Assembly: GCA_007693585.1 (NCBI GenBank)
Contig: REDH01000094.1
Coordinates: 1 to 54,284, forward strand
Length of the DNA stretch: 54,284 nt
Direction: 5' to 3'
Source of the DNA: Deltaproteobacteria bacterium
Lineage (GTDB): Bacteria > Myxococcota_A > Bradymonadia > REDH01
This document shows, in pieces, positions 1-54,284 of this stretch; the stretch's first letter is position 1, and each line of letters starts with the position of its first letter. Below the pieces are notes generated by a model, which searched no databases, was not told the origin of the DNA, and saw only the letters and a list, made by a program, of their open reading frames with translations. The translations under genes and the position numbers were made by a program.

Positions 1-6
1 GGGAGT

Positions 7-708
7 TTACTCCTCTCCGCCGGTCTCCTCGCCGCCAGTCTGTTCGCCGCAGGTCTCGCGGCCGGTCTCACCGCCAGTCTCGCCGGCTGTCTCACCGCCG
101 GTCTCACCGCCGGTCTCGCCGCCGGTCTCGCCGCCGGTCCCACCGCCGAAGCTGTCGAGGTCACCGGTGCAGATGTCGAAGTCGGCCTGGCAGTTTTCGT
201 CACGGCACTCGACGCACGCCGCGCTGGAGGGTGCGGCTGCGCACTCGCCGAGGCAGTTGTCGAAGGTGCAGGACACGATCAGGCCGTAGCAGGAGGCGCA
301 GCCGGCCGAGAGGTCGGTGCCGTCGATGACGCACTGGAGCACAGCGGCGTTGCGCACGTCCTCGTCGCTCTCGCCGAGCTGGCCGAGAGCGCAGTTCGTG
401 GCGATGGTGGTCTGGTCGACGTCGGGATCCATGAGGATGTCGTAGTCGTCCTGGTTGAGGCAGGCGTCGAAGGGTGCTTCGCCGGTCGGCTCGCCGGAGG
501 GTTCGCCGGAGGGTTCGCCGGAGGGTTCGCCGGACGGTTCGCCGGACGGTTCGCCGGAGGGCTCGCCGGAGGGTTCGCCGGACGGTTCGCCGGAGGGCTC
601 ACCGGAGACGGCGGAGGTGGCGTCGTCGTCGTCGTCGCCGCATGCGGTCACGGAGAAGGCCAGTGCCAGGCTGGCGAGCAGGATGAGCAGAAAGTTGATT
701 CTTCGCAC
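7..708 (-). CDS. Cys-rich lipoprotein flanked by two 4-residue repeat tracts
   Basis: A 233-residue predicted lipoprotein of unknown function. The start is GTG at 708, preceded by a good AAGGAG ribosome site about 7 bases upstream. Residues 1-23 form a signal peptide ending in a lipobox (SVTAC), followed directly by GDDDDD. Residues 35-74 are ten SGEP repeats. A central domain (about 78-187) holds about 14 cysteines, several in CxxC pairs, and is probably disulfide-bonded outside the cytoplasm. Residues 188-233 are a second low-complexity tail of GGET-type repeats. The repeats look like flexible acidic tethers on both sides of a small globular core. No family was recognised. It lies 209 bases downstream of the hydrolase-like lipoprotein on the same strand and probably has its own promoter. 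Confidence 0.8.
   Translation of the reverse strand: MRRINFLLILLASLALAFSVTACGDDDDDATSAVSGEPSGEPSGEPSGEPSGEPSGEPSGEPSGEPSGEPSGEPTGEAPFDACLNQDDYDILMDPDVDQTTIATNCALGQLGESDEDVRNAAVLQCVIDGTDLSAGCASCYGLIVSCTFDNCLGECAAAPSSAACVECRDENCQADFDICTGDLDSFGGGTGGETGGETGGETGGETAGETGGETGRETCGEQTGGEETGGEE
10..147 (-). repeat. 12-bp coding repeat (GGET)n, C-terminal tail
   Basis: Degenerate 12-base units encode GGET/AGET/GGEE over the last 46 residues of the lipoprotein at 7-708. The tract is prone to slippage, so copy number may vary between strains. Confidence 0.75.
487..606 (-). repeat. 12-bp coding repeat (SGEP)10
   Basis: Ten in-frame copies of a 12-base unit encode SGEP, forming a tether immediately after the lipidated N terminus. 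Single-base differences between copies (gag/gac) show it is not a recent perfect expansion. Confidence 0.85.
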
Positions 709-800
709 GGTACACTCCTTTGCGGGGTGATTGGGACGGGATGACCGGGGCGCGGGTGCTCGTTGTCCTGGTCATCCGGGGAGACGTTGCTCCGCCGGGT

Positions 801-829
801 TCTATGACAGGCCTGTCATTGCGATTCAA
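801..829 (-). promoter_or_regulatory. Candidate promoter with perfect 16-bp palindrome in the spacer
   Basis: Read on the minus strand, TTGAAT (824-829) and CATAGA (801-806) are separated by 17 bases, as in a sigma70-type promoter. The palindrome ATGACAGGCCTGTCAT (804-819) occupies most of the spacer and overlaps the -10-like box. It would serve the lipoprotein starting at 708, giving a leader of about 85 bases. The palindrome is directly visible; the promoter role is inferred. Confidence 0.4.
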
Positions 830-917
830 CATTTCGGCGGACGATTTCGGGACAACGCATCGCGTCATTCGTATCGTTTCGGCACGATGCGCTTGTTTCG
901 TCCCGGTTGACGGGGGT

Positions 918-3008
918 TCAGTCGGGTCGCCCGTCGTGGAAGCAGTATCCGTCGCAGAAGTTTCTGACTTCGCCGGTTTCGAGGAAGTGCATCATCTGGT
1001 CGCGTCCTTCGGGGAGGCGCCTGAGCCAGCCGTGGGTGTCGGTCTCTGCGGGAGCGGGGATGCGGAGGTCTTCCTGGTCGGGGATGCCGAAGTCGAACTC
1101 GGTGACGGCGCTTCCTTCCCATGGGTAGGGTTGTTCATCGAGTCCCCAGACGTCCCATGGTCTTGGGGGTGTGGGGACGAGGATGGGTGCACCGATGGCA
1201 CGTCCGAGGAGGAAGCTGAGTTCGTTGTGGACCTGTCCGTCTTCCTTGGCGACGTGGAGGAGGACGCGTCGTGGTTCGTTGCCGGGGAGTTGTTCCCGTT
1301 CGATGTAGTGGGACCAGACGAGGCCGTCGATGCGGTTGAAGGCGCTGCCGAGGAGTCCGAGGGTGAGGGAGACGTTGACGGGGTCTCGGTAGATGATGCC
1401 GAGGAGTCCGGTGAAGTCGGAGAAGACGGTGCTGCGCTGGAGCAGGAAGGGGAAGGCGCATCCGGGTACGCCGAGCACGCCGCGGGTGACGTCGGGCGAG
1501 GTGGCCATGACGAGAGTGCCGAGGGTGCCGCCCTGGGAGTTGCCGTAGTACCAGATGCGGTCGGGGTCATGGATGGGTTCGCCCTCGAGTGAGAATCGCT
1601 CGTCGGTCTCCTGGAGGAAGCGTCCGGCCATCATGCGGAGCGCGGCGGCGTGGTTGACGATTCCCTGCATGACCTCTTCGGCGAGCAGGGGCATGCGGGT
1701 GGCGTCGCGGTTGAGGGTGAAGAGCCAGACGTCCATGCTGCCGTCGGTCATGCCCTGCATGTCGAGGCCGAGGATGAGGAACCCGTACTCGTCGGCCTGG
1801 GAGCGGAGCCAGCCACCGTTGGACTGGCCCTTGTTGCCGATGAAGCCGTGTCCGTACATGAGCACCCCGAGGGGTTCATCGCGCTCGGTGGCGTTGGCGG
1901 GGATCTGCAGGGTGAACTCGACTTCCTCGACGCCTTCGGCCACGGGGAGTCCTTCGGCGTCCCGTCGGATGCGGCGGATGCGGGTGGTCTCGTCTGCGGG
2001 GAGCAGGAAGCTGGGGACGAGGAGACGTCCGGTCATCATCCAGTCGATGTGTTCGCTGTTCACGGGTTCGATGCTGTCGATGATGTACTCGGGTCCGTCC
2101 TCGCCGACGATCTCGAGCATCCGCTCGCGCATGGTGGCAAGGAGGTAGGTGCTGTCCTCGCGGGTGGCGGTGGTGAAGTCCCAGGCGAGCTGGATCTCGT
2201 CGCGGAGCACGCCGTGTTCTTCGAGGGGCGCGAAGACGTGTTCCTCGAAGTGCTGTCGTCGTGCGTGGACGCCCTGGACGACGGAGGCTTCGCGATCGCG
2301 GAGCGCGCGGAAGCCGCGCGGGGGCTCCATGGGGTCGCCTGCGTCGTCGACGAAGCCGCGCAGCGCGACGACGTAACGGGTGTCGTGAGCGAGGGGCACG
2401 GCGGGCCGCAGGGCGATGACGGGGTCGCGGGCGTTGTCGGTGAGCCAGTCGAATTCGACCCAGTGGGGGAGGCGCTCACCGGTGCGGGTGTCGAGGACGA
2501 CGGTCAGGCTGCCCTCCTCGAGAGACTCTCCCGGCTGGAAGATGGCGGCGGTGCCCTCGAGGCTGGCGCCGGGCCAGGTGATGAGAATGGGGGAGGCGAT
2601 GCCGAACCCGTCGAGCTCGCCGAAGTAGGTGTCGGTCATCTGGGTGCCCCGCGCGTTGACGGGGAGGGAGGTGGGGAAGAAGCGGAGCCGGCGCTCCTCC
2701 TCGTTGTCGACGAAGAAGTAGTTGCTCGGGAACGGCATGATGCAGTTGCTCTCGAGCAGGTTGTCGCAGTCGGGGTTGCCTTCGGCCTCCTCGACGAGGA
2801 AGTTGTTCTCGAGGGAGGGCTGTTCGCCGGACGGGGTGGTGTCTCCCGGGTCGCTGGTGGGGTCGCTGTCGGAGGGAACGCTGGGCGTCTGGCTGCCCGG
2901 GTCGGAGGACTCCGAGGCGGTGGACGGCGAGTCGTCGCTGCTGTCGCCGCAGGCCGCGAGAGCGACGGTGACGAGCAGGGCGGTGGAGAGGACGAGGGAA
3001 GGGCGCAT
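918..3008 (-). CDS. Alpha/beta-hydrolase-like lipoprotein
   Basis: A 696-residue predicted lipoprotein. The signal peptide ends at C20 (VALAAC) and is followed by GDSSDD and a Ser/Pro/Asp-rich linker to about residue 55. The C-terminal half contains a nucleophile elbow, G-N-S-Q-G-G, with candidate catalytic S491. Upstream of it, LMYGHGF resembles the oxyanion region of alpha/beta hydrolases. Downstream, DGQVHN supplies a possible Asp/His. An esterase or lipase-like role at the cell surface or periplasm is inferred; the substrate is unknown. The long N-terminal domain (about 60-330) is not recognised. It begins 207 bases upstream of (to the left of) the prenyltransferase stop and is transcribed in the same direction. 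Confidence 0.75.
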   Translation of the reverse strand: MRPSLVLSTALLVTVALAACGDSSDDSPSTASESSDPGSQTPSVPSDSDPTSDPGDTTPSGEQPSLENNFLVEEAEGNPDCDNLLESNCIMPFPSNYFFVDNEEERRLRFFPTSLPVNARGTQMTDTYFGELDGFGIASPILITWPGASLEGTAAIFQPGESLEEGSLTVVLDTRTGERLPHWVEFDWLTDNARDPVIALRPAVPLAHDTRYVVALRGFVDDAGDPMEPPRGFRALRDREASVVQGVHARRQHFEEHVFAPLEEHGVLRDEIQLAWDFTTATREDSTYLLATMRERMLEIVGEDGPEYIIDSIEPVNSEHIDWMMTGRLLVPSFLLPADETTRIRRIRRDAEGLPVAEGVEEVEFTLQIPANATERDEPLGVLMYGHGFIGNKGQSNGGWLRSQADEYGFLILGLDMQGMTDGSMDVWLFTLNRDATRMPLLAEEVMQGIVNHAAALRMMAGRFLQETDERFSLEGEPIHDPDRIWYYGNSQGGTLGTLVMATSPDVTRGVLGVPGCAFPFLLQRSTVFSDFTGLLGIIYRDPVNVSLTLGLLGSAFNRIDGLVWSHYIEREQLPGNEPRRVLLHVAKEDGQVHNELSFLLGRAIGAPILVPTPPRPWDVWGLDEQPYPWEGSAVTEFDFGIPDQEDLRIPAPAETDTHGWLRRLPEGRDQMMHFLETGEVRNFCDGYCFHDGRPD

Positions 3009-3215
3009 GGGGGCATCCGGGGCGTGCGTGGCGCTTCGGGAGCGCCTGGGAGGATCGGGCCAGGGGGGGAAGCTGGCGCGGAACGCGTTGGTACTGCGTC
3101 AGTCCGGTGTCGGGTTCAAGTGCGACGGGACCTGGCGGCGCGTCGCGGTGCGTTGTGGGCGTCGTGACCGGCGCCCCGGAGGCTTCACCGGGCTTGTGGA
3201 GGTCCCTGGCCAGGT

Positions 3216-4655
3216 TCAGCTGTGCCCGATCGCGACGGCGAGGGCGAGGAGGAAGGCCGACAGCAGCCAGAAGTAGGACTCGACGGCGACGCGCGGGCGT
3301 TTCTCGACGAGGAGGGCTGCGACCGCTCCCGCTGCGGCGGCGGTGGCGAGCGCCAGGCCGACGGGATGGGCGCCGATCGCGAGGGCGATGCCGAGAGAGA
3401 GCGCCATGGCGGCGGCGACGGCGATGGAGAGTCGGCGATGGAGGCGGAGCGCGCCTTCGTCGTCGCGGGAAAGGCGGACGTAGAGGGTGGGGATGCCGGC
3501 GGCGCGGTCGGCGTCGATGTCCTTCCAGTCCTTGGGCATGGAGAGCAGGGCGCCACCGCCGAAGGCCAGCAGGCAGGCGAAGAAGAGGGGGCGATCGGGG
3601 GCGAAGGACTCGTTGAGGGCGAGGCCTGCGGCGACGGCGCAGGTGGCCCAGACGCCCTCGACCTTGTAGGAGAGGCAGAAGTGGCGTTTCAGGCGCATCG
3701 CGGGGTGCTGGTAGAGGAACCCGGCGAGGAGCATCATGGCTGCGGCGAGGCCGACGAGCGGTGCGCGGTGGAAGACCATGAGGAGAAGGTTGAGGAGCAG
3801 GAGCATGGTCCAGGCGACGTCGTCGCCGGTGGCTCCTTCGGGGCGACCCTGGGTTCGGTCCTCCTCGGCGTCGTAATGATCGTTGTGGATGATGAGCACG
3901 GTCCATGTCCACGTCATCAGCAGGGCACGCCAGGCCATGTCGAAGAGGGACTGGCCGACCCAGCTCGCGGCGATGAGCGCGAGCGCGCCGAAGGGCAGCG
4001 CGTGGTTGACGCGGGCGAACGAGGGCCAGAGTCGTCGGCCGCGCAGGGCGACGTAGAGCAGGATGCACCAGGCGTACGACGCGAGGGTGTTGGCGAAGCG
4101 GACGGTGTCGTTGTCGACGTGTTCTGCGAGGAGTCCCGGGAAGACGACGATGGGGAGGACCAGGAGGCACCAGGTGAACGCGGAGGTCGCGGCGGCGCGA
4201 CCCGGTCTGCGGGTGTGCCACAGGCTCACGAGTCCGGGCCCGAGCACGGCGAACCACAGCGTGATCGTCTCCGACACGGGCTGGCGTTCGGGGGAGTGGA
4301 AGAGCCACTCCCAGGCCCAGAAGTAGTCGTAGGGGGCCTCCGGGACGTTTCGCACGAGGCTCTCGAGCAGCGGCGGCAGCAGGCCGAGCAGGAGGCCGAC
4401 GGCGGCGAGGTTCGTCACGCGATCCCCTTCCCCCGGCAGTCCGAACCGCAGCGCGGCCCAGACGCTGAGAAACATGACGGTGTAGAAGCCGACGAAGTCC
4501 GGCATGAACCCGAGCAGCTCGCCGGCCCGGACCTCGTAGCCGAAGAGCGCGGCTTCCTGCACGAGGCGCACGCCCGCGACGAACAGGATCATGCAGATGG
4601 CGACTCGTGCGTCGGTCGGCGCGGCGAGCAGCCGACGGATGGTTCGTCCGACCAT
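3216..4655 (-). CDS. UbiA-type membrane prenyltransferase with long N-terminal membrane extension
   Basis: A 479-residue polytopic membrane protein. The first Asp-rich motif NDHYDAEED begins at N258, and the second, DWKDIDADRAAGIPT, begins at D376. Both are hallmarks of UbiA-superfamily enzymes, which attach polyprenyl chains to aromatic or other acceptors using Mg2+. Usual family members are about 300 residues; here roughly 200 residues with several extra membrane segments precede the catalytic domain. I chose ATG 4655 because a GGAG ribosome site sits just upstream and the reading frame beyond it has no membrane-protein character. Nothing in the neighbourhood identifies the acceptor. The gene is divergent from the diguanylate cyclase; the 244-base spacer must hold both promoters. 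Confidence 0.8.
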   Translation of the reverse strand: MVGRTIRRLLAAPTDARVAICMILFVAGVRLVQEAALFGYEVRAGELLGFMPDFVGFYTVMFLSVWAALRFGLPGEGDRVTNLAAVGLLLGLLPPLLESLVRNVPEAPYDYFWAWEWLFHSPERQPVSETITLWFAVLGPGLVSLWHTRRPGRAAATSAFTWCLLVLPIVVFPGLLAEHVDNDTVRFANTLASYAWCILLYVALRGRRLWPSFARVNHALPFGALALIAASWVGQSLFDMAWRALLMTWTWTVLIIHNDHYDAEEDRTQGRPEGATGDDVAWTMLLLLNLLLMVFHRAPLVGLAAAMMLLAGFLYQHPAMRLKRHFCLSYKVEGVWATCAVAAGLALNESFAPDRPLFFACLLAFGGGALLSMPKDWKDIDADRAAGIPTLYVRLSRDDEGALRLHRRLSIAVAAAMALSLGIALAIGAHPVGLALATAAAAGAVAALLVEKRPRVAVESYFWLLSAFLLALAVAIGHS

Positions 4656-4899
4656 GTCACTCCGGAGTATGGGGGTGCGACGAGCCCGGGCCGGGACAGG
4701 CTCCGGCTGGCGATCCATGCGGCTTGGCTGGGTAGCACACGAAGGCGGCGCGCGCCAACGCGAGCGGCGCGCGGTGGACCGCTTGTGGCAAAGCCGGAAA
4801 CGCGTGTCTCGGGCGCTTGCGGCGCCCCGGGGCCCCATGCCATGATGGGAGGCCCGGTGGGGTCGCCGACACCCCGGCCGTTTCCCGTCCCGGACACCC

Positions 4900-6105
4900 A
4901 TGTCCCGCAACACCCCCACGGGCGCGCAGGTTCCAACCGAATCCCAGCGCGTGGCGGCGCTCGCCGGCGAGCGGGCGCAGGAGGTGCGCGCCGAGTTCAT
5001 GGTGCGCCGACGGCTGGCGTTCGAGATCACCCTCACCGTGGCCGCCGGCATTCTCGCGCTGAGCCTCGCCATCGCTTCCGCCGACGACTGGTTCATCCGG
5101 TGGATCTATCCCCCGTTCACCGTCGCGTTCCTGGTTCTGGCGGGCCTGTCGAGGGCGCGGCGGATTCCCCAGGCGACGATGGAGCTCGTGGGCTTCGGCG
5201 TGGGGTGTGCCCTCGTGCTGTCGCGGCTGGTCTGGCACTTCACCACGGACGGAGCGCTCGAGGAGCGCATGGTGGGCCTCGCGGGCGGACTGTTCTGGGC
5301 GGTGGCGCTCCTGATGGCGGCGAGCTTCCTGTTCCTGGACCACCGTCGGGGCACCCTCGCCGCCGGCGCCGTGCTCGTCTCCTCCGCCATCATCACCGCG
5401 GGCGGGCTGGCCGTGGCCGACGTGAACGGTGGCTTCACCGGCCAGAGCGCGCGAGAGCTCCTGCGCGTGCACATCTTCCTGGTGGGCCTGCTCGTCATCG
5501 TCCGCTCCATCTCCGTCGTGCAGCAACGTTTCCTCGGTGCCCTCGCCCGTGCCGAGACACTCGACCACTGGGCACGCACCGACGAGCTGACCGGTCTCGC
5601 GAACCGGCGTGCCATGCAGCACCTGCTGGAGCGGAGTCTGCGGGAAGCCGAGGAGACCGGGCGCCCTTTCGCGGTGCTGCTCGCCGACCTCGACCACTTC
5701 AAGCGCATCAATGACACGCTCGGGCACGCCGCGGGAGACGAGGTGCTGGTGCACACGGCCCGGGCGCTCTCCGGAGCGCTGCGGGGGAGCGACGCGGTCG
5801 CGCGCTGGGGCGGGGAGGAGTTCCTCCTGCTGTGCCCCGGCTCGTCGCCGGCGCAGGCGTCGAGCATCGCGGAGCGCTGCCGCAGGCAGCTTGCCAGCGA
5901 GGAGATCCACGGCCTGACGATCACCGCAACCTTCGGGGTGAGCGGCTGGCGCGACGGCGATACCATCGACAGCGTGGTGCAGCGGGCCGACCGCCGGCTG
6001 TATGCGGGCAAGCGCGCTGGACGCGATCGCGTCGTCGGCGCGGACGACCCGGAGGAGCCGAAGGCTGCCGGGCACGGGACCGACACGAACCGGGGAGAGG
6101 GATGA
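4900..6105 (+). CDS. Membrane diguanylate cyclase (GGDEF domain)
   Basis: A 401-residue protein that should make the second messenger c-di-GMP from two GTP. Residues about 45-210 carry around six hydrophobic segments, which may sense something in or at the membrane. A GGDEF domain follows from about 225 to 380. It has the TDELTGLANRR entry motif, a DLDHFKRINDTLGH metal/substrate segment, and the active-site signature GGEEF at 304-308, so catalysis is expected. An RGSD inhibitory (I-site) motif lies five residues before GGEEF, indicating product feedback inhibition. The C-terminal 20 residues are charged. The stop overlaps the start of the next gene by 4 bases (ATGA), so the two are translationally coupled. 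Confidence 0.92.
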   Translation: MSRNTPTGAQVPTESQRVAALAGERAQEVRAEFMVRRRLAFEITLTVAAGILALSLAIASADDWFIRWIYPPFTVAFLVLAGLSRARRIPQATMELVGFGVGCALVLSRLVWHFTTDGALEERMVGLAGGLFWAVALLMAASFLFLDHRRGTLAAGAVLVSSAIITAGGLAVADVNGGFTGQSARELLRVHIFLVGLLVIVRSISVVQQRFLGALARAETLDHWARTDELTGLANRRAMQHLLERSLREAEETGRPFAVLLADLDHFKRINDTLGHAAGDEVLVHTARALSGALRGSDAVARWGGEEFLLLCPGSSPAQASSIAERCRRQLASEEIHGLTITATFGVSGWRDGDTIDSVVQRADRRLYAGKRAGRDRVVGADDPEEPKAAGHGTDTNRGEG

Positions 6106-6512
6106 CACGGAACAGGAAGGGGGGATGGACGGACGAGGAGACCGAGACGCCGGTGACGGACAGCCCGTTCGGTGCGCTCGCGGAGCTGCGCGGGAAGGTC
6201 GCGACCGGGGGCCGCTCCGAGCCGGTACGGGGCGCGGACGGAGCGTCCGCGCCCGGTTCCGGAGCGGAGGCCGTGCCCGCGCGCGCGGTGCTGCGGCTGG
6301 AGCGCAAGGGACGCGGGGGCAAGCCGGTCACGGTCGTGTCGCACCTCGACCTGGGGGACGACCAGCTCGCCGCCTGGGCCGGGTGGCTGCGCACCCGGCT
6401 CGGCTGCGGCGCCAGGGTCGAGGAGGACACGGTGGTGGTCCAGGGAGACCAGCGGGATCGCTGCGCCGCCCTGTTGAAGGAGCGCGGAGTCCGGAAGGTG
6501 TCCCGAAGCTGA
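6102..6512 (+). CDS. eIF1/SUI1-like translation factor (YciH family)
   Basis: A 136-residue protein. Residues about 57-136 match the SUI1 fold seen in bacterial YciH: LRLERKGRGGKPVTVV, then a strand-helix segment, then TVVVQGDQRDR and a C-terminal helix. SUI1 proteins bind the small ribosomal subunit and affect start-codon fidelity; in bacteria the role is less clear. The first 50 residues are charged and low in structure, as in many bacterial members. The start ATG overlaps the diguanylate cyclase stop (ATGA), so the genes form a two-gene operon. The functional connection between c-di-GMP and this factor is unknown. A GC hairpin follows the stop. Confidence 0.85.
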   Translation: MTRNRKGGWTDEETETPVTDSPFGALAELRGKVATGGRSEPVRGADGASAPGSGAEAVPARAVLRLERKGRGGKPVTVVSHLDLGDDQLAAWAGWLRTRLGCGARVEEDTVVVQGDQRDRCAALLKERGVRKVSRS

Positions 6513-6524
6513 GGCCGGTCGGCT

Positions 6525-6539
6525 CGGCCCAGGGGGCCG
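6525..6539. terminator. Short GC hairpin between convergent genes
   Basis: CGGCCC-AGG-GGGCCG forms a 6-bp stem with a 3-base loop. It lies 13 bases after the SUI1-like stop and before the stop of the convergent cytochrome gene. There is no T tract, so termination is inferred from position. Confidence 0.35.
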
Positions 6540-6593
6540 CGGAACGCGCCCGCAGCGCTGGGTGTGCGCAGAACGGCCACCCGCCGGCCCGAA

Positions 6594-8093
6594 TCAGGGA
6601 GGTGGCAGGGCTCGCCCGCCGGAGCCGTCGATGGCCTGCTCGAGATCGGTCACCGTCCACTCCTGCGCCGCGGCGGAACGCTCGACGAGCTCGGCGAGGG
6701 AGGCGCGCACGGGCGGGCCGCCCCCGACCGGCCAGCGCTCGGCGAAGACGTAGGTGAACGACGGATAGTGACGCTCGAGCTCGGCCACCACCTCGGCGGC
6801 GTCCGCGCGATGGCGCAGCAGGTCGTCATCGATGGGGGTGGCGCGGGCGTAGCGCAGGTTCTCGGGCGCCAGGCGGACGTGGAGGATCTCGACGACCACG
6901 GACGCATCCTCGGGCGCGTCGGCGAGGGTGAACGAGAGCTCCCGGCGCTCCCCGGGGGCGAGGCGATTGTCGTCGAGACGGCGGGCGGGGTCGTTGCGCA
7001 GGGAGTCCCCCCAGTGCCACTCCTGACCGATGCGGTGGGTGGCGTGGTCGAGCAGACGCCCGTCGGCGGACTCGAGGCGGACGTGGATGCGGAGGTGGCG
7101 CTCCGGGTCGGCGGTGGGCACCGCGTGGCCGGCGCGGTCATTGTGCAGGTCGAGGCGAACGCGCGTGCCGTCGGCGGCGGCCCGCGGAGGTCCGACGGTG
7201 GCCGAGAATCCGGGGTGCCAGCCGCGATCGAGGAGGGTCTCGTAGCCGGGGAAGTCCTTGGGGACGCCACCGCCCGCCCAGAAGTGGTGGACGGTGTCGC
7301 GGGGAGGCGACCCCAGCGCGATCGGACGATGGGTTCCGGGCATGTGGCAGCTCGCGCAGTCGCGGTCGGCGTGGGGCCCCGCGGCGAGCTCGGCGTCGGT
7401 CTCGAACCAGCAGGGGAACGTGGGGGTGAGGAGGCCCTCGCCGGGGGTGTGGCAGCGGGCGCAGGCGTTGCGGAGCGACGCGGCATCCACGGTCACGCGG
7501 TGGGGGGCGTCTGTGTCGCCGCGGGCGCCGAGGATGGTACCTCGTCCGTCCTCGTACAGCCGAACGTGGCAGGAAGCGCAGGTGACGGCCTCCTCGGCGA
7601 GGGCGGGATCGAAGCCGGGGTGGGGCACGGGCTCGGGGTTGCCCAGGGCGGTGTCGGTGGCGCCGAGGAGGAGGGTGTCGGACTGCAGGCGGACGGGATG
7701 CTGGTCCTGCAGGGGGGCGTGGCAGGAGACGCAGAGCCAGCGGGGGGAGTCGTGCTTGGCGAGCTCGGCGATGAACTGGGGGTCGCGCATGGCGGCGGCG
7801 TGGGTGGACTGGCTCCACTCGCGGTGGATGTCCTGGTGACATGCGGCGCAGTCGGCGGCGCGGATGCCGATCTCGCCGCCGCCGTGGAGGGGGACGGGGG
7901 CGGTCTCGATGAGGGTGGCGAAGTCCCACTGGCCGAGGCGCTCGGCGACGGTCATGGCGGCGGCGTGGTCCTCGGTGCCGGGTGCGGACGCAGGCCGTTG
8001 CGCCGGGCAGCCCTCGCAGGCGGCGAGCGGGGCGATGGCGACGAGAAGGAGGACGGGCGCGAGGCGAGAGACGTTGAGCCTGACGGAAACCAT
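6594..8093 (-). CDS. Five-haem c-type cytochrome lipoprotein
   Basis: A 499-residue exported protein. The signal peptide ends at a lipobox (APLAAC, C26). Five CxxCH haem-binding motifs lie at 82-86, 121-125, 172-176, 211-215 and 246-250, with extra histidines nearby as possible distal ligands. The arrangement resembles multihaem cytochromes of the c554 type. The C-terminal half (about 270-499) has no haem motif and looks beta-rich. Electron transfer outside the inner membrane is expected; the partner is unknown. The open frame continues upstream to 8360, but that extension is repetitive, Pro/Arg-rich and lacks a signal peptide, so I start at ATG 8093, which gives a standard lipoprotein signal. 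Confidence 0.85.
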   Translation of the reverse strand: MVSVRLNVSRLAPVLLLVAIAPLAACEGCPAQRPASAPGTEDHAAAMTVAERLGQWDFATLIETAPVPLHGGGEIGIRAADCAACHQDIHREWSQSTHAAAMRDPQFIAELAKHDSPRWLCVSCHAPLQDQHPVRLQSDTLLLGATDTALGNPEPVPHPGFDPALAEEAVTCASCHVRLYEDGRGTILGARGDTDAPHRVTVDAASLRNACARCHTPGEGLLTPTFPCWFETDAELAAGPHADRDCASCHMPGTHRPIALGSPPRDTVHHFWAGGGVPKDFPGYETLLDRGWHPGFSATVGPPRAAADGTRVRLDLHNDRAGHAVPTADPERHLRIHVRLESADGRLLDHATHRIGQEWHWGDSLRNDPARRLDDNRLAPGERRELSFTLADAPEDASVVVEILHVRLAPENLRYARATPIDDDLLRHRADAAEVVAELERHYPSFTYVFAERWPVGGGPPVRASLAELVERSAAAQEWTVTDLEQAIDGSGGRALPPP

Positions 8094-8226
8094 GCGCCGG
8101 GTGCGCGGGGCGGCGGGCGTGGGGGCCCGGGCGGAGAAAGGAGACGGCCTGGCGGGAAGCACTTGCCGGGTATGCGGATCGGAGGGAGCGGGGGGCCGGG
8201 CGGGGACCATGCGGTGGGCACGCGGG
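8085..8226. repeat. Degenerate repeats around the cytochrome start
   Basis: Three related stretches of about 24 bases begin near 8085, 8154 and 8202, each of the form GGRA-CATGC-GGG-GCGG. The first contains the ATG of the cytochrome gene. Spacing is 69 and 48 bases. They look like old tandem copies of the gene's 5' end. Confidence 0.45.
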
Positions 8227-8389
8227 GCGGGGGGGGAGGGGTGGGCGCTGCAGGCCGGCAGGGCCGCACCGGCACCGGCACCGGCTCCGGGACACCGGAC
8301 CGGTACTGGGCACGGTAGCACGGAGGGGCCGGGCGCGCATCCTGCAAGCGGGTCGCGCATCCAAGCGCGGGGGTCGGAGAGGAGGCAGG

Positions 8390-9943
8390 ATGGCGCAGCG
8401 AACGCGGTGGTTGCTGGTGGTGCTGGGCGATCAGCTCGACCGGGAGAGTGTGCTCTTCGACGGCGTGGACCGGGACCGGGACCGGGTGTGGATGGCGGAG
8501 GTGGTGGAGGAGGCGACGCACGTGCCGTCGAGCCGCGTGCGGACGGCGCTCTTTCTGACGGGAATGCGTCACTTCGCGCGGGAGCTGGAGGAGGAGCGGG
8601 GGCTGCGGATGTCGTACCGTGCGCTCGACGATCCGGACAATGCGGGGACGCTGGCCGGAGAGCTGGCTGCGGCGCTGGAGGCGTTTCGTCCGGAGCGGGT
8701 GCGGGTGGTCCTGCCGGGCGAGTGGCGGGTGCTGCAGGCGCTCCGTCGCACCTGCGCGGAGGCGGAAGTGCCGCTGGATGTGCTCGAGGACGGGCACTTC
8801 TTCACGACACCGGAGGACTTCGCGGCCCATGCGAAGGGGCGGAAGATGCTGCGCCTGGAGTACTTCTACCGGGAGCTGCGGCGGCGGTTCGGGGTGCTGA
8901 TGGACGGGGACGATCCGGCGGGGGGGGAGTGGAACTTCGACGTCTCGAACCGCGCGTCGTTTCCGAAGGGCGGACCTCCGGAGCGACCAGGGGGTCCGAA
9001 CGTCGCGCCGGACGCCACGACGCGGGAGGTGCTCGACCTGGTGGAGGCGCGCTTTCCGGATGCGGTGGGGGACCTGTCGACCTTCCGCTGGCCGGTGACT
9101 CCTGCGCAGGCGGAGGAGGCGCTGGAGGCGTTCGTGCGCGAGCGGCTGCCGCGCTTCGGGCGGTGGCAGGATGCGATGTGGACGGGGGAGGCGTGGCTGT
9201 ATCACTCGTGGCTGTCGACGTCGCTGAACCTGAAGCTGCTGTCGCCCCGGCGCGTCGTTGCGCGGGCGGAGCGGGCGTGGCGGGCGGGGGAGGCGCCGAT
9301 CGAGGCCGTGGAGGGGTTCATCCGTCAGGTGCTCGGTTGGCGCGAGTATGTGCGGGGCATCTACTGGCAGGGGATGCCGGAGTACGCGGAAGGCAACGCG
9401 CTGGAGGCGACCGAGCCCCTGCCGGCGTTCTACTGGTCGGGAGAGACGGACATGGTCTGTCTGCGCGATGCCCTGCGCGCCACACTGGACCTCGGCTATG
9501 CGCATCACATCCAGCGGCTGATGGTGACGGGGCTGTATGCGCTGCTGCTGGGGGTGCGCCCCCGGGAGATCCACGAGTGGTTCCTGGCGGTGTACGCGGA
9601 CGCGGTGGAGTGGGTGGAGCTGCCGAACGTGATCGGCATGGGCCAGTACGCGGACGGGGGGACGATGGCGTCCAAGCCGTACGTGGCCAGTGGGCGGTAC
9701 ATCGACCGGATGGGGAACGCGTGTGCCGACTGTCGGTATGACCCCGGGGAGCGGGTGGGGGAGCGCGCGTGTCCCTTCACCGTGCTGTACTGGGACTTCC
9801 TGCTGCGGCATCGGGAGCGGCTCGCCGGGAACCCGCGCATGCGGCTTCAGCTCGCCAACGCGGACCGGCTGGGCGAGGACGAGGCGGAGGCCATTCGCCG
9901 GCGCGCGCGTGACCTCCGCGCCACGCACCGCGACGGTTCCTGA
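8390..9943 (+). CDS. FeS-containing photolyase/cryptochrome (PhrB, FeS-BCP class)
   Basis: A 517-residue flavoprotein that should repair UV photoproducts, most likely (6-4) lesions, using blue light and FAD. The N terminus (LLVVLGDQL) is typical of this class. Four cysteines at 357, 445, 448 and 461 match the spacing of the 4Fe-4S ligands in Agrobacterium PhrB (88, 3 and 13 residues apart). Length also fits the class (about 510). ATG 8390 has an AGGAGG ribosome site. Genes of this class are often light- or stress-induced, but I see no clear operator upstream. The gene stands alone between the cytochrome gene (divergent) and the beta-helix/cytochrome pair. Confidence 0.93.
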   Translation: MAQRTRWLLVVLGDQLDRESVLFDGVDRDRDRVWMAEVVEEATHVPSSRVRTALFLTGMRHFARELEEERGLRMSYRALDDPDNAGTLAGELAAALEAFRPERVRVVLPGEWRVLQALRRTCAEAEVPLDVLEDGHFFTTPEDFAAHAKGRKMLRLEYFYRELRRRFGVLMDGDDPAGGEWNFDVSNRASFPKGGPPERPGGPNVAPDATTREVLDLVEARFPDAVGDLSTFRWPVTPAQAEEALEAFVRERLPRFGRWQDAMWTGEAWLYHSWLSTSLNLKLLSPRRVVARAERAWRAGEAPIEAVEGFIRQVLGWREYVRGIYWQGMPEYAEGNALEATEPLPAFYWSGETDMVCLRDALRATLDLGYAHHIQRLMVTGLYALLLGVRPREIHEWFLAVYADAVEWVELPNVIGMGQYADGGTMASKPYVASGRYIDRMGNACADCRYDPGERVGERACPFTVLYWDFLLRHRERLAGNPRMRLQLANADRLGEDEAEAIRRRARDLRATHRDGS

Positions 9944-10245
9944 GTTTCTGCGCCGAGCGCGGCTCCGGCCCTCGGCGGGAACGGCGTGGAGCCCCGACGG
10001 AAGCTGGGCTCCGGATCGCCGCCCGCCGCGATCACCATGGCGCACCGCACCATTCCCACGCATTGACGCGGCTTCCCGACCATCGTCACGATGGGGATCG
10101 CTACGCGTGCGGGCGCCAGCGCTCGCACCGGAGATGCCGGCCGTAGCCGGCGCGCACGACATCGTCCCCCCTCCTCCCCACCCCGCGACAGCGGCTCCCG
10201 CGCCCTTCCCCAGCGAAGTTGCGCGGCATCCCGACAGGAACTCCC
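9944..10245. other. Spacer upstream of the beta-helix/cytochrome pair
   Basis: No convincing gene is seen. A small perfect inverted repeat, CCATCGT-C-ACGATGG at 10080-10094, lies about 150 bases before the beta-helix gene and could be an operator or a weak hairpin. The promoter for the following two-gene operon should lie here. Confidence 0.4.
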
Positions 10246-11667
10246 ATGGTCGACCACCCCTTTCGCCTGATCCGCGCCGGCCTCCTCGCCTGCATCGCCC
10301 TGCCGCTCGCCCTCGCCCTTCCCGCGTGCGGCGACGACGACGATGACGTTGACGGAGGGGCCACCGAGCTTCCGCTGAACCCGAACGACCATCACCACGA
10401 GGCGTGCGCGGACATGGACCGCCGGGTGGTTCCCGTGACGACGGACATGGATACCGACGCCATCTTCCAGTTGTTCGTCGACGCCGAGCCCGGGGACATC
10501 ATCCACTTCGAGGCGGGCCGCTGGCAGATGGAGCGCGAGCTGTCCCTCGATGCGCCATGCGTGGTCCTGAAGGGCGCCGGAACCACCGAGACGATCCTCG
10601 ACTGGGAGGGCACGACCTCCGGCAAGGGCATCTTCGTCGGCACCGGCGCCGACCACTTCACCGCCGAGGACTTCACCATCCTCAACACCTTCGACAACGG
10701 GCTCGAGGTGCGCGGCACCGAAGGGATCATCATGCGCCGGCTCCACGTCGAGTGGACCGGGGACGCCGCCAGCTCCAACGGTCGGTACGCCGTCTACCCG
10801 GTCGAGTGCCGCAACCTCCTCATGGAGCACAACGTGGCCCGCCGCGCCTCCGACGCCGGCATCTACGTCGGCCAGTGCCACAACGCCGTGATCCGGTGGA
10901 ACGTCGCCGAGGAGAACGTCTCCGGCATCCAGGTCGAGAACACCCTCGGCGCCGAGGTCTACGAGAACCTCTCCATCAACAACACCCTCGGCTTCCTCGT
11001 CCACGACCTGCCCAACCTCGCGACCACGAACGGCCTCGACACCCGCGTGTACCGCAACGCCGTCATCGCCAACAACTTCCAGAACTTCGCCAACGACTTC
11101 GACCTGGCCTTCAACGTGCCGAGCGGCACCGGAATGATCGTCCTCGCCCGCGACAACGTGGAGATCTTCGACAACGTCTTCGAGGACAACCGGTCGGTGA
11201 ACTTCGCCGCCGTGAACTACCTCCTGCTCAACCCGGACTTCGACATGGGGAGCAACCCGGACTTCGACGTCTATCCCCGCCGCATCCACCTGTACGACAA
11301 CACCTTCTCCGGTGGCGGCGACAACCCGGACATCGGCCGCGACCTCGGCTTCTTCCTCGCGGCCATCCGCCTGCAGCAGCCCGCCGGCCTCGACCGCATC
11401 CCCGACATCGTCTTCGACAACATCGCCCCGGCCGACTCCACCGGCGACAACCCGCTCCAGTTCTGCATCGGCGACGACTACGACGGGCACGTCCTCAACC
11501 TCAACATGGACCTCGAGGCCCTCATCGCCGAGGACATCGCAACCCTGTCCGCCAACCTCGACAACGAGATCGCCCCCTACCGCTGCAGCCTCGACCCCGT
11601 GCCCGAAACCCCCATGCTCGAGACCGTCGGCCCCGGCGAGGGAACCCGCCCCGACCACAACCGATGA
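10246..11667 (+). CDS. Parallel beta-helix lipoprotein, partner of a dihaem cytochrome
   Basis: A 473-residue lipoprotein: signal peptide to C28 (ALPAC), then GDDDDD. The body has many short beta-helix coils, with N-rich turns such as VYENLSINN and VRWNVAEEN, typical of right-handed beta-helix proteins that bind or cleave polysaccharides. The early part (FVDAEPGDIIHFEAGRW) matches the start of the family that, as I recall, is defined as TIGR03805. That family occurs in pairs with a dihaem cytochrome family (TIGR03806, SO_2930 type), exactly as here. The function of the pair is not established. ATG 10246 has an AGGAA ribosome site. The stop overlaps the cytochrome start (ATGA). Confidence 0.88.
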   Translation: MVDHPFRLIRAGLLACIALPLALALPACGDDDDDVDGGATELPLNPNDHHHEACADMDRRVVPVTTDMDTDAIFQLFVDAEPGDIIHFEAGRWQMERELSLDAPCVVLKGAGTTETILDWEGTTSGKGIFVGTGADHFTAEDFTILNTFDNGLEVRGTEGIIMRRLHVEWTGDAASSNGRYAVYPVECRNLLMEHNVARRASDAGIYVGQCHNAVIRWNVAEENVSGIQVENTLGAEVYENLSINNTLGFLVHDLPNLATTNGLDTRVYRNAVIANNFQNFANDFDLAFNVPSGTGMIVLARDNVEIFDNVFEDNRSVNFAAVNYLLLNPDFDMGSNPDFDVYPRRIHLYDNTFSGGGDNPDIGRDLGFFLAAIRLQQPAGLDRIPDIVFDNIAPADSTGDNPLQFCIGDDYDGHVLNLNMDLEALIAEDIATLSANLDNEIAPYRCSLDPVPETPMLETVGPGEGTRPDHNR

Positions 11668-12848
11668 ACCGCATGGCCCGACGCCTCGCCCTGCTCCTCC
11701 TCCTGACCCCCGCGGTCGCCGCGCTCGCCGCCTGCGGCAGCGATGACTCCATCGGAAGCACCACCAGCTGCGCCGGAACGGCCTTCCACGACCCCGAACA
11801 CGCCCCCTGCGACCAGCTCTCGCAGTACGCCCTCTTCGACGGAACCGACGACCGCGGCTGGCCCATCCCCGCCGAGGGCACCTTCGTCTACACCCTCAAC
11901 AGCTCCCTCTTCTCCGACGACACCCTCAAGCTGCGCACCATCCGGCTCCCCGAAGGCGCCGGACCCATGCGCTACCAGCCCGACCTCCCCTTCGACTTCC
12001 CCGTCGGAACCATCATCACCAAGACCTTCGCCGTCGGAGAGGACCTCCGCGACCCGGACACCCCAGTCCACCTCCTCGAAACCCGACTGCTCATCCGCCG
12101 CGCCGACGAGTGGTTCGCCGCCCCCTACGAGTGGGACGACGAGAACCGCGATGCACGACACCGCGCCATCGGACGCAACAACATCTCCTTCTCCTGGATC
12201 GACGCCGAAGGGCAGGAGCGGTCCACCGACCGCTACACCATCCCCGCACGCACCGAGTGCGGACAGTGCCACCGCGAGCGACGCGACCTCGACGTCATCG
12301 GCCCCAAGGCCCGCCACCTCAACGGTCCCTCGCGCCACGACCCCTCCATCGAGAACCAGCTCACCCACTGGGCCGAGCTCGGCCTCCTCGAAGGTCTCCC
12401 CGATGACCTCGCGGACGTGCCGCGCAATGCCGACGCCTTCGACCCCCACACCGGCACCCTCGACGAACGCGCCCGCGCCTGGCTCGACATCAACTGCGCC
12501 CACTGCCACAACGACACCTCCGAGGTCGCCTCCTCCGGCCTCGACCTGCGCCCCAACATCGATGAGGCCCGCCTCCTCGGCGTGTGCAAGACCCCCAGCG
12601 CCGCCGGCGCCGACGGCACGGGCGGTCTCCGCTACGACATCATCCCCGGCGACCCCGACCGCTCCATCCTCGTCTACCGGATGAGCGTCGACGCCAGCAA
12701 CACCATCGCCATCATGCCCCGCCTCGCCCGCTCCATCGTCGACGAGCCCGCCCTCGCCCTCATCCGCGACTGGGTCGAGTGGCTCGGCACCGAGGACGCC
12801 GAGAATCGCTATCCCGGCATCACCCGCGCGAGCTGCATCGACCGGTAA
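11664..12848 (+). CDS. Dihaem c-type cytochrome lipoprotein (SO_2930-like)
   Basis: A 394-residue exported protein. The signal peptide ends at C24 (LAAC) and is followed by GSDD. Haem-binding motifs CGQCH (199-203) and CAHCH (278-282) indicate two c-type haems. The N-terminal region (YALFDGTDDRGWPIPAEG) and the WAELGLL segment between the haems match the family found beside beta-helix lipoproteins. It is translationally coupled to the preceding gene. A joint role, for example oxidising something bound by the beta-helix partner, is inference. The coding strand uses almost only C-ending codons, unlike the G-ending photolyase just upstream. A hairpin follows. Confidence 0.88.
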   Translation: MNRMARRLALLLLLTPAVAALAACGSDDSIGSTTSCAGTAFHDPEHAPCDQLSQYALFDGTDDRGWPIPAEGTFVYTLNSSLFSDDTLKLRTIRLPEGAGPMRYQPDLPFDFPVGTIITKTFAVGEDLRDPDTPVHLLETRLLIRRADEWFAAPYEWDDENRDARHRAIGRNNISFSWIDAEGQERSTDRYTIPARTECGQCHRERRDLDVIGPKARHLNGPSRHDPSIENQLTHWAELGLLEGLPDDLADVPRNADAFDPHTGTLDERARAWLDINCAHCHNDTSEVASSGLDLRPNIDEARLLGVCKTPSAAGADGTGGLRYDIIPGDPDRSILVYRMSVDASNTIAIMPRLARSIVDEPALALIRDWVEWLGTEDAENRYPGITRASCIDR

Positions 12849-12902
12849 CGGCGCCCACCGTCGCACCGATGACCGGCGCGCGGACCAGCGCGGCACCATA
12901 GC

Positions 12903-12917
12903 GCCCCGCCCCGGGGC
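12903..12917. terminator. GC hairpin between convergent genes
   Basis: GCCCCG-CCC-CGGGGC lies between the dihaem cytochrome stop (12848) and the stop of the convergent cyclotransferase gene (12921). It could terminate both transcripts. There is no T tract. Confidence 0.35.
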
Positions 12918-12920
12918 TGC

Positions 12921-13310
12921 TCAGGCTTCCTCCGAACGGCCAGACCGCTCCGCCAGCGTCGCCCAGCGCCCTTCGGGGATCTCCGGATGGCCCTCCGCGT
13001 CCTCCGGGCGCATCACGTACGTCAGCGCCGTCCCGCCATCCGCCAGCGGAACCTCGATCCGATCGTAGAGCGACGGATAGTCCTCCAGCCGATCCAGCGC
13101 CTCGAGCGTCTCCTCGCTCACCTCGTAGACCTCGCCGTGAATCTCGCGCCGGCCGTCCGCGACGATCGCCGGATACGGCCCGCAGCTCACCATCGTGAAC
13201 CGCAGCAGCGTGTGCGTCGTCACCATGAACCGCGCCCGCGAGAGGAGGCGGTGGTTTCGCCCTCCCCGCTTGAGGGTGCCATAGACGAAGATGCGGTGCA
13301 GTCCGGACAT
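12921..13310 (-). CDS. Gamma-glutamylcyclotransferase-like protein
   Basis: A 129-residue cytoplasmic protein with the family entry motif VYGTLKRGGRNH (residues 9-20), which forms the binding loop for gamma-glutamyl substrates. It continues with PAIV, GEVYEVSEETLEALDRLEDYP, and the Y-V strand expected of the fold. Related proteins cyclise gamma-glutamyl amides to 5-oxoproline, although many bacterial members have unknown substrates. Length is normal. ATG 13310 is the only start that keeps the motif near the N terminus. It is convergent with the cytochrome pair and divergent from the sushi/FGE lipoprotein. Confidence 0.85.
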   Translation of the reverse strand: MSGLHRIFVYGTLKRGGRNHRLLSRARFMVTTHTLLRFTMVSCGPYPAIVADGRREIHGEVYEVSEETLEALDRLEDYPSLYDRIEVPLADGGTALTYVMRPEDAEGHPEIPEGRWATLAERSGRSEEA

Positions 13311-13638
13311 GCGGGGACGGGGCGACGGGGAGCACGGCGACCACTGCCCCTGTGCGCTCCGACCGACGCGGGCGCAAGCGCCACTCGCGTCCGAAGGGCG
13401 CGGACGGCGGATTGCGGTCCGGCGGTCCTCTTGCGCCCCGCGTGGTCGATGCGACCCGGCGTCCGGAAGGACCCGGGGACGCTCGCCGCATCGGCCCGGA
13501 CTCCGCCAGGGGCGCCGGGACCGTTGCGGTCCATCGTGGACCCGGGCATGCTGGCCGAGGACCGTCTCCTGTCTTGCCCTCCCGTCCCCATTCGCCCTCC
13601 ACCGGGTGTGGGTGACGCCCCATGTCCCGAGGACCGCC
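13311..13638. other. Divergent intergenic region
   Basis: A 328-base spacer between two diverging genes. Both promoters must lie here, but I see no clear -35/-10 pair, no strong palindrome, and no small gene with a ribosome site. Confidence 0.4.
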
Positions 13639-15309
13639 ATGACGTGTTCGCCACACCGCATCGCCGCACACGCCCTGCTCCTCTTCCCGCTGTCCGTTCT
13701 GCTCGCTGGCCTGCTCGGCTGTGGCGACGACGGTGCCGGGGCCGAGTGCCGACTCAACTCGGACTGCGCCCGAGGATTCACCTGCGACGACGGTCGCTGT
13801 CTGCGGGAGTGCCGCGAGAGCCGGGACTGCCCGGCCGACCTCGTGTGTACCGCCCGCGGATGCGAGCCTGGCGCAGACCCGCCCCCGGGTCGAAGTGGAC
13901 CGGAGTCCCGCGTCCCGACCGGACCGGCCGAGACCGGGGGTTCGCTCCCCCCGGATCCCACGGCGGACCGCACAGGCGCGCCATCGGTGCCCACGGATCC
14001 CACGCCGACCGACTGCGATGCCATCATCGGCACCACCTGTCTGGGCAACAACGTGGTGCAGCAGCTCGCCTGCGGCGGCACGGGCGAGGTGGAGGAGACC
14101 TGCGACGCGTTCTCGCGCTGCGACAAGGGCGTATGCGAACGCGAACGCTGCCCTGATCCGCCGGTGCCCGAGTACGGCGCGGCTTCCTTCACGTCCACCG
14201 AGGCCGGGGCCACCGTCGAGTACACGTGCGACGAAGGTTACCTGCCCGCCGGCCGCACCACCCTCGTGTGCAGCGTGGACGGCGACTGGGACGGCTCGCC
14301 TCCCGCATGCGAGCCGGCACCTCCCCTGCTCGGCAACCCGTGCTCCCGGGACTCGGACTGCGCGGACGGCGCCTGGTGCCCCCCCGCCCCGGCGCTGCGG
14401 CGCTGCGCGCCACACCCGGAGCCCAGCGGGGTCGACCTTCCCATGCTCTACATCCCCGCCGGATCGTTCACCATGGGCTCACCCACCTCGGAAAACGGAC
14501 GGGTGGGCTGGAAGGAGGGGCAGGTACCGGTGACCCTCACGCGACCGTTCTTCCTCCAGCGCACGGAAACCACCCAGGCCCAGTGGCGGGCCCTCAGCGG
14601 AGGCGCGAATCCGTCGTGCTTCCAGTCCGCGGCCGCGACCCTGTCGGACTGCTCGCAGTCCACCGCCCACGGCGACCACCCGGTGGAGCAGGTGAGCTGG
14701 TGGAGCGCCGTGGCCTTCACCAACGCCCTCAGCGAGGCCATGGGCGTGCCCCCCTGCTACACCCTTCCCTCCGCAGGATGCACGGGCTCGTGGCAGGACG
14801 GCACCCTCGCCTGTGAACAGGACGACATCTCCACCCTTGTCCGCGGCGGCGACGTGCACGCCTGCCGGGGCTTCCGCCTGCCCACCGAGGCCGAGTGGGA
14901 ATACGCCGCCCGCGCGGGCACGGTCACCGCGACACCGCTGGGCAACCTGGAAGGTGAGGTCTTGAACTCATGCTCCACCCCACCCCAGCCCTTCCAGCCC
15001 GCCCTCGACCCCATCGCCTGGTACTGCCGGAACACGGACGAGCACACGGAGCGGACGGGGCAGCTGCCCGCCAACGCATGGGGCCTCCACGACATGCTCG
15101 GCAACGTCGAGGAGTGGGTGTGGGACCGGTTCGGCGCCGAACACGTGGGGGGCACCGACCCGGTTCGTGACGACGGGCCGCGAGCCGTTGCACGTGGAGG
15201 CTCCTGGATTCAAGCCCCTTTCCGGGTGAGATCGGCCACCCGACTTGACCTCAGGCCGGAAGGCCGACTCAGCATCTACGGCCTCCGCGTGGCGCAGTCC
15301 CTGTACTGA
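13639..15309 (+). CDS. Sushi-domain lipoprotein with formylglycine-generating-enzyme fold
   Basis: A 556-residue lipoprotein. The signal peptide ends at C28 (GLLGC) and is followed by GDDG. A Cys-rich region with DxxCxxGxxC repeats (33-75) precedes a Pro/Thr linker. Residues 171-224 form a sushi/CCP module with four cysteines and the conserved Trp, a domain mainly known from animal complement and adhesion proteins. Another short Cys motif leads into an FGE/SUMF1-type domain (about 263-556), seen from IPAGSFTMGS, QVSWWSAVAFTNAL, RLPTEAEWEYAARAG, NVEEWVWD and the terminal GLRVA. Such domains in secreted proteins are often non-catalytic or carbohydrate/protein binding. The start at 13639 has a GAGGA site. 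Confidence 0.88.
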   Translation: MTCSPHRIAAHALLLFPLSVLLAGLLGCGDDGAGAECRLNSDCARGFTCDDGRCLRECRESRDCPADLVCTARGCEPGADPPPGRSGPESRVPTGPAETGGSLPPDPTADRTGAPSVPTDPTPTDCDAIIGTTCLGNNVVQQLACGGTGEVEETCDAFSRCDKGVCERERCPDPPVPEYGAASFTSTEAGATVEYTCDEGYLPAGRTTLVCSVDGDWDGSPPACEPAPPLLGNPCSRDSDCADGAWCPPAPALRRCAPHPEPSGVDLPMLYIPAGSFTMGSPTSENGRVGWKEGQVPVTLTRPFFLQRTETTQAQWRALSGGANPSCFQSAAATLSDCSQSTAHGDHPVEQVSWWSAVAFTNALSEAMGVPPCYTLPSAGCTGSWQDGTLACEQDDISTLVRGGDVHACRGFRLPTEAEWEYAARAGTVTATPLGNLEGEVLNSCSTPPQPFQPALDPIAWYCRNTDEHTERTGQLPANAWGLHDMLGNVEEWVWDRFGAEHVGGTDPVRDDGPRAVARGGSWIQAPFRVRSATRLDLRPEGRLSIYGLRVAQSLY

Positions 15310-15609
15310 CTCGAGCAGGACCAACATGGCACCACCCTGACGCAGCCCCACGGGGTGGGCTCGGGTCGCCCCCCATCCCGCGCACGCTGCACCTGTGCAA
15401 CCTCGTTCCGCAGGCCGCGCTGGCCTCAACGCCCATCCCCTCGACGCGCGCATCCTTGGCCGGACCGTCCGGCACAACCCGGAGGGCGCCGCCGCGGCGC
15501 GCCTGATGGACGATCGCCGTCCGGCTCCGCTTGCCCACGAGAGGCCCGCTGCGGTACCCCGCCCCGGGCCGCCACACCGGCGCGGCCTGCCCTCGCACCC
15601 GCTGTTCCC
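15310..15609. other. Intergenic region before the zinc-ribbon SDR
   Basis: This 300-base stretch has no gene I can support. It may hold the promoter of the SDR gene. No obvious repeat or strong hairpin was seen. Confidence 0.35.
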
Positions 15610-17439
15610 ATGACTGATCTCGACGACCGCATCCGTGCTGCCATCCAGCTCCTCGAGGACCTCCGCGAGGATCGGGGCCTCCTCGCGACGGTGGACGAGG
15701 ACCTCCGCGTGCGCCTGCTGCGCGCGGCCGGCGAGGTGTCCCGACCGGATCGGCACGCCCGCAAGGCGCTCGCGCGGGAGCGGGCGCGCCAGCGCCGGCG
15801 CGAGGACCGCGAGGCCGACGAGGCCATGCTCGACCGCACCGGAATCCGCCGAATGCGGGAGGTACCCATCTTCCTGACGCCGCGCCGGCTGCACCACGTG
15901 GAGCGCCTGGGCCTGACCCGGGACGACGAGTCCTCGGGCGGGGGTGTGGTGGCTCCCTCCGGCGCGCTGCCACCGGCCCACGCGGGCGATCGGGAGGACG
16001 ACGCCGCAGGTCGCGCAGCGACCCCCCACGGGGTGCTGCGCGAGGCGGACCTGGCGACCCGCGACGACGCGGCGAGCGCAACGGATCCGATGCTCGGCAG
16101 CGCGGTCGGCCCGGACAACGTGCCGCTCGCCCGCGCGCTGCGCGGTCCGGACCACGCCAGCGCCGGGGACGGGGCGGGGGAGTCCTCGCGAACGCTGCGG
16201 GAGGGCGAGGCGCCCGCGGAGGTCCATGCCGGAGCGGAGCGTGAGGGCGAGGCGCCCGCGGCGGGCGAGGTCATTCTGGGGCACACGGTCGAGGAGCGGG
16301 TGTGCTACGTGTGCCGCCAGCCGTTCCGGGAGGTCCATCGCTTCTACGACCAGATGTGCGTGGGATGCGGCGAGTTCAACTGGGAGAAGCGACACCAGAC
16401 GGCGGACCTGCGTGGGCGGGTGGCGCTGGTGACCGGGGCGCGGGTGAAGATCGGGTACCAGGCGGCGATCATGCTGCTGCGGGCAGGGGCGCGGGTGATC
16501 TGCGTGACGCGTTTTCCACACGACGCGGCGAGACGCTATGCGGCGGAGGAGGACTTTGCGGAGTGGGGAGACCGGCTGACGGTGCATGGGGTGGACCTGC
16601 GACACACGCCGAGTGTGGAAGCGCTGTGTGCGCACCTCAACGGCACGCTGGACCGGCTCGACTTCATCATCAACAACGCGTGCCAGACGGTGCGGCGGCC
16701 GCCGGGGTTCTACGACCACCTGATGGAGGCCGAGCGCTCGGGCGCGGAGTTGTCACCGGAGGCGCGGGCGCTGGTGGGGGCCGTGGACGCGGGGCGGCTG
16801 GCGACGGCGCTGCGACGGGCAGGGGACGAGGAGGTTGCGGGATCGGCGCAGCTCAGCCAGATCGCGCTCCTCGCCGAGGACGGGGAGCGCGGGCATCATC
16901 TGTTCCCGGCCGGGCAGCTCGACGCGGACGAACAGCAGGTGGACCTGCGCCGCGTGAACAGCTGGCGGCTGAAGCTCGCGGACGTGACGGCGGTGGAGCT
17001 GCTGGAGGTCCACCTCGTGAACGCGGTGGCACCGTTCATCCTCAACGCAAGGCTCAAGCCGCTGATGGCGAAGGTGCCCACACGGGACAAGCACATCGTG
17101 AACGTGTCGGCGATGGAGGGGCAGTTCTACCGCGTGTTCAAGACGGACCGGCATCCGCACACGAACATGGCGAAGGCGGCGCTGAACATGATGACCCGGA
17201 CCTCGGCGGTGGACTACCTCGAGGACGGCATCCACATGAACAGCGTGGACACGGGCTGGGTGACGGACGAGGACCCGGCGCACCTGGCGCAGGAGAAGCG
17301 GGAGATGCACCGGTTTCATCCGCCGCTGGACATCGTGGACGGCGCGGCGCGGATCGTGGATCCGGTGTTCTCGGGCTTCAACAGCGGCACCCACGTGTGG
17401 GGCCAGTTCCTGAAGGACTACATGATCACCGACTGGTGA
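15610..17439 (+). CDS. Short-chain dehydrogenase with N-terminal zinc-ribbon-like extension
   Basis: A 609-residue protein. The N-terminal 220 residues are unusual: a charged helical part (1-90), then a low-complexity linker containing EGEAPA repeats. Next comes a two-pair cysteine motif, CYVCRQ...CVGCGEFNW, that looks like a zinc ribbon (about 234-256). It leads into a Rossmann SDR domain from about 270, with VTGARVKIGYQAA as the cofactor loop, NNAC and VNVSA as core motifs. The usual YxxxK is not obvious: a candidate is HTNMAKAALN, with the Tyr replaced. Its absence makes standard SDR catalysis uncertain. The first part and the SDR part differ in third-base use, which may reflect fusion of two segments. 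Confidence 0.82.
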   Translation: MTDLDDRIRAAIQLLEDLREDRGLLATVDEDLRVRLLRAAGEVSRPDRHARKALARERARQRRREDREADEAMLDRTGIRRMREVPIFLTPRRLHHVERLGLTRDDESSGGGVVAPSGALPPAHAGDREDDAAGRAATPHGVLREADLATRDDAASATDPMLGSAVGPDNVPLARALRGPDHASAGDGAGESSRTLREGEAPAEVHAGAEREGEAPAAGEVILGHTVEERVCYVCRQPFREVHRFYDQMCVGCGEFNWEKRHQTADLRGRVALVTGARVKIGYQAAIMLLRAGARVICVTRFPHDAARRYAAEEDFAEWGDRLTVHGVDLRHTPSVEALCAHLNGTLDRLDFIINNACQTVRRPPGFYDHLMEAERSGAELSPEARALVGAVDAGRLATALRRAGDEEVAGSAQLSQIALLAEDGERGHHLFPAGQLDADEQQVDLRRVNSWRLKLADVTAVELLEVHLVNAVAPFILNARLKPLMAKVPTRDKHIVNVSAMEGQFYRVFKTDRHPHTNMAKAALNMMTRTSAVDYLEDGIHMNSVDTGWVTDEDPAHLAQEKREMHRFHPPLDIVDGAARIVDPVFSGFNSGTHVWGQFLKDYMITDW

Positions 17440-17530
17440 GGGCGCGGGGTCGGGTCAGCGCCGTGCCGAGGTAGCACAGCGCCGAGTCGGCGCAGCGCCA
17501 GGTCGGCGCGGGGTCAGCGCAGCGCGGCGG
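17440..17530. repeat. Degenerate GC repeats at the 3' end of the M19-like gene
   Basis: Between two convergent stops are imperfect copies of a motif close to GGCGCTGCGCTGACC (minus strand), the last of which is the actual gene end with its TGA. This resembles the clearer 3'-end duplications at 31.9, 46.1 and 51.7 kb, but is more decayed. Confidence 0.45.
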
Positions 17531-19874
17531 CGCGCTCCTCGGCGCGCTCCCACATGCGGAGGTATGCTTCGGCGGAGCGGAAGAGAGGCTCGATGTCCTC
17601 GTCGCTCATGCCGTCGCGGCGGAGCTCCTCGATGAGCTCGGGGAGGAGCCCGATGTGGATCATGCCCTCGGTGTTGAAATCGACCTCGCGGTTGCCGAGC
17701 TGGGGCTGGGTGAACTCGATGTCGCCGTCGAAGGAGGCGAAGGGGTAGGTGATGGGGTTGGGCTGGGGCTGGGGGCAGGAGGAGAGCTCGCCGAAGCGGG
17801 GCTGTCTTCCGCCGGCGAAGCCGTTCATGTCGAAGGAGAAGCCCGCTGCGGGGTAGAGGCCGCGGTCCCGCAGGAGCTGCACGCGGTTGCGGATGCCGTT
17901 GCCGAGGGTGTCGGGCTGATCGGGGTCGGCGCAGCGGCCGACGCTGACGCGGCCGTGTCCGCCGATGTCGAAGAGGCGGCCGTTGTAGGTGTCGCCGTGG
18001 GTGGAGCTGGCGGGGTAGTCGGCGGCCTCGAGCATATCGAGGGCCTCGATGACGGCGTGCTGGGGGATGTGTGCGATGTCGATGATCATGCCGCGTTCGA
18101 TGATGCCCTCGATGAGGGCTCGCCCCAGGGCGGTCAGCCCGTGCTGCTGGCAGTAGTTGCCGCGGATCGGCGGTTCCTGGAGGCGGGAGAGGAGCGGCAG
18201 GAGGGCGACGATGGGGTTGTCGCGGAAGCCGAACATGTTGAGTGGTGCGAGCATGTTGTACTCCTCGCGGGGCTCGTTGAGGCCGCCGAAGAGGACGTCG
18301 CCGCTGTCGAAGACGTGCTGATCGAAGGGGCAGTCGTCGACGAAGTTGGAGTAGTGGCCGGTGTTGATGAGGTTGCCGAGCTCGATGATGCCCCGGTGGC
18401 CGTCTCCGGGGGAGAAGGCGTTGTCGTACTTGTGGACGGGGAAGATCACGCGGACCCCGCGCGCGTGGTAGTCGTCGAGGGCGGTGAAGACGTCTTCCGG
18501 GGTGCAGGGTTCGAAGCCCGGAGGCGGGTTCAGGAAGCAGTCGAAGAGGTTGGAGGTCTCGATGCCGAGGACGACCGCGAGGCGGCCGCTGCGGATGACC
18601 TCGCGCGCTTCGGCGGGGGACTCGACGATGCGGAACCAGCCCTCGCCGGGGCCGCCATGCTGCGCGTCGATGTAGCGCTCCATCTCGCGCGCGGCCTCCA
18701 TGGCGCGATCGACCCCGACCATGTCGCTGCAGTCGTAGAGCGTCCCCTGGGCGCGGATGCCGACCATGAAGTCGCAGAGGACGGAGTTGCCGGTGGCGAG
18801 CTCCACGACGAGGCGCAGGCCGCCCTTCCAGGCGCGCTCGAGCCAGCGGTAGTACTGCATCTGGTGCGTGGCGCGCTGCCAGGAGCTGGGCCACTCGACG
18901 AACTCGGGGTAGCCCTCGGTGTGGTGGTTGAAGTCCGGCGTCCGTCCCGAGGCGATGATGGGCAGCATGCTGTCCACGTCGAGGTCCTGATCGCCATCGA
19001 AGAAGAAACCGATGATGTCGCGGCGGCCGTCCTCACCATGGGTATGATCGCAGTCGGGCAGTGCGTGCTCGACGCCCAGCCGATGATAGGGGGCTCCGTG
19101 GAACATGCCGCCGCCTCCGAAGCCCTTGTTGGTGAGCAGGTGCGAGTGCGCGTCCACGATGCCGAACACGTCACCGTCGTCCCACTCGCGGGGCACGACC
19201 TCCCCGATGGCGTCGACGGTGAGCTCGGGGAACTCGACGCAGCCATCGGCGGGCACGAGGGTGATGCGCGCGGCGCCCTCGGCCTCCGCGGCGAGGCCGT
19301 CGAGGCTCAGGTAGAGGTCGACGGAACCGTTGCGAAGCTGGAGCCGGCTGGGGTCCACCTCGCCCAGCGCGAGGTCCCACTCTCCGGTGGAGCGGTGGCG
19401 GTCGATGCGGAGCGTCTCGGCGGACTGGAGGGCCGCCTCGCGGCCGAGGACCCACTCCGGATCCGGTGGCGGTCCGCTGTCCGCGTCGGAGCCGTCCTCG
19501 ACGGCGGCGGCATCGCGCGCCGTGAGAAAGTGCCGGCCCGTGTCGTACAGCAGATACGTGCCGAGGTCGGCGGCGCGGAACAGGAAGGGGGTGGCGGCCT
19601 CGGGCGTCTCCGCCGTGAAGGCAAACGCGACCCCGTCGGTCTCCACGAGGTAGGCGACGCGGTCGTCCGCGTCCTCGCCCTGAAGGACGAAGCAGCCGTT
19701 CGCAGCTTCGTACACGGTCTCCTGCGGCAGCGGTGGCGGGCGCTCGGTGCTGGACTCCGGGTCGCTCGTGCCGGAGTCCGCGTCCTTGTCGCCGTCATCG
19801 CTGCACGCGGCGAGCGTCAGCGCGAGAAAGAGGGAGAGTACAAGGAGAGAAACGGGGGAACTCGACTGCGTCAC
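17514..19874 (-). CDS. Amidohydrolase / M19 dipeptidase-like lipoprotein
   Basis: A 786-residue lipoprotein: signal peptide to C24 (LAAC), then SDDGDKDADS and a short Ser/Pro tether. An N-terminal beta domain (about 45-230) precedes a TIM-barrel-type metallohydrolase region. This opens with VDAHSHL (D241, H243, H245, likely metal ligands) and continues with RVIFPVHKYDN, MIIDIAHIPQHAV and YPASSTHGDTYNG. These segments resemble the metal-site order of renal dipeptidase (M19) and related amidohydrolases. The substrate is unknown. The GTG start at 19874 has a GGGAG site. It is the gene downstream of the 2839-residue gene, separated by 342 bases and a strong hairpin, so probably transcribed separately. 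Confidence 0.78.
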   Translation of the reverse strand: MTQSSSPVSLLVLSLFLALTLAACSDDGDKDADSGTSDPESSTERPPPLPQETVYEAANGCFVLQGEDADDRVAYLVETDGVAFAFTAETPEAATPFLFRAADLGTYLLYDTGRHFLTARDAAAVEDGSDADSGPPPDPEWVLGREAALQSAETLRIDRHRSTGEWDLALGEVDPSRLQLRNGSVDLYLSLDGLAAEAEGAARITLVPADGCVEFPELTVDAIGEVVPREWDDGDVFGIVDAHSHLLTNKGFGGGGMFHGAPYHRLGVEHALPDCDHTHGEDGRRDIIGFFFDGDQDLDVDSMLPIIASGRTPDFNHHTEGYPEFVEWPSSWQRATHQMQYYRWLERAWKGGLRLVVELATGNSVLCDFMVGIRAQGTLYDCSDMVGVDRAMEAAREMERYIDAQHGGPGEGWFRIVESPAEAREVIRSGRLAVVLGIETSNLFDCFLNPPPGFEPCTPEDVFTALDDYHARGVRVIFPVHKYDNAFSPGDGHRGIIELGNLINTGHYSNFVDDCPFDQHVFDSGDVLFGGLNEPREEYNMLAPLNMFGFRDNPIVALLPLLSRLQEPPIRGNYCQQHGLTALGRALIEGIIERGMIIDIAHIPQHAVIEALDMLEAADYPASSTHGDTYNGRLFDIGGHGRVSVGRCADPDQPDTLGNGIRNRVQLLRDRGLYPAAGFSFDMNGFAGGRQPRFGELSSCPQPQPNPITYPFASFDGDIEFTQPQLGNREVDFNTEGMIHIGLLPELIEELRRDGMSDEDIEPLFRSAEAYLRMWERAEERAAALR

Positions 19875-20180
19875 GATGTGCTCTCCCTGTCTGTTCGGCC
19901 ACCCACGCGCGCACGGTAGCTGCCCCGGTCTGCGGGCAGGTCGCGGAGTCTATCACCGCGCCCTTGCGCGAGCAAGGAGACGGCCGAGCGGCGCTGGTGA
20001 GCGCGCCGTCGAGGTTGGGGCAGTTTCTCTCGGGAGACGGGGTCGCGGACGGGCGGGCGCCGCGGGGCTCCGGTCGTGAGGGGAGCGCCCCGGGGATCCG
20101 ATGGGCGCGCACGCAGCGGCTGGACGCTGTGCGTGGGCGCGCGGCGCGGCCGGAGGCCGGCGACGACGTCGAGCCCGGGC
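19875..20180. other. Spacer between the giant gene and the M19-like gene
   Basis: No gene supported. The region is GC-rich, with small inverted repeats (GGGGC...GCCCC near 20075-20095). It should contain the promoter of the M19-like lipoprotein on the minus strand. Confidence 0.35.
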
Positions 20181-20217
20181 ACGCCTGCACGCCCGGCGTC
20201 GCCGGGCGTGCAGGCGT
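20181..20217 (-). terminator. Perfect 37-base palindrome at the end of the giant gene
   Basis: Two 18-base arms, ACGCCTGCACGCCCGGCG and its exact complement, are separated by a single T. The right arm ends on the last base of the giant gene's stop codon. The hairpin would be extremely stable and is the best terminator candidate in the window. No T tract follows. Confidence 0.6.
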
Positions 20218-23200
20218 CAGCCGTTCGCCGTTCCGTGGGCGGTCGGGCGCCCTGCGCTGCGCCTGCGCAGAACCGCGACTCCGGCCAGGATCGCGAGCAG
20301 CAGGGGGAGGGTACCTCGCCCGGGCCGGGCCCCGGAGGCGGCGCAGCCGATGTCGTCGTCGCCGCCCACGATGACGGGACGGCAGTCGCAGGCTCCGCAG
20401 CGCAGCCCGGGTGTGAAGACCGCGGCATCGGAGAGGGCGGCGCATGCGTCGGCGTCGAGGCGATCGTGGCATTCGCCGGTGGCCATGTCGCAGCAGGCGC
20501 CGCGCTCGGGGAGCTGCTGGCACACCCCGGCGGCGCAGCCGCCGGCGTCCACGAAGGTGCCGCCCAGGGAGGCGCAGAAGGACGGGCGAACGTCCTCGAA
20601 GCACCCCACCGGGGCGCAGCAGTCGCCGGCCTCGGGCGCGCAGCTGTTGACGTCCTCGCAGGTGCGGTCCGGGTACCACGTGCCTCCGGCGGCTGCGCAG
20701 CGGCGCGCGTCGACGCCCTCTTCGGTGCAGGTGCCCGGCAGCTCGCCACAGCAGGCTCCCGCCTCGGTGGCGGGGCAGTCGATGCGATCATTGCAGCGCA
20801 TGCCGTCGTTGAACACGCCACCCCGCAGACTGCACTCGGTCGCCTGCAGCCCGTCCACGCACTCGAACGCGGTGCAGCAGGCCCCGCGGCGGAGATCGGC
20901 GCAGGGATCATCGGGACTCTGGCAGGTCGAGTCGGTGAGTTCGGTCCCGGGACAGCCGTCGAGCAGCGTCTCCACGCAGGTGCCCGCCGCCGGGGGCTGC
21001 ATGAGCCGAATGATGCTTCCGGTACCGTCACCGAGGTTCCAGCACGTGACGCCCCCGCCTTCCAGAACACCACAGGTACGTCCCTGATCGCTGTCCGCCC
21101 GTTCGGGAGGCATCCCTCGGAGCAGCCGATCGGGCTGTTCCACCGGCCCGATGCAATCGAGTGCTCCCTCCGGTGTGCGTCCGCACACGGTGCACTCGAA
21201 CGGGGCGAACAGGCTTCCCGGGCGGAGGATGCCGTTGGCCGCCTCGCAACCCGCGTCCCCATCCGGCACACAGGTGACGGTCTCGCCGTGGACGGCGCAC
21301 ACCAGGCCGTGCGCGGCGAAGACCTCCTGACCCGGGATCGCCTCGAGCGGAAGGGCCGTGAGCGGACGCGGCCGGAACGGGGGCAGGGGTCCGGAGAACG
21401 CTCGCCGCACGAGGTAGGGCAGGATGGTGCCGTCAGGCTCGACGCCGTAGAGGAAGTTCCCTGTCGGATCGAGGGCGATGTCCGTCAGGATCCGGTCGTC
21501 GAGCTCGCCCTGAGTCAGCACACTCCCCGCCCTTCCCCAGCAGGTGAGCGAGCCGTCCTCATCGAGGGTGCATGCCCGGGTCGGTGACATCGCGAGATGC
21601 GTGACCCGGTCCGGGGGGGCCAGCTCGGGAACCCTGCCGGGGCCGAAGCAGGTGACGACCCCACGGGCTTCCACCGCGCACGCCCACTCGCCGGCGGCAG
21701 CGATCGCCGTCATGACCCCGGGTGGAGTCCGGATGGAAGCGTTGCCGGTCTCATCGAAGCACGCGACGACGCCCCCTTCGCTCAGGGCACAGGCAAAGCC
21801 GTCGCCCGTGGCCACGTCCCCCCAGACCCCACCGACGCAGCACGAAGTGCGCAGCCGGCCTTCCGGGCAGGCCCCACAGGTGCCGCGGGGCAACCAGGTC
21901 CCCACGAGGGCTTCGCACTCCCGCTCCGTTCTCGCGGCGGCGCAGCCCCCCACCTCCATGCAGCAGGCACCGACCTCGGGGATGGTCGGACAGCTCGCCG
22001 CCACGTCGCACGGGGTGCCTTCGTGCCAGGCTCCGTCGTACATGTCACACACGAATTCGGGAACGTCCGGGAAGCAACCGGCAGCGACGCAGCACGCGCC
22101 GGTGCTGGCATCCTTGGGCATGGTCGCGTCCTGTCCGAGAACAACCGCGACCGCCTCCCCGCACAGGGGCAGCGCTGCGGGACCGGTGGCGACATCTCCG
22201 GGCTCGCCCGCGCAGGCCCCGGTGAGCGCAGCGGCGAGGCCCGCGAGCACAGCGACGACCGCGAGGCGACGCCGGCGGCGCACGGCCAGCAGGCCGAGCA
22301 GCAGGATCATCCAGGTGAGCGGTCGGGCCGGCGCGCCCGCGGCGGCGCACCCCCCGTCCCCGGAGCCGAGATCGATCCGTGCGGGCGCGCACAGGCACTG
22401 CTCGCACGGCAGCCCGGGGTTGAAGGTGCCCTCGTGCTCCTCGGTGCACATGCGCTCGGTGATCGCCTCCACGCAGAAGCCATCCGGGCGGCAGCACCCG
22501 CCGAGGGTCTCGTCCACCATGCCGGGGCAGATGGCCGGGCTGCAGGAAGCGCCGGGGGTGTACGTTCCGCCCACGGCGGCACAGTCCTCCTGATGCTCCA
22601 CCTGCATGCACCCGGTGACCTCGCCGATCGATGTGCAGCACGCCCCGCCCGGGACGCCGAAGTCCGGGTCATCCCCGCCCGGGCGGGGGCGGCGATCCGG
22701 CGCGTCCGGACACTCCTGGACCTCACCGGGAAGCTGCACCCGCACCGGCGAGCACTGCAGCGGCGTGGATCCGGAGACGCAGATGTTCCGGCCGACGACG
22801 GAGCGGTAGGCGTCGCTGCAGACCGCGTCGGGATCCATCGCCGTGCAGTCGCTGTTCCGGGTGCACGAGCACACGTGCTCCGCGACGCGGCTGGAACGCT
22901 CGTCCATGCAGCTCGTGAAGCGGGAATGCCACCGGAGCCCGATGTTCCGGCTCAGCAAGGCGATGGCCGAAAAGTCTGCGCGCTGTTCCGGCATGGGATC
23001 GGCGATGCCCGTGGACCCCGGGTAGTAGAGGAACGCGAAGGTCGTGCCCATGTCCCCGAAGCTGAACGGCTCCGCCCCGTGCCGGCCGTCGTGGTAGATG
23101 CGCCGGATGTCCATGATGCGCCGATCCGGATCGAAGAGCCCGGGGCGAAGAAGCTGCCACCGCAGCCTGTGATCGGGCACCGACGGGTTCAGGAGCCGGT

Positions 23201-26200
23201 TGGTGAGCATGGTCGTGGTCAACCGCCGGTTCGGAGGCAGGTCGGGATAGAGGGTCAGGGCGAAGCCCTCTTCGGTGAGGCGACGCAGGTGCTCGGGATT
23301 GCGATCGAGGGCACGGATGCTCGCGTCCAGCATCGTGGAGTCCTCGCTGCCGGAGGGCGCGATCTCCATGCAGCCCCAGATCTCGCCGAGGGCCTCGATG
23401 ATCTGCCCGCAGGGGAACAGGCAGTCGCTCCCCGAGCATCGATCCGTGTGACGCCCGCGGTACTCGCAGGTCAGAACATCGAGGTTCGGCACGAGATTGG
23501 GGGTACCATCGAAGAGGACGGGCGGGCCCTCGCCCTGCACGAACATGGAACCCAGGAACTCCTCGAGGGGCTCGTCGCCGACGCAGAGTTCGGTGGTCTG
23601 CCAGTAGTCCAGCACGAGGTCGTACGTGAAGCTCGCAGTGTCCACGATGCTGCCGGTGAGCTGTTCGTTGGTGCTCTCCCGGATGTCGGGCTCGCGCTCG
23701 TCGGGCATGACGCCGGCGCACCAGTCGAGGAACTCCCCGACGGAACGACCGGTGTTGCCGATGGGGACGTTGGCCGGCGCCGGCGAGGACCCATCATCCT
23801 CGAGGTCGCCCCGGTACCGGCAGACGCCCGACTCACCTGCGCACAGGCGGCCGTCGCGAAGACCGGTGGCCCCGAGCGCTGCATTCGCCGCATCGGCGAT
23901 GCCGCCGGTCGTGGTGCCGAACGGCTGGTAGTTCGTGATCGGCGAGAACGACGGGTCGAAGAGGTGCGCGTCGCTGCCCGCAGCTCCCTCTCGCGTCTGA
24001 CCGTCATGACACTCGTGGTGGTACCGGGCCTCGAGGCCCGGCTGGTACCAGGCCTGCATGTTGGATGCGAGATCGATCACATCGTCGAGGTCCAGGATGT
24101 TCAGCGGGTTGCGCAGGAACCGCACCTTCAGATCCAGGGTGAGGCCCAGTCCCAGCGTCACAAGCTGTTCGAAACTCGCCAACGCGTAGCTGGTGATGGC
24201 GTGCGCCGGGTACTGGCTGTCCGCATCACGAACGAACTGGGCGACCTCCTCCGTGAACACGGTGTTCGCGCCGCGGGGGCGGCAGACGGGTACCCGCTCC
24301 GCCCCGAGGAACGCCGGCGGGAACGTGCAGACTCGGTCGGTTCCGCAGTCGTCGTCGGTCCCGCAGGGGATGAGACACGCCCCGGCCACGGCGACACGAC
24401 CCGCGGGACACGGCCCGGGCGACGCGGAACACGAGAAGGTGCTGCCCCGGGTGCCCTCCGGCCCGGTCACGCAGTGCCCGATCGGCATCTGCTCCCCGGT
24501 GGTCGGGTGCTCGTCGGGCCGACAGCGCTCCCCCTCGGCGCAGTCCGCATCCGCCGCGCATCCGCAGGCGCTGGGGAAGCCGCCCTGCAGCGGGTGGCAC
24601 CCCGCACCCGTCCAGCCGAGCACGATCTCGTCGTGACTCCGCGCGTCGCGCTCGCAGTGGTACGGCACGAAGGCTGCCCCCACGAACCGGTCCACCTGGC
24701 ACTCCCACGCCGTCAGCCCGTGATGAACGCGGCCATCGGCCAACAGGCAGTATCCGTGCGCGCTGCACGGGATCGCGCCCGCGACCAGGCTGCTCAGGCC
24801 CCGGGCAACGAGATCCGCTTCCGGCGTCCCGAACCCGTCGTCGCGCGCGTTGCACGACTCGTTCGACCAGCGGGCTTCGAGCTGCGGCGGCATCTGCTGC
24901 ATCTGCTCGGGTCCGAGCAGGAGCAGCAGCTCGCGCACGGGCGCCAGCACGTCGAGCGTCTCCAGCCGTCGCGCCACGGCCTCGGGACCGAAGCGGCTGT
25001 CCGCCAGCAGCTCCTCCAGCGCCTCGCAGCTCGACCGGTCGAACCCGGTCCACCCGTCGACACAGGCCGTCTGGCTGAGCGCATCGCCCAGCACCGTCAC
25101 GGTGATGCCGCAGGACCCGGTCGGCATCTCCTCCACCTCACACGCGTAGTCCTGCTCGAATCCGGTATAGCCGCCCGGTGGCCGGCAGATGCCCTCCTCG
25201 CACCGGCCGAACGGGCAGGGGTTTGTTCGGTCACAGCCGGGCATGCACCATCCGCCGCCGTCATCCCCACCCCGCGCACAGTACCGGCCCGCCGGGCAGT
25301 CCTCGTTCGTGGCGCACGCGCCCCAGGTGCTGCTGGAGCAGCTCCGGGAGGATCGTGTCGACAGGACCGGCTCGCAGGTGGCGTCCCCGTCGGGGTTCGT
25401 GTGGCGCATCAGCTCGGCGAGCGCGACATTGGCGTCGAGCACCCCGCCCCAGCCGCCGGCCTTGAGTGTCAATTCGAGCTTCATGCTGGCACCGAGGATG
25501 ACCTCGATCAGGCGGGCCCCGATCGTCAGGTTCAGGTCCGCCTTGATGAACGGACCAAGCCTCACCGCGGTCATGTTGTCCGCGCTGACGTCCGGCGCCT
25601 GCATGGCGTGCATGTCCCGCGCGAAGTCCTCCGGCCAGGTCAGGCCGTCGTCCCGGAAGTCCTCCGGCAGGTTCGCATCCTGGGCGGCCAGAAACGCGTC
25701 CATGAACGCGTTGAACTGGTGCTTCCACTCCACCCCGAAGGAGAAGCCCAGGCTCGGTTGCAGGGTGACGTCCACGGTCCCCGTGCTGAACAGGAGAATG
25801 GGGGGCAGTTCCCAGCTCTCCGAAATCTCGAAGTCCAGATTCAGCCCGAACGACGCCACGGCCACGGACCGCTGCTCCCACTCCGGAACCTCGCGCCACG
25901 TGCCGCCCAGATTGAGGCCGGCGGGGAGTCGGGGCCAGAGCGTGTTGGCCGCGTCGTCCGGATCGCCGGCGCCGCCGCTCCCCGGGGCCCAGTCCGCGGG
26001 GCGAACGGGATAGAGGTTGCGCACGAGCTGAAGGCTGCCGCTCTCCACCTGGTCCCGCAGGGCCGACCCGCCGCCGTCGGGCATGTAGGCCAGCGCCCCC
26101 ACGTTGTCCGCGAGATCATCGAACGCGCCCGCCCCTGCGCCCAGGGGGAGCCCGAAGGGCCGCAGGGGATTCCACGGCTTGAACCCGTCCACCTGCATGT

Positions 26201-28736
26201 TGATCTCCACCGCGGGCATCAGGCTCAGGTCCAGCCCCCCGGCGGAGACGGCGAAGCCCCCCGACCGGAACTGCAGCCGCTGCGCGCGGCTCAGGTTGTG
26301 GGAACCGAAACGCCCCCCCACCGCGAACGCACGGCGCTCGTCGTCGGCGCCTTCCCCATCCGCCCGACCCCCGAAGGTCGCCATCGGCCCGTGGCCGGCC
26401 CAGCCGATGCACATGTGCAGATCCGGACGCAGCTCGCTGTAGGCCCCGAGATGATACCCGCTGGCGAACTCGTCGATGTACCGGAAGGCATCCCCGAAGA
26501 AGTCCGCGATGGCGGTGACCACGTCGGCGATGTCCCCGATCGCCTCCGCGAGCTGCTCCACCTCCTCCCCGAGATCCCCGAGCAGCGATCCGAGCCCCTC
26601 GTCCACGATGAAGGACACGACCTGGTCGAGGAACCCGATCTGCTCGAGGAAGAACAGCCCCTGCGCGAGCCCGCTCTCCACCGGGCGCTCGGCGTAGTCC
26701 ACCGCCGCCCAGAACCACACCCCGTCATAGTGTTCCTCGCAGTAGGCATTGCAGCCGCATCGGCTCTGCTGCGACAGGCACCGGAGCGCGGCGAAGTCAC
26801 GACCATCGCTCGCCAGCCCCACCTCGAACAGCGACCGGAACCGCTGTCCCATCCGTTCGAAGATGTTCTCGAATTCCGATGGCAGCCCCTCGAAGACCGC
26901 CCGCAGATTCGCCTCCACCGCATCCACCAGCGCCGTCGCCCGGTTGAACTGCTCCTCCACCCGCGCTCGCACCTGCCCCGGAAGCCCGACCTCGCTCATC
27001 ACGTCCAGAGACAGGAGCTGGCAGAGGAAGCTGGAGTCCACGAGCACCTCGCCTTCCTCGTCCTCCAGCGCAGGAATCCGGCAGTTCTCCATCGACAGGG
27101 AACCCTCGGGCACGCTGTCCCGCACGGCGATGGCGCACGCCTCCGCCTCCTCGAACAGTGCACGACCGGCATCCCGGCTGTCCCGGGCCAGGGCAACGAA
27201 TGCGTTCGCCAGCTCCCGCGTCGCCGTCAGCCCCTCGCCCAGACGGCCACTGAGCGAAGCGAACCGCGCACCGATGCCCTGCACCGTCTCGATGCCATCG
27301 ATCACCGACGCCACATCGGCACCCAGCTCGACCACCGCGTCGATGAGCGCGTCCCACTGGACCTGCGCAAGGGACTCGATGTCCCGCACCTCGGCGAAGA
27401 ACTGCCGCAGCTCCCACGCCCGCTCGAGGATGCTGACCACCGTGGACACCAGCTCCCGCAGATCCCGCACCGCGGCCTCCTCGAGATCGCCAACGAACGC
27501 GCCCCACTCGGTCACCAGCTCCACCAACTCCTCGTCGACGCCGTCGACCAGCTCGAGGAACGCGTCGACCTGCGCCTGCAGATCGCTGACCCGCGCCGGC
27601 AAGCCCTCGCAGGCCTCCACGGCCTCGACCGCTCCCTCGGTCAGCCAGTCCTCCAGCGCGCTCGCGTAGGTCTCCGCCGCCACTTCCACCGACGCCGCCC
27701 AGCCCCGCGCGATCCGCAGGATGTCCAGGGGCAGCGCCAGCGGCGCCTCGAGCGCCTCCGGGGCATCGGGGTCCTCGACCCACGGCGCCGCCCAGGCCCC
27801 CAGGATCTCCGGGCGCAGATCCGTGTTCAGCCAGGACGGACCGGGAACCATCTCCGGACCCACTTCCACACCCAGCAGCGCCAGGATCCAGGCCAGCGCG
27901 GGCCGAAGACCCACCGCCTCGCGAAGACCGTCGCCGTCCACCACCCCGTCCAGCGCTTCCTGCACCTGCCGCTGCGCCGTCTCCAGCACGTCCCCGGGCA
28001 CCCCCTCCGACAGCTCCGACAGCAGCGTGTCCAGCAGGTCATCCAGCAGCTCCTGGGTCCACGCCAGCAACGCCTCGGGAGACGCCTCCTCCGGCAGGCA
28101 CGCGTTCCGGCGACGGTCCTCGGGACCGGTCCCGCACACGCACAGGCCGCTCACGTCGTCGAAGGCCGCACACGTGTCCAGTGACGCCGTCAACCGACGC
28201 GCGAACGCCGAGGGCGACGGGCTCGACATCTGCTCCGAGAACGACGTCAGCGTGGAGGCCAGCAGGGCGAGACTGTCCAGCACGAGGAAGTTGTTCGAGA
28301 TGTAGTCCCAGTCCGGCGCCCGCGTGGTGCTCGCCGCCGTGATCGGTTCCGCCTCCTTGCTGTAGTCGACCGTGACCTCGCGACCGTCGAAGTGGGGGCC
28401 CTCGATCACCCGGCTCCACGTGGGGCGCTCCCGCTCCGGGTCGAAGGACTGGCCCCAGCCGTCCCGCATCGCCACCGGCGGCCGATCCGGATCCGGCGAC
28501 GGAACGAACGCCGCGCAGTACCCCGCCTCCACCTCGTTCTCGAAGTCGTAGTGCGACGTCGCGGTCGCCTGGTGACGCACCGCCGTGCCGGGGTCGTCCA
28601 CCGTCTCCGCGCAGCCCGCCACGACGACCAGGGCGATCAGGGATACCCACCCGAACCCTCCTCCGCGCGGTACGACGCGTGCGGAAGGGGTCCGGTGAAG
28701 CGGGCGGCATGCTGCAACGACATCGGCACGGAACAT
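20217..28736 (-). CDS. Giant Cys-rich lipoprotein; apparent in-frame fusion of two secreted proteins
   Basis: A 2839-residue protein. The signal peptide ends at C42 (VVVAGC). Residues about 100-700 are mainly helical and partly coiled-coil-like. A beta/mixed region follows, with a Cys-rich knot near 1130-1190. Two GACC-type Cys modules (about 2030-2115) come before GC at 2129-2130, a hydrophobic helix and RRRRR: a MYXO-CTERM-like tail, but internal. Immediately after it come a second hydrophobic stretch and a lipobox (LTGAC, C2175). Then follow two GACC modules, RCC1-like repeats (about 2307-2572), four more GACC modules, and a final MYXO-CTERM-like tail (GC at 2797-2798, helix, RRR). ATG 28736 has a GAGGAAAG site. 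The function is unknown; a surface or adhesive role is inferred. Confidence 0.8.
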   Translation of the reverse strand: MFRADVVAACRPLHRTPSARVVPRGGGFGWVSLIALVVVAGCAETVDDPGTAVRHQATATSHYDFENEVEAGYCAAFVPSPDPDRPPVAMRDGWGQSFDPERERPTWSRVIEGPHFDGREVTVDYSKEAEPITAASTTRAPDWDYISNNFLVLDSLALLASTLTSFSEQMSSPSPSAFARRLTASLDTCAAFDDVSGLCVCGTGPEDRRRNACLPEEASPEALLAWTQELLDDLLDTLLSELSEGVPGDVLETAQRQVQEALDGVVDGDGLREAVGLRPALAWILALLGVEVGPEMVPGPSWLNTDLRPEILGAWAAPWVEDPDAPEALEAPLALPLDILRIARGWAASVEVAAETYASALEDWLTEGAVEAVEACEGLPARVSDLQAQVDAFLELVDGVDEELVELVTEWGAFVGDLEEAAVRDLRELVSTVVSILERAWELRQFFAEVRDIESLAQVQWDALIDAVVELGADVASVIDGIETVQGIGARFASLSGRLGEGLTATRELANAFVALARDSRDAGRALFEEAEACAIAVRDSVPEGSLSMENCRIPALEDEEGEVLVDSSFLCQLLSLDVMSEVGLPGQVRARVEEQFNRATALVDAVEANLRAVFEGLPSEFENIFERMGQRFRSLFEVGLASDGRDFAALRCLSQQSRCGCNAYCEEHYDGVWFWAAVDYAERPVESGLAQGLFFLEQIGFLDQVVSFIVDEGLGSLLGDLGEEVEQLAEAIGDIADVVTAIADFFGDAFRYIDEFASGYHLGAYSELRPDLHMCIGWAGHGPMATFGGRADGEGADDERRAFAVGGRFGSHNLSRAQRLQFRSGGFAVSAGGLDLSLMPAVEINMQVDGFKPWNPLRPFGLPLGAGAGAFDDLADNVGALAYMPDGGGSALRDQVESGSLQLVRNLYPVRPADWAPGSGGAGDPDDAANTLWPRLPAGLNLGGTWREVPEWEQRSVAVASFGLNLDFEISESWELPPILLFSTGTVDVTLQPSLGFSFGVEWKHQFNAFMDAFLAAQDANLPEDFRDDGLTWPEDFARDMHAMQAPDVSADNMTAVRLGPFIKADLNLTIGARLIEVILGASMKLELTLKAGGWGGVLDANVALAELMRHTNPDGDATCEPVLSTRSSRSCSSSTWGACATNEDCPAGRYCARGGDDGGGWCMPGCDRTNPCPFGRCEEGICRPPGGYTGFEQDYACEVEEMPTGSCGITVTVLGDALSQTACVDGWTGFDRSSCEALEELLADSRFGPEAVARRLETLDVLAPVRELLLLLGPEQMQQMPPQLEARWSNESCNARDDGFGTPEADLVARGLSSLVAGAIPCSAHGYCLLADGRVHHGLTAWECQVDRFVGAAFVPYHCERDARSHDEIVLGWTGAGCHPLQGGFPSACGCAADADCAEGERCRPDEHPTTGEQMPIGHCVTGPEGTRGSTFSCSASPGPCPAGRVAVAGACLIPCGTDDDCGTDRVCTFPPAFLGAERVPVCRPRGANTVFTEEVAQFVRDADSQYPAHAITSYALASFEQLVTLGLGLTLDLKVRFLRNPLNILDLDDVIDLASNMQAWYQPGLEARYHHECHDGQTREGAAGSDAHLFDPSFSPITNYQPFGTTTGGIADAANAALGATGLRDGRLCAGESGVCRYRGDLEDDGSSPAPANVPIGNTGRSVGEFLDWCAGVMPDEREPDIRESTNEQLTGSIVDTASFTYDLVLDYWQTTELCVGDEPLEEFLGSMFVQGEGPPVLFDGTPNLVPNLDVLTCEYRGRHTDRCSGSDCLFPCGQIIEALGEIWGCMEIAPSGSEDSTMLDASIRALDRNPEHLRRLTEEGFALTLYPDLPPNRRLTTTMLTNRLLNPSVPDHRLRWQLLRPGLFDPDRRIMDIRRIYHDGRHGAEPFSFGDMGTTFAFLYYPGSTGIADPMPEQRADFSAIALLSRNIGLRWHSRFTSCMDERSSRVAEHVCSCTRNSDCTAMDPDAVCSDAYRSVVGRNICVSGSTPLQCSPVRVQLPGEVQECPDAPDRRPRPGGDDPDFGVPGGACCTSIGEVTGCMQVEHQEDCAAVGGTYTPGASCSPAICPGMVDETLGGCCRPDGFCVEAITERMCTEEHEGTFNPGLPCEQCLCAPARIDLGSGDGGCAAAGAPARPLTWMILLLGLLAVRRRRRLAVVAVLAGLAAALTGACAGEPGDVATGPAALPLCGEAVAVVLGQDATMPKDASTGACCVAAGCFPDVPEFVCDMYDGAWHEGTPCDVAASCPTIPEVGACCMEVGGCAAARTERECEALVGTWLPRGTCGACPEGRLRTSCCVGGVWGDVATGDGFACALSEGGVVACFDETGNASIRTPPGVMTAIAAAGEWACAVEARGVVTCFGPGRVPELAPPDRVTHLAMSPTRACTLDEDGSLTCWGRAGSVLTQGELDDRILTDIALDPTGNFLYGVEPDGTILPYLVRRAFSGPLPPFRPRPLTALPLEAIPGQEVFAAHGLVCAVHGETVTCVPDGDAGCEAANGILRPGSLFAPFECTVCGRTPEGALDCIGPVEQPDRLLRGMPPERADSDQGRTCGVLEGGGVTCWNLGDGTGSIIRLMQPPAAGTCVETLLDGCPGTELTDSTCQSPDDPCADLRRGACCTAFECVDGLQATECSLRGGVFNDGMRCNDRIDCPATEAGACCGELPGTCTEEGVDARRCAAAGGTWYPDRTCEDVNSCAPEAGDCCAPVGCFEDVRPSFCASLGGTFVDAGGCAAGVCQQLPERGACCDMATGECHDRLDADACAALSDAAVFTPGLRCGACDCRPVIVGGDDDIGCAASGARPGRGTLPLLLAILAGVAVLRRRSAGRPTAHGTANG

Positions 28737-28817
28737 GGGCTTTCCTCGACGCGCGGGGTGCTGTGGTCTGGTCCGCAGTGGACACCACGCAGCGCCGCTT
28801 GGCAAGCCCGTTTCCCG

Positions 28818-29942
28818 TCAGGCCGCCTGCGGCTCGGCACCCTGCGGGGCACCGGAATCCCACGTCGGCCGACCGGCTCGACCACCGGGCAGGGACAGCC
28901 GCACGATGTTCCGCGCCACGCTCCAGAGCTGACGCGGCAGGGAGCCGGTGTTGTACGCCTGCCCGTACCGTTCGCAGATCTCCCGCATCCGCATGGACAT
29001 GGTGGGATATCGATGCGCCGGAATGTCCGGGAAGAGGTGGTGCTCGATCTGGTGGCTGAGGTGACCGCTCAGGATGTGCATCCAGCGCGGCCCGTCGAAG
29101 TTCACCGACCCGTTGAGCTGACGCAGATACCAGCCCCCGCGGGTCTCGCGCTCCAGCGTCTCCTCCTCGAAGAACGCCACCCCGTCCGGGAAGTGCCCGC
29201 AGAAGATGACCGAGAACGCCCAGACGTTGCGCGTGCCGTTGGCGAGCAGGTTGCCCAGCAGGACGCGCGGCGCGTTCCAGAACGCAAGGACCGGGTAGAA
29301 CACGTAGTCCTTGCCGATCTGCCACCCGGCCTTGCGCAGGAACGGCGACCACCGCGCCCACTTCGATCCGAGCGGCTCCTGCCGGGCCTCCGGGTCCAGA
29401 GGACGCAGGTCATGCATCCCCACCCCCCACTGGAACAGCGCCGCGAGCGCCAACGCGCTGAGCGGCTGCACCAGATGACCCGGCCGCCACGGCTGCTCCG
29501 CCGTCACCCGCAGAAGGTCGTACCCGATGTCCCGATCCTTGCCGAGAATGTTGGTGTACGTGTGGTGCTCGACGTTGTGATAGTGCCGCCAGTTGTCCCC
29601 CGTACACACGTTGTCCCACTCGTAGCGCAGACCCTGGAGCTCCGGATCGCCCGTCCAGTCGTACTGCCCATGCATGACATTGTGGCCGATCTCCATGTTC
29701 TCCAGGATCTTGGCCAGCGCCAGCGCCCCGGCACCTCCGACGAACGTCAGCGGGCCGAAGCCAAAGGCCAGCAACAGGCGACCGGCCGCCTCGGAACGAC
29801 GTTGCAGCCGCATCATCCCGCGAATGTGGTCGACATCCGCCTGACCCAGATCCGCGAGGACCTCGGCCCGAAGGGCATCCACCTCGGCCCCGAAGGCCTC
29901 GATCTCGTCAGCAGTGAGCGGTCTGGATTCAACGGCGTTCAT
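28818..29942 (-). CDS. Membrane fatty-acid desaturase
   Basis: A 374-residue membrane di-iron enzyme that inserts a cis double bond into an acyl chain (acyl-CoA or lipid-bound). The three His boxes are all present: HNVMH (87-91), HNVEHH (122-127), and HLSHQIEHH (294-302). The HQIEHH form is typical of front-end and DesB-like desaturases. Several hydrophobic stretches separate the boxes. The start ATG at 29942 overlaps the stop of the upstream reductase (ATGA), so the reductase and desaturase are co-translated, which fits direct electron supply. The order reductase-desaturase with a divergent TetR gene matches desCB/desT of Pseudomonas aeruginosa. The frame is open further upstream but only inside the reductase gene. 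Confidence 0.92.
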   Translation of the reverse strand: MNAVESRPLTADEIEAFGAEVDALRAEVLADLGQADVDHIRGMMRLQRRSEAAGRLLLAFGFGPLTFVGGAGALALAKILENMEIGHNVMHGQYDWTGDPELQGLRYEWDNVCTGDNWRHYHNVEHHTYTNILGKDRDIGYDLLRVTAEQPWRPGHLVQPLSALALAALFQWGVGMHDLRPLDPEARQEPLGSKWARWSPFLRKAGWQIGKDYVFYPVLAFWNAPRVLLGNLLANGTRNVWAFSVIFCGHFPDGVAFFEEETLERETRGGWYLRQLNGSVNFDGPRWMHILSGHLSHQIEHHLFPDIPAHRYPTMSMRMREICERYGQAYNTGSLPRQLWSVARNIVRLSLPGGRAGRPTWDSGAPQGAEPQAA

Positions 29943-31054
29943 GGCCTCTCCGGGGTCAGGTCGAGTTCGAGATCGGTGCGGGGCACCGACACGCAGAGCG
30001 AGATGTCCTCGTCCGGTCCGTCCGAGACGGCGCCCGTGCGAATGTCCTCCACGACGCCGCGCGACTTGCGACACGTACACGTGCGGCAGATGCCCATGCG
30101 GCATCCGTTCCGCGGGGACAGGCCCGCCTGCTCGAGCTGCTCGAGAAGCGTGCCCTGGCCGGACAGCGTCACCGCGGCGCCGTCCGGCAGCGTCACCCGC
30201 ACCGCTGCCCCCGGCCGCGGTACGGGAACCTCCATCCGGAAGGTCTCCCGGTGCAGCGGACGGCTCGGCTGGACACCGTCCCACCACGCCTGCACGGCAT
30301 CCATCAGCCCCGCGGGGCCACACAGGTAGACATCCCGTGCCGCCGCGTCCGGCACGAGGCCCGCCACGTGCGCAGGGTCGAACCGGCCGGGTCCCCCAGG
30401 ATCGTCGTCCCGCAACACATGCACCCGCAGACCGGGATGGCACGCCTGCAGCGACGCAAGCCGCGACCGGCCGATGACATCCTCGGCACTCCGCACGTGG
30501 TCCAGCACGACAGCATCCGCCAGCCCGCCACGCGCCGCGAGATCATCGAGCATGGACAGGATCGGCGTGATGCCGCTGCCCCCCGCGATGAAGAGCAGCG
30601 GACGGCTCACCCGAACCGGGGCCACGAAGTCCCCCCCGACCCCCTCGAGCCCGATGACGTCCCCCTCCCGGATGTGGTCGTGCAGAAAACCGGACACCCG
30701 GCCGCCGGGAACCCGCTTCACCGTGATCGTCGGATGCGCCGCACCCGGGGCCGAAGAGAGCGAGTAGCACCGCCGCACCCGCACGCCGTCGATCTCCACC
30801 GCGACCGTCACGTGCTGACCCGCCCGATGGCCGGTCCACCGCGCGTTGGGGGCGAGCACGAAGGTGCGCGTGTCGTGCGTCTCGTCGACGATCCGGACGA
30901 CACGGGCCCGCGTCTCCCGCAGGGACGCCGTTGGCGTGAGGTCCCGCAACCACCCCTCGAGCTGACGGTCCAGGAACCACCGGCGCAGCGCCGATCGCCA
31001 GACGGGACGAAGCGCGACCGGGCCGGAAGGAATGCGGGCAATACTCGTTGTCAC
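29939..31054 (-). CDS. Flavin/2Fe-2S reductase supplying the desaturase
   Basis: A 371-residue electron-transfer protein of the ferredoxin-NADP-reductase family with a C-terminal ferredoxin. FAD binding is marked by RCYSLSSAP (R95-P103), NAD(P)H binding by GGSGITP (158-164) and YLCGPAGLMD (243-252). A plant-type 2Fe-2S centre is formed by C318, C323, C326 and C354. It should move electrons from NAD(P)H through FAD and the iron-sulfur centre to the adjacent desaturase, as DesC does for DesB. The start is GTG at 31054. The promoter region contains the inverted repeat at 31112-31131, shared with the divergent regulator. Confidence 0.92.
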   Translation of the reverse strand: MTTSIARIPSGPVALRPVWRSALRRWFLDRQLEGWLRDLTPTASLRETRARVVRIVDETHDTRTFVLAPNARWTGHRAGQHVTVAVEIDGVRVRRCYSLSSAPGAAHPTITVKRVPGGRVSGFLHDHIREGDVIGLEGVGGDFVAPVRVSRPLLFIAGGSGITPILSMLDDLAARGGLADAVVLDHVRSAEDVIGRSRLASLQACHPGLRVHVLRDDDPGGPGRFDPAHVAGLVPDAAARDVYLCGPAGLMDAVQAWWDGVQPSRPLHRETFRMEVPVPRPGAAVRVTLPDGAAVTLSGQGTLLEQLEQAGLSPRNGCRMGICRTCTCRKSRGVVEDIRTGAVSDGPDEDISLCVSVPRTDLELDLTPERP

Positions 31055-31111
31055 GGGATCTCGCTGGCGCCGGGGAAGGCAAGTCTGCTATCTCGCTCCT
31101 TGCAGTGGCGA

Positions 31112-31131
31112 AGGTTACAGAAGCGTAACCT
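31112..31131. promoter_or_regulatory. Perfect inverted repeat, candidate TetR operator
   Basis: AGGTTACAGAAGCGTAACCT has two 7-base arms with a 6-base centre, in the 132-base gap between the diverging reductase and TetR genes. A wider pair, CCTACA (31129-31134) and TGTAGG (31154-31159), partly overlaps it. The location is as expected for a TetR-family operator controlling both directions. Binding is inferred. Confidence 0.6.
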
Positions 31132-31186
31132 ACACGAGAGAAACTTACGCCCCTGTAGGGAGCCTGTCAACCATGAGACGATCACC

Positions 31187-31813
31187 ATGAGACGAACCAA
31201 GCGCCGGATGAGCGCCTCGGAGCGCCGCGCGCAGCTCATCGAGGTCGGCAAGGCCGTGTTCGCGGAGCAGGGGTACGAGGCGACCAGCGTCGAGGAGATC
31301 GCCGCACGGGCGAAGGTATCGCGCCCCGTGCTCTACGAGCACTTCGGCGGCAAGGAGGGGCTCTATGCGGTCATCATCGACCGCGAGATGGAGCGGCTCA
31401 TCGGCGCCATCACGGACGCCATCTCAACGGGCTCAGCCCGCGAGCGCAGCGAGCAGGCCGTGATCGCCATGATGACGTGCATCCGGGACGACCCGGACGG
31501 ATTCTCCGTGCTGTGGCACGACGCCCCGACGTCGGTCTCGGGCGGCCAGCTCTCGAGCCTGCTCGCGATCGTGGCCGAGCGCGTCGGCGAGGTGTTCAGC
31601 GCCGCGTTCCGCGAGGCGGGATACGACGTACGGCTTGCGCCGATGTATGCCCAGGCGCTGATCGGCATGGTGACGTTCGTCGGCGCATGGTGGATGGAGA
31701 ACCGCCAGGTGCCGGTCGACAAGGTGGCCACCCACCTCCACGCGCTGGCGTGGATGGGCCTGCGCCACCTCCCGGCGAAGCCGCACCCGGTCAGGGTACC
31801 GAAGCAGCCCTGA
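31187..31813 (+). CDS. TetR-family regulator, DesT-like by position
   Basis: A 208-residue transcription factor. The N-terminal HTH (about 33-52) reads TSVEEIAARAKVSRPVLYEHF, a textbook TetR recognition helix ending in YxHF. The C-terminal ligand domain is mostly helical. It is divergent from the reductase/desaturase operon, as desT is from desCB in Pseudomonas aeruginosa, where the regulator senses acyl-CoA saturation. A similar membrane-lipid control role is inferred here. The start ATG 31187 follows an out-of-frame near-copy (ATGAGACG occurs twice, 14 bases apart), which could confuse gene callers. Confidence 0.88.
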   Translation: MRRTKRRMSASERRAQLIEVGKAVFAEQGYEATSVEEIAARAKVSRPVLYEHFGGKEGLYAVIIDREMERLIGAITDAISTGSARERSEQAVIAMMTCIRDDPDGFSVLWHDAPTSVSGGQLSSLLAIVAERVGEVFSAAFREAGYDVRLAPMYAQALIGMVTFVGAWWMENRQVPVDKVATHLHALAWMGLRHLPAKPHPVRVPKQP

Positions 31814-31895
31814 CCGGCGCGGCGGCCCCGCTGCACGCGGGGCGGCCACGCACGGGCTTCCTGCACGGTTCCCACGCCCGCCGCTGCGCACACCT

Positions 31896-32045
31896 CGTCA
31901 CCCGGACGTGCGTCACCTGGTCGAGGGTGAACCCCACCTTCAGCGTCATCCGGACGTGCGTCACACCTGGTCGAGGGTGAACCCCACCTTCAGCGTCATC
32001 CGGACGTGCGTCACCTAGTCGAGGGTGAACCCCACCTTCAGCGTC
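31896..32045. repeat. Tandem copies of the dodecin gene 3' end
   Basis: A unit of 48-50 bases, containing the last codons of dodecin, occurs with starts at 31921, 31971 and 32019, plus a partial left copy from 31896. The copy at 32019 belongs to the gene. In the gene copy the stop is TAG; the spare copies read CAG at that place. Confidence 0.9.
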
Positions 32046-32221
32046 ACCTGAAAGTGAGCCACCTTGCCCTGCTCGATGTGGCCCCGCGTCTCGACAACCT
32101 CGAACCAGCGCATGTTGCGCACGCTGGAGGCCGCCTTCGACAGCGCGTTCCGGATCGCCGCGTCCGTGCCTTCCGGCGAGGACCCGACCAGCTCGACAAC
32201 CTTGTAGACATGATCCGTCAT
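32015..32221 (-). CDS. Dodecin (flavin-storage protein)
   Basis: A 68-residue protein that matches dodecin along its length: [12 protein letters not shown] at the start, AIRNALSKA helix, then [15 protein letters not shown] and [12 protein letters not shown] at the end. Dodecins form hollow dodecamers that bind riboflavin or FMN pairs, with the Trp (W39) stacking on the flavin, and often store or buffer flavin or CoA. Length is normal. ATG 32221 is preceded by GGGAGAGAG. The 3' end is duplicated downstream. The start nearly abuts the divergent methyltransferase gene. Confidence 0.93.
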
Positions 32222-32315
32222 GGATGCTCTCTCCCTGTGTTTCGGCAAACGCCCGCCGCGACCCTCGTGTCTCTCCGTGTGGGGGCGATGGCCTCCCGAC
32301 GCAACCGCGACCCCC

Positions 32316-33167
32316 ATGCCGTCCGTCCCTCACCCCATCCCCTACCAGGGCAGCAAGCGACGCCTCGCCCCCCGGATCCTCAAGCACGTCCCCGCGCGCG
32401 TGGACCGGCTCATCGAGCCGTTTGCCGGCTCCGCCGCCCTCTCCCTCGCCGCCGCCTCGCACCAGCGCGCCGCGTCCTTCCTCCTCGGCGACAGCCTCCC
32501 CGACCTCGCCGCGCTCTGGCAGGCGATCCTCGACCACCCCGAACACCTCGCCGACGACTACGCCCGCCTCTGGCACGCCCAGCACGACGACCCGCACGCC
32601 TTCTACGACGACGTGCGCGCCACCTGGAACCGCCAGGGAGGCCCCGCGCGCCTGCTCTTCCTCCTCGCCCGCTGCGTCAAGAACGCCGTCCGATTCAACG
32701 CCGACGGCGCCTTCAACCAGTCCCCCGACCACCGCCGCCGCGGGACCCGCCCCGAACGCATGCGCCAGCACCTCCTCGGCGCCCACGCCCTCCTCCACGG
32801 CCGCACCCGCGCCGTCGCCGCCGACTACGCCGAGCTCCTCGCCGAGGCGCGGACCACGGACCTCGTCTACCTCGACCCCCCGTGGGAGGGAACCAGCACC
32901 CACCGCGACCCCCGATACCACCAGGGACTCGACCGCCCCCGCTTCCTCCGCGACATCGAGTCCCTCCTCGACCGCGGCGTCCCCTTCCTCATCAGCCTCG
33001 ACGGACGGCTCGGCTCCCGCACCTACGGCCAGCCCCTCCCCGACTCCCTCGGCCTCACCCGCCTCGAGCTCCCCGCCGGACGCTCCAGCCAGGCCACCCT
33101 CCACGGCTCCACCGCCCGCACCATCGAATCCCTCTACCTCTCCCCCAGCCTCGCCCGCCATCACTGA
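32316..33167 (+). CDS. D12-class N6-adenine DNA methyltransferase (DPPW)
   Basis: A 283-residue enzyme of the Dam/MboIIA-D12 type. [13 protein letters not shown] at the N terminus and EPFAGSAAL (34-42) form the SAM-binding region; DPPW (187-190) is the catalytic motif. The expected reaction is methylation of adenine N6 in a short DNA site. No restriction enzyme is nearby, so it looks like an orphan methylase or one acting in regulation. An alternative start at 32220 would add 32 residues and overlap the dodecin start codon; I chose 32316 because PIPYQGSK is the usual N terminus. Codons are strongly C-ending, in contrast to the second D12 enzyme at 46.2 kb. Confidence 0.87.
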
Positions 33168-33339
33168 GGACGCCCGCAGGGCTCCGTGCCCGCCACGCGA
33201 AGCGCCCCACCCGCCCGTGCCCCGGAACCCGACGCGACGGACGTCCCCGACGCGCGTGCACCCGCCCCCCGACCATGGCATGCTCGGGCCACCCAGCCCG
33301 CGCACACCGCGCGCCCCGGCACCCCACGAGGTCCGCGCC

Positions 33340-35169
33340 ATGCCCCGCCACGCAAACGCCCATCGCCCCGGAAGCCACATCCCGGCACGCCAGCCGCACC
33401 GCACCGCCGCCGGAGTCCTCGCCCTCCTGCTCGCCCTCCCCGCCGCCTGCGGAGGATCCGACACCGACCCCGACCCGCCCTCGGCGGCCCCCCCCCCCCC
33501 CCCGCCCCCCCCCGGCCGCGCCCCCCCCGCCCCCCCCCCCCCCCCCCGCCCCCCCCCCAGCGTCGTCCCGAGCACCCCGCCCGAAGCGCCCCCCACCGCC
33601 TGCACCCCCGTCCTCGAGCGCGTCCCCACCGACGCCCCGGACCACGTGATCGGCGACGGCACGCCAGACTCCTGCCCCGAAGATGCGCTTCATCAGGCGG
33701 TGTCCGCGGGCGGCATCATCGTCTTCGACTGCGGAGAGGACTCCACCCTCATCCCCATCACCCGCGCCCTCGAACCCCCGATCGACCGCGACACCATCCT
33801 CGACGGTGACGGACGCATCGTGCTCGACGGCGGACGCGGCGAGGGGCGGCGCACGCGCATCCTCCACGCTCACTCGCCCAACTACCGCACCACCGAGGCG
33901 CGGGTCGTCCTCCAGGGCCTCACCCTGCAGAACGCGCACGCACCCGCCGAGGACTTCACTCCGCAGGACGCCGCCAACCCCGAATGTGCATGGGGCTACC
34001 GGGACGGCGAAGGCGGCGCCGTGCGCGTGCGCGACATTCGCCTGCACGTGATCGACTCCGTCTTCATCGGCAACCGCGCCGCGGAGATCGGGCCGGACAC
34101 CGGCGGCGGGGCCATCTACGCCCTCGGCGCGCTCGAGGTGATCGTCGAGGGCAGCACGTTCATCGACAACCGCGGCGCGAACGGCGGAGCCATCGGGCTC
34201 CTGCAGAGCGACGGCCTCTTCGCCAACAGCGTCTTCCGCGACAACCGGGCCACCGGCGAGGGGCTCAACTTCGGGGGCGCCTCCGGGTGCCCGAACTTCA
34301 ACCACGCCGAACAGGGCGGCGCCGGCGGCAACGGCGGCGCGATCGTCATCGACGGCGCCGACGTCGACCGGGTGTCGCTCTGCGGCGTCACCATCCGCGA
34401 CAGCCGCGCCGGCGGGCTCGGCACCCTCTTCCGGACCCCCAACCGGCAGCGGGGACTCACCACGCTCCACCGCGTCCTCTTCGACGGCAACCACGCCGCC
34501 GCCGGCGGCGGTGCCCTGTGGATGCAGGACATGGACCTGCGCATCACCGCCAGCACCTTCGCCCACAACAGCGCGGACGGGCTCGGCGGCGGCCTGCGCC
34601 TCGACCAGGGCCCCCACGGCAGCACCCTCCTGCTCGAGAACAGCACCGTCGTCGGCAACGTCGCCCACCAGAGCCTCGGCGGCGGGCTCGTGTTCTCCGG
34701 CGAGGGGCACGTCCGCAACGTCACCTTCGCCGACAACGAGGCCGCCGGCGGAGAAGGCTTCTTCGGCGCGGCCATCGTCGCCCACGGAGACGCCTTCACC
34801 AGCCTGCGCGTGGACAACACCCTCTTCGCCAACAACCTCGACGACCATCCCTGGACCCCGATGACCTGCTCCATCCGCAACCCCGGCAACCCCGGCGTGC
34901 TCCCCGGAACCGGCAACGTGCAGTGGCCGCGCCTGCGCCACGGCGACGCCGGCGTGGAGGACAACCCGTGCACCGAAGGCGTGACGTTCGCCGACCCCGG
35001 GCTCGGCGCGCTCGGCGACCACGGCGGCCCCACGCCCACCCGCCTGCCCGCCGCGAACGGACCCGCCGCCGGCGCGGGAAGCGGCTGCCCCGACGAAGAT
35101 CAACGCGGCCGCCCCCGCCCCGCCGAAGGATGCACCGCCGGCGCCGTGGAGCGGACCGACGACGACTGA
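33340..35169 (+). CDS. Beta-helix lipoprotein with poly-Pro tether
   Basis: A 609-residue lipoprotein. The signal peptide ends at C37 (LPAAC), followed by GGSDTDPD and a Pro-rich tether (51-73) encoded by long C runs. From about residue 100 the protein is built of short beta-helix coils, with repeated patterns such as GGAIxxxxxL, STFIDNRG, FRDNRA, VGNVA and FADNEA. These resemble polymorphic outer-membrane/right-handed beta-helix passenger domains. No transporter beta-barrel is present, so it is a surface or periplasmic lipoprotein. The function is unknown. It is followed 22 bases later by the PHP-domain lipoprotein, suggesting an operon. Confidence 0.8.
   Translation: MPRHANAHRPGSHIPARQPHRTAAGVLALLLALPAACGGSDTDPDPPSAAPPPPPPPPGRAPPAPPPPPRPPPSVVPSTPPEAPPTACTPVLERVPTDAPDHVIGDGTPDSCPEDALHQAVSAGGIIVFDCGEDSTLIPITRALEPPIDRDTILDGDGRIVLDGGRGEGRRTRILHAHSPNYRTTEARVVLQGLTLQNAHAPAEDFTPQDAANPECAWGYRDGEGGAVRVRDIRLHVIDSVFIGNRAAEIGPDTGGGAIYALGALEVIVEGSTFIDNRGANGGAIGLLQSDGLFANSVFRDNRATGEGLNFGGASGCPNFNHAEQGGAGGNGGAIVIDGADVDRVSLCGVTIRDSRAGGLGTLFRTPNRQRGLTTLHRVLFDGNHAAAGGGALWMQDMDLRITASTFAHNSADGLGGGLRLDQGPHGSTLLLENSTVVGNVAHQSLGGGLVFSGEGHVRNVTFADNEAAGGEGFFGAAIVAHGDAFTSLRVDNTLFANNLDDHPWTPMTCSIRNPGNPGVLPGTGNVQWPRLRHGDAGVEDNPCTEGVTFADPGLGALGDHGGPTPTRLPAANGPAAGAGSGCPDEDQRGRPRPAEGCTAGAVERTDDD
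33490..33558 (+). repeat. Poly-C tract encoding the Pro-rich tether
   Basis: Nearly uninterrupted runs of C, up to about 17 in a row, encode residues 51-73. Slippage here would shift the frame after the signal peptide. The exact run lengths are also unreliable in short-read data. Confidence 0.85.
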
Positions 35170-35191
35170 ACCCGACGACCCGCGAGGACCC

Positions 35192-38100
35192 ATGCGCGCT
35201 CCAGACCCCACCGACCGCCACCACACCCGCACCGCCCTCCATGCGCTCCTGTCCGCGCTGCTGGTCGCGTGCCTCGCCCCCGCAGGCTGCGGCGGAGACG
35301 ACGACCCGGCTCCCCCGTCCACCGAAGCCCCGTCCAGCGCCGACGCGACCTCCGCCGAGCCCGCGCCCACCACGGCCGAGCCGACCGCGGAAACGACCCC
35401 CGTCGGCCCCTCCGCGAGCCTGCCGCCCTCGCTGCCCGACCGCGACGAGACGGTGGCGATCGACCCGGACGTCCACTTCGATCCCCCGGGCCAGGGCTAC
35501 GTTCGCGCCGGCCAGATCGAGGACGCCGCGCTCCTCCTGACCGGCGAGCAGGAGGATGCCCGCATCGGCGACTTCTTCCTCGAGAACGACCAGGCCCGCT
35601 TCATCATCGGCTTCGGGGACCGGGTCATCGGTCCCTGCTCGTGGGACGGCAACCCCATCGACGCCGCGCCCATGCGCGACGGTGCGCAGCAGACCCCCAA
35701 CATCATGGGCGAGATCTGCCTGCTCATGAACGTCGGACAGACCATCCGCCCCGAACGCGTCGAGATCCTCGCCGACGGCTCCGACGGCCGCGCGATCATC
35801 GCCGTCACCGGGCGCACCGCCTGGCTCGACTTCCTGAGCGTGCGCGTGATGCTCGACAACATCGTCGCCGGCTTCACCTCCCTGATCGCCTTCGACCTCG
35901 ACACCCTGCTGCCGCTGACGGTCACCGTCCACTACGCCCTCTCCCCGGACAGCGACTCCCTGCGCGTCGTCTCCGCCTTCCGCTCCCACGCCACCGAGCG
36001 GATCCACTTCGCCGCCACCCACCTCCTGCGCTCCGGCTCCACCGGCTCCTACTTCACCCCCCTCGGACGCCTCGGCTTCGGCTACGCCCCCGCCAGCATC
36101 GACTCCATCGACGGAGACCCCGTCGCCTTCCTCACCTACCTCGCCCGCCACGGCAGCTACACCTTCCTCCCCGACCCCCAGCCCCACCTCGACAACCGCC
36201 TCCCCGTGGCCGGCACCCTCGTCGCCATCTTCGGCGTCGCCACCGTGACCCACGGCGCCACCAGCCTCCCCAACCTCCTCCTCGCCAACCCCCGGCGACT
36301 CGATCGCACCCCCGGCTACATCGGCCTCGATCCCGGCGAGGTCGCCACCGTCGGCTACCGCCTCTTCACCGGTCACGGCACCATGCAGTCCACCGTCGAC
36401 CGGGTGTACGCCCACCTCGACGTCCCCCGCGCCGACGTCTCCGGCACCGTCCTCGACGCCGACGGACAACCCCGCGCCGACGTCCTCGTCACCGCGGTCG
36501 AGCAGGAAAACGGACGCGACGCCCGCACCCTCAACCAGGCCCGCACCGACGCCGACGGCCGCTACCGCATGGTCCTCCCCAGCGGCGACTACACCCTCCG
36601 CGCCCGCGCCGACGGCCGCATCCAGCTCCTCGAGGACATCACCGTCGCCACCGACGACCTCGCCCTCCCCGACATCACCCTCGACGAACCCGCCCGCCTC
36701 ACCGTCCGCATCCGCACCCCCGACGGCGAACCCTCCCCCGGGCGAGTCACCGTCGAGTGCGAGGACCCCTGCGGCCTCCTGCGCCCCGACAACCGCGAGG
36801 GCGAGGAGAGCTTCCAGGCCCCCCTCGGCTGGGAGCGCATCGTCTTCGTCGGCGTCGACGGCGAGACCGCCTTCGACCTCGCCCCCGGACGCTACCGCGT
36901 CCACGTCTCCCGCGGCATCGCCTGGTCCATCTGGCCCCCCGACACCCGCACCACCCGCGGGCACGCCCTCGACCTGCAGGCCGGCGAAACCGCCACCCTC
37001 GACGCCGAGATCGCCCCCGTCATCGACACCGAAGGCGCCCTCAGCGCGGACTTCCACATCCACGCCATGGCCTCCTTCGACAGCTCCGTCACCAACGAGG
37101 ACCGCGTCCTCGACTTCCTCGCCAGCAACCTCCACGTCATGGTCTCGTCCGACCACGACGCCATCACCGACTTCGCCCCCACCATCGACGCACTCGGCGC
37201 CAATCCACACATCACCAGCATCGTCGGCTCCGAACTCACCACCCCCAACCTCGGACACCTCAACGCCTTCCCCCTCGAACGCGACGAGAACGCCCGCCGC
37301 GGAGGACCCCTCGACTGGTCCAACGAAGGCGGACACCACCTCACCCTCGCCGAACTCGCCGAGCGCCTGCGACATCCCACCATCGAACGCGTCTTCCAGA
37401 TGAACCACCCCGCCACCCCAGGCGGCGCCATCACCCTGCTCAACGCAGACGTCCTCACCGGACAGACCTTCGAACGCCGCGAGAACCTCCGCATGGCCCC
37501 CGAGCCCCCCGACCCCGTCACCGGCGACACCGGCCTGTGGTCCGACGACTTCACCGCCATCGAGGTCCTCAACGGACACGGCTCCGACCAGTTCTGGCCC
37601 GCCCTGCGCTGGTGGATGACCATGGTCGCCCGCGGCTTCTCCCCCGCCGCCACCGCCGTCTCCGACACCCACACCCTCTACCAGTCCCTCGGCGCCAGCC
37701 CCCGCTCCTGGGTCTTCGTCCCCGAAGGCCAGAACTCCCCCGAGACGATGCAGACCCCCGACTTCGTCCGCGCCATCAACACCGGCCGCCTCCTCGGCAC
37801 CAACGGCCCCTTCGTGACCGTCGAGATCGTGAACTCCGCCGGCGACACCGCCCGAATCGGCGACACCCTCGACATCACCGACGGCCCCGCCACCGCACGC
37901 ATCCGCGTCCAGACCCCCGAGTGGATGCACGTCGACACCGTCGACCTCTACATGAACGTCGAGGACGACCTCCTCGGCGAACCCGGCCAGGCCCTGACCC
38001 ACGAGCTGGACCCCACACGGCGCATCCCCCTGCAATGGCGACCGGACGAGCACCTCGTGACCGTCCGCCAGGGAGAGTTCGAACACCGCCGGTGGGAACA

Positions 38101-38563
38101 GACCGTCGAAGTGGAGCTCGACCCCGGACGCGACGCCTGGGTCGTCGTGCTCGTTCGCTCCCGCGACGGTGTCGACATGCGGCCCGTGCTCGCCACCTCC
38201 GCGCCTGCGCTCGCCTTCACGAACCCCGTCTACCTCGATGCCGATGGCGGCGGCTACGACAATCCCCCGCTCGCCGACCTCGCCCAGACCCGGCAGCAGA
38301 TCCCCGAACCCATCCGATTCCGCCACGTCTCCCCGCGACCCGCGCTCGATACCCTCACCCGGGAAGACCTCGCCACCCTCCTGCACGCGCTGCAGTGCAG
38401 CCACGGTCTCGGCGAGCATGACGCCCACGGGCATCACCACCACGGGCACGGGCACGGACACGGGCATCACCACCACGGGCACGGGCACGGACACGGGCAT
38501 GGGCATCCTCCCTCGGGGCCGGATATGGATTGCTCGCGGCAACCTGCTCCCGCAGAGCGCTGA
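35192..38563 (+). CDS. PHP-domain metallohydrolase lipoprotein with His-rich tail
   Basis: A 1123-residue lipoprotein. The signal peptide ends at C33 (APAGC), followed by GGDDD and an Ala/Pro/Thr/Glu tether. Residues about 75-420 are beta-rich. A carboxypeptidase-regulatory-like/Ig domain (about 420-515) follows. A CehA/McbA-type PHP domain starts with DFHIH (620-624) and SSDHDAITDF (652-661), with further His/Asp ligands after it (NHP, DTH). Such domains use three metals for phosphoester or related hydrolysis. The last 50 residues include about 20 histidines, a likely metal-binding tail. Spacing to the upstream lipoprotein is 22 bases. A phosphate symporter follows 136 bases later, so phosphoester scavenging is a reasonable inference. 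Confidence 0.85.
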   Translation: MRAPDPTDRHHTRTALHALLSALLVACLAPAGCGGDDDPAPPSTEAPSSADATSAEPAPTTAEPTAETTPVGPSASLPPSLPDRDETVAIDPDVHFDPPGQGYVRAGQIEDAALLLTGEQEDARIGDFFLENDQARFIIGFGDRVIGPCSWDGNPIDAAPMRDGAQQTPNIMGEICLLMNVGQTIRPERVEILADGSDGRAIIAVTGRTAWLDFLSVRVMLDNIVAGFTSLIAFDLDTLLPLTVTVHYALSPDSDSLRVVSAFRSHATERIHFAATHLLRSGSTGSYFTPLGRLGFGYAPASIDSIDGDPVAFLTYLARHGSYTFLPDPQPHLDNRLPVAGTLVAIFGVATVTHGATSLPNLLLANPRRLDRTPGYIGLDPGEVATVGYRLFTGHGTMQSTVDRVYAHLDVPRADVSGTVLDADGQPRADVLVTAVEQENGRDARTLNQARTDADGRYRMVLPSGDYTLRARADGRIQLLEDITVATDDLALPDITLDEPARLTVRIRTPDGEPSPGRVTVECEDPCGLLRPDNREGEESFQAPLGWERIVFVGVDGETAFDLAPGRYRVHVSRGIAWSIWPPDTRTTRGHALDLQAGETATLDAEIAPVIDTEGALSADFHIHAMASFDSSVTNEDRVLDFLASNLHVMVSSDHDAITDFAPTIDALGANPHITSIVGSELTTPNLGHLNAFPLERDENARRGGPLDWSNEGGHHLTLAELAERLRHPTIERVFQMNHPATPGGAITLLNADVLTGQTFERRENLRMAPEPPDPVTGDTGLWSDDFTAIEVLNGHGSDQFWPALRWWMTMVARGFSPAATAVSDTHTLYQSLGASPRSWVFVPEGQNSPETMQTPDFVRAINTGRLLGTNGPFVTVEIVNSAGDTARIGDTLDITDGPATARIRVQTPEWMHVDTVDLYMNVEDDLLGEPGQALTHELDPTRRIPLQWRPDEHLVTVRQGEFEHRRWEQTVEVELDPGRDAWVVVLVRSRDGVDMRPVLATSAPALAFTNPVYLDADGGGYDNPPLADLAQTRQQIPEPIRFRHVSPRPALDTLTREDLATLLHALQCSHGLGEHDAHGHHHHGHGHGHGHHHHGHGHGHGHGHPPSGPDMDCSRQPAPAER
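38429..38494 (+). repeat. Perfect 33-bp tandem duplication coding the His tail
   Basis: Two identical 33-base units (38429-38461 and 38462-38494) each encode GHHHHGHGHGH. Perfect identity implies a recent or selected duplication. Confidence 0.92.
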
Positions 38564-38699
38564 CCCCCCGCCACCCAAGCGCAATCCTCGAAATCGTGTA
38601 CGGCACGTCGATCCTACACAGGCTTTGCAGGGTTGTCACGAAGCCCTCTCAGACTCCCGTCGGTCCTTCGCTCCACCCCTGTCGACCGGCGTACCGTCC

Positions 38700-39878
38700 A
38701 TGTCCAGCCCCGTTTCCACGCCGTCCTCGCCGCTTCCGCCGGCGCTCCTGCGTTCACGGGTGCTCTCGTGGCTGACGGTGGCGCTGCTCGTCTATCTGCT
38801 GCTCGTGGGCGTGGGCGCCATCGGGGACGGCTTCAAGGACCTCACCGGGGGCAACGCGCGCGAACTCTTCGCCTTCGCGACGAACCCCCTGGTCGCGCTG
38901 ATGGTTGGCATGCTGGCGACGGCGCTGACCCAGAGCTCCAGCACGGTGACCTCGATCATCGTGGGCATGGTGGCCGGCGGGCTTCCGCTGACCATCGCGA
39001 TCCCGATGGTCATGGGGGCGAATATCGGGACCTCGCTCACCAGCACGCTCGTCAGCCTCGGCCATGTGCGTAACGGACCCGAGTTCCGAAGGGCGTTCGC
39101 GGCGGGCACCGTGCACGACAGCTTCAACATCCTCGCGGTCTTCCTGCTGCTGCCCATCGAGCTGCTGTTCCGGCCGCTCGAACGGCTCGCCCTCGCTTCG
39201 GCGACGTTCCTCCGCGGCGACGCCAGTCTCAGCATGGCCGACGCGAACTTCATGAAGGCCCTGCTCGGTCCGGCCGGCAGCGCCCTCTCCTCCACCGTGG
39301 CGTGGCTCCCGGGCCTCTGGGCAGGGATCGCGCTCATCGTGCTGGGGACGGGCTTCATCCTCTTCTCGGTGATGGCGCTGGGCAAGGTGCTGCGTGTCCT
39401 GATGGAGGGCCGCGCAAAGGAAATGCTGCACACCGCGATCGGCCGCGGGCCGATCGCGGGCATGGCCTGCGGCGGTCTGGTCACCATCGCCGTGCAGTCG
39501 TCCTCGACCACGACGGCGCTGATCGTGCCGCTCGCCGGCTCAGGCGTCATCAAGCTGGCTCAGGTCTATCCCTTCACCATTGGCGCGAACATCGGGACCA
39601 CCATCACCGCCCTGATGGCCGCCACGGCCATCAGCGGCCCCACCGCCGTCGTGGCGATGCAGATCGCGCTCGTGCACCTGTACTTCAACCTGCTGGGCAT
39701 TCTGCTCATCTTCGGGCTCCCGGTGCTGCGCAACATTCCCCCCCGCGTCGCCGATTGGCTGGCTGTCCTCGCGGAGCGCAACAAGCTGTACGTGCTCTCG
39801 TACATCCTGGGCGTATTCTTCGTCGCGCCTGCGCTCGTGCTCGGTTCCACGCGGCTGCTCTTCCCCGGCGTGATCTGA
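38700..39878 (+). CDS. Na+/phosphate symporter (NaPi-II/NptA type)
   Basis: A 392-residue membrane transporter with the two inverted QSSS repeats of the NaPi-II fold: LTQSSSTVTSII near residue 80 and AVQSSSTTTALI near 265, each followed by GANIGT. These bind Na+ and phosphate. The protein lacks the long C-terminal PhoU-like extension found in some bacterial members. It should import inorganic phosphate with Na+. It follows the PHP lipoprotein on the same strand, so a Pi-scavenging pair is possible. I see no clear Pho box in the 136-base gap. Confidence 0.92.
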   Translation: MSSPVSTPSSPLPPALLRSRVLSWLTVALLVYLLLVGVGAIGDGFKDLTGGNARELFAFATNPLVALMVGMLATALTQSSSTVTSIIVGMVAGGLPLTIAIPMVMGANIGTSLTSTLVSLGHVRNGPEFRRAFAAGTVHDSFNILAVFLLLPIELLFRPLERLALASATFLRGDASLSMADANFMKALLGPAGSALSSTVAWLPGLWAGIALIVLGTGFILFSVMALGKVLRVLMEGRAKEMLHTAIGRGPIAGMACGGLVTIAVQSSSTTTALIVPLAGSGVIKLAQVYPFTIGANIGTTITALMAATAISGPTAVVAMQIALVHLYFNLLGILLIFGLPVLRNIPPRVADWLAVLAERNKLYVLSYILGVFFVAPALVLGSTRLLFPGVI

Positions 39879-40041
39879 CCGCCTGACCCGAACCGACCGC
39901 GTGACCGGCGCCTGGTGGTGAACCCCGGCCGCGAGGACCGGCGGTCACTCCGGAGCGCGGGGGCCGGATCCCCCGTGCAGGCGTGCAACGCCTATGGCAT
40001 GATCCGGTCACGACGGCGCGTGTCCGCGCCGTGCCCCTCGC

Positions 40042-40899
40042 GTGAAGGTCTCTCCCGTGCTGCAGTCCTGGTCCATTCGGAACAAGGTCGTGGTGATCAC
40101 CGGTGCCGCCGGAGGCATCGGGTTGGCGCTGGCGACCGCCGCCGCCGAATGCGGCGCCCGGGTGGTGCTGCTGGATCTGGAGGGCGGCGCGGTGGAGGAG
40201 GCCGGCGCCACGCTGCGAGACGCGGGCCACGATGCGGTCGGCCTGCCCTGCGACGTGACGGACGCGGAGCAGGTGGCGGCCGTCTTTCGCGAACTCCGAC
40301 GAACGCACGGCGGGGTGGACCTGCTGGTGAACAATGCAGGCCTCTCGCATCGCAGCCTGTTCATCGACACGGCCCCGGAGGTCCTGCGGCGGGTGATGGA
40401 GGTGAACTTCTTCGGTTCGGTGAACGCCACCCGTGCGGCTCTTCCGGACCTGGTGGAGCGGCGGGGGCGCATCGCCGTGGTGTCTACGGTCGCCGGCTTT
40501 GCGCCCCTCACCGGGCGCACGGGATATGCGGCGAGCAAGCATGCGCTCCACGGGTTCTTCGACACGCTGCGGGCGGAGCTGCACGATGCAGGGGTGCGCG
40601 TGACGATCGTCTGTCCGTGGTTCGTGGCGACCGCGATGCGCGAGCGGGCCATGGGCGGAGACGGTGCGCCGGTCCGCACGGCGAAGGCGGAGGTCGGCCC
40701 GGCGATGACCGCCGAGGAGGTGGCGCAGGCGATCCTCGCGGCGGTGCGGAGCGGTCGGCGCCTCGTGGCGCTGACCCCCCGCGGGCGATTCGTCTGGTGG
40801 CTCTCCCGGGTGATGCCCGCGCTCTACGAGCGCCTGATGCGTCGCTCGCAGGCCCGGGAGTTCGGAACAGGGACAGGAACGGCGACGAGGAACGCATGA
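40042..40899 (+). CDS. Short-chain dehydrogenase/reductase
   Basis: A 285-residue classical SDR. The cofactor loop TGAAGGIG (about 20-27), DLEG after strand 2 (suggesting NAD preference), NNAG, and the catalytic Ser with YAASK (about 158-162) are all present. It is of the DltE/fatty acyl reductase-like type, with a membrane-proximal C-terminal region (WWLSRVMPALYERLM). Substrate unknown. The start is GTG 40042; GTG 40057 is an alternative that would shorten it by five residues. Its stop overlaps the next gene (ATGA). Confidence 0.88.
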   Translation: MKVSPVLQSWSIRNKVVVITGAAGGIGLALATAAAECGARVVLLDLEGGAVEEAGATLRDAGHDAVGLPCDVTDAEQVAAVFRELRRTHGGVDLLVNNAGLSHRSLFIDTAPEVLRRVMEVNFFGSVNATRAALPDLVERRGRIAVVSTVAGFAPLTGRTGYAASKHALHGFFDTLRAELHDAGVRVTIVCPWFVATAMRERAMGGDGAPVRTAKAEVGPAMTAEEVAQAILAAVRSGRRLVALTPRGRFVWWLSRVMPALYERLMRRSQAREFGTGTGTATRNA

Positions 40900-41246
40900 T
40901 CGCGATCAAGTTCCTCGTGACGGCACTGGTTGTGGTGGCCGCCTCGGAACTGGCCCGGGTCAGCGGTCGGCTCGGCGCATTCGTCGCGGCCCTTCCGCTG
41001 GTCTCGCTGCTCGTGATCGGCTGGATGCGGGTGGACGGGCAGTCGGCGGAACGGGTGGCCGACTATGCGCTCTACACGTTCTGGTACGTGCTTCCGACGC
41101 TTCCGATGTTCCTGCTCATCCCGTGGCTCGTGCAGCGTGGGCACGGCGTCGGGGTGGCGGTGGGAGCGGGTCTGGTGCTGACGGTGGTCCTGTTCGCCGT
41201 CACGGCGCTGGTCGCACGCCGCTTCGGGGTGATGCTGCTCGGGTGA
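40896..41246 (+). CDS. Small membrane protein, DUF3147-like
   Basis: A 116-residue protein with four hydrophobic helices. The N terminus, FLVTALVVVAASELARVSGRL, followed by GAFVAALPLVSLL, resembles the DUF3147 family, small inner-membrane proteins of unknown function. The start ATG overlaps the SDR stop, so the two are translationally coupled. The last helix is followed by a short charged end. Confidence 0.75.
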   Translation: MIAIKFLVTALVVVAASELARVSGRLGAFVAALPLVSLLVIGWMRVDGQSAERVADYALYTFWYVLPTLPMFLLIPWLVQRGHGVGVAVGAGLVLTVVLFAVTALVARRFGVMLLG

Positions 41247-41420
41247 ACCGTCGCGCAGCCCCGACGAAGCGGCGGGAACGGCCTGCGGCGAACGATGACG
41301 GCGATGCGCTCGTCCACGACGGGTCGGGAGCACGAACAACCACTTGAGCCCGTGGACTTGCGCGTCGGCATCTGCTCTTCTTCCGGAGTGCGCCTCGACC
41401 GCCGCCCTCGAACCATCACG

Positions 41421-42632
41421 ATGGAGTCCCGGATGCCTGCCCGCCGCACGTCTTTCCCGTATTCTCTCCCGCAGGCATCCACGGCACTGTTCCTCAGCGT
41501 GGCGTGCGCCGTCTGGTTCGGCTGTGGTGCCGATCCCGACACACGCAGCGAGACGGCTGGCGCGCTGCCCTCCGGCGAGGCGTCCTCGATCCGCATCACC
41601 GAGGCGGAGCCATCGAGAGCGTCGAGCCGCGGAGAGTCCTCGCTTCCGGACCCGGATTCCGCCTCCACCGACTCCCGCGCCACCGACTCCCGCGCCACCG
41701 ACTCCCGCGCCACCGACTCCCGCGCCACGACGCCGGAGCCGACGCGCTCCGAGCCCACGCCCCCCCCGAGCTCCGCCGCCGAGGTGCCGTCAGGCACCGC
41801 CGAGCCCACGGCCGCCCCACCCTCCTCCACCGACGCCTTCGCGGACTGTCCCACGGACTGCCGAAGCGTATGCGAGGCCCTCGGTCACGACGAAGTCGAG
41901 GCTCGGGCGGCCGGACAGGAGACCCATTGCGTGGTGCGGACCGGAGCCCTCTGTGGACGGACACTCGGCACGCGGGGCCGGCTGCTCTTCCCGGAGGTGC
42001 TCGCGCCGTGTGCGGAGGAAGAGGCCACCTGCGTCCTGGACGCGACCCCCGCCGCTGCGGGTCTGTGGACCTACGTGTGCCGGGCCCCGCTGGCGTGCAC
42101 CCGGACGTACGACTGCCTCGGCGAGGATGCCGATCTCCTCGCGTACGCCTGCGACGGTGCGGTCCCCCGCGCGATCGCCTGTGCGGCGAGCCTTGCGCTT
42201 CCGGGAGAAGCCGGGGAGCCGGCCCGCTGCAATGGTACCCGCGGGGCCTGCGAGAGCCCCCAGGGCGCCTGGTGCGACGGCGACGCTTTCCTGTGTGCGG
42301 CGGGACTGGCCTGCGACACGAGCCTGGTGACCGACGGGCCGAGAAGCGCCGGTCTGTGCGTCGATCGCAGCGGCCCCTGGCAGCGCTGCGACAACGAGCG
42401 GGAGTGCACCGGCGACACGGCCTGTCTGGGCATCCTGCCCGAGCCCGGCGCCCACTGCGCCGCATTCTGTCAGACCGCATCGGACTGTCCACGGCCCCGC
42501 GGCGTCGGAACGGAGCCGATCTGCACGGTGGCCGACGGCGCGCGGCTGTGCAGGCTGCCCTGCCTCACCGCGGCAGACTGCCCGGGCGAGCTGGTCTGCG
42601 CGGAAGAGGTCGACGGACGCTTCTGTCTCTGA
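41421..42632 (+). CDS. Cys-rich lipoprotein with DSRAT repeat tether
   Basis: A 403-residue predicted lipoprotein. The signal peptide reaches C35 (VWFGC) and is followed by GADPDTRSE. A long Ser/Thr/Pro/Glu tether (about 40-145) contains four DSRAT repeats. The remaining 250 residues hold more than 30 cysteines, in spacings such as CxxxC, DCPRP and AADCPGELVC that recall the short Cys modules of myxobacterial surface proteins. No catalytic family was recognised. ATG 41421 was chosen; ATG 41433 is a possible alternative. It is convergent with the RIO kinase gene. Confidence 0.78.
   Translation: MESRMPARRTSFPYSLPQASTALFLSVACAVWFGCGADPDTRSETAGALPSGEASSIRITEAEPSRASSRGESSLPDPDSASTDSRATDSRATDSRATDSRATTPEPTRSEPTPPPSSAAEVPSGTAEPTAAPPSSTDAFADCPTDCRSVCEALGHDEVEARAAGQETHCVVRTGALCGRTLGTRGRLLFPEVLAPCAEEEATCVLDATPAAAGLWTYVCRAPLACTRTYDCLGEDADLLAYACDGAVPRAIACAASLALPGEAGEPARCNGTRGACESPQGAWCDGDAFLCAAGLACDTSLVTDGPRSAGLCVDRSGPWQRCDNERECTGDTACLGILPEPGAHCAAFCQTASDCPRPRGVGTEPICTVADGARLCRLPCLTAADCPGELVCAEEVDGRFCL
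41670..41729 (+). repeat. Four 15-bp repeats coding DSRAT
   Basis: Four copies of GACTCCCGCGCCACC, identical except for the last base of the final copy, encode DSRAT x4 in the tether of the Cys-rich lipoprotein. High identity suggests recent expansion. Confidence 0.92.
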
Positions 42633-42653
42633 CCGCGGGCGCCGTACGCCGCG

Positions 42654-43496
42654 TCAGATCTCGCGTTCCGCGCCGCGTGCGAAGGCCTCGTCCTCCTCGA
42701 TTTCGAGCATCTCGAGCAGCAGGTGCTCGGCGTCGACCTCGTGGGAGGGCAGATCGAACCGGCCGGTCAGCGGTGTGTCCGGGTGCAGCTCGCCGGCCTC
42801 GTAGAGCGCCCACATCTCGTGACCGTAACGGCGCTCCTCGCGCGGCAGGTGGCGCAGAAACCGCGCCGTGATGTTGGCCACGTCGCGCAGGAGCATCTCG
42901 CGCGCGGCGCTGTTGCGGGCGGCGTTCACCGACTGCGGAAAGTCGATGATGACCGCCCCATCCGCGTCGATGAGCACGTTGTACGGGGAGAGGTCTCCGT
43001 GCACGATGTCCTCGCAGAGCATCCGCTTGGCGCCCTCGAGGAGCTGCGCGCAGACCTTGTCGGCCAGCGGCCCGTCGAGGGTGCACTCCGCCAGGCGCGG
43101 GGCGGGTCCGCCGTCCTCGCCCTGCACGCACTCCATCACGAGCACGCCCTCCACGAACGCGTGGGGTGTCGGCACCCGCAGGCCCGCGTTGTACAGGGTG
43201 CGCAGGACCTGAACCTCGGCGGCCTTCCATGCCTCCTCGTCCGCTTCGCGGCCGTGTCTGGACCGGCGCGACATGGCCCGGCGGTCGCGGCTGTTGCGCA
43301 CCGTGCGGCCCTCGGTGTAGCCGGCGCGGTTTCGGAACGACCGCTGGCTGGCCTCCTTGTAGACCTTGGCGACCCGGAGCTCGCCCCCGGCCTCGACGAG
43401 GTAGACCTGAGCCTCCTTGCCACTGAGCAGCGGGCGAACGATGCGTTCGATGATGCCCTCCTCGACGAGGGGCTGGAGGCGGGGGGGAATGCGCAT
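42654..43496 (-). CDS. RIO-family serine/threonine kinase
   Basis: A 280-residue protein kinase of the RIO1-like type. The ATP loop SGKEAQVYLV (25-34), conserved Lys K44 (VAKVYK), catalytic loop HGDLSPYN (166-173) and metal loop IDFPQ (184-188) are all intact, so it should be active or bind ATP. Eukaryotic and archaeal RIO kinases work in small-subunit maturation; the bacterial role is not well known. Length is normal. ATG 43496 precedes PPRLQPL. Confidence 0.9.
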   Translation of the reverse strand: MRIPPRLQPLVEEGIIERIVRPLLSGKEAQVYLVEAGGELRVAKVYKEASQRSFRNRAGYTEGRTVRNSRDRRAMSRRSRHGREADEEAWKAAEVQVLRTLYNAGLRVPTPHAFVEGVLVMECVQGEDGGPAPRLAECTLDGPLADKVCAQLLEGAKRMLCEDIVHGDLSPYNVLIDADGAVIIDFPQSVNAARNSAAREMLLRDVANITARFLRHLPREERRYGHEMWALYEAGELHPDTPLTGRFDLPSHEVDAEHLLLEMLEIEEDEAFARGAEREI

Positions 43497-43728
43497 GCGG
43501 AAGACTCGTTCGAAGAAGGTTGGCGACGCGACGGCCCAGCTCGGGAAGGGTCACCGCGGGTCGGTGCCCTAGCGCACCTGTCCGGCCGAGGAAACCATGA
43601 ACCCGAACGGGACATCCGAAGGTGTGTCCGGCAAGGCTCTCCCGGAACCCATTGCGATCCCCCGCATCCGCCCTACCCCGCGGCGCGGAGCCGAACGCCC
43701 GCCCTCCCGCTCACCCTGGTTCCCCTCG

Positions 43729-44808
43729 ATGACGCACCCGCTGCTGTCCCCCCTGCCCCTGCCCAACGGCCAGGTCGCCCCCAACCGCATCTGGCTGGCC
43801 CCCATGACCAACCAGCAGAGCCATGCCGACGGACGTCTCTCGGAGGACGAGCTCCACTGGCTGGAGCGCCGCGCCGCCGGCGGGTTCGGGGTCATCGAGA
43901 CCTGCGCCACCCACGTCGCCGCCGACGGCCAGGGCTGGCCGGGCGAGCTGGGCATCTTCGACGACCGGCACGCCCAGGGCTGGGGGCAGCTCGTGGCCGC
44001 GGTGCAGGCCCACGGCGCCTGGCTCGTGCCCCAACTCTTCCACGGCGGCGCCAGGGCGCGCGGCGATCTCACCGGAAGCACCCCCATCACCACGGTGGAC
44101 TCCGCGGACGGATCCGCCCGGGCCGCCACCGACGATGACCTCCGGCGGGTCGTCGCCAGGTTCCGGGACGCCGCAGCGCGCGCGATGACCGCCGGCGCGG
44201 ACGGCGTCGAGATCCACGGCGCCCACGGCTACCTGCCGTGCCAGTTCCTGAGCACCACCCTGAACACCCGGGAGGACGCCTGGGGCGGCGACCTGGCCGG
44301 CCGCGCGCGGCTCCTGCGCGAGATCACGCGGGCGGTGCGCGAGGTTGTCCCGGCGGACCGCATGCTCTGCGTACGGCTCTCGCCGGAGGACTTCGGTCAG
44401 CTCACGGGGCTCGACCTCGGCGAGAGCGTGCAGGTCGCGCGCTGGCTCGTCGACGACGGAATGGACGTGCTGCACCTGTCGCTGTGGGATGCGCTGGCGC
44501 CCTCGCGGCAGCGGCCCGATGTCCATCCGGTGGCCCCGTTCCGCTCGGCCCTGCCCGCGGACGTCCCCATCGTGGTGGCGGGCAACGTCTGGAGCCGTGC
44601 GGACGCGGAGTTCTGTCTCGATGCGGGGGCCGACGCGGTGGCGCTGGGGCGTTCGGCGATCACGACGCCCGACTGGCCGCGCACGGTCGCCCGCGATGGC
44701 GCAGCGCCCGTCCGGCCGCCCGTGACGCGGGAGCACCTGCGGGCTGCAGGGCTCGGGGAGGCGTTCGTGGACTACATGGCCCGCTGGGACGGCTTCGTGT
44801 CGGCATGA
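43729..44808 (+). CDS. Old-yellow-enzyme NADH:flavin oxidoreductase
   Basis: A 359-residue TIM-barrel FMN enzyme that reduces activated C=C bonds of enones or related compounds with NAD(P)H. Motifs: LAPMTNQ (23-29) at the FMN site, QLFHGG (102-107), the substrate-binding pair H163/H166 in EIHGAHGYLPCQFLS, and GNVW...DAVALGRSAI near the end for the phosphate. ATG 43597 has a better ribosome site (GAGGA), but the added 44 residues have much lower third-base GC and no homology-like sequence, so I prefer 43729. The stop overlaps the APC permease start (ATGA). Confidence 0.88.
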   Translation: MTHPLLSPLPLPNGQVAPNRIWLAPMTNQQSHADGRLSEDELHWLERRAAGGFGVIETCATHVAADGQGWPGELGIFDDRHAQGWGQLVAAVQAHGAWLVPQLFHGGARARGDLTGSTPITTVDSADGSARAATDDDLRRVVARFRDAAARAMTAGADGVEIHGAHGYLPCQFLSTTLNTREDAWGGDLAGRARLLREITRAVREVVPADRMLCVRLSPEDFGQLTGLDLGESVQVARWLVDDGMDVLHLSLWDALAPSRQRPDVHPVAPFRSALPADVPIVVAGNVWSRADAEFCLDAGADAVALGRSAITTPDWPRTVARDGAAPVRPPVTREHLRAAGLGEAFVDYMARWDGFVSA

Positions 44809-46118
44809 GCGCGGCGCCGGTGGAGCACTCGTCGCCGGCGCTCGCGCGGGTGGTGGGCCTGTGGGGCGCGGTCTGGATGGGGCTCGGCTCGATCCTCGGC
44901 ACGGGGGTGTTCGTCAGCCTCGGCATCGCCGCGGGGGTGATCGGCAGCGGGGTGGTGATGGCGGTGGCGCTGGCGGCGCTGGTGGCCACGGCCAACGGGA
45001 TGTCGAGCGCGCAGCTCGCGGCGGCGCATCCGGTGAGCGGCGGAACCTACGAGTACGGGCACCGGTTCGTGCATCCGGCGGTCGGCTATGCGGCGGGCTG
45101 GATGTTCCTGGCGGCGAAGGGCGCCTCGGCCGCGACGGCGGCGCTGGGATGCGCGGGGTACCTGCTGCACGCGCTGGGAGCACCCGGGGGCACGGGGGTG
45201 CGGGTCGGGCTCGGGCTGGTGCTGCTGCTCGGACTGACGGCGCTTGTGGCCGGTGGGGTGCGGCGGTCGAACCAGGCCAACCTGGTGATCGTGACGATGA
45301 CGCTGGTGGCGCTGGCGGCGTTCGTGCTGTTCGGGTGGCTGAGCGTGGACGGCGGGCTGGTGCTGGAGCGGATCGGTCCGGCCTCGTGGGTGGAGGCGGT
45401 GGGCACGCCGACGGCGCTGCTGCACGCGACGGCGCTGCTGTTCGTGGCGTACACGGGCTACGGGCGCATCGCGACGCTCGGCGAGGAGGTGCGTGACCCG
45501 CGGCGCACGATCCCCCGCGCGGTGATCCTGACCCTGGGGCTCTCCATGCTGCTGTACGTGGCCGTGTCGGCGACGGCGGTGGCCGTGGTGGGTGCGGAGG
45601 CCTTCGCGGCGGCGACGAGCGCGATGGCGGCGCCGCTCGAGGGGGTGGCGCGGTCGTTCCGGCACCCGCAGGTGGCGTGGCTGGTGGCCGCAGGAGCGGT
45701 GACGGCGATGGCGGGGGTGCTGCTGAACCTCATCCTCGGGCTGAGCCGGGTGCTGCTCGCGATGGCGCGGCGGCGGGAGATGCCGACGGCGCTGGAAAGG
45801 GTGAGCGAGGAGACCCGGAGCCCGGTCCGGGCGGTCTGGGCCATCGGCGGATTCGTCGGCCTGCTGGTGCTGATCGGCGACGTGCGCCTGACCTGGTCGT
45901 TCAGCGCGTTCACGGTGCTGGTGTACTACGGCATCACGAACTGGGCGGCGCTGCGCCTGCCGCGGGAGGTGCGGCTGTACCCGCGCTGGATCTCGTGGGC
46001 GGGGCTGGTGAGCTGCTTCGGGCTGGCGTTCTTCGTGCCGTGGCCGGTGTGGACCGCGGGGCTCGGCCTGCTGGCGCTCGGCTTCGCCCTGCGGCGGCTC
46101 TTCCGGGTTCGGGCGTAG
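44805..46118 (+). CDS. APC-family amino acid/amine permease
   Basis: A 437-residue membrane protein with about 12 hydrophobic helices. The first has GSILGTGVFVSLG, the unwound helix typical of APC transporters, and GYGRIATLGEEVRDPRRTIPRA is the family's loop signature. A small neutral substrate such as an amino acid or amine is expected. It is translationally coupled to the oxidoreductase, so it may import that enzyme's substrate or a precursor. Its coding strand is rich in G-ending codons. The 3' end is duplicated directly downstream. Confidence 0.9.
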   Translation: MSAAPVEHSSPALARVVGLWGAVWMGLGSILGTGVFVSLGIAAGVIGSGVVMAVALAALVATANGMSSAQLAAAHPVSGGTYEYGHRFVHPAVGYAAGWMFLAAKGASAATAALGCAGYLLHALGAPGGTGVRVGLGLVLLLGLTALVAGGVRRSNQANLVIVTMTLVALAAFVLFGWLSVDGGLVLERIGPASWVEAVGTPTALLHATALLFVAYTGYGRIATLGEEVRDPRRTIPRAVILTLGLSMLLYVAVSATAVAVVGAEAFAAATSAMAAPLEGVARSFRHPQVAWLVAAGAVTAMAGVLLNLILGLSRVLLAMARRREMPTALERVSEETRSPVRAVWAIGGFVGLLVLIGDVRLTWSFSAFTVLVYYGITNWAALRLPREVRLYPRWISWAGLVSCFGLAFFVPWPVWTAGLGLLALGFALRRLFRVRA

Positions 46119-46213
46119 GACGCGCGGCCGCTGCGGCGCGGCCTGCTGGCGCTCGGCTTGGGCCTGCGGTGGCTGTTTCTCGTGCAGGCGCAGGGACGCG
46201 CGGCCGCTACGGC
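46065..46213. repeat. 75-bp tandem duplication of the APC permease 3' end
   Basis: Copy 1 (46065-46139) contains the last 17 codons and stop of the permease. Copy 2 (46140-46213) is the same stretch with several changes, among them TAG to CAG, and runs into the stop codon of the convergent methyltransferase gene. Confidence 0.88.
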
Positions 46214-47283
46214 TCGGCGCCGGTCGTGTCATCCGCAGCGAGGGCGGCGCGCAGCCGGCCGATGGCGTCCGCGTCGGAGGAGGCCACGTAGAGATACTCC
46301 TTGTTGCGCAGGTGGCTGACCCGGCCGACGCGCTCGCCGGCGGGGTTGTGGATGCCGATGCGCGCCCCGACGTAGCGGGGAAAGTCGCGCTCGATGACGA
46401 CCACGTCGCCGCGCTCGCGCAGCATCCCCTCGAGGTCCTCGCGGGCGAGAAAGCCCTCGTTGCTGAAGGAGACCACCAGGGTGGGACAGGCGCACTCCCG
46501 GATGAGCCGGCGCATGGCCGGAGCGGCGCCGGGGCGGGAGTTGAAGGCGCTGCGGCGCTGGCGGGTGTCCACGCGCTTGCAGGCCACGCCGTAGGTCTCG
46601 GGCTTGTCCCAGCGCACGAGCGTCTCCCACACGTGGTAGTTTCCGAGGTACTTGTGCTGGTTGTACGGGGGGTCGAGGTAGGCGATGTCGCCCGCGAGCG
46701 CCGGGGCCGCCTCGATGGCGTCAAGGCCGTGGGCCTCTCCCCTGCCGGAGGCGGCCCGGGGGAGGAGCTCGGGCACCCGCAACTCGAGGGCGTTGAGCGC
46801 CCGCGGGGCCCACTGCTTCAGGTACGCCATCTGGACCCCGGTCGTGGAGTCCACCCGGTCGGCGGCCTCCATGAGGGACACGAGGAGGATGGACTCCAGC
46901 TCGGGCTCGAGGGCCAGTCGGCGGATCTCCTCGCGGATGGCGTCGATGCGCTCGCCGTTGCGCGGATGCACGAACCGGCTCCGCTCGCAGAACGTCTCCG
47001 TGAAGTACCCGGGGCGGCCGGGGAGCGTCTGCAGCTCGCGCAGCAGGCGCGTGGCGCGCTCAAGGTGCTTCTCCCGGTCGGCCTGCACATAGCAGCGGGC
47101 GAGCGCCACGGCATAGGCGTTGTGGTCGTTGGCCAGCACCCGGTATCCCCGGGCCTTCAGCGCGTGGCCCACCCGAGAGGTTCCGGAGAACAGGTCGACC
47201 ACGGTGCCGTCGGGGCGGACGAGCCCGATGGTGTCGAGGATGAGGGGGACGAGCAGCCGCTTCGAGCCCAGGTACTTGATCAC
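46207..47283 (-). CDS. D12-like N6-adenine DNA methyltransferase (DPPY)
   Basis: A 358-residue enzyme. YLGSKRLLVPLI opens the protein, DLFSGTSRVG (30-39) is the SAM loop, and AYLDPPYNQHKYLGNYH places the catalytic DPPY at 204-207. It is a separate subgroup from the DPPW enzyme at 32.3 kb. No restriction gene is nearby. The GTG start at 47283 is preceded by GGAGGG; the open frame upstream of this lacks family features. Its stop overlaps the duplicated 3' end of the permease gene. Confidence 0.85.
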   Translation of the reverse strand: MIKYLGSKRLLVPLILDTIGLVRPDGTVVDLFSGTSRVGHALKARGYRVLANDHNAYAVALARCYVQADREKHLERATRLLRELQTLPGRPGYFTETFCERSRFVHPRNGERIDAIREEIRRLALEPELESILLVSLMEAADRVDSTTGVQMAYLKQWAPRALNALELRVPELLPRAASGRGEAHGLDAIEAAPALAGDIAYLDPPYNQHKYLGNYHVWETLVRWDKPETYGVACKRVDTRQRRSAFNSRPGAAPAMRRLIRECACPTLVVSFSNEGFLAREDLEGMLRERGDVVVIERDFPRYVGARIGIHNPAGERVGRVSHLRNKEYLYVASSDADAIGRLRAALAADDTTGAEP

Positions 47284-47702
47284 GTGCCGATCCCTCCGCG
47301 TCGCCGGACCGCCGGTAGCGCCCGGCGAAGGCGGGTCTAGCACGGATGGCGGGCAGCGCCATCCCCCCGGGGACGAGGCTCCCGGGGCGGACCGCGCATC
47401 GCGGCGTCACGCCTGCCTGGGCCGGATGGCCGGGTCGGCGGAGGGCATCAGGCCCGCGGGAATGACCGCGAGGTCATGGCCGCGCATCGCGGCGTCACGC
47501 CTGCCTGGGCCGGATGGCCGGGTCGGCGGAGGGCATCAGGCCCGCGGGAACGACCGCGAGGTCATGGCCACACGGCGCGAGCATCGGGGCCGCCCGATCG
47601 GCCGGCGGCGCGAAGCCCCCCGGCGGACCGTTGCGCGCAACCGGCATGGCGATCATGGCGAGACGCGCACGGTGCACGGGTGCGACGCCCGCCGGAGGAG
47701 CG
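47284..47702. other. Intergenic region with an 88-bp tandem duplication
   Basis: This 419-base spacer holds two nearly identical 88-base units at 47392-47567, and no supported gene. The promoter of the methyltransferase should lie at its left end. Confidence 0.6.
47392..47567. repeat. Near-perfect 88-bp tandem duplication
   Basis: Copies 47392-47479 and 47480-47567 differ by a single base (AATGACC/AACGACC). No reading frame or known RNA was recognised in the unit. It sits about 135 bases beyond the stop of the lipoprotein at 47703. Confidence 0.95.
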
Positions 47703-50228
47703 TCACTCGCAGCCGATGGGGGCGCCGAGAGCGGTGCCGACGAGCTCGCAGAGGGCGGCGGTCACGGTGCCCTCGTTGGTGAAGGAGGCGTCCGCCTCGA
47801 TCCGGAAGCGGTTCTCGACGGTGAGGGTGCCGGCCTCGAGGGTGACCCCGCCGGGATTGGCGATGGTGACGTTCGCGACCTCGGTGGCCCGGTCGAGGTC
47901 GATGACCGCGGGTTCCGTGCCGGCGAACGTGAGGCTGCCGAACGTGGCTGTGAAGCTGTTGCTGGAGTGGGCGCGGGCGAAGCCGCCGAGGAGCGTCAGG
48001 TCGTCGTGGTCGAGGTGGATGGTGCCGAAGCCGATCGCGAGGAGCACACTTCCGAAGGTGAGCACGTCCGCCTCGCGAAAGTCGGCGAGGAAGCCGGTGC
48101 TGCCGGACTCCGCCACGAGGGCGCCGGTCACGTCGATGCCGCTGCCGGCCTCGGCGATGAACCGCATGTTGCCGCTGAGCTCGAAGCCGCCGCTGCCTTC
48201 GATGCGCGCGCCGCTGCCCAGGCGGTGTTCCGGCGCGGACCCCTGCGGAGTGAGGGAGAGGACGGCTCCGTCGGAGAGGACGAATGTGCCGCCATGGGTC
48301 ATGGTTCCGCCGGCCAGCTCGATGGACAGGTCGCGGCCGATCTCCATGACGCCGTCGTTGGTGAGGAGGATGCGCCCGGTGATGGTTCGGTTGCCGCCGT
48401 CGCCCCCGACGATCCACGTGCCCTCGTTGATGACGTCCCGCGCGGCGCCGGTCCCGCCGGTGGTCAGGTTGGCAGCCCCGTCTCCGTCGAAACGCATCTC
48501 GCCGCGGTTGAGGATGCTCCCCCCCTCGTCGATCTGGATGCGGCGTGCCCCCATCCACTCGAACCGCCCGTCCACGACCAGGGGCCGTGCGAGCACAGCG
48601 GCGTGGGACACGCTCTCGGAGGCGTTGATGTACTCGAGCGTCCCCCCGTCCTCGACCCTGAGGGCCCCGTCCCCGCGCATCGTCGCGTGGCCCCACTGCA
48701 ACGCCCCCCCGGACGGGATGACGACATCGCCGCTGCCTTCAAGGGTCGCCAGCGAGGCGCCCTCCGCCGAGCCGAAGCGCGCAGCGGGGAGCACGAGCGG
48801 CTCTTCCCCCTCCACGCGAAGCACGCCCCGATCGACCTCGAGCAAGCCGTTCAGCTCCACGTTCGCCCCGTCCAGCGTGGTGATGCCCAGCGGTGCGCTC
48901 CCTTCGCCGAGGGCCATGATGCCGGTCCCCCGAACGACCAGGCTGCTGCCCTCGCCGAACGTGGCCTCCATGGCGCTCGACATGGAGAGCAGGCCATCGA
49001 CCTCGACGCGGGATCCGTCCGCGAAGAGGTGCTCCTGCGCGCTCCCGTTGCCCCCCCCGATCATCAGCTCGGCGGCGGCCGCCACGGCAAAGGTTCCGCT
49101 GTGGGTCGTGGCCCCGCCCTGGTTGGACAGCAGCAGGCGACCGCTGCGGACCTCGACCTCCCCGTCGTTCACGAAGTCGAACCGGTTGAGAAAGCGCATC
49201 TCGCCGTCCACCTCGTCCGGCTCGACGAGGATGCGTCCCTCGTTGCGAAAGGTCGGGCGATCGTCCTCGGAGGTGCCCTGACCGCCGAAGACCTGACCCG
49301 CCGAGAGAATGCGGAAGGTGCCTTCGTTGCGGAACGTGCGGGCATCGCTGAGTCGGATGCCACCGGTGCCCTGCACCCGGTACTCGCCCCGGATGCGAAC
49401 ATCCCGCTCGTACCCCTCGAGGTTCGACGAGCGGTCCCAGATGGCCACGGCATCCTCGTCGACGATCAGCTCGCCCTCTCCGCCGAAGACACCGCCCTCG
49501 TGGAGCAGCGAGCCGGTCACGCGCAGGTCGTCCGCGCCCTCGAGCCGGGAGGTTCCTCGCACCTCGAGGTGCCGGACGACGACATCGCCGCCGGTATCGA
49601 GCTGCACGGTACCGGCGGGAACGATGGCGGTGTCGAAGGCCCCCGGGATGCCCTCCGGGTCCCACTCGGTCGCCACATCCCACCGGTCCACGTTGCCGCG
49701 CCAGGTGTAGATCACGCCCTCCGGCTCCTGTGTCGTCGGTGGCTCCTGCGTCGTCGGTGGCTCCTGCGTCGTCGGTGGCTCCTGCGTCGTCGGCGGCTCC
49801 TGCGTCGTCGGCGGCTCCTGCGTCGTCGGCGGCTCCTGCGTCGTCGGCTCTCCGGACACCTCGAGGATGGTCAGCGAGATGGTCGCGGTCCCGATCCGGC
49901 TGTCATCGTCGACCGCAGCGATGCTCAGGGTCTGCTCCCCGGGCGCGGCGGACGCGATGACGAACGAGAATTCCGTCGCGATGGCGTCCCCGGTCAGCGG
50001 AACCGGGGCCTGGTCGCCGATCTGCCAGCCGAGCTCGGTGAGCATGGCGTCGCGATCGACGATCACGGTTCCGGTCACCTCGAAGGGTGGGGTCGCCGTG
50101 GCGCCGTCCGCGGGGCTCTCGATCGTGACGGCGGGCGCGCCCGGAGGGCCCTCGTCGCGGCAGGCGGGGAAGAGCAGCAGCAGCACTGCGGGAAGGAGGA
50201 GCAGGGGGCGGAGTCCGTGTCGTCGCAT
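47703..50228 (-). CDS. Beta-rich lipoprotein with PTTQEP tether
   Basis: An 841-residue lipoprotein. The signal peptide ends at C23 (LFPAC), followed by RDEG. An Ig-like domain (about 31-125) with VTIESPADG and VTGTV is followed by seven PTTQEP repeats (127-168). The remaining 670 residues are a long series of short beta strands with patterns like LHEGGVFGGEGELIV, FRNEGTF and VNDGEVEVRSGRLLL, similar to beta-helix passenger domains of autotransporters and large adhesins. No transporter barrel is present. The function is unknown; a surface attachment or substrate-binding role is inferred. ATG 50228 has an AAGGA site. It diverges from the ATP-grasp gene. Confidence 0.82.
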   Translation of the reverse strand: MRRHGLRPLLLLPAVLLLLFPACRDEGPPGAPAVTIESPADGATATPPFEVTGTVIVDRDAMLTELGWQIGDQAPVPLTGDAIATEFSFVIASAAPGEQTLSIAAVDDDSRIGTATISLTILEVSGEPTTQEPPTTQEPPTTQEPPTTQEPPTTQEPPTTQEPPTTQEPEGVIYTWRGNVDRWDVATEWDPEGIPGAFDTAIVPAGTVQLDTGGDVVVRHLEVRGTSRLEGADDLRVTGSLLHEGGVFGGEGELIVDEDAVAIWDRSSNLEGYERDVRIRGEYRVQGTGGIRLSDARTFRNEGTFRILSAGQVFGGQGTSEDDRPTFRNEGRILVEPDEVDGEMRFLNRFDFVNDGEVEVRSGRLLLSNQGGATTHSGTFAVAAAAELMIGGGNGSAQEHLFADGSRVEVDGLLSMSSAMEATFGEGSSLVVRGTGIMALGEGSAPLGITTLDGANVELNGLLEVDRGVLRVEGEEPLVLPAARFGSAEGASLATLEGSGDVVIPSGGALQWGHATMRGDGALRVEDGGTLEYINASESVSHAAVLARPLVVDGRFEWMGARRIQIDEGGSILNRGEMRFDGDGAANLTTGGTGAARDVINEGTWIVGGDGGNRTITGRILLTNDGVMEIGRDLSIELAGGTMTHGGTFVLSDGAVLSLTPQGSAPEHRLGSGARIEGSGGFELSGNMRFIAEAGSGIDVTGALVAESGSTGFLADFREADVLTFGSVLLAIGFGTIHLDHDDLTLLGGFARAHSSNSFTATFGSLTFAGTEPAVIDLDRATEVANVTIANPGGVTLEAGTLTVENRFRIEADASFTNEGTVTAALCELVGTALGAPIGCE
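49723..49848 (-). repeat. Seven 18-bp repeats coding PTTQEP
   Basis: Seven in-frame 18-base units, nearly identical, encode PTTQEP and link the Ig-like domain to the beta-rich body. Variation in copy number would change tether length without changing frame. Confidence 0.93.
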
Positions 50229-50546
50229 GGGCTCGGTCCTTGGAAGGGGAAGAGGGTCCGTCGGGAGGGAAGGCCGGACGCGGTTGGCCGGCGATGATCG
50301 CGGCCGGAGCTCGGCTCGCGAGGCTCCGGCATCCGGAGCCCTGGTTGGGTGTAACGCGAACGCTAACCCTGCCTGCCTTCAGGTCAAGGACGATTCCGGT
50401 GCGGCCCACAGGTCGGACCCGCCCACCTCCGTGGCCTGCCGGTCGGGATTCGCTCCGTCGGGGCGCGGTGGATTCCCGGCTCGTCACACGACCCGGAGTC
50501 GGGTAGCCTGTGGTGTGGCTCCGCTCTCTGCCCCCGGGAGAAGTGC
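50229..50546. other. Divergent promoter region
   Basis: A 318-base spacer between diverging genes. A slightly AT-richer stretch lies near 50345-50375 with an imperfect inverted repeat (GGGTGTA...TAACCC). No gene was recognised. Confidence 0.35.
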
Positions 50547-51764
50547 ATGCGCAACGTGGTCCTCGTGGCACCCCACGCCACCCCGAACACCCTTCGCTAC
50601 GTCGAGGCCCTGTGCGCGCTGCCGGAGGTGCGGCCCGCGGTGCTGTCCTGCGACCCGCTCGACCGCTTTCCCGCCGCGCTGCGCGCGCGCCTCGCGGCCC
50701 ACGAGCAGGTGCGCTCCTGCCTGGAGGCCGCCCCCCTGACGGAGGGCACGCGGCGCATCGCGGCGCGGATCGGGGCGGTGGATCGCCTGTTCGGCGTACT
50801 CGAGCAGGTGCAGATGGCCGTGGCCGAGACCCGGGACCGGGCCGGCGTGCCGGGCATGGGCGCGGAGGTCGTGCGGCGGTTCCGGGACAAGTCCGCCATG
50901 AAGGAAGCGCTCCGCGCGGCGGGGGTGCCCTGCGCTCGGCACGCCCGGGTCGAAAGCGCCGCCGACGCCCGCGCCTTCGCCGAAGAGGTGGGCTGGCCGC
51001 TCATCATCAAGCCCGTCGACGGGCTCGGCACCCGCTCCACCTGGCGGCTGCAGGGCAGCGAAGACCTCGACCGCGCGCTGCAGGCGCTACGCCCCTCTCC
51101 GACCCAGCCTGCCCAGTGCGAGGAGTTCCTGACCGGAACGGAGCACAGCTTCGAGACCGTGAGCATCGACGGGCGACCGGTCTGGTCCAGCTCCACCGAC
51201 TACATTCCCGGGCCCCTCGAGGCCATGGAGACCCCCTGGATCCAGTACTGCGTCGTGCTGCCACGCGAGGACGCCGCCCTCGATCGCTTTCGCGACGTGA
51301 ACCACGCCGCCCTCGCCGCCCTCGGCATGCAGACGGGGCTCTCCCACATGGAGTGGTTCGCACGCGCCGACGGCAGCACCGCGGTCAACGAGGTGGGGGC
51401 CCGCCCTCCGGGCGTGAACATCATGCCGCTGATGAGCCTCGCCCACGGCACCGACTTCGTCCACGCATGGGTGCGCCTGATGGCCCTCGACCTGTTCGAC
51501 CCGCCGCAGCGGCGTCGCGCCGCAGGCTCGGCCTTCCTGCGCGGACAGGGGCGCGGACCGCGCATCACCGCCGTCGACGGCCTGGACGAGGCCCTCCGCG
51601 ACCTCGGCCCGCTGGTCGCCGAGGTGAAGCGGCCCCGTCCGGGCCAGCCTCGTGGCAGCGGGTACGAGGGCGAAGGGCACGTCATCGTGACCGCGGACAC
51701 CACCGAGGACGTGATGCGCGCGCTGGCGCGCATCATCCGGCATGTGCGCGTGCGACTCGGCTGA
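50547..51764 (+). CDS. ATP-grasp ligase-like enzyme
   Basis: A 405-residue protein of the ATP-grasp fold. The central domain begins with RFRDKSAMKEALRAAGVPCARHARV; IIKPVDGLGTRST carries the ATP-binding Lys/Gly loop; ECEEFL-like CEEFLTG is the hinge; and NEVGARPPG holds the Mg2+ ligands. These enzymes activate a carboxylate as acyl-phosphate and couple it to an amine or thiol (e.g. dipeptide ligases, carboxylases). The acceptor is unknown. ATG 50547 has a GGGAGAAG site. The gene is alone on its strand and its 3' end is duplicated downstream. Confidence 0.85.
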   Translation: MRNVVLVAPHATPNTLRYVEALCALPEVRPAVLSCDPLDRFPAALRARLAAHEQVRSCLEAAPLTEGTRRIAARIGAVDRLFGVLEQVQMAVAETRDRAGVPGMGAEVVRRFRDKSAMKEALRAAGVPCARHARVESAADARAFAEEVGWPLIIKPVDGLGTRSTWRLQGSEDLDRALQALRPSPTQPAQCEEFLTGTEHSFETVSIDGRPVWSSSTDYIPGPLEAMETPWIQYCVVLPREDAALDRFRDVNHAALAALGMQTGLSHMEWFARADGSTAVNEVGARPPGVNIMPLMSLAHGTDFVHAWVRLMALDLFDPPQRRRAAGSAFLRGQGRGPRITAVDGLDEALRDLGPLVAEVKRPRPGQPRGSGYEGEGHVIVTADTTEDVMRALARIIRHVRVRLG

Positions 51765-51831
51765 GCCTGGCCGTATGCGCGCACTGGCGCGCATCATCCG
51801 GCATGTGCCCGTGCGACTCGGCTGAGCCTGA
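51714..51831 (+). repeat. 61-bp tandem duplication of the ATP-grasp 3' end
   Basis: Copy 1 from 51714 covers the last 16 codons and the TGA; copy 2 from 51775 repeats them with two base changes in the coding part and keeps the TGA. Copy 2 begins with an ATG and would itself read as a 16-residue peptide, with no ribosome site. Confidence 0.93.
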
Positions 51832-51836
51832 TCGCG

Positions 51837-51852
51837 GCGCCCGATGGGGCGC
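51837..51852. terminator. GC hairpin between convergent genes
   Basis: GCGCCC-GATG-GGGCGC lies just before the stop codon of the convergent membrane protein gene at 51856, after the ATP-grasp gene and its duplicated tail. It may terminate both. No T tract. Confidence 0.4.
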
Positions 51853-51855
51853 GGC

Positions 51856-54228
51856 TCAGCGATCCGGCGGGGAGTCGTCGCCGGGCGCTTCCGGCCCGGC
51901 GGCAGCCGAAGGGGCTGCACCGGACGGAGGACGGACGGACGGCGCTCCCGAACCCGCGCTCGGCCCGCCGGGACCGGCTTCCGACGCCGGCGCCGGACCG
52001 CCTGCCGAAGAACCCCCGGGCCGCTGTCCTCCACCCATACCCGCGTACCCGCCTTCCGACGCCGGCGCAGGACCGCCTGCCGAGGAACCCGACGGCGGAC
52101 CACCGAACGGCGCCCCCGAACCCGACGGCGGACCACCGAACGGCGCCCCCGAACCCGATGGCGGACCACCGAACGGCGCCCCCGAACCCGACGGCGGACC
52201 GCCGAACGGAGGCCCGGGCACCGGCGGCACTCCGCGTCCCGGCGCGCCCCACCCTGCCGGCGGAGCGCCTCCGCCTCCGGGCGGCGGCACCGGCGGCGGC
52301 ACGGGCTCGAACGGAGGCGACTTCCGCCACATGCCGCCCACGCCGGCCGCGGCCCAGCCCCACCGCACCCAGCGCACCAGCGACCCGGCCAGCCACAGGG
52401 CCCACGCGAGCATGGCCACGTGCCAGACCCACAGCGGAAGCGTCAGCAGCGCCACACCCGGAAGGGCTCCGTCGGAGCGGTCGGCGTACCAGCGGAGCTG
52501 ATTGCCGAACGACCCTCCGCCGACGACCTGCATGTCCGGGGGCCGCAGCGCGAGGCCGTTCACGACCGCCGCGACGAGCACGATGAAGGCGGCGAACGTC
52601 AGCGCGCCCAGCCCGATCTGCAGGACGTTGTGCCAGTCCGGCGACTCGGGCTGCCACTTCTCGCGCACGCCGAGGAGCACGAGCCACGCGACCACGAGGA
52701 ACGGCGCCAGCCAGAAGATCTGCGTCATGCCGAGGCCGAGCAGCAGCCAGGACCCGGTGCCGAGGGGCGTGGGGGCCCAGCGGCCGAGAACGAAGGCGAG
52801 GATCAGGAGGACGGGGAACCAGTGCCACAGGGTCACCACGGGTCCCCAGCGGGGCCCCTGGGTCCACAGGAGCCAGCGCGCTTCGGGCACCGTCCAGTTC
52901 ACGTGGACGTTGCTGGCGCCTCCCTGCAGCTCCAGCGACGGGCCGCGCCACAGCATCCCTCCGGGCACCTCCTCCCGAAGCTCGACGCGCACCTGCGACT
53001 GTCCCACCGGGAGGGTGATCGCCACGCTCCCTTCCTCCTGCATCGCGGGCAGCTCGCGTCCATCCAGGCTCACCCGCTGCACCTCGGCGCCCGCGGGCAC
53101 GCCCAGCGTCCACCGTCCCCCGCGCGACGCCCGGATGGTCATGGTGGCCACGGTCGTCCGCAGCCGCCGCCCGCCGGTCACCCCGACGTCCACGCGATCC
53201 ACGGTGATGGTCTGCCCCTCCACCCCCCCGGGCCGGTTGAACGACAGGGTCACCGACTCTCCGGGCCACGGCAGCCACGTCGGGCTCCACACCCGCTCGC
53301 CGCCCACGTTCCCCGTCAGCGCCACCGGCACCAGTCCGTCGGTGCGGCAGTGCCACAGGGTGCTGCACACGAGCGTCCACGACTCGGACCACGGCACGTC
53401 GCTCGCGGCCTCCAGGACCAGCGTGTCCACCGGTGTCATGGTCGTCGACCATTCGAGCGCGTCCCGCCCCTCCTCGAGGGCCACCAGCACCTGCCCGTCC
53501 TCCTCGGAGACCCCGTCGGTCACCAGGTTCTCGCCGGGGAGCAGCGGCACGCGCACCCGCACCGCCTGCGCCGTGCCGCCCTGCCGCACCAGCCGGTAGT
53601 GGACCATCCACGGGATGCCGATCTCCAGCCGCCGCTCCAGCCGCAGCGACGGGGGCAGCTCCACCCGACTCTCCTCGGCTTCCTCGCCCCCCTCCTCCCG
53701 CGGCGCGGTCTCCGTGACCTCCCGCGTCAGGTGCACCGACACCGGCGGCGCCGCATCCGGCCGCAGGCCGTCCAGCAGCCACCCTTCGGCCTCCCAGACG
53801 AGCACCCGCGGCGCCTCGCCGAACCCCAGGGTCACGCGGTCGCGCAGCACCCCGCGCAGCTCCACCCGGCTCACCCCCTCCGGCACCCGCAGCAGCAGAT
53901 GCCCACCCCCCACCCGCCGCAGCGCCACCGCCGGCGCGCCATCGAGCCGCACCTCCGACGGCACCCACGCCGACTCCGGCCCGGGCACCCGCCACGCTCC
54001 CGCCGCCCGCGCGTGCACCTCCGCCCGCACCGTCAGCACCCCGTCCCGCGCATCCAGCGTGAGCGACGCCGTCTCCACGCAGTCCGTCCCGCACGCCGGC
54101 GCCGCCACCGCCGCAGCGCGAAGCTCCTGCAGCAGCGCCGTGCCCGGGAACAGCCCCCCACCGCCTTCCGACGCCACCGCCGGGGCGCTCGCCCCCACCA
54201 TCGCCGCAGCCACCGCCACCGCGAGCAC
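51856..54228 (-). CDS. Large membrane protein, N terminus lost at the contig end
   Basis: At least 790 residues, probably incomplete. The visible N terminus (from a GTG at 54228) begins inside a hydrophobic signal-like segment and lacks a positively charged start, and the sequence before it is a C run, so the true start is most likely missing. Residues about 40-480 form an exported beta-rich part. About five hydrophobic helices lie between 480 and 655. The C-terminal 130 residues are low complexity, mainly Pro/Gly/Ser with FGGPPSGSGAP and GGPAPASE repeats. No family was recognised. Confidence 0.7.
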   Translation of the reverse strand: MLAVAVAAAMVGASAPAVASEGGGGLFPGTALLQELRAAAVAAPACGTDCVETASLTLDARDGVLTVRAEVHARAAGAWRVPGPESAWVPSEVRLDGAPAVALRRVGGGHLLLRVPEGVSRVELRGVLRDRVTLGFGEAPRVLVWEAEGWLLDGLRPDAAPPVSVHLTREVTETAPREEGGEEAEESRVELPPSLRLERRLEIGIPWMVHYRLVRQGGTAQAVRVRVPLLPGENLVTDGVSEEDGQVLVALEEGRDALEWSTTMTPVDTLVLEAASDVPWSESWTLVCSTLWHCRTDGLVPVALTGNVGGERVWSPTWLPWPGESVTLSFNRPGGVEGQTITVDRVDVGVTGGRRLRTTVATMTIRASRGGRWTLGVPAGAEVQRVSLDGRELPAMQEEGSVAITLPVGQSQVRVELREEVPGGMLWRGPSLELQGGASNVHVNWTVPEARWLLWTQGPRWGPVVTLWHWFPVLLILAFVLGRWAPTPLGTGSWLLLGLGMTQIFWLAPFLVVAWLVLLGVREKWQPESPDWHNVLQIGLGALTFAAFIVLVAAVVNGLALRPPDMQVVGGGSFGNQLRWYADRSDGALPGVALLTLPLWVWHVAMLAWALWLAGSLVRWVRWGWAAAGVGGMWRKSPPFEPVPPPVPPPGGGGAPPAGWGAPGRGVPPVPGPPFGGPPSGSGAPFGGPPSGSGAPFGGPPSGSGAPFGGPPSGSSAGGPAPASEGGYAGMGGGQRPGGSSAGGPAPASEAGPGGPSAGSGAPSVRPPSGAAPSAAAGPEAPGDDSPPDR
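52091..52217 (-). repeat. 33-bp repeats coding FGGPPSGSGAP
   Basis: Three full and one partial 33-base units (starts at 52091, 52124, 52157, 52190) encode the Pro/Gly-rich tail of the truncated membrane protein. Confidence 0.88.
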
Positions 54229-54231
54229 GAG

Positions 54232-54284
<53 letters not shown>

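Follow-up and report, generated by a model that had tools for sequence, protein, structure and literature searches.

The window, a stretch of 54,284 nucleotides of contig REDH01000094.1 from a member of the Bradymonadia related to Lujinxingia, encodes on its reverse strand a protein in which the plan of an exported, sorted protein appears twice (Table 1). By reading of the sequence, the frame was free of stop codons from 20217 to 28805, and we kept the start chosen in the first-pass annotation, an ATG with GAGG a few bases upstream at good spacing. The parts follow in the order lipobox signal, body, MYXO-CTERM tail, lipobox signal, body, MYXO-CTERM tail. The first-pass annotation had described export signal, body and sorting tail repeated twice, with a GC-helix-RRR tail at the true C terminus and, at residues of about 2129-2175, an internal tail side by side with a second lipobox in one uninterrupted frame. 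All of this was seen in the ORF, and its coordinates and residue numbers proved exact.

Table 1. Features of the putative polyprotein gene in the window.
Feature	Position	Strand	Basis
Putative two-module surface polyprotein ORF, 2839 aa	20217-28736	-	ATG 28736 to TGA 20217-20219
First signal peptide, lipobox VAGC	28614-28736; putative lipid Cys codon 28611-28613	-	Sequence
First body	22356-28613	-	Homologues: same-genome paralogue (37-38%) and proteins of five further genomes in the class
Internal MYXO-CTERM tail GGCAAAGAPARPLTWMILLLGLLAVRRRRR: Cys motif, transmembrane helix, RRRRR	22266-22355	-	TIGR03901
Second signal peptide RRRRRLAVVAVLAGLAAALTGA, then C; lipobox LTGAC	22215-22280; Cys codon 22212-22214	-	Sequence
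Second body: GACC Cys modules flanking a weak RCC1-like match (about 20994-21830)	20352-22211	-	Pfam, sequence
Terminal MYXO-CTERM-like tail IGCAASGARPGRGTLPLLLAILAGVAVLRRR: Cys motif, helix, RRR, then 13 residues	20220-20351	-	Sequence

MYXO-CTERM tails are C-terminal sorting signals processed by myxosortase. As is usual for proteins recognized by the tail model TIGR03901, the window protein begins with a signal peptide, the lipobox cysteine of which is residue 65 of the frame. Cysteine-rich GACC modules form the end of the first body, just ahead of the internal tail, and this tail scored 27.6 bits in the genome search (cut-off 20) and 19.3 bits, just below the same cut-off, in a scan of the whole protein. 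The C-terminal position that is also a feature of TIGR03901 tails was found in the second copy but not in the internal one, after which a further 682 residues follow. The second signal, RRRRR-LAVVAVLAGLAAALTGA followed by C, has the positive n-region, hydrophobic core and lipobox cysteine of a lipoprotein signal, but lies within the chain rather than at its N terminus. The five arginines do double duty, closing the first protein's tail and supplying the positive n-region for the signal that follows.

The last cysteine module of the second half, together with the terminal tail, was homologous to the module and tail that precede the joint (43 of 130 residues identical, E = 3e-12). Given these homologous end modules and tails, the probable ancestor of the second protein is a sister surface protein that ended in the same module. 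Between 20217 and 22645, where the modules before the two tails are homologous, a duplication of module plus tail is possible. Pfam returned only the weak RCC1-like match for the window protein. Two AlphaFold models, one for the second half (single sequence, pLDDT 41.6) and one for a conserved part of the first half (seven sequences, pLDDT 39.5), were of too low confidence for use. In other genomes, most homologues of the first body had no tail; in one genome (G022) a single protein joined a first-body homologue to GACC modules and one terminal tail. Read by eye, the neighbouring genes on the same strand would encode an amidohydrolase-like lipoprotein (17514-19874) and a fatty acid desaturase with ferredoxin reductase (28818-31054), with no sign of an operon between either and the polyprotein gene.

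Third-position G+C was high (0.77-0.91) along the whole frame, including the junction. By one fixed rule, the rate of lipobox-like sites within the bodies of these proteins was about 0.01 per 45 residues, as against 32 of 40 junctions. A paralogue of the window gene, with a first body 37-38% identical, was found in the same genome, split over contigs C215 and C59 (L021, L022). The break falls inside a GGGS repeat, and the second contig carries the same joint (GGGGCSAAGSGTPPVWAFGLLLLLALRRRARALTAVVASAFVLAAC), after which come a second body rich in GACC and a terminal tail. The shared repeat and complementary halves suggest that the two contigs adjoin; the paralogue is probably a single ORF, at least about 3500 aa long. 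Between the two genes the joint has been kept at 37-43% identity. The first-pass annotation had named a stop codon or frameshift near 22250 as grounds for refutation; no signature of either was found in the frame, and the 37% identical paralogue has the same joint.

Searching with TIGR03901 yielded 30 MYXO-CTERM tails in the genome that carries the window gene, 24 terminal and six internal, and a second signal peptide directly followed all six of the internal ones. The genes concerned were the window gene, its paralogue, three members of a further family, here called family B (one on contig C189 and two in tandem on C220), and a gene on contig C99 (L071, 2328-5981). This last gene encodes, in one frame, a matrixin metalloprotease, a MYXO-CTERM tail, a signal-peptidase-I-like signal and a SpoIID domain. 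The survey was extended to five further genomes with TIGR03901 as the only tail model, and internal tails made up 6 of 30, 1 of 27, 2 of 23, 3 of 30 and 1 of 18 tails, the last in a genome outside the class. Summed over the six genomes, 19 of 158 tails were internal, where only the best 30 matches were read in genomes with more than 30; one additional match lacking the cysteine was left out of the internal count. A signal peptide came next in every case (19/19), of the lipobox type in 12 and signal-peptidase-I-like in seven. The same design was present in two single-contig genomes (G047 and G036), and a lipobox-type joint was present outside the class in G063. ORFs of more than 5100 aa with a MYXO-CTERM tail and then a lipobox signal were also seen in G036 (L184, C1 near 2404442) and G024 (L320, C33 near 67776).

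A profile built from the six joints of the source genome recovered many more. When forty joints from 24 genomes were grouped by their halves (BLAST, E 1e-5), the first halves made up about 12 unrelated groups and the second halves 14; because they were collected with a joint profile, this set is biased to fused forms. The pairs included matrixin with SpoIID, TSP3 repeats with OmpA and MopE repeats with OmpA, the OmpA second halves occurring in fusions in G047 and G035; further partners were an amidase and proteins with FG-GAP, ASPIC/UnbV, FGE-sulfatase or weak cytochrome c matches. An ORF of 3056 aa with FG-GAP/cadherin-like modules (L119, G047:C1:4104000-4116000) has two internal joints and thus three modules in one chain. 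A candidate for a joint interrupted by a stop codon (G039:C338) was rejected, since no second signal peptide lies downstream and the tail is thus an ordinary terminal one.

To avoid the bias of the joint profile, family B was searched for with a whole-length profile and was found in 35 of 45 genomes of the class. The copies read comprised 46 fused ORFs, with both halves in one frame, and four split pairs. Comparison with homologues had been proposed in the first-pass annotation as a check on whether the halves are separate genes elsewhere; run on family B, which has the same joint, it gave overwhelmingly one gene. The tail cysteine, the arginine cluster and the lipobox cysteine were all kept in every fused ORF (46/46); a scripted rule recovered 45 of the lipoboxes and 42 of the tail cysteines, and the rest were seen by eye in the sequences. 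The distance from the first arginine to the lipobox cysteine was 15-29 residues in most fused joints, the normal length of a signal peptide. The first gene of each split pair (L197-L200) ends straight after the arginines and the second opens with its own methionine and a lipobox, the two overlapping by ATGA in three of the four pairs and standing apart by a short spacer in the fourth. On a tree of second halves, made without an outgroup, the split copies were nested among fused relatives and at least three changes were needed; with such nesting, splitting appears to be derived.

With an assembly of 223 contigs, one might suspect that the fused frame comes from faulty sequencing or assembly, or from a stop and a start codon lost recently by accident. 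As a general account this is refuted by the paralogue, by the five other such joints in the genome (the paralogue counted) and by the single-contig genomes with the same design, and fused family B genes are conserved throughout the class; we regard it as extremely improbable. Two readings had been offered in the first-pass annotation, a true polyprotein or two genes joined by loss of a stop and a start. The first is the better supported; the second, as a recent accident, did not hold up, because the joint is old, conserved and recurrent. The two readings are in fact one object at different times. The tail and signal placed back to back look like a real polyprotein design that bacteria have reused, rather than a slip of sequencing.

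A second protein could also arise by translation from its own start inside the joint, the fused frame being then mainly an overlap of two genes. The window offers a GTG (22283-22281), 23 codons ahead of the lipobox cysteine, that would yield MRRRRRLAVVAVLAGLAAALTGAC, a perfect signal; this GTG, however, has no Shine-Dalgarno sequence. Moreover, no ATG, GTG or TTG was found in the stretch that would need to hold a start in 10 of 45 fused family B joints, both copies on C220 among them, and the C99 joint likewise contains no start codon. With so many start-less joints internal initiation cannot be the rule; we rejected it as a general account and consider it very unlikely as the source of the second protein.

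The myxosortase found in the genome is a CPBP protease on contig C139, which matched the MrtP model NF040674 at 326.3 bits against a cut-off of 250. Its identification as MrtX was rejected, the MrtX model NF040593 remaining below its cut-off everywhere searched. In M. xanthus, conserved cysteines were shown experimentally to be needed for cleavage of TraA by MrtX, and lipidation ahead of the myxosortase cut has been proposed (Guo, Haft and Wall 2025, PMC11980579).

From the observed anatomy, conservation, recurrence, split forms and MrtP, we infer a topology, two cleavages, lipidation and surface display as follows. The first lipobox signal would direct export of the chain via Sec until the internal MYXO-CTERM helix stopped transfer, leaving the arginine cluster in the cytoplasm; the second signal peptide would then resume transfer, carrying the second body across. 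A hairpin would be the natural topology of the joint, since a MYXO-CTERM helix is oriented with its arginines inside and a signal peptide needs its arginines inside and its lipobox outside. MrtP would cut at the tail cysteine, freeing the first protein, and prolipoprotein diacylglyceryl transferase (Lgt) and signal peptidase II would lipidate and cut the second lipobox, freeing the second; the short hairpin of helix, arginines and helix would be thrown away. Should both signals function here as they do in other proteins, the two products would be lipidated at the cysteines expected, and those of the window gene would each end up with a lipidated cysteine at both ends. The outcome would be two separately anchored surface proteins, co-exported one-to-one. 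A point against this scheme is that Lgt and signal peptidase II normally meet an N-terminal signal, although it is plausible that they would process a signal preceded by another helix. As far as sequence can indicate, the window gene probably encodes a secreted polyprotein that crosses the membrane as a hairpin, its two helices sharing one cytoplasmic arginine loop, and that myxosortase and lipoprotein signal peptidase cut apart.

Alternatively, the chain might be exported whole and left uncut, or be cut at one site, its bodies staying joined by the membrane hairpin. Helix, arginine loop and helix would by themselves form a stable two-pass anchor, and both signals could be conserved even if a single cut occurs. 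We nevertheless think this unlikely: the tail and lipobox cysteines persist in all 46 fused family B proteins, the split copies give two products with the same ends, MrtP is present, and the lasting retention of two cleavage motifs would be hard to explain if they were not used.

Bacterial polyproteins cut in the membrane are, to our knowledge, very rare. FbcH of Bradyrhizobium, a cytochrome b/c1 polyprotein, resembles the proposed two-cut polyprotein in being a bacterial chain with an internal signal peptide as the site of cleavage, but it differs in its single signal peptidase I cut, its respiratory subunits and its lack of a C-terminal sorting tag. Flavivirus structural polyproteins have junctions in which a stop-transfer helix is followed by a signal sequence and which are cut in the membrane; the abutting elements are alike by analogy only, with no homology, and the viral junctions belong to a eukaryotic host and its signal peptidase complex. 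Our literature search found nothing on an internal lipobox, a signal-peptidase-cut bacterial polyprotein, lipo-invert or MYXO-CTERM in Bradymonadales. The lipo-invert tail model NF058595, which may describe a similar layout of helix, arginines, helix and lipobox, was rejected as the identity of the joint (11.2 bits against a curated cut-off of 37); it was also unspecific, with matches in 11 of 14 control genomes.

With the MYXO-CTERM/myxosortase system (TIGR03901; MrtX, MrtC, MrtP) the window gene shares the anatomy of the tail and its genome shares MrtP, but here one tail lies inside the chain, directly against another signal peptide. An internal MYXO-CTERM was described in MXAN_5598 of M. 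xanthus by Guo, Haft and Wall (2025, PMC11980579), who called it rare and atypical and suggested that genes had fused and that the N-terminal part is processed. Both genes are single ORFs with an internal MYXO-CTERM and a body on either side. The second part of MXAN_5598, however, is an outer membrane beta-barrel with OmpA, whereas that of the window gene starts with a lipobox and ends with a second tail, and no OmpA match was found in it. What is new relative to that one rare case is a common design, found in many genes and genomes, class-wide and partly phylum-wide, whose forms include lipoprotein second halves, two tails, three modules and natural split counterparts. The MYXO-CTERM surface protein TraA and its exported partner TraB are encoded by overlapping genes in M. 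xanthus (PMC11980579). These resemble the ATGA-overlapped split pairs of family B, but they are two ORFs, with an outer membrane barrel with OmpA as the partner, whereas the window gene is a single ORF.

We lean towards a still broader reading, that Myxococcota generally use tail/signal hairpins and two unrelated membrane proteases to make two or three separately anchored surface proteins in a fixed ratio from one translation product. If so, polyproteins would be in routine use for surface proteins in one bacterial class and probably in more of the phylum, and annotation pipelines would miscount surface proteins, entering one protein for two products and missing tails that are not terminal. 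Naturally occurring fused and split pairs would then put directly to the test the reasons for which cells make surface partners together, and the joint would be a clean substrate for learning if an internal signal is accepted by Lgt and signal peptidase II, and which acts first, these enzymes or myxosortase. A carrier of the design in the same class, Lujinxingia vulgaris TMQ2 (G021), has been cultured, making the idea testable in culture.
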